Part shown: positions 1 to 45,260 of the stretch, one piece after another | How the letters are laid out: each line of letters opens with the position of its first letter | Numbering within the stretch: position 1 is the first letter of the stretch | Assembly (NCBI GenBank): GCA_913055215.1 | Contig: CAJXJP010000005.1 | Location: 1 to 45,260 of the forward strand | Source: an uncultured Candidatus Altimarinota bacterium | GTDB taxonomy: Bacteria > Patescibacteriota > Gracilibacteria > BD1-5 > UBA6164 | DNA length: 45,260 bases | Reading direction: 5' to 3' | The notes under the pieces: generated by a model | Seen by the model: the letters and a program-made list of their open reading frames with translations, nothing else | The model's database searches: none | Told to the model about the DNA's origin: nothing | Program-made: the position numbers and the translations under genes

Positions 1-207
1 GCAGATCAATGATGAATAGAATTAATAAATTCTTTAGAAAGAAATTTAGAATGTAGTATAGATTTTCTATTAGAAAATCCTGATGATCAGTATAAAATGT
101 TGGAATTTTTCTCAACACATCCAAGTGATGAAAATAGAATTAAAAATATTCGTGAACAAAACAAATATCCTGACAAAGAATGTACCCCTTATTCCTATGA
201 ACAATAA
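1..207 (+). CDS. M48-family zinc metalloprotease, C-terminal fragment
   Basis: The window opens inside this gene; 68 residues remain before TAA. Read with TGA as glycine, the fragment contains A-D-Q-G-G-I-E-L-I and then S-T-H-P-S-D-E-N-R-I. These match the C-terminal part of M48 (HtpX/Ste24-like) peptidases, where an E-A-D-x-x-G-x-E-L helix carries the third zinc ligand and a conserved T-H-P-S/P-x-x-x-R-I follows. The HExxH zinc motif would lie upstream of the window. M48 enzymes are usually membrane-associated or periplasmic quality-control proteases. Two adjacent TGA codons at positions 10-15 fall where the family has small residues. Moderately sure of the family; subtype not determinable. 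Confidence 0.7.
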
Positions 208-216
208 AGAACAAAA

Positions 217-247
217 AAAAGATATTTTCTTTCGAAAATATCTTTTT
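217..247 (+). terminator. Intrinsic terminator after M48 gene
   Basis: A 9-bp stem (221-229 with 234-242) is extended by an A-tract/T-tract pairing. It lies 10 bases after the TAA of the protease gene and can work in both directions, so it may also end the minus-strand tRNA-Met transcript. Confidence 0.8.
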
Positions 248-259
248 TAAATTTTTATT

Positions 260-336
260 TGGTGTCAATAGGTGGAGTTGAACCACCGACCTCGGGGTTA
301 TGAATCCCGCGCTCTAACCAACTGAGCTATACTGAC
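260..336 (-). tRNA. tRNA-Met (CAU), elongator type
   Basis: A complete cloverleaf reads on the minus strand: 7-bp acceptor stem beginning G1-C72, D-arm with AGCTCAGTTGG, anticodon CAT in a GGGATTCATAACCCC arm, T-loop GGTTCAACTCC, and an encoded CCA. The paired first acceptor base distinguishes it from the initiator tRNA at 29603-29677. A tRNA-Ile2 with lysidine-modified CAU cannot be fully excluded. Confidence 0.9.
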
Positions 337-413
337 GTAAATTTCTTGCTAATTAAATTAGCTGAGACTTTATATTCATAACAAAAGAAAAGTCAAATTT
401 TTTTCTTATTTTT

Positions 414-441
414 TTGACTTCTTGACAATATTCTATACAAT
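414..441 (+). promoter_or_regulatory. Possible sigma70-type promoter of rpsF-ssb-rpsR
   Basis: TTGACT at 414-419 and TACAAT at 436-441 are separated by 16 bases and lie about 70 bases upstream of the rpsF start. The TTGACT also forms one arm of an inverted repeat with AGTCAAA near 391, so it could be fortuitous. Confidence 0.4.
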
Positions 442-511
442 AGCTCCGCTTTATTGTAAAGCATTAACTTTATTCCTTCCAGAGAATCTGGATATAACCC
501 AAAGGTATAAC

Positions 512-799
512 ATGACAAAATATGAATTCATGCTTATTATGGACCCTTCTTTAACTGAAGAAGAAAGAACTGCTTCACTTACTGAATTAAAAGAACTTTT
601 CGAAAAAAACTCAGTTAAAATCGAAAAAGAAGATGTATGGGGTGATAAAAAATTAGCATATAAAATTAATAAATCTGACAGAGGATTCTACATCCTATTT
701 GATTTAGAATTTGATGGTACATTAATTAAAAATTTATCAACTTCAATTAACCTAAACAGATCAATTTGGAGATATATGTTTACAAAAATTGAAGCGTAA
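512..799 (+). CDS. rpsF: 30S ribosomal protein S6
   Basis: Binds 16S rRNA with S18 in the small-subunit platform. The 95-residue product has the bS6 pattern: N-terminal Y-E-F-M-L-I-M-D-P beta strand, central K-K-L-A-Y-K-I followed by G-F-Y-I-L-F-D, and C-terminal R-S-I-W-R-Y-M-F. The open frame extends upstream, but the ATG at 512 is chosen because MTKYEF is the family N-terminus and AAAGGT lies just before it. First gene of rpsF-ssb-rpsR, the classic bacterial order. It contains no TGA codons, like the other ribosomal genes here. Confidence 0.97.
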   Translation: MTKYEFMLIMDPSLTEEERTASLTELKELFEKNSVKIEKEDVWGDKKLAYKINKSDRGFYILFDLEFDGTLIKNLSTSINLNRSIWRYMFTKIEA

Positions 800-854
800 T
801 CTTCTAAGATATCACATGAAGTAAAAATTTTTATATTTTTAAGCAAACGACGAA

Positions 855-1250
855 ATGAGAACTGTGAATAAAGTTACAATCATTTGAAATGTAACAAGAG
901 ACCCGGCTATAAAAACAACTGAAAATGGAAAAAAAATAGCACTTTTCACACTGGCAACAAATAGATATTATAAAACTGCTGACGGAGAAAATAAATCTGA
1001 ATCAGAATTTCATAATTGTGTTGCATGGGGAAATCTCGCGGAAAGAGTAGAAAAATTTTTACTAAAAGGGAAACTCGTTTATACTGAAGGAAGACTTAGA
1101 ACTAGAGCGATTGAAAAAGAAGATGGAAATAAAATTTACAAAACGGAAATTGTTATTTCAAATTTAATCTTCTTAAACAAAAGATCTGATTTTGATGAAA
1201 TCTCAACAGAAGACGAATTAGATATTGAACTGGACGATGATAAATTTTAA
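855..1250 (+). CDS. ssb: Single-stranded DNA-binding protein
   Basis: Coats single-stranded DNA in replication, repair and recombination. The 131-residue product begins M-R-T-V-N-K-V-T-I-I-G-N-V-T-R-D-P, the standard SSB start, followed by OB-fold strands including F-H-N-C-V-A-W-G-N and K-G-K-L-V-Y-T-E-G-R-L. The acidic tail ends D-D-D-K-F rather than the usual D-D-x-P-F tip that docks partner proteins. The first conserved glycine (I-I-G-N-V) is a TGA codon at 885-887; read as a stop it would leave a 10-residue peptide. Lies between rpsF and rpsR, as in many bacteria. Confidence 0.95.
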
Positions 1251-1323
1251 AAATATCATCAAAAAATAAATTACCAGTTTTCTGGTTATACATCCAAAAT
1301 TTATTCTTATTAACAAATAGCAC

Positions 1324-1545
1324 ATGTCTACTAAAAAAGCTTGTCCTCTAGACGGACAAAACATTGATTATAAAAATGTTGAATTATTAAAAAAATACAT
1401 CACTAAATTCGGTAAAATCGTACCTAGATATTACTCAGGTGTATCTTTAAAAAATCAAAAAAAATTAGCAAATGCAATTAAAAAAGCTAGAGTTATGGCT
1501 TTAATTCCATTCGTGAAAAAATTTGATCCAAACTTCGAAGGATAA
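1324..1545 (+). CDS. rpsR: 30S ribosomal protein S18
   Basis: Forms the platform with S6. The 73-residue product carries the bS18 core: [12 protein letters not shown] near the N-terminus, [10 protein letters not shown] in the middle, then a basic helix [12 protein letters not shown] and M-A-L-I-P-F-V. Last gene of the operon. The rplI (L9) gene that follows rpsR in many bacteria is absent; a terminator comes instead, in keeping with L9 loss reported in several CPR lineages. No TGA codons. Confidence 0.97.
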
Positions 1546-1552
1546 TTCCTTG

Positions 1553-1592
1553 AAAAAAAAGCACTTTCTCTATTGAGAAGGTGCTTTTTTTT
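1553..1592 (+). terminator. Intrinsic terminator after rpsR
   Basis: A-tract, 10-bp stem (GCACTTTCTC with GAGAAGGTGC, one wobble), four-base loop TATT, then a run of T. Starts 7 bases after the rpsR stop. Confidence 0.9.
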
Positions 1593-1863
1593 GTGTTTTT
1601 TCATAAATATTTATATGAAATAATATTTAATATACTATAATTTTATTTTTATCTATTTTTGCTATAATTTTTAAATTATTTTATCGATTTTTAATATTAT
1701 TTTAAAGATTAATAATCCCTTATTAAGGAGAAAAACATTCGATTATGATGAGATTAGTCATGAACTTGTTTTTTTCTTTACATTTTGTCTTTTTTCCCTA
1801 TACTCCTTTTGTTTTAAAATCTTGAATTTTCTCAAGATTTTATTTATTTTTTATAGATTATTT
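1593..1863 (+). promoter_or_regulatory. typA upstream region with -10-like boxes and a leader hairpin
   Basis: About 270 very AT-rich bases. TATAAT occurs at 1636-1641 and 1663-1668. An AAGGAG at 1725-1730 precedes an ATG at 1745 that opens a 26-codon hydrophobic reading frame ending at a TGA (1823-1825). That TGA lies inside a perfect 10-bp inverted repeat (1816-1825 with 1832-1841) followed by a T-rich run. The repeat could be a terminator or attenuator in the typA leader, or the end of a tiny standard-code gene. No firm gene is claimed. Confidence 0.4.
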
Positions 1864-3663
1864 ATGGCATATAGAAATATCGCAATTATTGCCCATGTTG
1901 ATCACGGTAAAACTACACTAGTTGATGAACTATTAAAAGCAGATGATAACTTTGATGAAAGAGTTGGTCTAGAAGAAAGAGCAATGGATTCAAACGCTCA
2001 AGAACAAGAAAGAGGGATTACTATCTACTCAAAAAATACTGGTATTACTTACAAAGGTAATAAAATTAATATTGTTGATACTCCAGGGCATGCTGATTTC
2101 GGATCAGAAGTTGAAAGAGTACTAAGAACAGTTGATTCAGTTTGTTTAGTAGTTGATGCATACGAAGGACCTATGCCTCAAACTAAATTCGTATTAAAAA
2201 AATCATTAGAATTAGGGTTACACCCAGTAGTTGTTATCAACAAAATGGATAAACCAAGTGCTAGACCTGAATGGGTTATTGATCAATTATTTGATTTATT
2301 CGTTACTCTTGGAGCAACTGATGAACAATGTGATCACTTAAATGAACCTATCTACGCAATTGCTAGAGAAGGGAAAGCTTGGACAGATGCAAATCCTGCT
2401 CAAGATAACATTACTCCTCTTCTTGATTTCGTAATGGAAAAAGTAGAACATGCTTCTAACGATGCATCTGCTCCATTCAAAATGCAAATTGCTAATCTTG
2501 GTTTTGATAACTTCCTAGGAAGACTTGGTATTGGTAGAGTATACGAAGGTACTGTAAAAGTTGGACAAGAAGTTTTCGTTACAGGAAATGATGGATCAAA
2601 AAGAAAAGGTAAAATTACTGAAGTTCTTACAAACAAAGGACTAGAAAAAGAAAAATCAAAAGAAGCTTATGCAGGTGATATTATTACTATTGCTGGGATT
2701 CCTGATATCTTCGTAGGTGAAACTATTTCAGGTGATGAAAATGTTGAAGCTATGCCTCCAATTACAATCGATGAACCTACTCTAAAAATGGAATTCTTAG
2801 TAAATAATTCTCCATTTGCTGGTAGAGAAGGTAAATTTGTTACTTCAAGACAAATCAGAGATAGATTAGAAAAAGAATTAGAAACAAATGTATGATTAAA
2901 AGTAGATTTTGATTCTGGTGATAACTATGAAGTTGCTGGTAGAGGTGAACTTCACCTATCAGTTCTTATTGAAACAATGAGAAGAGAAGGTTTTGAATTA
3001 CAAGTTGGTGCTCCAGTTGTAATCATGCAAGAAGAAAACGGTAAAAAAATGGAACCTATTGAAAATGTAACTATTTCAGTACCATCTGGTGCAGAAGGAG
3101 CAGTTATTGCTGAATTAGGGAAAAGAAAAGGTCTTATGACTAACATGGTTGATGAAAATGGTATTGTTAACTTAGAATTCTCAGTTCCAACTAGAGGTCT
3201 TCTTGGTTTCAAATCAGAATTTACAACTATGACTAAAGGTGAAGGACTTCTTTCTAGTTCATTCGATAAATTCGAAGAATATAAAGGTGTTATTGAAAAA
3301 AGATCAGTTGGATCAATGATTTCTATGGAAAATGGGAAAACTATGGCTTACTCATTATTCAACCTTCAAGACAGAGGTACAATCTTTGTTGAACCAGCTA
3401 CTGAAATTTATGAAGGTATGATTATTGGTGAATCTAATAAAGATCAAGATTTATCAGTAAATGCTACTAAAAATAAAAAACTTACAAATGTAAGAGCATC
3501 TGGTACTGATGAAGCACTGAAATTAACTCCACCTAAACTTATGAGTTTAGAAGAAGCTATCGACTATATCTCAAACGATGAATATGTTGAAGTTACTCCA
3601 GAAACAATTAGATTAAGAAAAAAATATCTAACTGAAACTGATAGAAAAAGAAATAAAAAATAG
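1864..3663 (+). CDS. typA: GTP-binding translational GTPase TypA/BipA
   Basis: Ribosome-associated GTPase of the EF-G/LepA superfamily, linked to stress-responsive translation and subunit assembly. The 599-residue length is typical. Motifs: G1 [10 protein letters not shown]2 R-G-I-T-I, G3 D-T-P-G-H-A-D-F, G4 N-K-M-D, then domain II and the EF-G-type C-terminal domains (G-R-G-E-L-H-L-S near residue 360). The start at [11 protein letters not shown] fits the family; upstream in-frame codons are leader. One TGA glycine occurs at 2893-2895 (T-N-V-G-L-K-V); the sequence on both sides is the same protein. No Shine-Dalgarno is visible at this start. Confidence 0.96.
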
Positions 3664-3670
3664 AAAAAGA

Positions 3671-3698
3671 AAAACCATCGCTATGCGATGGTTTTTTT
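3671..3698 (+). terminator. Bidirectional terminator between typA and a minus-strand gene
   Basis: Stem CCATCGC/GCGATGG with loop TAT, flanked by A- and T-tracts. It serves typA on the plus strand and the gene ending at 3706 on the minus strand. Confidence 0.88.
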
Positions 3699-3705
3699 GT
3701 GAAAA

Positions 3706-3936
3706 TTAAACTTTTTGAATCAATTCATAGTAGTTTGAAAATTCATTTGTTTTTCTGATTACTTGATCATTAGATACAATTTTAAATTCGAGTATATTTT
3801 TTAGTATCAAAGCAACAATTGAATTAAGTAATTCATCAGCGCTTAAAGATATTTCTTTTAATAACTCAGAATATAAAAAATCTGATTTTTCTGCTTGTGC
3901 CATAAAATGTACGACTGTATTTTGGTTTTCTTGCAT
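3706..3936 (-). CDS. Small glycine-free hypothetical protein
   Basis: 76 residues and not recognised. It is predicted all-helical, with no glycine, proline, cysteine or tryptophan; the L-L-K-E-I-S-L-S-A-D-E-L-L-N-S-I stretch followed by L-K-N-I-L-E-F resembles a small winged-helix or helix-turn-helix segment, a weak resemblance only. Unlike most genes here it has textbook signals: TTGACA (3992-3997) and TATAGT (3970-3975) with a 16-base spacer, and a purine-rich AAAAAGGGG upstream of the ATG. It lies between the convergent typA terminator and leuS, in its own transcription unit. Confidence 0.65.
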   Translation of the reverse strand: MQENQNTVVHFMAQAEKSDFLYSELLKEISLSADELLNSIVALILKNILEFKIVSNDQVIRKTNEFSNYYELIQKV

Positions 3937-3969
3937 TTTATTTTTTCCCCTTTTTTTAATGCAAACAAA

Positions 3970-3997
3970 ACTATATAAACTCTCAAGGAAATGTCAA
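3970..3997 (-). promoter_or_regulatory. Consensus sigma70 promoter of the 76-aa gene
   Basis: On the minus strand, TTGACA (3992-3997), 16-base spacer, TATAGT (3970-3975), about 35 bases before the ATG. One of the closest matches to consensus in the window. Confidence 0.65.
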
Positions 3998-3998
3998 T

Positions 3999-4024
3999 AA
4001 AAAAAGTAGCGTAAGCTACTTTTT

Positions 4025-4026
<2 letters not shown>
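3999..4026 (-). terminator. Intrinsic terminator after leuS
   Basis: AGTAGC/GCTACT stem with GTAA loop in A/T tracts, immediately after the leuS TAA on the minus strand. Confidence 0.85.
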
Positions 4027-6838
<2,812 letters not shown>

Positions 6839-6977
6839 AGACTTTTTTTCAGTTTATATAGAAATAAATAAATTTATGCGATAATTATACTAAAAATAGA
6901 TAAAATTCTAGTTTTTGTTTGAAAAATTAAAAAAAATATTATAATTTTACTGAATTATAATATTTTACTATAAATAA

Positions 6978-7202
6978 ATGTTAAATAAAATTCTCGTATG
7001 GGGAGGTTTAGCACTAACTGCTATACTAGTTATCGAAAATATGGTTGTACCAAATCAAGCTTTTTTATTTATTGATAGAAATTCTACAAGTTGGGTACTT
7101 GCTCTTGTATCAACAGTAATCTGAGCATGTATTTGATTTGGATGAAAATCAATGTTAGAAGAAAGATGATATGATAATACTGATGATGACTTACAATTTT
7201 AA
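6978..7202 (+). CDS. Small two-helix membrane protein
   Basis: 74 residues with TGA as glycine. Two hydrophobic segments (about residues 4-21 and 38-55), the second ending I-G-A-C-I-G-F-G-G-K, then a short acidic tail E-R-G-Y-D-N-T-D-D-D. Overall shape resembles LapA/DUF1049-type small membrane proteins, but I do not recognise it. Four TGA codons fall within its last 30 codons, so it is clearly a native recoded gene. Divergent from leuS with a 139-base AT-rich spacer; followed by a bidirectional terminator. Confidence 0.7.
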
Positions 7203-7206
7203 GCAT

Positions 7207-7237
7207 AAAAAAAACTGGATTTCATCCAGTTTTTTTT
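7207..7237 (+). terminator. Bidirectional terminator
   Basis: ACTGGAT/ATCCAGT stem with TTC loop, between long A and T tracts; separates the convergent small membrane protein and pilin-like genes. Confidence 0.88.
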
Positions 7238-7589
7238 ATGCCATAAGTCCAAGAACCCAATTTACGATTGAACCTGATAGGAAAATAACAAATAAACCAA
7301 TAGATGCTTGAATAATAACTGTTTTCCCTTTTTTTACTTTTTCATCATCTCCACCAGCCGTTAGCATATTAAATCCTCCCCATAAGAAGAATAAAACAGC
7401 AATTAGTGATAAAAATGTCATACCTGTATTGATATATCTTTGAATTGCTTCGATAAGAGTTCCTTGTTCACCATTTACTCCTATCTTATCTTTACCAAAA
7501 ACTGAATCAGCAGTTGCATGAGCTGAATTAAGACCTAATAAAGCAAGACCTGTAGCTGAATAGATTGTATTTTTTACTGTATTTTTCAT
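7236..7589 (-). CDS. Pilin-like (VirB2/TrbC-type) type IV secretion protein
   Basis: 117 residues. The N-terminus (to about residue 27) looks like a Sec signal ending A-H-A-T-A. Two membrane helices follow, F-L-S-L-I-A-V-L-F-F-L-W-G-G and I-G-L-F-V-I-F-L-S-G-S-I-V-N-W, joined by the loop M-L-T-A-G-G-D-D-E-K-V-K-K-G-K. This helix-loop(G-D-D-E-K-V)-helix arrangement is the hallmark of the pilin-like family common in CPR genomes and related to VirB2/TrbC. The same loop recurs in genes at 27120, 28131 and 33814. The ATG at 7587-7589 is preferred over upstream starts because it begins the signal peptide. No TGA codons, which may indicate high expression. Confidence 0.8.
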   Translation of the reverse strand: MKNTVKNTIYSATGLALLGLNSAHATADSVFGKDKIGVNGEQGTLIEAIQRYINTGMTFLSLIAVLFFLWGGFNMLTAGGDDEKVKKGKTVIIQASIGLFVIFLSGSIVNWVLGLMA

Positions 7590-7722
7590 ATATACGTAGT
7601 TATTAATTAGTAAATACCTGTTTATTATAATATATAATTTTTCTACTGGCAAATATTTATAAAAAAAAATTGCAAAAAAAAGTATTTTTATACAATAAAT
7701 ACAAATATTAATAAGAATTATT

Positions 7723-8277
7723 ATGAATAGAAAGCAATTTATCAAAGAACTTAGACAGTACTGAATAGAAAACACTGTCCCAAATATTTCAGACGTTAAT
7801 GCACATTTTTTAGTAGATTTATTAAAAATCACAGGATCAAAAAATATGTTAGAAATATGAACAGCAAATGGTTTTTCAGCAATTAATTTTGCTGACTACT
7901 TAGAAACTGTAAATGGTCACATAACAACTATTGATTTTTCACCTAAATCATTTGAAGAAGCACAAGTAAATTTTAAAACTGCTCAAGTGGATAATTCTAT
8001 TACTTCTATTTTATGAAATGCATTAGACGAAATCCCAAAACTTCCTGATGATTCATTCGATTTTGTATTTATTGATGGAATGATGAGAAGAAGTGTAGAT
8101 TTTTTACAACTTTGTTGGCCAAAAACAAAATCATGATCAGTTATAATTATTGATGATGTCATAAAATTTAAAGGAAAAATGGTAGGACTTTGGGAATATT
8201 TAGAAGAAGAAAATATTCACTATAATGTATTACCAATTGATGAAGATGATGGGGTTATGATGATAATAAAAAATTAA
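7723..8277 (+). CDS. SAM-dependent O-methyltransferase-like protein
   Basis: 184 residues. Rossmann methyltransferase: motif I M-L-E-I-G-T-A-N-G-F-S-A near residue 41, followed by acidic strand I-T-T-I-D-F-S, and D-F-V-F-I-D-G-M near residue 122, as in COMT-type O-methyltransferases (family 3). The usual E-x-G-x-x-x-G binding loop is intact. Substrate unknown; relatives act on catechols, CoA esters or unassigned molecules. TGA glycines include Y-G-I-E-N near residue 13. Transcribed divergently from the pilin-like gene and ended by its own terminator. Confidence 0.85.
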
Positions 8278-8340
8278 AACGTTTTTAAATTTGTTGCCTT
8301 TACTTCATTTTGGAACTTCATTTTTATAAAAGTAAAACAC

Positions 8341-8374
8341 AAGAGGAATAATATTAATTATTCCTCTTTTTTTT
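8341..8374 (+). terminator. Intrinsic terminator after methyltransferase
   Basis: 12-bp stem AAGAGGAATAAT with ATTATTCCTCTT, short AT loop, then eight T. Confidence 0.9.
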
Positions 8375-8441
8375 CGCACTTGAAAAATATTATTTTTCAA
8401 TAGAATAATGGCAGATTTAAAACATAAATAATTTTCAAGAC

Positions 8442-9986
8442 ATGAAATTCATAATCAAACCATTTGCTGAAATAATGGTTAAATCAAAACCCGTAAGAAG
8501 AAGATATTTACAAACACTTCAATATAACCTTAATTTAAAAGTTAAAAAAATATCTGAAAATTTAAAAGTTTCTGTTTTTTATGATAAATTAGAACTCAAT
8601 ATAAAAAATCCTGAAATAAAAGAAGAATATGATATTCCTGCTATTTCTAAAGCTTTAGCTCGTACTCCATGAGTTGATTTCTTCTTAGAGGTAGAATGAC
8701 ATGAAATTCCATCAATTATAGAAAAAGAAAATCCAGAAAATCAAAAAGAGACATTTAATAAAATTCTTGAAAAAACTATTCATGTATATCTAGATCAAAT
8801 TAGAGATAAAAGTTTTGTGGTAAGAGTAAAACGTGCATGAGTTCATGATTTTAAATCTATCGACTTAGAACGCTATGTTGGAGCATGATTATTAAAAAAA
8901 CTTGATTCTGAATGAATTCATTGAAAAGTAAGTTTAAGAAATCCTGAAGTGACTGTTTCTGTAGAAATTAAGGATGAAAATTTATATATTGTAAAAAATA
9001 AAGGAACTGGTATCGGTGGTTACCCAACAGGGGTACAAGATAAAATCATCAGTCTTATATCTGGAGGATTTGATTCTGGAGTTTCAACATATTCAATGAT
9101 GAAAAGATGATGTAAAGTAGATTTTCTATTTTTTAATCTCTGAGGTTCTGCTCATGAATTATGAGTAAAACAAGTTGCATATTATCTGAATAATCAATTT
9201 TCAAGTGGATATGCTGCAAACATAGTAACCGTTCCTTTTGAAGATGTTATTCGTGACCTAGTTATGAATGTTGATCATAAATATAGAGCAATTATTCTCA
9301 AAAGATGTATGCTAAAAATTGCTGACAAACTTGCTCAAGAAAATGAATATTATGCAATTGTAAAATGAGATAGTTTAGGACAAGTATCAAGCCAAACATT
9401 AAAGAATATGTTTGCAATAGATAGAGCATCTGAAACGCTTGTGTTACGTCCATTAATCTGATTCAATAAACAAGAAATTGTAAATATTACAAAAGAAATC
9501 TGAACTTATGATTTTGCTTGTAATATGCCAGAATACTGTGGAGTAATATCTGATAAACCTGCAACCTGAGCATCATTAAAAAAAGTGATTGAAGCAGAAA
9601 AAGTATTTAATGAATCATTACTTTTCGAAGCATTTGATAATAAAAAAGTAGAAAAAGTAACAGATATTATAAAAAATGCTCAAAATCATTCAGATGAAAT
9701 TGAAATTAAAAATTTCGCAATAGATAATGATGTAATTATCGATATTAGAGATCCAGATACTCAATCAAAAAAACAACTTCTTGTTGAAAATAGAGAAATT
9801 ATATCAATTCCCTTTTATGATATAAATAATGAATTTTCAAAACTCGATCAAACAAAAAATTACTTACTTTATTGTGATAAATGAGTAATGTCAAAATTAC
9901 ACTGATTATATTTATTAGAAAAATGATTTAATAATGTTGCTCTCTTTCAACCAATTGAAGCGGATAAAACATGTTGAACTTTATAA
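8442..9986 (+). CDS. thiI: tRNA 4-thiouridine synthase ThiI with rhodanese domain
   Basis: Activates U8 of tRNA by adenylation and transfers sulfur from a cysteine desulfurase. 514 residues with TGA as glycine: ferredoxin-like and THUMP domains (1-165), PP-loop ATPase with S-G-G-F-D-S near residue 206, the conserved M-P-E-Y-C-G-V-I-S (resolving cysteine) near residue 363, and a C-terminal rhodanese domain with the persulfide cysteine in Y-C-D-K-G-V-M-S-K-L. Both redox cysteines of the long E. coli-type enzyme are therefore present. It uses many TGA codons, far more than the ribosomal genes. Monocistronic. Confidence 0.95.
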
Positions 9987-9989
9987 AAG

Positions 9990-10018
9990 AAAAAAGACTC
10001 TATTTGAGTCTTTTTTTT
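9990..10018 (+). terminator. Intrinsic terminator after thiI
   Basis: AAAAGACTC/GAGTCTTTT stem with loop TATT, ending in eight T. Confidence 0.9.
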
Positions 10019-10144
10019 ATATTAATAATTTTTTAAGGTAGTATAAATATAATTCTATTTGAGATGTAAATCTCTTACACATGTGTTAAATTAAATCAAA
10101 ATGGATTCATCTAAAATTGGGTGACCCAATAACAGGAGTAGCAT

Positions 10145-11302
10145 ATGATGCTCAAAACAAAGTTACTTGCTAGTAGTCTAGCACTTGCTCTTACTGGAGC
10201 AACAGGAATAGTAAATGCTGAAACCGTTGTAAAAGAGGGTGCCGACATTAACAATCCTGAAAGTTATGTTCTTGGTATACCAAAAGCACGAAATGCAGTA
10301 GTACCAAGTTATCATGATAGTGATGATATCGAAGCACAAATTTTTGCGGTTGATATCGCTTCGCAAAATCTTTTTAACGAAATCGATGTTTTAACACAAA
10401 TGAAAGGTGGACATGGATATCCACCTTATGTGCTCAAAGCAACAACAGACCGTATTTCAAATAGCCTAAGTAGTTGGACAACTTACCTTATGGGCGACAT
10501 GGAAAAAGGTATATTTGGTCGTTATAATGGTTTAGATATTGAACTTGCTGCTCATACGAATGAACTTGGCGCCAGTCAGAAAAAACTTCAATCTGAAGGA
10601 TTGACTCAACTTGGTGCTCGAATTGATGATGTTCAAAATCAATTGAATAGCATTATTTCGGACCAGACTCAAGTTCAGCATGCCTTTATTAATTTCAATC
10701 AACTCCCGAAAGAGTTTGAATTTAATGGTGTGCAAGGTCTACAAAACGGCACGGTAGAACATCCATTATTACAATACATGGCTTGTTATCCAACTGAGGT
10801 ACCAGACTATCTCGCTGCACATACAACCATGAATCAAGTAATGTGTGTATTTAATATCACTATGGCCGCATCACATCAAGCCTATGTAGTATATCGTGGT
10901 TACTATCCAAAAAACCAGATTTCTGCGGGTACAAAAGTGACTGTTATCGATAATGGTGCTATTTTTGCAAAAACCAACAAATGGTTACGCATGAATGGTA
11001 TGAATAAACCAGAACGTTTACAAATGTATAAACTCCTGGGGAATCCAACTACCTACAAAGCAAAACCCCTTCCAGTTCGCGGCCTCAGTGCTGTGACAAC
11101 ATCTGAGAGTGTAGTCGTTCCTTATGCAGCATCTAGCAATAATGCTGTTATCCTACCAAAACAGGAATTTGCTGAGTTCAAACATGGACAAGGTATTAAT
11201 TCTTATACACAAGGCAGTTCTAATTCTGGAAATGCCGGTCGTGACAATGTTTCTATAAAAGTTGGTTCAGGAACTGGATCAGTTGACTTAACCGTTGAAT
11301 AA
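10145..11302 (+). CDS. Secreted protein of unknown function, foreign-looking
   Basis: 385 residues, not recognised. A clear Sec signal peptide (1-25, cleavage after V-N-A) precedes a mature part with a helical region at about 60-180 and two cysteines in M-A-C-Y-P and M-C-V-F-N. The low-complexity Gly/Ser tail carries S-N-S-G-N-A-G-R-D-N-V-S-I, repeated in the next gene. It departs from its neighbours: none of its roughly 31 glycines is TGA, arginine is CGN throughout, GC content looks higher, and an AGGAG (10134-10138) sits six bases before the ATG. ATG at 10148 is an alternative start. This suggests recent transfer from a standard-code bacterium. Forms a two-gene unit with the next ORF, 12 bases away. 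Confidence 0.8.
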   Translation: MMLKTKLLASSLALALTGATGIVNAETVVKEGADINNPESYVLGIPKARNAVVPSYHDSDDIEAQIFAVDIASQNLFNEIDVLTQMKGGHGYPPYVLKATTDRISNSLSSWTTYLMGDMEKGIFGRYNGLDIELAAHTNELGASQKKLQSEGLTQLGARIDDVQNQLNSIISDQTQVQHAFINFNQLPKEFEFNGVQGLQNGTVEHPLLQYMACYPTEVPDYLAAHTTMNQVMCVFNITMAASHQAYVVYRGYYPKNQISAGTKVTVIDNGAIFAKTNKWLRMNGMNKPERLQMYKLLGNPTTYKAKPLPVRGLSAVTTSESVVVPYAASSNNAVILPKQEFAEFKHGQGINSYTQGSSNSGNAGRDNVSIKVGSGTGSVDLTVE

Positions 11303-11314
11303 AAAGAGGTTTCC

Positions 11315-11593
11315 ATGAAACATTTATTGTTTTGTGCCAACCTTTGCTTATTCAGCACGGTTGGTTATGCCGGTTCTAACTCTGATACAAGAGAAGAATC
11401 AAACAGTGGGAATGCTGCCAGAGATAATGTATCCATCATGATTGAAGATACTGCTCCAAACAGCAATATTAAAATAAAAATAAAGCGCCGTGGTAACGAA
11501 GAGAATCAAGTTGATTTGCAACTTTGTGACGAAACTAACTTTACTCAAAGTGCTGTTGAATCAAACGATCCTCTATGTTCATCAGAAGAATAA
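11315..11593 (+). CDS. Small secreted protein sharing a motif with its upstream neighbour
   Basis: 92 residues, not recognised. Signal peptide (1-19, cleavage after G-Y-A), then residues 29-41 S-N-S-G-N-A-A-R-D-N-V-S-I, matching residues 359-371 of the upstream protein at 12 of 13 positions. The mature part continues with basic I-K-I-K-I-K-R-R and an acidic, serine-rich C-terminus with two cysteines. An AGAGG lies seven bases before the ATG. No TGA codons. The motif is conserved in protein but diverged in DNA, so the copies are not a very recent duplication. Likely co-transcribed and co-functional with 10145-11302. Confidence 0.75.
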   Translation: MKHLLFCANLCLFSTVGYAGSNSDTREESNSGNAARDNVSIMIEDTAPNSNIKIKIKRRGNEENQVDLQLCDETNFTQSAVESNDPLCSSEE

Positions 11594-11606
11594 CGCTCAT
11601 GAACAA

Positions 11607-11646
11607 TAAAAAAAGGGAGAAAGCATTAATGCTTCCTTCCCTTTTC
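11607..11646 (+). terminator. Bidirectional terminator between secreted-protein pair and 891-aa gene
   Basis: Stem AAAAGGGA...AAGCA, loop TTAA, TGCTT...TCCCTTTT, with small internal mismatches. A-tract on the left and T-rich on the right allow use by both converging units. Confidence 0.75.
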
Positions 11647-11656
11647 TTGTGTAAAA

Positions 11657-14332
11657 TTATTTTACTTTATTGTATTCTTCTTTTACATTTGCAATAACTT
11701 TGTTCAAATCTTTTTTATCTTTATTTACTAGAGTTGTTGTTTCAATTGGTAATTTAACAATTTCAGTATCTGATCATTTTGGAGCTAACATTTGTATATA
11801 ATGTTTTCCTTCATCATCACTCACAACTTGTAACTGTGAACCGTCTTCTAAAATTTCAAGTGTTTCAGAAGCACTAGTTGTATCTAAAATTAAATCAATT
11901 GTTTCATTTTGAAAAATATCAACATATTTATTCATAAGTGTATCAACTCCTTTGTCTAAAGTAGCAAAATCGTTTCATTCAAGTACTGATCTATCAAGAG
12001 GAATTCTTACATCACTATCTGCAACCCTATCACCGAATAAAGTTACTAATTGAAGTGAGAATTCTCATTTATCATTTTTTGTTAGTTCAACATCTAAACC
12101 ATGAATTTGTTTATAGTTAGCTACTTTTGATTCAGTGTTTAGTATTCTATCAATTGCTTTTGTTTGAAATTTATTGTTATATTCAGCTTCGATTAATTGA
12201 AGACGAGTATCTACGAATTTTTTAGCAGAAAGTTCATCACGGACATATTCTAAATTATTTGGATCCATTGAAATTTGTAAATCATAGTCAGAAACTCCAT
12301 CTCACCATGCTGTATCAATTTCAATAGAATTCGTTTCTTTATTATATTCTACTAATATGTCATGTCCTGCTTCTGATACAAATGTTGCAAGATCTGGATT
12401 TCCTTCAAATAATTCAGCAATCCATTCTTTAAAATTAACCATCGCTTCAGATAATTTTTCTGTATCAATTAATGGTTCTGTATTTTGAGATTCTGTATAT
12501 TTTTCTTCGTATTTTTGTTTAATTTCAGCTACACGAGACGATACATATTCTTTTGCTGAAGCCTCATCATTAATAAGGTCAGATTCTTTGATATCAACAG
12601 AAAGTTCTAAGTCATAATCCATAACTCCATCAAGCCATGCTGTATCAATACTGATTGTATTTGTTAACTTATTGTATTCAATAATAATTTCATCTCATGC
12701 TTCAGATGTGAATTGAGCTAAGTCAGGATGTCATTCAAATAGTTCATTAATCCATTCTTTTACTGTATTTCATACTTCAGCTATTTTTTCTCAATCAATA
12801 AGTGATTCTGAACCTTCTTCTTGATTATCTACTTTTTTATCAATTTCACCATCCATTCTTTTTTCAAATTCTGAAATTTCATTTTCAAAAGCAACAAGTT
12901 CATCTGGTGTTGTTTTTCTTGAAACAATAATTGTAGTCTCAAATAATTTTGAAATAACTGGATCATTTTGAAAATCTTTATTTCCTCTATATTCTTTAAT
13001 TAATTCGTTTACTTTTGTTTTTCTTTCTAGTTCTTGTTGAATATCGTTTTTCTTTTCTTCTTTTTCATTAATTTCTTGTTGTTCCAATTGTTTTTGTAAT
13101 TCTCTTTGTTCTTGTTGATCAGCAATTAGCTCTTTATGATTATCAACTGCATCACTGATTGATTGTAAATCTTCTACTGATAGATCATTTAATAGGGCTT
13201 TTAATGAAGCTAATGTTTCAACAGAATCTTTTCCAAGTGCGATATTTTCTTCTAAATCAATCATAGATTCTTGAGTATTTTCAAGGTCTCAACTCAGCTC
13301 GATAATTTCATCTTCTTCTAGAGAAACAACTGATAGGATTGCATCCAGATTTTTCATAGTATATTGAATATTTTCAACATATTTTAGTAAATCTGCTTCA
13401 GCTTCTGGATATAGTGTAGTTAATTCATTTTTAGCTTCTGATTCTTGTTTTTCATTTTCAGCTTTTTCTCTTACTACTCTTAACGCTTCAACTCTTGCTT
13501 TTTCTTCTTGAATCAGTCTATCTGCATATTCACGATTTGATTCTGAAATATTTTTATTTTCTTTATTAAGTTCAGTTATTAATTTTTCTATTTGTTTTAA
13601 ATTTGAAGAATCAATGATATCTGTTTTTACATAATTAGATTTATATTCCGGTGACTCAGCAGTTAATAATTGAGCTTCGTCATATCTTTTCATTAATGCT
13701 TCAATTTTCATATCATCAGATATTTGATCAAGACCATCAATAGAGATTTCATTATTATTTCATAGTTGGTCATTAAGAATATCATTATTTTGTAATGTAT
13801 TCCATGATTCTTGCGTAAATTTACCTGAAGATAAATCAATTGTTCCATGATCCCAAGTAATATTTCCAACTAATTGTTTATAAACAAGTATGGTATTATG
13901 AGCTTCATTTAAGACAAGAGAGAATACATCTTTATCTCAAAGAGTCTCTGCAATTGTATTATAAGCTGGCATATTGATATCAATATTCGTTGAACCAGCC
14001 ATAGTAACTAAGGCTTTATAATCTGATTCATTTCATATTGTATATCAGTTTTTTAGCATATCTGAAACTGATGCTTTGATTGATTCTTTTAATTCACTTA
14101 ATCAACCTTGTGCTTCTTCAGAAGGGGCATCAAATTTAGCTTTTAATGATTCAATATTTTTTAAATCTTGCCCATTTAATTTTCCATCTTTAAGAATTTC
14201 TTTTAAAAGATTTACAGGTTGAATAGTTTCTGTTGTATCTGTTTTAACATCTGAATTTTCTGCAACTCATGGGTTTTCCATTAATTGCATAGGTAAAATG
14301 TTTAATAAAAGTTTTTTGTATGTAGTAAACAT
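11657..14332 (-). CDS. Large helical protein with tandem 110-residue repeats
   Basis: 891 residues with TGA as glycine; function unknown. There is no clear signal peptide; the N-terminus is M-F-T-T-Y-K-K-L-L-L-N. A long charged coiled coil (E-Q-R-E-L-Q-K-Q-L-E-Q-Q and on) spans about residues 397-450. Two tandem repeats of 110 residues follow (DNA roughly 12805-12476 and 12475-12146). Each has V/F-K-E-W-I-x-E-L-F-E-G-x-P-D-L-A, then S-E-A-G-x-x-I, E-Y-N-K and I-D-T-A-W, then x-D-Y-D-L. The N-terminal third lacks recognisable domains. TGA is frequent and falls at the conserved repeat glycines. It is one of four large lineage-specific proteins in the window and a candidate structural or surface protein. 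Confidence 0.8.
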
Positions 14333-14461
14333 AAAAATTATATTAAAAAATATTATGAATAGTTAATTCATAAAATATATACTGTTATAATACCATAGAT
14401 TAAATTCTGCAGTCAAAATTATAACTTGACGATTTATATAAATATTTATTAAAATACAAAA

Positions 14462-14495
14462 AAAATACGTTTAGAATATTTCTAAACGTATTTTT
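14462..14495 (-). terminator. Terminator overlapping the smpB stop
   Basis: AAATACGTTTAGAA/TTCTAAACGTATTT stem, loop about four bases; on the minus strand it is followed by a T-run. The smpB TAG codon lies inside the stem. Confidence 0.85.
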
Positions 14496-14943
14496 TCATT
14501 GCTAACTTAGCTGCTTTATCCATTGATCTTTCTTTTAAAACTTGTTTCTTTTGATGAGCTTTTTTCCCTCTTGCAAGAGCAACTCTTAACTTAATCAAGC
14601 TTCATTTAAAATAGAGTTCCGTTGGAATAATTGTATATCATCATTCTTTTATTTTTGTAGAGAGATATGTGATTGTTTTTCTATGAAGAAAAATTTTTCT
14701 TGGGGCATCTGTTTCCAATCATGATCTATTAGATAATGCTTTCCATGCAGTAACTGTCATTCATTTAATATACAGCTCGTTGTTGATTACAACGATATAT
14801 GCTGCTTTTAAATTTACATGTTTTTGACGAATACTTTTCGTTTCGTGTCATTTTAACTCGATTCAAGATTCCCATGAATCTAGTAATTCATAATCGAAAA
14901 ATGCTTTCTTATTTTTCGTAATTTGTGTATCTTTTTTTTTCAT
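14482..14943 (-). CDS. smpB: SsrA-binding protein SmpB
   Basis: Binds tmRNA and places it in stalled ribosomes for trans-translation. 153 residues with TGA as glycine. Motifs: K-K-A-F-F-D-Y-E near the N-terminus, G-I-E-L-K-G-H-E-T-K-S-I-R (family G-x-x-L-x-G-x-E-V-K-S), A-Y-I-V-V-I-N-N-E-L-Y-I, P-R-K-I-F-L-H-R, and the basic C-terminal tail with A-R-G-K-K-A-H-Q-K-K. The conserved glycine in L-K-G-H is a TGA. No tmRNA gene was recognised in the window. Upstream of it on the same strand is the M23 peptidase gene, 18 bases away, so the two may be co-transcribed. Confidence 0.95.
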
Positions 14944-14961
14944 TTCTATTCTTAATCAATT

Positions 14962-16122
14962 TTATTGTTTTTCCATGAAAAGATTTTTTTGATTTTTGAA
15001 GATATATGAAGCTGGTTGTCATTTATAATACCAAGGCCAATTCATATAATCATCATAGTCATACTTTCATGCTTTTTCTTCATTATATGGATTTTTGTGA
15101 ATTGTGAAATGAAGATGAAAATCTTTATAATTTCTATCTGGAACACCTGTGCTTCAAATTGTTCCAACTGGTTCTCATTTACGAATAATAGTTCCTTCTT
15201 TTATATGATCGTAAATATCTGTTAAGTGGCTATAAAAAACAACATCTCACTTCATTGTTTTTAACCAAACTTGATTTCCACGCAATATATCAAGATTTTT
15301 TACTTTATCCATTTCAGTTAGATTTTTTCATTTTTTTAAAGTATTTAAATCTTCAAATACAAATCCATCAACTACTCTTACAATTTGTGCATCATCAAGT
15401 GCAATTATTTCTTCTCATTTTTTAGAACCTATATCCCAACCGTGATGAATTCAGTCTGTGTAAGAACTTCTATAAGGTCTTCATGAATTAGGTATTTTTG
15501 AATGTCTTGTTGGTACTCAATACCCTTGAACTGGAAGGAAATATCTTTGATTTCTTAAATCTATGATATTTGAAAAAATTGCTCTAGTATAAAGTAATTC
15601 AGAAATATTTCTTTGTAATAAATTTTTTGTTGAATTTGAAATATTTGTATTAATTTTACTCTTGTGTTTTGATATTTTTTGATTTATTTTTTCCTGTATT
15701 TCTTTGAGTTTTTCAGTAGGTAAATCTAAAATTTTACTATATAATTTATTTTCACTTAATATATTTAATTTTCCTGAATAAAGTATTTCAGCTCATTTTT
15801 TTAAATATACTTTTCTATCATTACAAGAATTTCCATTAAATGTCATTGAAAAGAAATAATATTTATTTCTTTTTTCTAAAAATTTAAATGAAGTATCACA
15901 AGTAGATACCATTGAAAAATCTGAAATATCTCTTCATGATTGAAATATAAATTTTGCAGTATTTAATTTTCCATGTTCGAGAAATATATTTGAAGTATTT
16001 TTATAATACAATGTTGTTGGAGTGTTTGAAAATCCTATAGAACTCCCAAAAACTAATGAATATGAAAAAATGCTTGCAGCGAGAATTACAGATATCCATA
16101 GTATAAGTGATTTTTTTTGCAT
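14962..16122 (-). CDS. Secreted M23 (LytM-type) peptidoglycan peptidase
   Basis: 386 residues with TGA as glycine. N-terminal signal or anchor (about 1-25). The helical middle is K-I-Q/E rich and likely coiled coil. The C-terminal M23 domain holds the zinc site: H-H-G-W-D-I-G (H-x(3)-D) near residue 234 and H-L-H-F (H-x-H) near residue 346, plus V-V-F-Y-S-H-L. Cuts peptide crosslinks in peptidoglycan, either its own or a partner cell's. The ATG at 16120-16122 is chosen because it begins the signal; an in-frame ATG at 16155 would add 11 residues. Immediately upstream of smpB on the same strand. Confidence 0.88.
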
Positions 16123-16222
16123 ATGATGGTTTTCAACTATATATAAAGTGGACAAACTATAGTCAAAAAATGGTTTTTTTCAAGTGTAATACGTCTTTGC
16201 TGTTAAAAACTTTATACAAAAA

Positions 16223-16248
16223 GAAAAACCGACTTACGTCGGTTTTTT
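16223..16248 (-). terminator. Terminator after two small ORFs
   Basis: AAAACCGAC/GTCGGTTTT with loop TTAC, A-rich on the low-coordinate side (T-run on the minus strand). GC-rich stem. Confidence 0.85.
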
Positions 16249-16261
16249 CAAACTGGATAGT

Positions 16262-16426
16262 TTATGATGTTTGGATTTCAACACGTTCGCCTGGAAGCAG
16301 ATCTGTTTCATCTAAGCCTGGTTTACTCTTTACAGCTTTTGCTGCATTCATTTGCCATGCTTCTTGAGCAATTGCTTCTTGTTCAGCACGAGTATCAGCA
16401 TTTAAGAATTCTTGTTCACCTAACAT
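16262..16426 (-). CDS. Small acidic protein, foreign-looking cassette
   Basis: 54 residues, too short for most gene finders and not recognised. M-L-G-E-Q-E-F-L-N-A-D-T-R-A-E-Q-E-A-I-A at the start, a mixed helix, and a tail P-G-E-R-V-E-I-Q-T-S. A GGAG lies seven bases before the ATG, whose A overlaps the TAA of the upstream small gene (TAATG), so the two are probably translationally coupled. No TGA codon; three glycines are GGN. Ends 13 bases before a strong GC-stem terminator. No signal peptide or membrane segment, so it is probably cytoplasmic. Confidence 0.65.
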   Translation of the reverse strand: MLGEQEFLNADTRAEQEAIAQEAWQMNAAKAVKSKPGLDETDLLPGERVEIQTS

Positions 16427-16554
16427 TATACACTCTCCTTGTTATTTTTATTTTCTTCTGATGGCACCTTTCCGTTGGAGCCATTCCATCTTGATTGACT
16501 TTTGAAGCCAACTTCATCTTCTGGACATCCATCATTTGGTTCTAAATATAACAT
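16426..16554 (-). CDS. Very small hydrophilic protein, foreign-looking cassette
   Basis: 42 residues, not recognised: M-L-Y-L-E-P-N-D-G-C-P-E-D-E-V-G, then a Ser/Asn/Lys-rich tail. Four glycines, all GGN. Preceded by GGGG seven bases before the ATG within a purine-rich stretch. Its TAA shares one base with the next ATG, an overlap typical of genuine co-translated pairs. A single cysteine near residue 10 and the lack of hydrophobic segments argue against a membrane role. Could be a leader ORF for its partner. Confidence 0.55.
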   Translation of the reverse strand: MLYLEPNDGCPEDEVGFKSQSRWNGSNGKVPSEENKNNKESV

Positions 16555-16770
16555 ATGTTTCCCCTTTTTTTATGATTTTTTAAGCCGAGTGGCTAGCCAT
16601 GAGACATAAATAACTCTTTTATAGTTACCAACTCCTGATTTTTATAAAAACTTTTTTTTTAAAGATCTATAATATTTATACGAGGTAGCGCATAAATCAA
16701 AAATCATTCTATTTATCCCATATTTCAATAAAAAAGACTAAGCTTTAGCTTTTTTACTGAAGGATAGGAT
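16555..16770. other. Intergenic region upstream of small ORF pair
   Basis: No convincing gene on either strand. Holds the presumed minus-strand leader of the two small ORFs, including a GGCTAGCC self-complementary stretch near 16590, TATAAA/TATAGA-like boxes near 16670-16680, and a weak hairpin at 16730-16757 with CTAA/TTAG arms in A/T tracts that may terminate the 23-codon ORF or be fortuitous. Confidence 0.4.
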
Positions 16771-16808
16771 AAAAAAAAACCTCTAGGTGATTTCCTAAAA
16801 GTTTTTTT
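16771..16808 (-). terminator. Terminator after possible 23-codon ORF
   Basis: On the minus strand an 11-bp stem with several G-U pairs (AAACTTTTAGG with CCTAGAGGTTT), loop of six, followed by a run of T. Lies about 30 bases after the tiny ORF at 16839-16910. Confidence 0.6.
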
Positions 16809-16838
16809 GAATTCTTAATGTTCTATCAAAAAAATCTC

Positions 16839-16910
16839 TTAGGCAATTCCTAAAAGTAAGACAATCATCGCTAAAATGTTTCCAGCAAAATTTCTCATTT
16901 TTTGATTCAT
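16839..16910 (-). CDS. Possible 23-residue membrane peptide
   Basis: A short start-to-TAA frame: M-N-Q-K-M-R-N-F-A-G, then hydrophobic N-I-L-A-M-I-V-L-L-L-G-I-A. Basic N-terminus followed by a single membrane-length helix is the usual design of small membrane or type I toxin-like peptides. Support comes from context: a TTGACA box upstream (16954-16959) with a weak TAAATT 16 bases on, and a terminator directly downstream, in a 440-base gap with no other gene. No Shine-Dalgarno is visible. Treat as a candidate only. Confidence 0.35.
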   Translation of the reverse strand: MNQKMRNFAGNILAMIVLLLGIA

Positions 16911-16931
16911 TAAAAATAAAACTATAAATTA

Positions 16932-16959
16932 AATTTAGTACTTTTTTCGGTATTGTCAA
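16932..16959 (-). promoter_or_regulatory. Possible promoter for the 23-codon ORF
   Basis: TTGACA on the minus strand (16954-16959), 16-base spacer, then TAAATT. The -35 box is perfect, the -10 weak; placed about 25 bases before the ATG of the tiny ORF and downstream of the dnaE terminator. Confidence 0.4.
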
Positions 16960-16970
16960 TTTTTTTGTTG

Positions 16971-17010
16971 AAAAAAAATAATATTTCCCTATAGAAAAGG
17001 AAATATTATT
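16971..17010 (-). terminator. Intrinsic terminator after dnaE
   Basis: Perfect 12-bp stem AATAATATTTCC/GGAAATATTATT with a ten-base loop and flanking A/T tracts, eight bases beyond the dnaE stop. Confidence 0.88.
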
Positions 17011-17017
17011 TTTATTT

Positions 17018-20000
17018 TTATTCACCATACCACATTGATTGTTCCCAATCAGTAAGACTTTCAACGTCATCAATAGAAATTTTAGTAAAAATTTCTTGTC
17101 ATTTTAACAATATATAAATTTCTGTTTTTCCAGATTCTAATTCAGTTAAGAAACTTTTTAATTCGTGCAAATCTTCTTTTTTTGCATGAGACGGAATTTC
17201 AACAACATATTTATATTCTTTAAAAACTTCTTTATTTGTTTCTAAGTCTGTAATTTGTTCACTTGGTTCTGATTGTTGTTCATGAATTTTATTTTCTAAT
17301 TTTGTTTCAAATTCTTTATTTTCTTCTGATTCTGAATTATCTTCTTCTTCATCTTCAATTTCAACTTTTTCAAAATACATCAAACGTTTTTTCCCATCAT
17401 ATAAACCTAGATCTCTCGCTTGTTCACGAACTTGAGAAATACTTGCAATTTTGATATCACGAGCTTGAACTGATTTACGACCGTATTCAAAATTTACTTG
17501 CAGAGTACCATTTACAATGACAATTTTATCTACATCGAGTTTATCTTGAAATTTTTCTACATCTTTTGGAAAAATAACTACCTCAAATTCATAATCAAAT
17601 CCTTCACACTTTAAGAAAACCATTGGTTTTCATGTTTTTGTAACAATTTTTCTTAAATCCACAACTACTCAAACTGCTTGGATCATTTCATCTTTAGGTT
17701 TTTCCGTTTTTTGTTTTCATTTTTCTTGAACAATCTGTTCTTTTTTTTCTTGATCTGATAAATATTTATCAGGATTATTTTTTTTATCAAGTTCTAATAA
17801 GTCTGACATAGACATTTTTAGCTTTTTAGTAGCATTTGAACGTCTAGCACAGTATCTTCATAAACCATCAAGAGCATGTCATGACACAGAAAATCAAATC
17901 ATTTCTTTTTCTCATTTTAATTTATCTTCAAATGAAAATTTTTCTGTTTTAATTAGTTCTAGTTTTTCCTCAAACTCATCACAATTATCAAATAATCAAA
18001 TTTGTGATGTTGCTTTTTTCTTTTCATCTTTTCTACAAAATTTAATCATATCAGGGATCGAGTGATACATATGAGCTCTATCTCATAAATCATCCATCGC
18101 TCATGACATAATTAATGCTTCAAGTGATTTTTTATTAATAACTTCTGTCCCACAAGATTCAATAAATTCTTCTAACGATTCAAAATCTCTTCATAATTCA
18201 TCTCTTGTAGCAATAACTCTATTAATTGGTCCATCTCAAATCCCTTTTATCGCTTTTAAACCAAAACGAACATTTTTATCATCAATATAGGTAAAATGTT
18301 TTAATGATTGTTGTACACTTGGCGGAAGAACATCAATTCATTTTGATTGACATTCTCAAACTTCTAAAACAATTCTTTCCATATTTTCCTCATCAGAAAC
18401 CATAATTGAAGTTAGGAATTCTGTTGGATAATAGGCTTTTAAATATGCTGTTTGGTAAGCAATAAATGCGTAACAAGCCGCATGTGATTTATTAAATGAG
18501 TAATTCGCAGCTGGTTGAATCATTTCCTCATAAATATAACGAGAAACTTCTGGTTTATATCATTTATAAGAAGCTCCTTTTTCAATAAATTCTTTTTTTA
18601 ATGCTTCAATTACTTCTAATTTCTTTTTCCCGACTCAACGTCTTAATAAATCGGCTTCACCAAGAGAAAATCATGCCATATACTGTACAATAAACATTAA
18701 TTGTTCTTGATAGACAGCAATACCATAAGACACATCTAGGATTCATTTTAAATCTGTTTCTAATTTTATTCTTTGTTCCTCAACTACTTCTTCTGAATAA
18801 CCTGCTTTTGTTAATATTTCATGTAAAGCATCCGTCATATATTTAATCTCCTCTCTCCCATATTTTCTATCAATAAATGTTGGGATATAAGCAAGTGGTC
18901 CAGGACGATACAGTGATACCATCGCGATAAGATCTTCAAAAACATTTGGTTTCAGATCACGTAAATACTTTCTCATCCCATCAGATTCAAACTGGAAGAC
19001 TCCGGTTGTATCTCCTGCAGCAAATACTTCAAATACTTTTGGATCATCCATATTTATTTTCAAAATATCAAACGTATCTCATTTATTATTTTTAATAATT
19101 TTTTGAGCACGTTTAATAATTGTCAGATTTCTTAATCAAAGGAAATCCATTTTTAATAATCATAGATCTTCCAATGGATATGCACTATATTGAGTTACAA
19201 TTGCTTCAGCATCTTTTGGCGGATGTTGGAGTGCTGTAAAGTTTGTCATAGGTTCTGGTGCAATGATTACAGCACAGGCATGAACTCATAATTGACGAAC
19301 ATTCCCCTCAATTTTTAAGGCATTATCAATGATTTCTTTATATTTTTTATTTGTATTGTAGGCTTCATTAAATTCAAAAGATTCTTCTAAAGCTTTTGCT
19401 AATTTTGTCCCTGGTTTTTCAGGAATAAGTTTTGCTAGTTCATTCATTTCTTGAAAAGGAATTCACATAACTCTCCCAACATCTTTTACCGCAGCACGAG
19501 CAGCAAATGTACCAAAAGTACAGATTTGCGCTACTTTATCAGAACCATATTTATTTCTACAATATTCTACTACTCTATCTCTTTCATTATCGGCAAAATC
19601 CGTATCGATATCTGGCATCGAAACTCTGGCTGGATTTAAGAAACGTTCAAATAGTAGATCATATTCCATAGGATCAATATCTGTAATTCCAGAAAGAAAT
19701 GCCATAATTGAACCTGCTGCTGATCATCTTCCTGGTCAAACAGGAATATCATTATCACGAGCCCAGTTGATATAATCTGCTACAATCAAGAAATATGCAT
19801 CAAATCACATTTCATGAATTACTACTAATTCATATTCTAATCTTTCTATATAATCTTGCCTCTTTTGTTCAAGAGATGATAAAAATAATTTCTTTTTATC
19901 AGAATAATACGTTAAAGATAAAGCTTTTAATTCCTCAGGTGAAGTTTCTGTGAGTTTTTTATCTAAGCTCGGTTTATCCATTTTTTGTACCAATTCGAAA

Positions 20001-21052
20001 ATTTCAGTTTCAGTTAGACCATAATCATATCTCCAATTAAGTCCTTTGAATGATAAATAACGTAAATACCATTCAGAAGAATCAAGTTCTTTTAGGACCG
20101 GTCCTCTAATAGTATCTTCCATATCAGAAAAACTCCCAAGAGTATACACTTCTTGATCTTTTTCTATTTGAATTGCTTTTTCATAAATAATTTGATCTTT
20201 TTCAGGAAGTTCAAATGTTGGGATAAGTATTCCTCAAGTTTCTATATCCATATCTATCATTTCTGCAATTTTTACAGTATTTGATAATGCTTCTGGAATA
20301 AATCCAAACAACATTTGCATATCTTCTTCTGATAAAAATGAATAATTCCCATTGATTAATGTTCTTCTATCTGGATTTTCAATTTCGTGACCGGTCCCAA
20401 GTGCTTGAATTACATCTTGTGTTTTTGCATCTTCTGGATCGACATAAAAACAGTTATTTGCTGCAACAACTGGTATATTATAATTTTTGTGGAGATCAAT
20501 AAGTTTATCTGTTACAACATTTTGTTTTGGAATATCATCATGATATAAAAGTTCTAAAAAGAAATTTTCTTCTCAAAAAATATCTTGATACTCTTTTATT
20601 TTTGCTAAAATCGTTTCATCAGATTTTCCGCATAAAATATAATATGGTATTTCTCATGAAATTGGTCAAGATAAAGCAATTGTGTGTTCTGAAAATATTT
20701 TAATATCTTCGAAAGTTACTTTTGCTTTTTGTCATGCATTTTCCAAACTTGCTTTTGAAGTAAGTGCAATAATATTTTGATATCATTGTAAATTTTTTGC
20801 AAGAAGGACCAGTTTATGATTCAAAGTTGGATCTAAACTTGATTCGACAAAAATCTCAGTCCCCATAATTGGAGTGAGACCGTTTGATTTACATTCTTTA
20901 TAAAATTCGTGACAACCATGAATATTACTTGCATCAGTTAATGCAACAGCTGTCATTCAAAATTCTTTCGCTTTTTTTACGTAATCTTTTGGCTTTGGTA
21001 AACCTTCTAAAATACTATAATGTGAGTGATTATGCAGATGGACAAAACTCAT
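17018..21052 (-). CDS. dnaE: DNA polymerase III alpha subunit
   Basis: Replicative polymerase, 1344 residues with TGA as glycine. N-terminal PHP domain begins [13 protein letters not shown]. The palm carries G-P-G-R-G-S-A-A-G-S and the catalytic P-D-I-D-T-D-F near residue 480; the third acidic region is in V-F-Q-F-E-S. Helix-hairpin-helix G-L-K-A-I-K-G-I-G lies near residue 930, and the OB-fold follows (A-V-G-V-V-V-D-L). The C-terminal part has a long acidic insert (E-D-E-E-E-D-N-S-E) before the final domain. Standard-code translation breaks it into many pieces. The ATG at 21050-21052 gives the exact family N-terminus. Single-gene transcript, divergent from 21197. Confidence 0.96.
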
Positions 21053-21196
21053 ATTTTTCTCTATTTTTAGCAAATAATTATTATTTTTATTGTATAAATT
21101 TTTTCAAAAATTGCGAATTTTTAGACAAAAAAACAAAATTATGATATTTTATTATCAGAAGATAAAAAAGGGGTTTTTATTATTAAATCATTTTCT

Positions 21197-22102
21197 ATGA
21201 ATGAAGTTATTAAAACATGCGAATCTATCGAAACATATGATGAAACAAAATGTGAAAATATGCTCGAAAATCTTGATAAAAAAGTCGCGTTAGATTTTCC
21301 TTTTGAAAAAAATGATGATGGAAGTCTTACATATATGAAGGATAATCTAAAATTGAATATTAAAGTCGAAGATGGTCCTCAACTTGTTGATATTCATACC
21401 CTCACTTTGCAAATATTAAACCTTGCTCAACAAAATAACAAAAGAAATTACGATGAAACATATATAATCGAAAAAGATAACTTTTTTGGAAAAACTGGGT
21501 TATTATTTGAAAATGGTCAATTTGATCTTACTGAACACTTAAGCCATGAAGGGTTTGAAAAAATATTTGGAAATGCAACTGAAGAAACAAAAGAAGCATA
21601 TGCAAAATTTTTAACAGAACTCATAGATCCTTCAACTATTGACTATGAAGATACTGTTAGCACGAGCAAAAATAATGAAATATTAGAAAATTTACAAAAA
21701 CATGAAGATTCAATTTCAGCAATTTTTGAATGAAAAACTATTTCAGATATTTTATCATCAAAATTAGAAGTTAATCAAGAATCATCATTAGCATTATTAA
21801 AACATATTATCGAAAATTCAACCGAAGCTGGTTATATTAATGGTGTTGATTATCTAAAACAACTCACTTATAGTGAAATCAAATTTGTAAAAGAAGATTA
21901 TCACATTCATCCAGAAAGACCTATTTCAATGGAATATGATGGCTGAAATGCAGTAACCGTTATCCAACAATGAAGAGTTTTATGACAATATAGATTAGAA
22001 GACTATAACGATCAAATAATTCTTTCTCAAGCGCTTGGAATAAAATCAGCTGAAGATTATAAAGTAAGTAACGCTTCTGTAAAATCTACAAAGATAAAAT
22101 AA
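21197..22102 (+). CDS. Hypothetical acidic protein
   Basis: 301 residues with TGA as glycine; not recognised. Soluble, acidic and helical; no signal peptide or membrane segment. Starts M-N-E-V-I-K-T-C-E-S-I-E; a conserved-looking aromatic segment near the C-terminus reads M-E-Y-D-G-G-N-A-V-T-V-I-Q-Q-G-R-V-L-G-Q-Y. The first 178 codons contain no TGA, then several occur. The start codon lacks a close Shine-Dalgarno, although AAAAAAGGGG occurs about 20 bases upstream. Divergent from dnaE; ended by its own hairpin. Confidence 0.75.
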
Positions 22103-22137
22103 AAAAAGTTAACCAATATATTGGTTGACTTTTTTTT
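22101..22137 (+). terminator. Intrinsic terminator after hypothetical gene
   Basis: AAGTTAACCAA/TTGGTTGACTT stem (one wobble), loop TATA, then T-run; overlaps the TAA stop. Its 3' arm includes TTGACT, which may double as the -35 of the following lipoprotein gene. Confidence 0.85.
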
Positions 22138-22182
22138 AAAAACTGATAAAAATAATAAGTTGTGAAAATATAGGGAAAAAGA

Positions 22183-22455
22183 ATGCAACGTAGTGCAGTA
22201 GGAATTCTGTTAATTCTTGCATTAAGTGCTTGTACGACAAGCCGACATGTAGAAGAAGTACAGAGTCCAAACATCAAACATCACTTCTTGTGTCAAAATA
22301 ACACAGGAAAAACTTTGATGGAAACAAAATTTATTGACGCTCCTCTGGAAAAAGAAATTGAGTTCATGTTGTATAAACATGGATTCCAGAGAAATCAATG
22401 CCAAGAGATTTCAGTATCAGAGTATGTAACTCTGATGTTGGATTCCTTGGACTAA
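22183..22455 (+). CDS. Small lipoprotein, foreign-looking cassette
   Basis: 90 residues. N-terminal lipoprotein signal: basic M-Q-R-S, hydrophobic core, and lipobox L-S-A-C with the lipidated cysteine at residue 17, followed by T-T-S. The mature part, about 74 residues, has two more cysteines (F-L-C-Q-N-N near 46 and N-Q-C-Q-E near 76) that could pair. Function not recognised; small lipoproteins of this design are common in Proteobacteria. Its glycines are GGN and it has no TGA. A CGT and a CGA arginine appear alongside AGA. A weak GGGA lies upstream of the ATG. Sits alone between convergent native genes with a GC-rich terminator. Confidence 0.75.
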   Translation: MQRSAVGILLILALSACTTSRHVEEVQSPNIKHHFLCQNNTGKTLMETKFIDAPLEKEIEFMLYKHGFQRNQCQEISVSEYVTLMLDSLD

Positions 22456-22456
22456 C

Positions 22457-22484
22457 AAAAAACCGCAGCTTTCGCTGCGGTTTT
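22457..22484 (+). terminator. Bidirectional terminator between lipoprotein gene and lysS
   Basis: CCGCAGC/GCTGCGG stem, loop TTTC, A-tract and T-tract. Immediately after the lipoprotein TAA and just beyond the lysS stop on the other strand. Confidence 0.92.
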
Positions 22485-22492
22485 CTTTTTTA

Positions 22493-24094
22493 TTATTTTT
22501 CTTCTTTATTTTGAGCTTCTTCTTGTTTTTTTTCTGATTTCATAATCGGAAACAATACAACATCTCTTAGATTTTCTTGTTCAGTAAGAAGTGATACCAT
22601 TCTATCAATTCCCATTCCCCATCCTGATTGACAAGGCATTCCGTATTCCATTGCTAATACAAAATCATCATCACTTGCAGTAGCTTCTTCATCTCCTGCT
22701 TCAATAGCTCCAGATTGTTCATCAAAATTTTCTTGTTGAATTTTTGGATCTACTAATTCAGAATATGCTTTTAATACTTCCCATCCGTTAAGAACTAATT
22801 GGAATTGTTCAACAATTTGATCATCAGCATCTGATTGTCTTGCTAAAGGTTGCATTGTTTTTGGGTAGTTGTAGATAAATGCTGGTCCTACAATTCCTGG
22901 TCTTAATACTTTTTTATATAAGTAGTCGATCATTGTAGCTGTTGCTTGTTTATCCATTCCTTCCCAAGAATGTCCAGCTGCTTTGATATCAGCTCTTAGT
23001 TTTTCTTCATCCTCAGCACCATATACTTCAACATCAATTCCTGATTTTTCTTTTACTCCTGCAATATAATCAATTTTTTGCCATGGAGTTGTAAAGTTTA
23101 CTTCTTTTTCTAAACCATTTTTATCTCTAATTTTGATATTTCTATCTAAATTCATTGTTTCGAAGATATAATCAAACATATCTTCTGTAAATTTCATATT
23201 ATCTTCAAAATTCCAATATGCCGCATAGTGTTCAAATACTGAAAATTCTTGCATATGAGTTGGATCTGATCCTTCATTTCTGAAGTTTTTCCCCATTTCA
23301 AATACTCTTTCAAATCTCCCAACCGTAGCTTTTTTCAGAGCTGTTTCTGGGGCAATTCTCAGTACAAATTGTTCATCAAAATCATTATGATGTGTAACAA
23401 ATGGAGCAGCTGCTGCCCCTGATGCTGCACTTCCTAAAATAGGAGTTTCGATTTCAATAAAATTATGTTTCCAGTAAAATTCTCTAATTGTTTTTACAAA
23501 ATCACTTCTAAATTTAAATCTTTCAAAAGATTCATTATTTGTGATAAGGTCTAAATATCTTTGTCTATAAATAGTTTCTTGGTCAGTTACTCCATGAAAT
23601 TTTTCAGGAAGAGGTCTTACTGCTTTTGATAATACTTGAAATTCTTTAACAAATAGAGTTAATTCTCAGTGTTTTGTTAAAAATAAATCTCCTGTTACCC
23701 CGATATAATCCCCTACTTGACAGAATTTTTCAGCAATTTTAAATGCTGTTTTATCTTCTCCTCCAATAACTACATTTTCTACAAGTTCTCTCCCTGTATT
23801 AAATGTAACTTTGTCTTTTACAAAACAAACTTGAATATCTTCAGTATTGTCTCTAATTTTCCCAAATAACATTTTTCACATACCTCTACTTGAAATAATT
23901 CTCCCTGCAGTTTTAAATTCACCAACAGATCCATTATCCATAAGTTCTTTTGCATCTTTTACTTGAGATTCTTCTTTTCTAATATCAATGATATCTTGTT
24001 TTCCATGGAAATGATTTGCATAACAAATAATTCCCGCTTCTTTCATTGCTTGAATTTTAACTTTTCTATCAAGCGCTTCTCTAGAATATTCCAC
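22493..24094 (-). CDS. lysS: Lysyl-tRNA synthetase, class II
   Basis: Charges tRNA-Lys. 533 residues with TGA as glycine. N-terminal OB-fold with A-G-R-I-I-S-S-R-G-M-G-K; motif 1 around F-I-E-I-E-T-P-I-L; motif 2 with F-R-N-E-G-S-D-P-T-H-M-Q-E-F; motif 3 G-W-G-M-G-I-D-R-M. Start codon is GTG at 24092-24094 with AAGGA five bases upstream, one of the few clear ribosome sites on a native gene here. At least two glycines (R-G-M-G-K and K-H-G-E) are TGA. A C-terminal extension E-E-A-Q-N-K-E-E-K is lysine/glutamate rich. Confidence 0.96.
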
Positions 24095-24296
24095 GTTTTT
24101 CCTTGATTTAATAAATAAATTTTATGGCTAGATTATAGGAATATTTTCAAAAAAAACAAACTTTCAAGACTTTTCATAATTTTTTTTATTTTTTTTATAA
24201 ATTTCTTTTCAATATTTTTTAAAATCGTCAACGCGTTTATTTGGTTAGATTCAATTTTTATGATAGTATATAAGAGATTATATTTAACTAAAATTT
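24095..24296. promoter_or_regulatory. Divergent promoter region lysS / secretion operon
   Basis: About 200 AT-rich bases between two start codons. TATATAAG-like boxes near 24265 lie upstream of the plus-strand operon. No open frame of note and no clear operator symmetry. Confidence 0.35.
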
Positions 24297-27095
24297 ATGA
24301 AAAAGTTATTTTTCATCACAATTGCATTTTTAATGTCAGCTGAATCAAGTTACGCAGCTGGTCTTTTTACTGGTTGAAGCACTCCTGTAGCTAAACCTGT
24401 AGAGAAAAAAACAGAAGCATGATTTTTTGATGGAAGTCTTGATATGTTTAGTCTGGTAGGTACTCGGATTTTATACATCCTATTATTCTATGTATTTTAT
24501 CGTGTATCAAAAGCACTTTTACGTTTTGTTTTTGAATTATATTACGCTAAGAATCTCAGATATCTCAAAGTAACTGTTCCAAGAGCAGATTCAAAACTCG
24601 ATAAAGAAAAAGAAACAAAAAAAGACTTCAAAGAAAAAATTTGAATGATGTCTATGTTTTATAAAGCCATTCATAAATTATCTGAAGCTGGTCTTCGTGA
24701 TACTTTTCTTAACTTTATATTTCAACATTCGAAAATTAGTCTTGAATTAGTATATGAAAATGGAGAAGTTACATTTTACGTTGTTACTTATAAAAGTTAT
24801 GTAAATTTGATTACTCAACATTTAACTTCTATATATACAGATGCAGAAGTCTTAGTCGTAGACAAAGAAGAATATATAAAAATCAAACCAAATGGATATT
24901 CTATGAGAGCCGCTTCTCTTGGAAAAGAACATGATGATGTTTATCCAATCAGAACTTATAAATATTTAGAAGATGATCCATTAAACAACTTTACTAATGT
25001 ATTTGGTGGTTTATCTAAAGAAGATAAAGCTGTATTCCAAATTGTTATTAAGCCTGATTTTGCTCATAATAAATTAGCATTAAATGCTGCAAGGTTAGTA
25101 GCAAAAGGTCAATATGGGAAAAAAAGAAAAAATATTTTTGGTTTCCTAGGATTTTTATGGAATCCAATTGTAGCAATATTACAATGACCTGATGCAATGG
25201 TAGCTGGTTGAAATAATGCTCCTGGTGCGTCTGAATGAGATGCGTATAAAATCTTTAACCAAGCAGAAACAGAAGCTCAAAAAATTATGGGTGAAGCTGC
25301 AGCACAGCCTGCATTTAAATCTTCTGCTCGTGTTCTTGTAAGTAGTAAAGTTCATCAAAGTGCTGAAAACTGAGTTCATGCAATTGTAGCTGCTGCTTCA
25401 ATATTCACGGATGAATACAATAATTCACTTGATAATCCTCAAGTTCTCGAAGATGCATTTCCTTGGTTATTTACTCCATTAAGATATTTTGGTTTTAGAT
25501 ATAAACTTGTAGGATTCTTTCAAAATACTTCATTCTTCTCTGCAGATGAAGTTTCTACATTATTCCACTTACCAGATATAAATTATAATAGATCTCCTAT
25601 TATCAGCTGGTTAGAATATAAAAAACTTCCTACTCCTCATAATTTAAAATCTATGAAAGATGTTACTCTTTTAGAAGAAAGAGTAAAAGTCTGAGAAAAA
25701 GATGGTGAAGACTTATTTGAAAGCAAAAAAGTTCATAGACACCTTGGTTGATTCCCTGTCTATAAAGACTGAGTACTTCTCGGTTGGAATGAATATAGAA
25801 ACAAAAAAACTCCTATCTATTTTAGTAGAAAAGATAGATGAAGACATCACTATGTTATTGGGAAGTCATGAGGGGGGAAATCAGTATTTATCGGATACCT
25901 TGCTAGACAAGATATGCGGAATGGAGATGGTATCTGTGTAATTGATCCACATGGAGATCTCGTAGAAGATGTACTAGACTTTACACCAAAAGAAAGAGCA
26001 AAAGATGTAGTTGTTTTTGATCCATCTGACACAGAAAGACCTATGGGGTTAAATATGTTAGAAGTTCTGGCAACTGATCCTGAAATTAGAAAAAGAGAAA
26101 TGGATAGAGCTGCAATGGATGCGACTGAAATTTTTATTAAAATATTTGGTGATGAAGTATTTGGTGCACGTATACAGCACTACTTCCGTAATGGATGTTT
26201 GACACTTATGGAAGATGTCGATGATGGGGGTACAATTATTGATGTTCCAAGACTATTTGTCGATGATGCTTTTATGAAATATAAAGTTTCAAAAGTAAAA
26301 AATCCTGTAGTTAGATCATTCTGGGAGCATGAATATGCAAATACTGGTGATAGAGAAAAACAAGAAATGATTCCTTATTTCTCTTCTAAATTTGGTCCAT
26401 TTGTTACTAATACAACTATTAGAAATATTATTGGTCAACCAAAATCAGCATTCAATATTCGTGAGATTATGGACAACAGAAAAGCTCTACTAGTAAATCT
26501 ATCAAAAGGGAAAATTGGAGCACTTAATGCACAGTTACTTGGTCTGATATTTGTATCAAAAGTAAACATGGCAGCAATGTCGAGAGCTGATATTCCTGAA
26601 GAAGAAAGAAAAGATTTTTATATGTATGTTGATGAATTTCAAAACTTTGCAACAGAAACATTTGGTGAAATATTATCTGAAGCCAGAAAATATCACTTAG
26701 CATTAATTATGGCTCACCAATTTATTGCTCAAATTAATAGTTCTGGTGCTCAAAAATGAGACAAACCAAGCATTAAAGATGCAGTATTTGGGAATGCTGG
26801 GACAATTATGTCATTTAAAGTTGGTGCTGATGATGCTGAATATATGGAAAAAGAATATGCTCCATTATTATCTCAACAAGATATTATCTGAATTGCAAAC
26901 TTTACAGCTTACTGTAAATTAAATATTGATAATGCAACAACTCGTCCATTCGATTTAAAAACAATCCGGGATAACAATTACAAAAATAAAAAAATTGCTT
27001 CTATTATCAAAGAATATTCTCGTAAAAAATACGGGAGAAAGAAAAAATATGTTGATATGGAAATCGAAGCAAGACTTGGAATTATGCCTGATTAA
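24297..27095 (+). CDS. Membrane-anchored type IV secretion ATPase (VirD4/TraG-like)
   Basis: 932 residues with TGA as glycine. N-terminal signal (1-21) and a membrane helix near 52-75 precede a large uncharacterised domain. The ATPase follows: Walker A G-K-S-G-G-G-K-S at residues 522-529, with its middle glycine encoded by TGA (25869-25871), then C-V-I-D-P-H-G-D-L. The Walker B/TraM-recognition segment is M-Y-V-D-E-F-Q-N-F-A near 775-785, followed by A-R-K-Y-H-L-A-L-I-M-A-H-Q. This matches conjugative coupling proteins that move DNA or protein across membranes. First gene of an operon with three pilin-like membrane proteins. No relaxase or VirB4-type second ATPase lies in the window, so a full conjugation system cannot be claimed. 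Confidence 0.85.
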
Positions 27096-27119
27096 ACTTT
27101 TTATAAATAAACTTTTCTT

Positions 27120-28106
27120 ATGAAAAAAACAAAAATTATATTATTGTTCTTTGCTTTCATAATAAGTTCATTTGCTCCTTCTGCTTTTGCTAACAGTGCA
27201 CTTGATATCTCTGTAACAGGAGCAGCTGGAACAAATACAAATCTCAACTTAAATGAATGAAATCAATGAGGTAACAATATTAAAAATCCCCTACTTGATA
27301 AAATGAAACATGAGTCTCAAGTAGGTGTAACTGGAAAATGAGGTATTCGTGGTATTAAAAACTTCTTATATGAAGTTGCATGAGATTTAAAATCTATTTT
27401 TTATGTAATTGCTATAGTCTTTTATCTCATTCTTATAATAAAACTTATGTCTTCTGAAAAAACTGAAGATGAAGTTGCTAGTTTTAAAAAATGAATTATT
27501 TGGACATCTGTTTGATTAGTTATTATGCAAATTTCATATTCATTTACACAAATTCTATATGATAGATGAATTAATCAAAAACTCGCAATTGACCTGAATG
27601 AATATATGGTAAAACCACTCTTAGGTTTTGTTGAAACAGCTGCTGCTTTTATTTTTCTTGCAATGATGATATTTGCATTCTATAAACTAGTAACAGCAAA
27701 TGGAAACGAAGACCAAGTAAAACAATGAAGAATGACGATTGTTTATTCAATTATTGGTTTTGTTGTACTAAAGTTTTCAAAACTCATTGTAGATTCTACA
27801 TACTGAAAATTAAAATGTAAAATTTTTGATGCAAACAATAATTGTATCCAAGATAGTAATTTAGAAGGTTTAGTATGAATTGCTACACAAATAATTAATT
27901 GGGCAAACTGATTTATTGGAATAATTGTAGTGCTACTGATAATTTACGTATGAGCGAAAGTTATTTTCTCTGCAGGAAATTCAGAAACTCTACAACAAGC
28001 AAAAACAACAATTGTATATATATTTATTGGTATTGGAGTATTAGTTATGAATTATTTAATTCTAACATTCTTCTTAATTCCAGAATCACCTATTATTGGT
28101 GGATAA
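27120..28106 (+). CDS. Multi-helix type IV secretion/pilin-like membrane protein
   Basis: 328 residues with TGA as glycine. Signal peptide (1-24), a glycine/asparagine-rich segment, then six or so membrane helices in hairpins. Three hairpin loops resemble the pilin-like loop: S-S-E-K-T-E-D-E-V, N-G-N-E-D-Q-V-K-Q-G and S-A-G-N-S-E-T-L-Q-Q-A-K, each followed by a helix. It therefore looks like several VirB2/TrbC-type units fused in one chain, perhaps the membrane channel or platform. TGA codons are dense. Follows the ATPase gene by 24 bases and precedes the next by 24. Confidence 0.75.
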
Positions 28107-28130
28107 TCATTATTTATTTATTTTCATTTT

Positions 28131-29048
28131 ATGAAATTTATCACAAAATTCATTCTCTGATTCTTTCTTATTTTAGGAATATGTTTTTCTTCAATCACTT
28201 TTGCAGAAAGCATTCCTCTTATAGGAAGTGATGCAGGAAAGTCTATCCAAGATAGCTCAATTGCAATCTGAACAGGAGGAGACTGAATGACACAAATTAC
28301 TGAAAAATCTATCAACTTATTAAGATCACTCAAATATGTATTTATGTGAGTCTTTGTAATATTTATGGTTTACAACTGAGTACAAATGATTCTATCAATG
28401 GGTACAGATGATGATGCCTTAAGTAAATCGAAAAGACAAATTTGGTATGGTATGCTTGGGTTATTATTTATTAATATTCCTGGTGAAATCTATACTGCTT
28501 TCAATAAAGAAAATCCAGGAAGTATTTGAGGAAGTACAAGTGGTGCATCTTGGGATAACCCACCAACAGATAGCGCTTGAAATCTCTTTGTTGATATGTT
28601 TTCGTTTGGTTATACTATCAACGATAATATTATCTGATTCTTGAAGGTATTAATAGCTATTATTGCTATATCAGCTATTATCATGGCTGCAATTAAAATA
28701 ATGACAGCCGGTGGGAAAGAAGAACAAGTCACAGAAGGTAAATCTAAAATTGCATGGTCAGTTGTATGATTACTTACTGTTCCATTTATTGAATTATGGA
28801 GAAACTTTGCATTTACTGGAAAAGTTGAAGCGGGGAAAAACTTATTTGAAACAGTTGCAAATCTCACACTGTTCTTTGCTGGTCCTGTTGCAATAATTTT
28901 CTTAACTCTGGCATGATATTATTTTATTACATCTGCCGGGGATGAAGAAAAGGTCAAAAAAGCAAAGCATATTGTTACCAATACTCTAATAGCAACAGTA
29001 ATATTACTTGCTTCGTATACATTCCTGTTAGATTTAGCTACTCTTTAA
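28131..29048 (+). CDS. Multi-helix type IV secretion/pilin-like membrane protein
   Basis: 305 residues with TGA as glycine. Signal peptide (1-25), then hairpins with loops M-G-T-D-D-D-A-L-S-K-S-K, A-G-G-K-E-E-Q-V-T-E-G-K and S-A-G-D-E-E-K-V-K-K-A-K, each between hydrophobic helices. The G-x-E/D-E-x-V-x-x-x-K loop is the same as in the single-unit pilin-like proteins at 7236 and 33814, so this is a second three-unit member. Sits between its paralogue and the small pilin-like gene, pointing to assembly of one membrane complex. Confidence 0.75.
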
Positions 29049-29064
29049 AAATTAGTAAATTATT

Positions 29065-29511
29065 ATGAAAAAAATATTATCAATATTTATTATATGTTTT
29101 TGACTTTTCTCTACAGTATGAGTATCTAATACTTATGCAAATGATGAAAATAAAATTATAAAAGTCAGTACATCAGAAAAAGTTCCTTGAGCTAATTGTG
29201 TATGTGTAAGTGATGAAAAAGATGGTGATGACTGTACATGAGATGTACATAAGTATCAATGTGATGTAAAAACATGATTCGGTGGATTTCTTGGATTTAT
29301 GAAAGATGCATTAAAATATATTACTTTTATCACTTGATTAGTCGGAGTTCTTTATATCGTTGTAAATGGTATTTTATACTCGATGTGAGGGATTGATCCA
29401 TCTATGATGGATACTGCAAAGAAAAGAATAATTTGAACGCTTCTCGGCTTAGTTTTACTCCTTCTTTCTGGTCCATTACTTACTCTTATCGCTCCTTGGA
29501 TATATAAATAA
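29065..29511 (+). CDS. Cysteine-containing pilin-like secreted/membrane protein
   Basis: 148 residues with TGA as glycine. Signal peptide (1-25), an exported segment with four cysteines (N-C-V-C-V-S, D-D-C-T, Y-Q-C-D) that could form two disulfides, then two helices (I-T-F-I-T-G-L-V-G-V-L-Y-I-V and T-L-L-G-L-V-L-L-L-L-S-G) joined by a loop with D-P-S-M-M-D-T-A-K-K-R. Best read as a minor pilin-like subunit exposed outside the cell. Last gene of the operon; no glycine-coding constraint against TGA. Confidence 0.75.
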
Positions 29512-29540
29512 AAAAGTCTGAAATAATCAGACTTTTTTTT
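29508..29540 (+). terminator. Terminator of the secretion operon
   Basis: AAAAAAGTCTG/CAGACTTTTTT stem, loop AAATAAT, T-run; overlaps the last stop codon. Confidence 0.88.
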
Positions 29541-29557
29541 AGGAAAAATTTTTACAA

Positions 29558-29592
29558 AAAAAAGAATTTATTACTATAATAAATTCTTTTTT
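29558..29592 (-). terminator. Terminator after tRNA-fMet
   Basis: AAGAATTTATTA/AATAAATTCTT stem, loop CTAT, in A/T tracts, about 10 bases past the tRNA 3' end on the minus strand. Confidence 0.75.
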
Positions 29593-29602
29593 GATTTTTA
29601 TT

Positions 29603-29677
29603 TGGTTGCGGAGACTGGAATTGAACCAGTGATCTTCGGGTTATGAGCCCGACGAGATACCACTTCTCTACCCCGCG
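29603..29677 (-). tRNA. Initiator tRNA-fMet (CAU)
   Basis: Complete cloverleaf with encoded CCA. Two initiator hallmarks are visible: an unpaired C1-A72 at the top of the acceptor stem, and three consecutive G-C pairs (GGG/CCC) in the anticodon stem around CAT. Confidence 0.93.
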
Positions 29678-29695
29678 ATATGTATATGTAAAAAA

Positions 29696-29770
29696 TGGTA
29701 TCGCCACGGAGAATCGAACTCCGGTTGCCTGGATGAAAACCAGGAGTCCTAACCACTAGACGATGGCGAC
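29696..29770 (-). tRNA. tRNA-Glu (UUC)
   Basis: Acceptor GTCGCCA/TGGCGAT, anticodon TTC in CTGGTTTTCATCCAG, T-arm GGAGTTCGATTCTCC, encoded CCA. Eighteen bases from tRNA-fMet and probably co-transcribed with it. Confidence 0.95.
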
Positions 29771-29825
29771 ACGGACTTTTTTATGTAACACTAATTCCTT
29801 AGTGCTCGTTTATTATATAAAAATA

Positions 29826-29859
29826 AAAAAATAGTCAAATCTTTTTTGACTATTTTTTT
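29826..29859 (-). terminator. Terminator downstream of the adenylate cyclase gene
   Basis: ATAGTCAAA/TTTGACTAT stem in A- and T-tracts, beside the cyclase stop on the minus strand; could act in both directions. Confidence 0.75.
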
Positions 29860-29864
29860 ATTTA

Positions 29865-31982
29865 TTATTTTGAATCCATTGTCCAAACCCCATCCCAATC
29901 GTCATTAGGTGGATTTTTAATATACATTTCACAACGTTCTAAATATGTTTTACTTGGTTTATCACCAACCTGCATAAGCATCGTAAAAATAGTTTTCGCT
30001 TCTGAAAAATTTCTCTTTTCATATAAATGAATTGCTTTTTCAAAATCATTATATCTTTCTTTATGATAAGTCTCTTCTGAAAAACATATAAGTTCAAATA
30101 TTTTTATAGGTAGATTTTTTCATTTTACGCGAATTTTGTCGAGATATCTAAAAATAAATTTATCCTTCACATCGTTATAGGTTTCTTCACTTACACAAAT
30201 ATATGTTCAATAAAATTTATTTACTCATTCTAAACGAGATGCTAAATTTACAGAATCTCATAAAGCGGTAAATTCCATTTTCCTCCCTTCTGCTCATATA
30301 TTTCAAATAATTGCTGAACCTGTATTTATACCAATTCTGGCTTTAATTTCTGAAAATCCTCTTGTTTTCCATTCTACATTTAATTTATTTAATGCTCTTT
30401 GTTGTATCAACGCGGATTTACAAGCTCTATAGCTATCTAACACGTGAGCTTCAGAAAACACTCCCCAAAGTGCCATAATAGCATCTCATTCGTACTTATT
30501 AATAAACCCTCTTTCATCTAATATGATATTCGACATATCTCACAGGTATTCTCTCAAAAAATGTACAAGATCTTCTGGAGAAAACTTTTCTGAAATCGTT
30601 GTAAATCATTCAATATCTGAAAAGAAAATAGCAATTCTTTTATTTTCTCATTCTAAATTTACTTTTCATGCCCCTGATAATATTTCTGTTGCAATATCCT
30701 TTGAAACATATTCTCAAAGTGCTTTACTGAGTTTTTGTTTATGTCTGTTTTCAATAATATATTTTATAATATTCGATGAAACAAGAGATAAAAATAGTGC
30801 AAAAATAAGTTCCGTTGGGAAATTTATAATTAGATTTGTTGAATAAATAACTGCAATTGGAAATATTAATAAAAATATTGAGAAAACTGCAATATTACTA
30901 AAAATTAAAACTACTCATGAACGACTTAAATTGAAATAAACTGAAATAATAATTAATAAAAATATTAAAAACCATTCATAAAATTCATTAAAGTAAGAAA
31001 GAAATTGTCATTTTAAAACAGTGTTTATCATATTTGCATGAACATATACTCAATAATCCGTTCCATTTGGCGTATTAAATATATCTTTATTTCATGTAAT
31101 TGTGATTCAAATTAATACAATTTTTCCATTAAAGTCTTTATATTGTTGTAATTCTTCAAATCTTTTTTCATCATATACATCTATAAAAGATACTTTATTA
31201 TTTCTAAATTTTTTATAATTTACATAATTAATCAAAATATCTTTTGAACCTGGACTCGCATAAGGTATAAACCTTTTTCTTGTTAATTGGTAGTAATAAT
31301 CATCTGAATTAATGTTTTTTACTCATAAATAATATTTAAGAATAGAAAAACTGAAATGATCAACCAATTCTTTTCAAACAGAGTAAGTAAATGGACGAAT
31401 AGAATATACAATTTCGTTTACTTCATCTCTCATCGGAGTAAAAAAACCTGTTGCTTTTATTTCGTCTGAATAGATTGATTTATTGAACGTTCAATCTGGA
31501 GTAAAAAATGACCCGATCAAAACGTTATCTGCCTGCTTAATAGCTGCACGCATTTGATTATCACTTTCCTGAGTTGTCTCCTCTGTGAAAATAATATCAA
31601 ATGCAATAACTGCGGCTCAAGCTTCTTGAAGTCTTTTTATAACTGGTGCATATGCTTTTCTATCAAATGGAAATCTTCCTAAAAATTCAGACCTGTCTAC
31701 ATTTGGATTTGACTCTTTTGCTTTGTCTAAGTTTGCCTTGTCTACTTTTAATGTTTTGTCATCAATCTCGAGTACTATAATATCTTCTGCTACTGTGTCC
31801 GTATGGGAACGTGTATCAGAAATATTGTTTTTTATCGCATAGTAAAGATTTTGATATTCTTTATTTAAAGTATAAAGCACAACCGAAGATTGACTCAGAG
31901 TAAAGACAGTCACTAATATAAATATTGATATCAAAACAGAAAGAATATTTTTTCCTTCTGGTTTTGATAAATAACTTTTCAT
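29865..31982 (-). CDS. CHASE2-domain adenylate/guanylate cyclase
   Basis: 705 residues with TGA as glycine. An N-terminal membrane helix (about 12-38) is followed by an extracytoplasmic CHASE2 sensor (about 45-330; I-V-L-E-I-D-D-K-T-L at its start, F-N-G-K-I-V-L-I-G near its end). Three membrane helices (about 345-420) then lead to a cytoplasmic class III cyclase domain with the metal-binding aspartate in F-F-S-D-I-E-G-F-T, and Y-E-G-D-A-I-M-A-L and G-I-N-T-G-S-A. The glycine in D-I-E-G-F is TGA (30606-30608). Makes cAMP (or cGMP) in response to an external signal. A GTG at 31992-31994 would add four residues. Next to a FecR-domain gene, a common partnership. Confidence 0.9.
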
Positions 31983-32016
31983 TTTTCTAAACACGATATC
32001 TCTATATAAAGAAGTA

Positions 32017-33312
32017 TTATTTATTATTAATAATGAAATTTTCTATAGCATTTTTTGTATCATCCAAAGTATCTTTTACTTTAGAATCTGCTTGATTCAT
32101 TATATCAGTAGCTCCATTTGTTATATTTCCAAAATTTGATTTCACTGACTCTGCATTAAATAGTTCAATATTTGATCAGAAAAAGTCTTTTAATTCAAAA
32201 AAGTTATTTTTTAAAATTTTACGTAAATCTTCAGGAATAACATCTAAGTTAATATAATCTTTTAATTGAACATTCATTTCAGTAAGAATATCTTTTTGAG
32301 ATTCTAATAGAGGGAATATTTTTTGAAGATCATCAAAGTTTTTATTTTTAAGGACTTCATCCATATCGTATAAAGTACTACGTACTAGTGATTCTTTTTC
32401 TTCTTGTGGTGCTAATTGAAGTAATACTTCTTTTATTTGCATTTTTTGAGCAAATAAGTCGGTTTGTTCAGATGTAATTGAATGCACTTTTTGATAATCT
32501 GATATAAGTTGATCATAAAGCGTATTTTTTTCTCATTCAGACATTTCTGTGATTTTTGCAGAAAAATCTGATTCTTCTAATACTTTATTAAAATGTTGAA
32601 ATAAATTATCTTCTGTAAACGATGTAATAAGCGATTCTTGAAGTTTTAATAAATATTGGTCATCATACTTACTATTTAAGTCTTCCCATGCTCTATCTTT
32701 CACTTTTAATATAAATTCAGCAAATTTAATAAAATCGAAACTTGATAAACTTAATGGTTGTTTTTCTGGAACAGTTATTACAGAATTATCAGCTGTTGTA
32801 ATTTTTACTTCATGTTCTTGAACATACAAATATTGTTTATCTAAATCGAGATTAAAGACCGTTCCACGAACTGCCGCTTCATTATCTTGGAATGTTTCTT
32901 TAAAGTATGATTCATCTCATAAGTATGAAATAACATTAGACCAAGTCTTCCCTTGCATTAATTCAAAAGAAACTTGAATTTCTGATAGATCTTTTTTCAT
33001 TGCCAGTTCATTGATTTGTACCATTGAGTTTGGTCACATACGAGTTACACTTCAATCTCCCCATTCAATTAAAGCGAGAGACGTTCCTTCTCATGTTTTG
33101 ACTATATATCAAAGATCAAGCTTAATAGGTTCGTCTAATGCTAAATGATGTTCATTGAGAGTATCAGAATAAACTCCATCTCAATCAATAAGAGTCACGT
33201 AAGAAGATCTATCTTCTTGATTTAATAAATTAGAACCAAAAACTCAAAGTGCAATAATTCAAATTGCTCAAATTATTACAGAAATTATAAATTTATTTTT
33301 TATTTTTTTCAT
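32017..33312 (-). CDS. Membrane-anchored FecR-domain protein
   Basis: 431 residues with TGA as glycine. One N-terminal membrane helix (7-25), then an extracytoplasmic FecR-like beta domain (about 35-180): A-L-I-E-W-G-D-G-S-V-T-R-M-G-P-N-S, Q-G-K-T-W-S and the signature V-R-G-T-V-F-N-L. The rest is a long helical region (180-431) with charged heptads. FecR-type domains sense or relay extracellular signals; here there is no sigma factor, but the next gene downstream on the same strand is a CHASE2 cyclase, suggesting the pair forms one signalling unit. The spacing of 34 bases suggests one transcript. Confidence 0.82.
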
Positions 33313-33376
33313 TCTTGTGTATGATAGAAATATAATTAAACCAATAATAATAAAAAATTAGTTATTTACAAAAAAT

Positions 33377-33778
33377 ATGAAAAAACAGTATATCTTCTTA
33401 ATACTTATTTTTATGTTTCTTTATATTTCATACTTAATAATGACCTTCACGTTAAAAGAGTATGAAAGGGATTCACAAATTGCTTATATGCAAGAATTGA
33501 TACAAGAAATTAAAGATAAAAATAAATACGCAAATGAAATTATTCAATATCAACAATCGAATGCTTTTAGAAACAAGATTATAAAGCAAGAAATGTGAAG
33601 GAAAAATAAAGGTGAAAAAGTTTTAGTGCTCACAAGTGAGCAAAAGTATAATAAATATACAAAAGAAATTCCAGAAAAGAAAATTAGCTTATGAGATGAA
33701 ATAAGAAAATATTCAATTACTGAGAATATGACAATATATGAAAAATGGATGTATTTTATATTCGACAAACAATCATAA
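33377..33778 (+). CDS. DivIC/FtsB-like septum protein
   Basis: 133 residues with one TGA after residue 73. Short cytoplasmic N-terminus, one membrane helix (about 5-26), then an extracytoplasmic coiled coil (Q-E-L-I-Q-E-I-K-D-K-N-K-Y-A), followed by R-N-K-I-I-K-Q-E-M-G and G-E-K-V-L-V-L-T. The helix-coil followed by A/R-x-x-x-G-x-x-x-x-G-E-x-V is the DivIC/FtsB design of cell-division proteins. The sequence beyond residue 95 is not diagnostic. Divergent from the FecR gene by 64 bases. Confidence 0.65.
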
Positions 33779-33809
33779 AAAAACAATCACTATGTGATTG
33801 TTTTTTTTT
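33777..33809 (+). terminator. Bidirectional terminator
   Basis: ACAATCAC/GTGATTGT stem with TAT loop, long A/T tracts; serves the DivIC-like gene and the minus-strand pilin-like gene. Confidence 0.9.
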
Positions 33810-33813
33810 GTTT

Positions 33814-34248
33814 TTATAAGTCAGACCAGTCAGAAGGGATTTCTTCAATAGAATTTACATTGCTATTTAAATTTGTTGGTGTACTAGTATCACCAAATAT
33901 GATATCTCCTAATTCTTCAATCTTTTCAAATATTCTTGATGGTTCAGCGTATTTTTCAACATCTAGTCCTAATAGTCTACCGAATATTGGGAATAAGAAT
34001 AATGTTAATACTGTCATTATGATACCTATGATAGCATATCTGATTGTATTAATAGCTGGTTTAATTTTTTCATCTTTCCCACCTGATAATATAAGAAGTA
34101 ATCCTCCCCATAGTATGAAAACTACTGAAAAAATCCCAGAAGCTAATACAAATAATGAAATTGCAAGAAGAACAAAGTCTCCAAAATCCATTCATGGTCC
34201 AAATAAACCTACTCATTGGTTCATAGCGTTCACTGATTCAACAATCAT
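33814..34248 (-). CDS. Pilin-like (VirB2/TrbC-type) membrane protein
   Basis: 144 residues with two TGA glycines near the N-terminus (N-Q-G-V-G and G-P-G-M). Two helices, L-L-A-I-S-L-F-V-L-A-S-G-I-F-S-V-V-F-I-L-W-G-G and Y-A-I-I-G-I-I-M-T-V-L-T-L, joined by L-I-L-S-G-G-K-D-E-K-I-K-P-A, the same loop as the gene at 7236. A C-terminal soluble tail of about 45 residues follows. No obvious cleavable signal; the start at 34246-34248 is ten bases after the khpA stop, so it is probably co-transcribed with khpA. Confidence 0.75.
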
Positions 34249-34258
34249 ATTTTTTTAA

Positions 34259-34495
34259 TTAATCTAATACTTTTAAATTTACTCTAGCTCATAATTTCAT
34301 ACCGAATAAACGTAGAATAGAACGTATAGAGTTGATAGTATTACCACCTTTTCAGATAATAACACCCATATCTTCTTTATTTACACTAAGTGTTAAAAGA
34401 ACTCCGAGTTCATCCTCGCTTCTTTCAATTTTTACATCACTTTTGTTTTCTACTAAATTTTCAATAATGAATTGTAAAAAATCAACCTCCTTCAT
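34259..34495 (-). CDS. khpA: KH-domain RNA-binding protein
   Basis: 78 residues: single type II KH domain. M-K-E-V-D-F-L-Q-F-I-I-E-N-L-V-E at the start, then M-G-V-I-I-G-K-G-G-N-T-I-N-S-I-R with the RNA-binding G-x-x-G loop; its first glycine is TGA at 34352-34354, at an essentially invariant position. KhpA acts with KhpB in small-RNA and mRNA binding and division control. Its place after rpsP is the standard bacterial order (rpsP-khpA), though a hairpin lies between them here. Confidence 0.92.
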
Positions 34496-34537
34496 AATAT
34501 AATAATAAAAATATAATAATTATAATATAACAGAAAA

Positions 34538-34571
34538 AAAAAATCCTTCAAGTTTTTTTGAAGGATTTTTT
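34538..34571 (-). terminator. Hairpin between rpsP and khpA
   Basis: AAAAATCCTTCAA/TTGAAGGATTTTT stem with a T-rich loop, just after the rpsP stop on the minus strand. May reduce rather than stop transcription into khpA. Confidence 0.78.
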
Positions 34572-34578
34572 GGCTTTT

Positions 34579-34818
34579 TTATAATGAAATGTTGTTAATT
34601 TTCATTAGTTTTTCAACTCTTGGAGAAAATTGAACACCATTAGAAACATATTCTTTAATTGCTTCTAAATTTTTAATTTTAAATTCTTTTGAAATTGGGT
34701 TGTAAAAACCTAAAACTTCCATATAACCGTGTTTAGCAGCTTTTGTATGATCAGTTAATACAACTCTAAAGAAAGGCATATTTTTTTTACCAGCTCTTGA
34801 TAGTCTAATTTTTAACAT
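34579..34818 (-). CDS. rpsP: 30S ribosomal protein S16
   Basis: 79 residues: M-L-K-I-R-L-S-R-A-G-K-K at the start (family M-V-x-I-R-L-x-R-x-G-x-K), F-R-V-V-L-T-D, L-G-F-Y-N-P, and V-x-N-G-V-Q-F-S-P-R-V at the end. Late-assembly protein of the small subunit. No TGA codons. Confidence 0.97.
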   Translation of the reverse strand: MLKIRLSRAGKKNMPFFRVVLTDHTKAAKHGYMEVLGFYNPISKEFKIKNLEAIKEYVSNGVQFSPRVEKLMKINNISL

Positions 34819-34849
34819 ATTTTCGAATTTTATAATGTATTTAATGTTG

Positions 34850-34908
34850 TAATTACGAATTACGAATCAAATGTCCTATTTAGAACAACTAATTATAATT
34901 CGTAATTA
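34850..34908. repeat. Perfect 13-bp inverted repeat
   Basis: TAATTACGAATTA (34850-34862) and its exact reverse complement (34896-34908), separated by 33 bases, between rpsP and tRNA-Leu. Could fold as a leader hairpin in the rpsP transcript, or be a processing or protein-binding site. No T-run follows on the minus strand, so not a simple terminator. Confidence 0.6.
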
Positions 34909-34920
34909 TTTATTTTGGAA

Positions 34921-35005
34921 TGGTGCCCAGAGCGGGAATCGAACCCGCACTTCCGAAGAAACGAGATTTTAAGTCTCGCGTGTCTACCAATTCCACCATC
35001 TGGGC
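34921..35005 (-). tRNA. tRNA-Leu (UAA)
   Basis: Long-variable-arm (class II) tRNA of about 85 bases: acceptor GCCCAGA/TCTGGGC, anticodon stem CGAGA/TCTCG with loop CTTAAAA (anticodon TAA), T-arm GCGGGTTCGATTCCCGC, encoded CCA. Sits within the rpmB-rpsP ribosomal cluster on the same strand. Confidence 0.95.
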
Positions 35006-35026
35006 AGAAGGAACGTTTAGTTTTCA

Positions 35027-35224
35027 CTAAACAACTCCATGTTTTCTTAAAGTTCTTAAACCTTTAGCTGAAACTCTAATTTCGTAAACTAGTCCAGTTT
35101 CAGGATCTTTTATTTTTTTCTTAAAAAGATTTGGGTAAAATTTTCTTTTTGTAGCTCTCATTGAATGAGATCTTCTATTCCCTACAGCAGTTTTTTTACC
35201 AGTAATTTCACATACTCTTGCCAT
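35027..35224 (-). CDS. rpmB: 50S ribosomal protein L28
   Basis: 65 residues: M-A-R-V-C-E-I-T-G-K at the start, G-N-R-R-S-H-S-M-R-A-T-K-R at 15-27, and V-S-A-K-G-L-R-T-L-R-K-H-G at the end, all bL28 signatures. Between rpsJ and tRNA-Leu on one strand. No TGA codons. Confidence 0.96.
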   Translation of the reverse strand: MARVCEITGKKTAVGNRRSHSMRATKRKFYPNLFKKKIKDPETGLVYEIRVSAKGLRTLRKHGVV

Positions 35225-35263
35225 GTTTTCAATATTATAATATTAATGTAATCTATCAATTAA

Positions 35264-35584
35264 TTATGCTTTAATTTCAACAGCTACTCCACTTGGGATA
35301 CTTAGAGTTTGTAATAACTCAGTAGTTTTAGCGTTTGGTTCTAAAATATCAATTAATCTTTTGTGTCTTCTAATTTCGAATTGTTCTCTTGCGTCTTTGT
35401 TAACGAAAGTAGATCTGTTTACAGTAATTTTTTCGATTTTAGTTGGAAGTGGAATTGGACCAACTACTTGTGCACCAGAATCATTTGCAATTAATACAAT
35501 TTTTTTAACTGCTTCATCTAATAATCTATGATCAAAAGATTTTACACTAATTCTAATTTTTGCAGTACTTTTTTTTGCTGACAT
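35264..35584 (-). CDS. rpsJ: 30S ribosomal protein S10
   Basis: 106 residues with the uS10 signatures: I-R-I-S-V-K-S-F-D-H-R-L-L-D near the N-terminus, V-V-G-P-I-P-L-P-T-K in the middle and R-R-H-K-R-L-I-D-I near residue 72. Directly downstream of tuf, as in many bacteria, but not followed by the rest of an S10 operon (rplC and so on); the next gene is rpmB. No TGA codons. Confidence 0.97.
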   Translation of the reverse strand: MSAKKSTAKIRISVKSFDHRLLDEAVKKIVLIANDSGAQVVGPIPLPTKIEKITVNRSTFVNKDAREQFEIRRHKRLIDILEPNAKTTELLQTLSIPSGVAVEIKA

Positions 35585-35679
35585 CTTCTATAAATAAAGT
35601 TTTAAATTTCAATATAATTTAATTGACCAACACTAACCCGAAAGTTAATGTTGGGTATATCACATTATATGTGTATGAA

Positions 35680-36870
35680 TTATGCTTTAACTGAAGCAAC
35701 AACACCTGAACCAACAGTTCTACCACCTTCTCTGATTGCAAATCTAAGACCATCGTCCATTGCAATAGGAGATTGTAATTTAACCGCCATTTTAATGTTA
35801 TCACCAGGCATAACCATTTCTACTCCTGCAGGTAATTCGATATCACCAGTTACATCAGTAGTTCTGAAGTAGAATTGAGGTTTATATCCTTTGAAGAAAG
35901 GAGTATGTCTACCACCTTCGTCTTTAGTAAGAACATATACTTCAGCTTCGAATTCAGTATGTGGAGTAATTGAAGCAGGTTTAGCTAATACTTGACCTCT
36001 TTCAACATCTTCTCTATCAATACCTCTTAGTAGTAAACCAGCGTTATCACCAGCTTGACCTTGATCAAGAGATTTGTGGAACATTTCAACCCCAGTAACT
36101 GTAGTTTTGTGAGTATCTCTGATACCAACGATTTCGATTTCATCACCAACGTTAACGATACCTGTTTCAATTTTACCTGTAACAACAGTACCTCTACCTT
36201 TAATTGAGAATACATCCTCAACTGGCATTAGGAAATCTTTATCAACTGGTCTATCAGGAACTGGTACAAATTCTTCAATAGCATCGAATAATTCGATAAT
36301 AGTTTTAGCACCGAATTCTTTATCCATATCAGCTGGGTTTTCAAGAGCAACTAGCCCTGAACCTTTAACAACTGGAGTATCATCACCTGGGAAGTCGTAT
36401 TTAGAAAGAAGATCTCTAATTTCCATTTCAACTAATTCAAGCATTTCTTCATCGTCAACCATATCACATTTGTTTAGGTAAACAACGATATAAGGAACAC
36501 CAACTTGTCTTGATAATAGGATGTGTTCTCTAGTTTGAGCCATAGGACCATCAGTAGCAGCACAAATAAGGATAGCAGCATCCATTTGAGCAGCACCAGT
36601 AATCATGTTTTTTACGTAATCGGCATGACCTGGACAATCTACATGAGCGTAGTGTCTGTTATCAGTTTCGTATTCTACGTGTGAAGTATTAATTGTAATC
36701 CCTCTTGCTCTTTCTTCAGGAGCGTTATCGATAGAAGCAAAATCTCTAACTTCACCACCTAATCTAGCTGTTAATACAGCAGAAATAGCAGCAGTAGTTG
36801 TAGTTTTACCATGGTCAACGTGACCGATAGTACCGATATTCATATGTGGTTTAGATCTATCAAATGACAT
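35680..36870 (-). CDS. tuf: Elongation factor Tu
   Basis: 396 residues, full length. G1 G-H-V-D-H-G-K-T-T (usual here), G2 R-G-I-T-I-N-T, G3 D-C-P-G-H-A-D-Y, G4 N-K-C-D, then domains II and III with G-R-G-T-V-V-T-G and a C-terminal [10 protein letters not shown]. Delivers aminoacyl-tRNA to the ribosome. Not one glycine is TGA, consistent with codon selection against it in the most expressed genes. The start lacks a Shine-Dalgarno. Confidence 0.98.
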
Positions 36871-36939
36871 AACAACAATATTTATAATATAAAATTAAAA
36901 GTGTTTAAACTGTATCTAATTCAGAAAAAAAATCAATTA

Positions 36940-37026
36940 TTATTTTCTCATTTTTCTAACTTTTTTTTCAATAAGCTGTAAAGCTCTTCTTAATCTTCTA
37001 CGAGTGTCTCCAGTTAATCTAGGCAT
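36940..37026 (-). CDS. 28-residue arginine/lysine-rich peptide
   Basis: Tiny basic ORF: M-P-R-L-T-G-D-T-R-R-R-L-R-R-A-L, then Q-L-I-E-K-K-V-R-K-M-R-K and TAA. About half the residues are Arg/Lys; an amphipathic RNA-binding helix is likely. Its start lies just after the TAG of the 69-residue basic gene and it is upstream of tuf in the same direction, inside a run of ribosomal genes. Not matched to a known ribosomal protein, though the size recalls tiny r-proteins such as bL36/bTHX. Possibly a lineage-specific ribosomal component. Confidence 0.55.
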   Translation of the reverse strand: MPRLTGDTRRRLRRALQLIEKKVRKMRK

Positions 37027-37027
37027 A

Positions 37028-37237
37028 CTATATTTTATTAAGATTTATTTGGTATTTTTTTAATTTCACCATTACTACTTTCATAGCGTTTTGTAACCAT
37101 TTTGTTTCTCATTCAAAACTAATTCTTTTTTGAAGAGTTTTATAATGAGCAACTGCCTTCATCACTTTGTTTCCAGCTTTAGGTCCTTTCTTGTTTACTG
37201 AGTAGTTTACTCTTCTAGGTCTTTTATTAGCAGGCAT
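37028..37237 (-). CDS. 69-residue basic protein in the ribosomal cluster
   Basis: Starts M-P-A-N-K-R-P-R-R-V-N-Y-S-V-N-K-K-G-P-K-A-G-N-K, a flexible basic tail like those of ribosomal proteins, followed by helices H-Y-K-T-L-Q-K-R-I-S-F-E and W-L-Q-N-A-M-K-V-V-M-V-K-L-K-K-Y. One TGA glycine. Ends in TAG, one base before the next start. Not recognised as a standard r-protein. Located between tRNA-Ala and the 28-residue ORF/tuf on the same strand, so co-expressed with translation genes. Confidence 0.65.
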
Positions 37238-37332
37238 AATTTTCAATTACAAATTAATAATAGTAATCTTCATAATATTAAATTACAAATCATATGATCT
37301 GCAATTGAAGATTTATGTTCAAAATAACATAA

Positions 37333-37409
37333 TGGTGGAGCCTAGGAGAGTCGAACTCCTGACCTCTCGCGTGCAAGGCGAGCGCTCTAGCCAACTGAGC
37401 TAAGGCCCC
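37333..37409 (-). tRNA. tRNA-Ala (UGC)
   Basis: Acceptor GGGGCCT/AGGCTCC including a G-U at pair 3 in the acceptor stem, anticodon TGC in TCGCCTTGCACGCGA, T-arm AGGAGTTCGACTCTCCT, encoded CCA. Confidence 0.95.
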
Positions 37410-37451
37410 AAATATGGGATGTCTTTTAAGACTGCAATGAAAATGTGTAAA

Positions 37452-37528
37452 TGGCGGGAGCGACGGGACTCGAACCCGCGGCCTCCTGCGTGACAGGCAG
37501 GCGCTCTAACCATCTGAGCTACGCCCCC
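37452..37528 (-). tRNA. tRNA-Asp (GUC)
   Basis: Acceptor GGGGGCG/CGCTCCC, anticodon GTC in CCTGCCTGTCACGCAGG, discriminator G, encoded CCA. Forty-odd bases from tRNA-Ala and same strand. Confidence 0.95.
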
Positions 37529-37654
37529 ATTTAACATTTCCTGAAGAAGTTGTTTTGTTTGACTTCTCCTGAATGCGAGACAGATAATATGAAATTTTAG
37601 TTTAAAGTCAAAACTTTTTTTTACTTTTTTATACTTTTTCTTTCTAAAAAAAAG

Positions 37655-37680
37655 AAAAACAGCTTTGTTAAGCTGTTTTT
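37655..37680 (-). terminator. Intrinsic terminator after ftsX
   Basis: AAAAACAGCTT/AAGCTGTTTTT with loop TGTT, 14 bases past the ftsX stop on the minus strand; A-rich beyond it. Confidence 0.85.
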
Positions 37681-37693
37681 GTAATAAACTTTT

Positions 37694-38578
37694 TTATTTT
37701 TTTAGATATTTTCATGAAGATAACCATCCACTCATTCATCCTACAAACATAAATACAATAAACTCTTGTAAGAAAATTAAACGAGAAGCTCCTAATACGT
37801 AATCCGTATCAAAGGCTGCATTAAAATTTTGTAGTAACGTTATGAATATTAATAGACTTAATACAAAAGCCATCGCACTATATATCATTCATTGTATTAC
37901 AAATGGGCCATATATAAATTGCCTTCCTCCTCAAACCAGACGAGTGATATAAATTTCATCTCTGAAGTAGTATATGAAGTTTCATATTACTGAATACGTA
38001 ATTACAAATATCGATAATAAGAATATTCCAATAATAACATATAAACCTACTTGAAGAAGATTAATTAAATTAGTTACGCTTTGAATTTTTTTATATTGAA
38101 CTGAATAATTTGAAAACTCTTCCGTATCTAAATCATTTTGAGCCAAGATATATCACTTATTTTCAATATAAGGATTTATTTTCTCATAAACCTCTAAAGG
38201 AATATTTGAAATAGATATAGTATTTGGTAGTGGATTGTTCCTTTCTAACATTTTTACTAAGTCTGGTTCTTTTGCTTTTATATCATTTAATATTTCATCT
38301 TTTGATTTGTAATCCAATGTAACTAGTGGAGAAACAGATTGAATTGAATCCATTAAACTAGTTACATCAGCAGAATTTATATTGTATCAATCTTTTAAAT
38401 AAAGAGATATACTCATTTTTGAATTGATTCCCTCAATAATTGTATGACTTACATCATGTAGTAAAACTAAGATGTTTATAAAAAACATTAATAATGTTAA
38501 AACCAATACAGATGAAAGACTTAAAAATTTATTTCTTAATGTATTTTTAACTGCGTATTTTGAAATTCTAAAAAACAT
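37694..38578 (-). CDS. ftsX: Cell-division ABC transporter permease FtsX
   Basis: 294 residues with TGA as glycine. Cytoplasmic M-F-F-R-I-S-K-Y-A-V-K-N-T-L-R-N-K, first membrane helix (about 20-42), an extracytoplasmic loop of about 120 residues (M-S-I-S-L-Y-L-K-D, then S-K-D-E-I-L-N-D-I), and three C-terminal helices ending G-W-L-S-S-G-K-Y-L. This is the FtsX layout. With FtsE it activates peptidoglycan hydrolases, which in this genome could include the M23 peptidase. No ftsE in the window. An AAGGT lies shortly before the ATG. Confidence 0.88.
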
Positions 38579-38712
38579 TCTCTACCTTATTATATATATA
38601 ATTTATTTTATGTGTTCTCGAATCAAAGATATAAAGTTTTTTCGTTTTTACAAATATTGTTCTCAAGTTGGATTTTATAAATATTTTTTATTAGTTGTCA
38701 AAATACAAAAAA

Positions 38713-38735
38713 AGAAAAGTATTTTATACTTTTCT
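38713..38735 (-). terminator. Terminator overlapping the stop of the 774-aa gene
   Basis: AGAAAAGTA/TACTTTTCT stem with loop TTTTA; T-run on the minus strand side. Stop codon lies in the loop and arm. Confidence 0.7.
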
Positions 38736-41048
38736 TTCTAGTGTTACTGACTTATCTCAAGCCGTTAGTGTTTGAATATTTTCTTCTGAATTTTTAGCAG
38801 TAAGTAAAAACTCTACTACTTTAATTTTAGACACAAGAATTTCTCTTCATAATATTTTAAATTGTATTCATGATTCTAATACTTGAATTTGGTCAAAATC
38901 AAATCATACAGAATTACTTACCTTAAAGCTAGAATCTCATAATTGTAATTCTTGAGAATCCTTATGAAACTGAATAATATCTCCTTGAGCATTGTATTCA
39001 ATTCCAGAAGTTATATCTCATTCTGGTAATTCTAATAGATCTTGTTTTAATAACATATCAGAAGAAACTCATACATTTATTTTTTCTAGTTCATTGACTA
39101 TATCGACTTGTTTTTGTGTATTTAATTCAATTGCAGATTGTTTATTATCAATTTCTTTTCATAAGAAATCAAAAAAATCTTTTGAGACCGAATTTACTCC
39201 AGAATATAAATCATTTAGTGTCGTAACATTATCTCAGAAAGAATGCTCTTTAGAATAATTAATTAATTGATTTTGTAGTACGCCTAGGTGCACTAAATTA
39301 TCTTTTGATACTTTTGAGATTTCATCTCATAAAGTACTGTGTAATAAGTCTTCTAAATGTTCTCATCAAACCAGTTGTGAGATTTCAATATCAGAAACGT
39401 CTCAAATATTTAACCATTCATCCCATTCTCAAATATTTTTCATATTTTCAGGATTTTTAATAAATGAGATTTGTTCAGATTCTTGATATAATTTAACAGA
39501 TCATTCTCATACTGCAATAAGTTCTTGTTGTTTTTTATCTACAGATTTTTGAATTTTTTCTTTTTCTCCATTAATTTTTTCTTGTTCCTTTTCTTTTTCT
39601 TTTTCTATTAATAGATTTTCTTTTTGAATTTCATATTTTTTAATACCACTTTTCAATATTTTAGATAATTGATTTTCTTTTAATGCTCCGTTTTCAAAAT
39701 TGTCAGCATTATCTAATCATTCAAATTTTAAAGTTAAACCATCGATTTCTTTTCATTCTTTTGAAAATGAATCTAACCAAAGTTGTTTCATTTCATCTTT
39801 ATTATTCAATCCTGTTATTTCTAGTATTTTACTCAGACTGCTTTTATTTGATTGAAAATTTTGTTCTCAGAAATCGATATTTTTGAAAATTCATTCTCCA
39901 CTTATATTCCCTCAATCTTTATTTTTAGATTGTCACATTCATAATAGTGTTGAATGACAAGAATGTTGTAAAGTCAATGAATGTAAGCTATCAAGTGGAT
40001 TATTAGAATCTAATCAAAGGAAAACTGCTAACATTTTTCATACAATTGGAATTTTTAGTGCAAATGATAATAATTTTTGCACAACAGGTCATGACATATC
40101 ATTATCCATCAAACCTAATAAAGTTTCTTGAGCTTCATCTCACTTATTTAACTGTAAAGCGAGTTCTCATATTTTTTCTTTAGAATTTACCATAAAATCC
40201 TTTAATTTTTCTGTATTTATAGGATTTTCTTTTCATTCTGTTTTTGAGAAATCAATTGTAGAAACATCAAATGCGTCTAAACCTTTAGATAATAATTCTG
40301 GATTATTAAAAATCTCGATATGAGAAAAAATATTTTTTTGTTCCTGCTTTGTTAATTCTCAACCATTAACTTCTATATGAGTATTAATTTCTGATAATTT
40401 TAATTCATATGGGTATAAAAAATTATCGAGCGTTCATTTCAAAACATCCCCTGATTCTTTAAAATTTGAAAATCATTCTTGAACTTGTGAAATGGCATTA
40501 GAATATTCTCATTTATTTAATAAAGATAATGATCATTTGATATTTTCCTGAAAGTCTCATCCAGAATTCATTGCTAACTCGAAAAAACTCGAAGATGAAA
40601 AATTATCAACAATAGATAATTTTAGCAGATTAAATTGTGTTGGAGATAAAAATTCATATTTTCAAAACTTTTGATCAGCGTAACTTTCAAATAATTTTTG
40701 CATTTCTGTTAATCTCACAGAATCAAAACCATCAATGATATTATCAATACTGATAGCTTTTTCTATATTATTAGCAATTTGTCATTCTAATACTTCTTCG
40801 TATACAAATTTTCAAAGTACTTCAAAATTTTCAGGCTCTTTTATATTTCAAAGCTCCGCTTTTAAGTTACTTAATTCATTTTTTGTAACATTTAGAACTT
40901 CTTCAGAACTTTCCAGTCCATACTTTTGTTCAATGAATTTATGAAATAAATCAGCTTGTTCTGGATTATTTAAAACAGCAGAAGCGATATCTTCTACTTT
41001 ATTAATTGATTCTATTTGATGTTCTCATCAAGTTTCTACTCCTGACAT
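38724..41048 (-). CDS. Large TGA-rich protein of unknown function
   Basis: 774 residues as one frame with TGA as glycine; under the standard code it dissolves into fragments, which would hide it from ordinary gene finding. M-S-G-V-E-T-G-G-E-H at the start; mainly helical and acidic. A hydrophobic segment V-V-Q-K-L-L-S-F-A-L-K-I-P-I-V-G-K lies near 320-345, followed by a small Cys/His patch (H-S-C-H-S). A long Glu/Lys coiled coil (I-E-K-E-K-E-K-E-Q-E-K-I) spans about 470-505. The C-terminal 150 residues look beta-rich. No known domain recognised. Divergent from the 1069-residue gene, sharing a 179-base promoter region. Confidence 0.75.
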
Positions 41049-41227
41049 AATCCTTTATTAATAAATATTACCTTAATAATATCATACTCAATTTTTAAAA
41101 GCAAAAATTTAAAAATTATTATTTTTATACAAAAACAATATTTTAAAGAAATGTCAAAACAATAATTTGAAAATTTAATAAAATATATGTTACAATAAAA
41201 AGGAATTTAAAAAATAAACATAAATCT
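41049..41227. promoter_or_regulatory. Divergent intergenic region between the two giant genes
   Basis: 179 very AT-rich bases between two start codons. TATATG/TACAAT-like boxes near 41185-41196 face the plus-strand gene; a purine-rich AAAAAGGAA lies about 20 bases before its ATG. The gap probably carries both promoters, so the two genes may be co-regulated. No open frame inside. Confidence 0.4.
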
Positions 41228-44200
41228 ATGGCATGACTTGAAACAAATTCTTATGATTCTGTAGTAGAAAAACTAGGAAATATAAATAATGGTTCTTCAA
41301 AATTTAATGAGGAAACAAGAAAAAAAATGGAAGCCCTTTTAAAAGATGAGACAATAAATCAAAAACAAAAAGATGAAATTCAAGCTCATCTTGATGTTTA
41401 TGCTACTTTAAAAACTTCAGTAAATACAGAAAAAGAAGCTACAAAAGAATCAGTTGAACAAAATGCAAGTATTCTAATCAATAAACTTCAAGAACTAAGC
41501 AAAGACAATAAAAGTATATCAAAGATAGATGGAAAACTTATTGCTTCTATCGAAAAACAACTTGATTATTTAGAAGAAAATAATGTTGAAGAATATGCTA
41601 AATTATTACAACAATTATCTATTACAAGCACTCAATATAGAAATTTTGTAAATGAAGGTTATACTGAAAAACTTCCTCATTTTGAAAAACTTATCATTTC
41701 TGAAAAAGAAAAGTTAATTGGCTTTCTTACTGAATCTGCTCTTGATTTAGATTCAAAGGATTTAAATCAAAGACTTGCCCTTTATAGTGGGAGCAAAAAT
41801 AAAACAAAACAAAAAGTGATTCTTGATCACATTATGAAAAATGAAATTGATAATAAAAATTATACGATTCAAACTTCAACAGATAACAATTTCAATGTAT
41901 TAGATTCAAATAATAACAAAGTTGAAAATAAAGAAATTCAAGAAATAAAAAAATATATTTCAGCTAGTGATATTCAATCTTACGAAATTTACAAACAAAC
42001 TGTTGATTATAAATTATTAAACCAAGTTTCACTTGGTGTTGATGCTAATGGAAATAATAACACAGTCACTGATATAATTAATGACTCACCTGAATCAGTA
42101 AAAAAGAAATTAACAGAAACAACATTAGCAAAACTTGCTATCCCCGCTCTAATACTTTCATATTTGTTTGGATTTATTGGTGGAAAAGATAAAGATGGAA
42201 ATAAAACATCATTTATGTCGAGATTAGGAAAAGTTATATTATGAGGTGCTGCCTTAGGATTAACAGCAACAACTATTAATGAACTTTGAGGTGATACATG
42301 ATCAATGATCAAATCAGCTAAAAATAAAATAAATGAATTATGAGATATTGGTTTAGACTATGCATCTAATACATATAACCAAGTTAAAGAATGAGCAAAA
42401 AATACATTAAATAATAATCCTGCTCTGAAAAAAACATATACAAGTTTAATAGAAGCTGATAAAAACAATCCAACTCCTATTGGAAAACAGAATATCGAAA
42501 ACCTATTTCAAACTTGTAGTGTAGATACCACTTTTGAATATGTAAGTACTTCAACAATTGAATGATTTACAAACAATGATGGTAATATAGTTGCAAAACA
42601 AATATGGTCAGAAATTCCAACAAAAGAAGATTGAAAAGAATATAGCAACTCTGAGTTAAGAAACTTCTTAGCGTTACTTCTAACTAAAAAAGATCATTCA
42701 GATTCATATGGTTCAGATTTACTTATTTTAAAAGATCAGCCTACTCAATCAACAAATAATGAAAATACTACTGAATCTACAAATATAACTCCTGTTTCTA
42801 GTAATATAGAAAATACTTCTCAAGAAGAATTAGAATCTGTAGAAAAAAAAAAATTAAATAATAATACTTCTGAAGCAAATATTGATTCTCAAGAAGAAAT
42901 TGAAAAATTAAATAATTTTGTAACTGTTGCCCAAATTATCGATGGAAGACATTACCTTTTCTCTGAAGATGGAAAAAGTGAATTTTTAGATTATTCTCAA
43001 CTTTCACCAGAAATCTCTGATATTTTACACGATTATGAAACAACAAAATTAAAAGCAGATAATTTACTTTTTATTTTAAATATAGTAGAAATCAAATGAA
43101 AAGATGTTCTTCTAAAAAAATTATATAATTCTATTAATGGAGTTAATCCTTTAGATATTGAAAATACAGTCGCATGACTAAATACAACTATTAATGATAT
43201 ACTAAATCAACTTCCAGGAAATGTTGGAAATATCTGAAAAAGAAAAGATGTATTAAATTATCTCACAGAAAATGGTTATTATGATTCAGTATCAAGAGAA
43301 ATTGTAAATCATAATTTTGACGAAATTGTTTGAGAAATAACTCCAAAAGATTTAGAGAACTTTTATAATTATTATAGGGTTACTCCTCAAATAGAACATG
43401 CACTAAAAAGTATTCCAGATTTTGAAGAAAAATTAAGAAACAAAAAAAATGATTTAGAATGATATATTGCTAAATTTAAAGCAGAAATTATATCTCAACC
43501 GCAGTTTGCTTGAATAGATCAAAATACAATTATTGACCAAACTAGAAAGAACTTTTTAGAAGGTTATTCAAAAAGTTTACTATTTGAGTGAGCAGTAGCA
43601 AATGAAATTACATATTGAATTTTTGAATCAAGCCAAAATAATGAAACTGATTTATTCGCTGAACTTGAATGAATAGGTTGGTTTGATATAAGTGAAAAAA
43701 ATGCTGATTTTTTGTGAGAAGAAGCACTTATGTTTATTGGAACACAAATTGTAGCTACAGCTGCATGACTTGTTACAGTATGAGCTTGAGCAGTCGCTGT
43801 TAACGCACTTGTCTATGGTGCACGTTGAGCAAAGGTTGCAAACTATATTGCAAAATCAGGAAGGATCGTTAATTGAGTAACAAAAGTAGCAAGCGCAGCA
43901 ACATCTTGAGCGGCATTTAATCTAGGATACACTTGATTGAACTCAGTTGTTGAATGAAAAAACCTATATACAACTGAATGATTTGTTCATTCAGCTATTG
44001 GGTGAATTGCATTTAGAGCGGCTTGAAAAGTATTTGAATCACTTAAGCCTGCCTTAAAAACATCTGGAAAATTTGTATTAAAACATCCAGTTGTTACTTC
44101 ACTGTCAACAGCTTGATTATGAGTTGTATGATATAACACTATACCAGAATCAATTCAACTTGATCCAGGTGAATGGTCACAGGAAGAAATACTAGAAGCA

Positions 44201-44437
44201 ACTACTCTTATTATTACACTTATTCTAGCAAAAAAAGGTCATAATGCTTTTAAAAACTATAGAGCTACTAAAGCAGAAAATGGTATAAAAGTTGATGCTA
44301 TAAAAAGATGAGAACAATTTGAAACGAAATACCGTTGAGAAAAGTTTCATGCAAAATATAATACAGCAAAAGAAGAAGCAAAACAAAACATAGTGAATAG
44401 ATATAGTAATATGAAAAATGTAAAACCTAAAATATAA
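41228..44437 (+). CDS. Giant membrane-associated protein of unknown function
   Basis: 1069 residues with TGA as glycine; the frame is open throughout. Domains visible: an N-terminal helical, charged third; a hydrophobic stretch near 297-318 (L-A-I-P-A-L-I-L-S-Y-L-F-G-F) and another near 338-352; a Ser/Thr/Asn/Glu linker near 505-560; a helical region to 830. A C-terminal Gly/Ala-rich membrane block (about 832-990) has G-T-Q-I-V-A-T-A-A-G-L-V-T-V-G-A-G-A-V and later A-I-G-G-I-A-F, resembling glycine-zipper or pore-forming helices, then a basic tail. Many of the membrane glycines are TGA. No signal peptide. A large secreted or surface effector is possible, but this is inference. Confidence 0.75.
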
Positions 44438-44466
44438 AAAAGAGTCATAATTTGACTCTTTTTTTT
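44436..44466 (+). terminator. Intrinsic terminator after giant gene
   Basis: AAAGAGTCA/TGACTCTTT stem, loop TAATT, T-run; overlaps the TAA. TTGACT in its 3' arm may be the -35 of the next gene. Confidence 0.88.
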
Positions 44467-44480
44467 AATTGTAGTAATAT
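44451..44480 (+). promoter_or_regulatory. Possible promoter of the membrane-protein cassette
   Basis: TTGACT (44451-44456), 18-base spacer, TAATAT (44475-44480), about 45 bases upstream of the ATG. The -35 box is inside the preceding terminator. Confidence 0.35.
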
Positions 44481-44524
44481 AACAATACGATTATCCAAAA
44501 ATTTCTGAATTTAAAGGGGGCTCT

Positions 44525-44998
44525 ATGAGCACAGAAACAAGTAAGAAAAAACTATACATTTTATTTGCAGTATTTAGCTTTGCATATGCAGCAGTATACG
44601 TTGTAACTAAATTGTATATGCCATGGTTTTTAGGGAATCAAACACCTATTGCATTAATTGGAGTACTTGCTTTAATTGCATACTTTTTACCAAGAGCAAT
44701 TGAAACAAAAGCTGTGAGTTATTTCTATCCAATCTATATAGTTCTAATAACGTTCTATATGAACGGAAGTAGTGATGTCTCTTATCTTAGTACTATGATG
44801 AGTGTTCTACTTGTAATCGCAAACATTATTGTTGCGTTTATGGTATTCGGCTATATTAGCTCTGAAACAAAATATGGTGTTCCTGTAAAAACACTGGCAC
44901 TTCTTGCTCTAATCGTAATATTTACAACTAGTACTAATGGAATCCTCTCTGTTAGTGCTGTTGATTATTCTTTTGAAATCACAGGACAAGGATTTTAA
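44525..44998 (+). CDS. Four- to five-helix membrane protein, foreign-looking cassette
   Basis: 157 residues, not recognised. Basic N-terminus M-S-T-E-T-S-K-K-K, then helices near 10-28, 38-56, 64-80, 87-109 and 121-140, and an exposed C-terminal F-E-I-T-G-Q-G-F. All nine glycines are GGN and there is no TGA, although glycine in the neighbouring giant genes is very often TGA. A strong AAAGGGGG Shine-Dalgarno lies a few bases before the ATG. Alone between two native genes with its own terminator. Likely of foreign origin; role unknown. Confidence 0.75.
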   Translation: MSTETSKKKLYILFAVFSFAYAAVYVVTKLYMPWFLGNQTPIALIGVLALIAYFLPRAIETKAVSYFYPIYIVLITFYMNGSSDVSYLSTMMSVLLVIANIIVAFMVFGYISSETKYGVPVKTLALLALIVIFTTSTNGILSVSAVDYSFEITGQGF

Positions 44999-45021
44999 CT
45001 GTGTGTTTTAAAAGATATCCC

Positions 45022-45050
45022 AAATAGCCACACTTGTGGCTATTTTTTTA
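45022..45050 (+). terminator. Terminator after membrane-protein cassette
   Basis: AAATAGCCAC/GTGGCTATTT perfect 10-bp stem, loop ACTT, T-run. Confidence 0.9.
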
Positions 45051-45166
45051 AATTTAAAATAAATACATAAATTGTCAAGTTCTAAAACATAGAATAGTTC
45101 CTTATTTTTCGCAAAATAAATAAATATATGATAAAATAATTGTAAATATAAATAATTATAAAAACC

Positions 45167-45260
45167 ATGGCTAATAATGTTGAATCTTACCTATCTCAAC
45201 ACTTTGAAAAAAATGAAATCAAAGAATTAGAGAAAAGACCTGATTTTGAAACAACAAAAA
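45167..45260 (+). CDS. Start of a gene cut by the window end
   Basis: The frame from this ATG is open to the window edge: M-A-N-N-V-E-S-Y-L-S-Q-H-F-E-K-N-E-I and on, charged and helical. The upstream 115 bases are AT-rich with TATGATAAAAT-like boxes. No Shine-Dalgarno. The N-terminal style (short, M-A- followed by a helical charged stretch) resembles the giant protein at 41228. Too short to identify. Confidence 0.5.
   Translation, partial: MANNVESYLSQHFEKNEIKELEKRPDFETTK

What the first reader, a model, noticed from the sequence alone, without database searches (positions are those of the whole stretch)
10131..11646. Imported two-gene secreted system
The 385-aa and 92-aa secreted proteins are TGA-free despite about 31 glycines in the first alone. 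The first uses CGN for arginine where native genes use mostly AGA. Both have Shine-Dalgarno sequences close to the start, which most native genes here lack, and Sec signals. They sit between thiI and a recoded native gene. This is the pattern of DNA from a standard-code, probably Gram-negative, bacterium, perhaps the host or prey of this organism. I recognise neither protein.
Basis: partly seen in the sequence, partly recalled or inferred. Interest (0 to 1): 0.72.

Follow-up and report, generated by a model that had tools for sequence, protein, structure and literature searches.

The report
Unrecoded foreign gene pair in Gracilibacterium
A bacterium that reads the stop codon TGA as glycine carries two adjacent genes for secreted proteins that were copied in, unaltered, from a bacterium with the ordinary genetic code, and they are two of roughly twenty such foreign genes in its genome, so ordinary-code genes do enter and persist in these small host-dependent bacteria.

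Summary
S385 (10145-11302) and S92 (11315-11593) are intact, have no TGA codon (0 of 31 glycines in S385), carry Shine-Dalgarno (SD) sites, and lie between thiI and a recoded gene. GC is 0.39 against 0.285 for native genes. With TGA left out, S385 codon use still fits 40%-GC gammaproteobacterial gene sets better than the native set, and it does not fit the native low-TGA (highly expressed) set. The closest relative found, G114 (one contig), has the same gene order with a 40-bp gap there. No homologue was found in 353 genomes of the class, 380 of the phylum, plasmids, phages or (by limited scans) other collections.

The pair is not alone. In 78% of the genome, about 15-20 TGA-free, foreign-codon ORFs sit mostly singly between recoded genes. 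They carry SD sites far more often than native genes (10/19 against 16/840, p=7e-12). G114 shows the same class (17/30 against 16/809). One import still ends in a TGA stop that the recipient would read through.

Best explanation: standard-code DNA from a Gram-negative, possibly prey, bacterium was taken up and integrated. S385 and S92 share a 24-residue motif and are probably a co-exported pair. Function, donor and route are not shown.

The parts
8442..9986 (+). thiI, native recoded left neighbour (TGA 17 of 30 Gly)
   Evidence: Pfam ThiI 1.8e-65, code 25
9990..10016 (.). thiI intrinsic terminator, native; left limit of the insert lies at or after it
   Evidence: stem-loop z -5.97; G114 has a comparable terminator in its 40-bp gap
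10020..10133 (+). AT-rich leader of the insert, probably with the donor promoter; exact left junction not resolved
   Evidence: not present in G114; no sigma-70 site above chance
10134..10138 (+). Shine-Dalgarno AGGAG, 6 nt before S385
   Evidence: sequence; SD at 16 of 840 native-codon ORFs
10145..11302 (+). S385: imported 385-aa protein, putative Sec signal (about residues 1-25), no known family
11192..11263 (+). C-terminal 24-aa motif of S385 shared with S92 (GINSYTQGSSNSGNAGRDNVSIKV)
   Evidence: 16/24 identical, E 2e-6
11306..11309 (+). Shine-Dalgarno GAGG, 5 nt before S92
   Evidence: sequence
11315..11593 (+). S92: imported 92-aa protein, putative Sec signal, no known family
11372..11443 (+). 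24-aa motif of S92 shared with S385 (GSNSDTREESNSGNAARDNVSIMI)
11603..11652 (.). bidirectional terminator-like hairpin at the right limit; native or brought with the insert, not resolved
   Evidence: palindrome, z -3.27
11657..14332 (-). 891-aa native recoded right neighbour (TGA 15 of 36 Gly), no Pfam family; diverged homologue in G114 in the same place

Best explanation
S385 and S92 are a short transcription unit (leader, SD, S385, SD, S92) from a standard-code, SD-using, roughly 39%-GC Gram-negative bacterium, most likely a gammaproteobacterium. It was inserted between the convergent genes thiI and the 891-aa gene after this lineage split from its closest known relative. Shown: foreign sequence character, empty site in the relative, native flanks, absence of relatives in the class. 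Inferred: the DNA came from a prey or host cell, entered by the ComEC/DprA uptake route that this genome encodes, and joined by illegitimate recombination. Because both genes lack TGA and end in TAA, the recipient can translate them unchanged. Inferred: both proteins are exported by Sec, and their shared 24-residue motif marks them as partners (common docking or assembly site) in the envelope or outside the cell. The insert is one of roughly 15-20 unrecoded imports in the genome, which implies recurrent capture rather than a single accident. My confidence is 0.85 for the import itself, about 0.5 for the prey/uptake route and about 0.3 for a paired envelope function in this cell.
For: GC 0.39 against 0.285 sd 0.032; TGA 0/31; codon models; SD statistics. 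Empty site: G114 is collinear LeuRS-x-OMT-thiI-[40 bp]-891 homologue-SmpB-M23-PolIII; insertion unique in 353 class genomes. Single copy, no transposase or integrase ORF in the 1.67-kb interval, nearest tRNA over 9 kb away. Other TGA-free imports, most of them sandwiched: subtilase at a contig start, broken M12-type peptidase, four MCP-type receptors, lipoproteins and orphans. Import L049:18426 ends in TGA directly before a terminator hairpin and would be read through. ComEC and DprA are native: 19 and 12 TGA. G114 shows the same TGA-free/SD class, p=9e-19.
Against: No donor homologue was found in any collection, so donor group and prey status are inferred from composition only. No reads, so an assembly artefact is not formally excluded. 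Junctions are not resolved and there is no target duplication or recombination scar. S92 alone has weak codon evidence. Some imports are frame-broken (L047, L062), so retention may be passive and S385/S92 may do nothing in this cell.
Confidence: 0.85

Rival explanations
1. Native, highly expressed genes that avoid TGA by selection, with no import.
For: EF-Tu and a BipA-type GTPase in the same window are TGA-poor.
Against: Native low-TGA genes use AGA and a distinct codon set; S385 scores 57 nats worse under that model while EF-Tu scores +67. SD present though 98% of native-codon ORFs lack it. Absent from all relatives.
Confidence: 0.03
2. Assembly or binning chimera: a fragment of a co-occurring gammaproteobacterium spliced into the contig.
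For: Draft genome in 83 contigs; contig C30 has a 10-kb foreign run at its end with another codon style (L090:9145-19153), which could be such a chimera.
Against: Two independent false joins at a site where both flanks keep the relative's gene order would be needed here, and again at a dozen other places. The single-contig genome G114 shows the same gene class.
Confidence: 0.05
3. The pair is cargo of a phage or other mobile element with standard-code compatibility, delivered by infection rather than by uptake of prey DNA.
For: Standard-code-compatible phages of Gracilibacteria/Absconditabacteria are reported (PMC10746230); imports are compact units of one or a few genes.
Against: No PHROG match, no phage record, no viral contig; no integrase or phage gene in the insert.
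Confidence: 0.12
4. The insert is real imported DNA but inert: a passively integrated prey fragment on its way to decay, without function in the recipient. (This rivals the functional part of the best explanation, not the import.)
For: Other imports are frame-broken (L062 peptidase, L047 PAS/MCP) or lack a readable stop (L049:18426); receptors for a chemotaxis system are unlikely to work here.
Against: S385 and S92 are both intact, and intact imports outnumber broken ones.
Confidence: 0.4

Closest known systems
Horizontally acquired genes in Absconditabacteria (Vampirococcus lugosii, 126 HGT genes, PMC8080830)
   Same: Recoded, host-dependent CPR bacterium with ComEC gaining genes from other bacteria; gammaproteobacterial prey in that case
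   Different: There detected by gene trees; here detected by unrecoded codon use, SD sites and an empty site, with no homologue available for a tree
Gracilibacterium BD02T64 region near the PTD-repeat gene, possibly acquired from a Colwellia relative (PMC6851277)
   Same: Foreign genes in a marine Gracilibacterium, possible partner of Colwellia; G114 has that genome's size (1.343 Mb, one contig) and may be it
   Different: That region is reported to follow the alternative code; S385/S92 do not
Standard-code-compatible phages of Gracilibacteria/Absconditabacteria (PMC10746230)
   Same: TGA-free genes readable in both codes
   Different: Those are phages; this insert has no phage gene
Known protein families (Pfam, NCBIfam, PHROGs, PADLOC, PDB)
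   Same: Nothing at significance
   Different: No family for S385 or S92

Membership tests
Recent horizontal import from a standard-code bacterium | Sequence composition and codon use foreign to the genome, beyond expression bias | tested here: met
Recent horizontal import from a standard-code bacterium | Absent from close relatives with an empty site at the orthologous place | tested here: met
   G114 gap of 40 bp; 353 class genomes
Recent horizontal import from a standard-code bacterium | Homologue in the donor lineage | tested here: inconclusive
   none found; searches outside the phylum were limited to exact 8-mer scans, plasmids, phages and E. coli DNA, so absence is weak
Mobile genetic element (transposon, integron cassette, prophage) | Recombinase gene, terminal repeats, attC or target-site duplication | tested here: not met
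   no such ORF in the interval, no convincing flanking repeat pair, single copy, no Rfam hit over threshold; attC was not formally modelled
Sec-exported protein pair | N-terminal signal peptide | tested here: inconclusive
   by eye only; no predictor available
Toxin-immunity or adhesin pair | Recognised domain or fold | tested here: inconclusive
   no family; single-sequence AlphaFold2 model at pLDDT 32 is unusable

The most novel reading that the evidence does not exclude
These recoded, host-dependent bacteria continually capture compact, ready-to-express genes from the cells they feed on. A turnover class of unrecoded genes (no TGA, SD present, donor codons) then slowly acquires TGA codons, so that the genetic-code difference makes each genome a readable record of recent prey and of what was kept.
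Probability: 0.3. Interest if true: 0.7.

Novelty: new member of a known kind. Interest (0 to 1): 0.5.

Why it matters
Most genomes hide recent gene transfer because donor and recipient share a code and translation signals. Here the recipient uses TGA as glycine and almost never uses Shine-Dalgarno sites, so imported genes stand out by two sequence marks that need no database. That makes it directly testable which genes host-dependent CPR bacteria take from neighbours, from whom, and how an import becomes recoded. It also shows that a changed code is not a strict barrier to gene entry. The two proteins themselves are orphans of unknown role.

Tried and rejected
Family and structure searches of S385/S92 (Pfam, NCBIfam, PHROGs, PADLOC, PDB) gave nothing. 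AlphaFold2 on the single sequence was useless, so no fold search was run. Hits of S385 in four phylum genomes at E 0.001-0.009 are what chance gives over 380 genomes. Weak plasmid and phage hits at E 2-9 are chance. A search centred on gammaproteobacterial genomes was not possible: the centre must be a genome handle. The motif SNSGNAxRDNVSI found nothing in viral contigs and nothing else in the held genome. Curli-like, integron-cassette and conjugation-component readings were considered from memory and dropped for lack of any match. Rfam hits are all below threshold. The hairpin before the S385 SD is not significant (z -0.65).

Full report
What is there. The window is contig C5 of a 1.39-Mb draft genome in 83 contigs that reads TGA as glycine (17 in-frame TGA in thiI, 41 in the gene at 38724-41048). 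Between thiI (8442-9986, +) and an 891-aa recoded gene (11657-14332, -) lie two ORFs, S385 (10145-11302) and S92 (11315-11593), both on + and both ending in TAA. Both begin with what looks like a Sec signal peptide (judged by eye).

Is it more than chance. S385 has 31 glycines and no TGA; the sampled genome uses TGA for 39% of glycines. All 9 arginines are CGN; native genes use CGN for 19%. GC is 0.39 against a mean of 0.285, sd 0.032, for ORFs of 150 aa or more. TGA avoidance alone could reflect high expression, since EF-Tu in the same window has 0 of 37. I therefore built codon models without the TGA codon. S385 fits Pseudoalteromonas and Aliivibrio codon use better than native use by 22 and 20 nats; the native low-TGA model is 57 nats worse. 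EF-Tu behaves the opposite way. This makes expression bias very unlikely as the cause. S92 is too short to judge alone (+4/+6 nats) but shares operon layout, SD site and a sequence motif with S385.

SD sites. S385 and S92 have AGGAG and GAGG at 6 and 5 nt. In this genome 16 of 840 native-codon ORFs have GGAG, GAGG or AGGA before their first ATG, against 10 of 19 foreign-codon ORFs (p=7e-12; 15 of 19 against 26 of 840 with a looser pattern, p=3e-18). The foreign set was chosen by codon use, not by SD. The 16S of relative G114 ends in GGACTATCTCCTTA; compared with the usual GGATCACCTCCTTA (from general knowledge) it keeps CTCCTT, so AAGGAG-type sites could still pair.

Empty site. Relative G114 (one contig of 1,343,103 bp, thiI 72% identical) has LeuRS, a small ORF, the O-methyltransferase, thiI, then after 40 bp the homologue of the 891-aa gene (25-27% identical), SmpB, M23 peptidase and Pol III alpha in the same order. 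Thus about 1.6 kb was inserted at the convergent gene ends. No homologue occurs in 353 genomes of the class. The exact junctions are not resolved: the right-hand hairpin (11603-11652) may be native or imported. No repeat pair, recombinase or adjacent tRNA marks a known element.

The wider pattern. I read 1.09 Mb (78%) of the genome in stretches. Many TGA-free, foreign-codon ORFs appeared. About 15 islands lie between recoded genes, among them four MCP-type receptors (one next to a PAS part in another frame), a broken M12-type peptidase and several orphans; a subtilase lies at a contig start. Some sites are collinear with a short gap in G114, such as L082:4969-5418 with a gap of about 100 bp. 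L049:18426 has its only TGA at codon 200, directly followed by a terminator hairpin: it is best read as a donor stop codon that the recipient would translate as glycine, which is direct evidence of a code mismatch. G114 has its own such genes, including FGAM synthase- and SAICAR/AIR carboxylase-like enzymes without TGA; the imports of G000 have no full-length counterpart in G114. In G114, 17 of 30 TGA-free, gamma-leaning ORFs have SD sites against 16 of 809 others.

How it most likely works. Shown: foreign origin in character, insertion in this lineage, intact readable genes. Inferred: DNA of a standard-code neighbour entered by the competence route (ComEC and DprA are native here; a role of ComEC in uptake of host DNA is proposed for Vampirococcus, PMC8080830) and was joined by illegitimate recombination at a place where no gene is harmed. 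Inferred: the two proteins are exported and act together; the shared motif (16 of 24 identical, E 2e-6) is the only positive clue. Whether they serve this cell is open; passive carriage is at least as likely as use.

Compared with the known. Horizontal acquisition by such bacteria is known: 126 genes in Vampirococcus (PMC8080830) and a possible Colwellia-related region in a Gracilibacterium (PMC6851277), where the alternative code is reported to be in use in the region. Standard-code-compatible phages are known (PMC10746230). What is added here is a class of unrecoded chromosomal genes recognisable by two marks. S385 and S92 belong to no family tested.

Limits. Homologue searches outside the phylum were shallow (exact 8-mer scans, plasmids, phages), so 'orphan' means 'not found here'. 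No reads were available. About 20% of the genome was not read. The codon score was seeded with S385 itself and two other imports; searches used outside models. Native starts were taken as the first ATG of each ORF, so the native SD rate is approximate. G114's identity with the published BD02T64 genome is inferred from size only.

Noticed in passing
L090 (G000:C30) 9145-19153: A 10-kb run of TGA-poor foreign genes (histidine kinase fragment, porin O/P, Tim44-like, Hsp70-like, Dus, HAD) at a contig end, with mostly AGA/AGG arginine codons unlike S385. It starts inside a gene, so it may be a chimeric contig or a larger import.
   Followed up: partly
L049:18426-19130 (G000:C4): Imported ORF whose apparent donor stop TGA (19023-19025) is followed at once by a terminator hairpin; in code 25 it reads through into the next gene's end.
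   Followed up: yes
L047:10693-12496 and L062:17958-18844: Imported PAS/MCP receptor and M12-type peptidase, each split over two frames, so probably decayed or containing sequencing errors.
   Followed up: partly
G114:307107-310895, 312059-313219, 115833-117149: TGA-free genes, two of them purine-synthesis-like (FGAM synthase 0 of 112 Gly, SAICAR/AIR carboxylase-like), in a related single-contig genome, probably imports.
   Followed up: partly
islands: 6 of 17 imported islands lie within 2.5 kb of type IV pilin-like genes (1.9 expected, P 0.006). Post hoc test with hand-picked islands and distance.
   Followed up: partly
L093:17614-18327, L085:19075-19554, L076:8876-9427, L073:9412-9852: ORFs with SD sites and a few TGA codons, intermediate in codon use; they might be older imports that are being recoded.
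   Followed up: no
G114 16S rRNA 3' end (L171): The anti-SD region reads TCTCCTTA where CCTCCTTA is usual, in a lineage where about 2% of genes have an SD site.
   Followed up: partly
L081:1060-9626 (G000:C21): Six tandem pilin-like genes of about 400-530 aa with near-identical N-termini.
   Followed up: no
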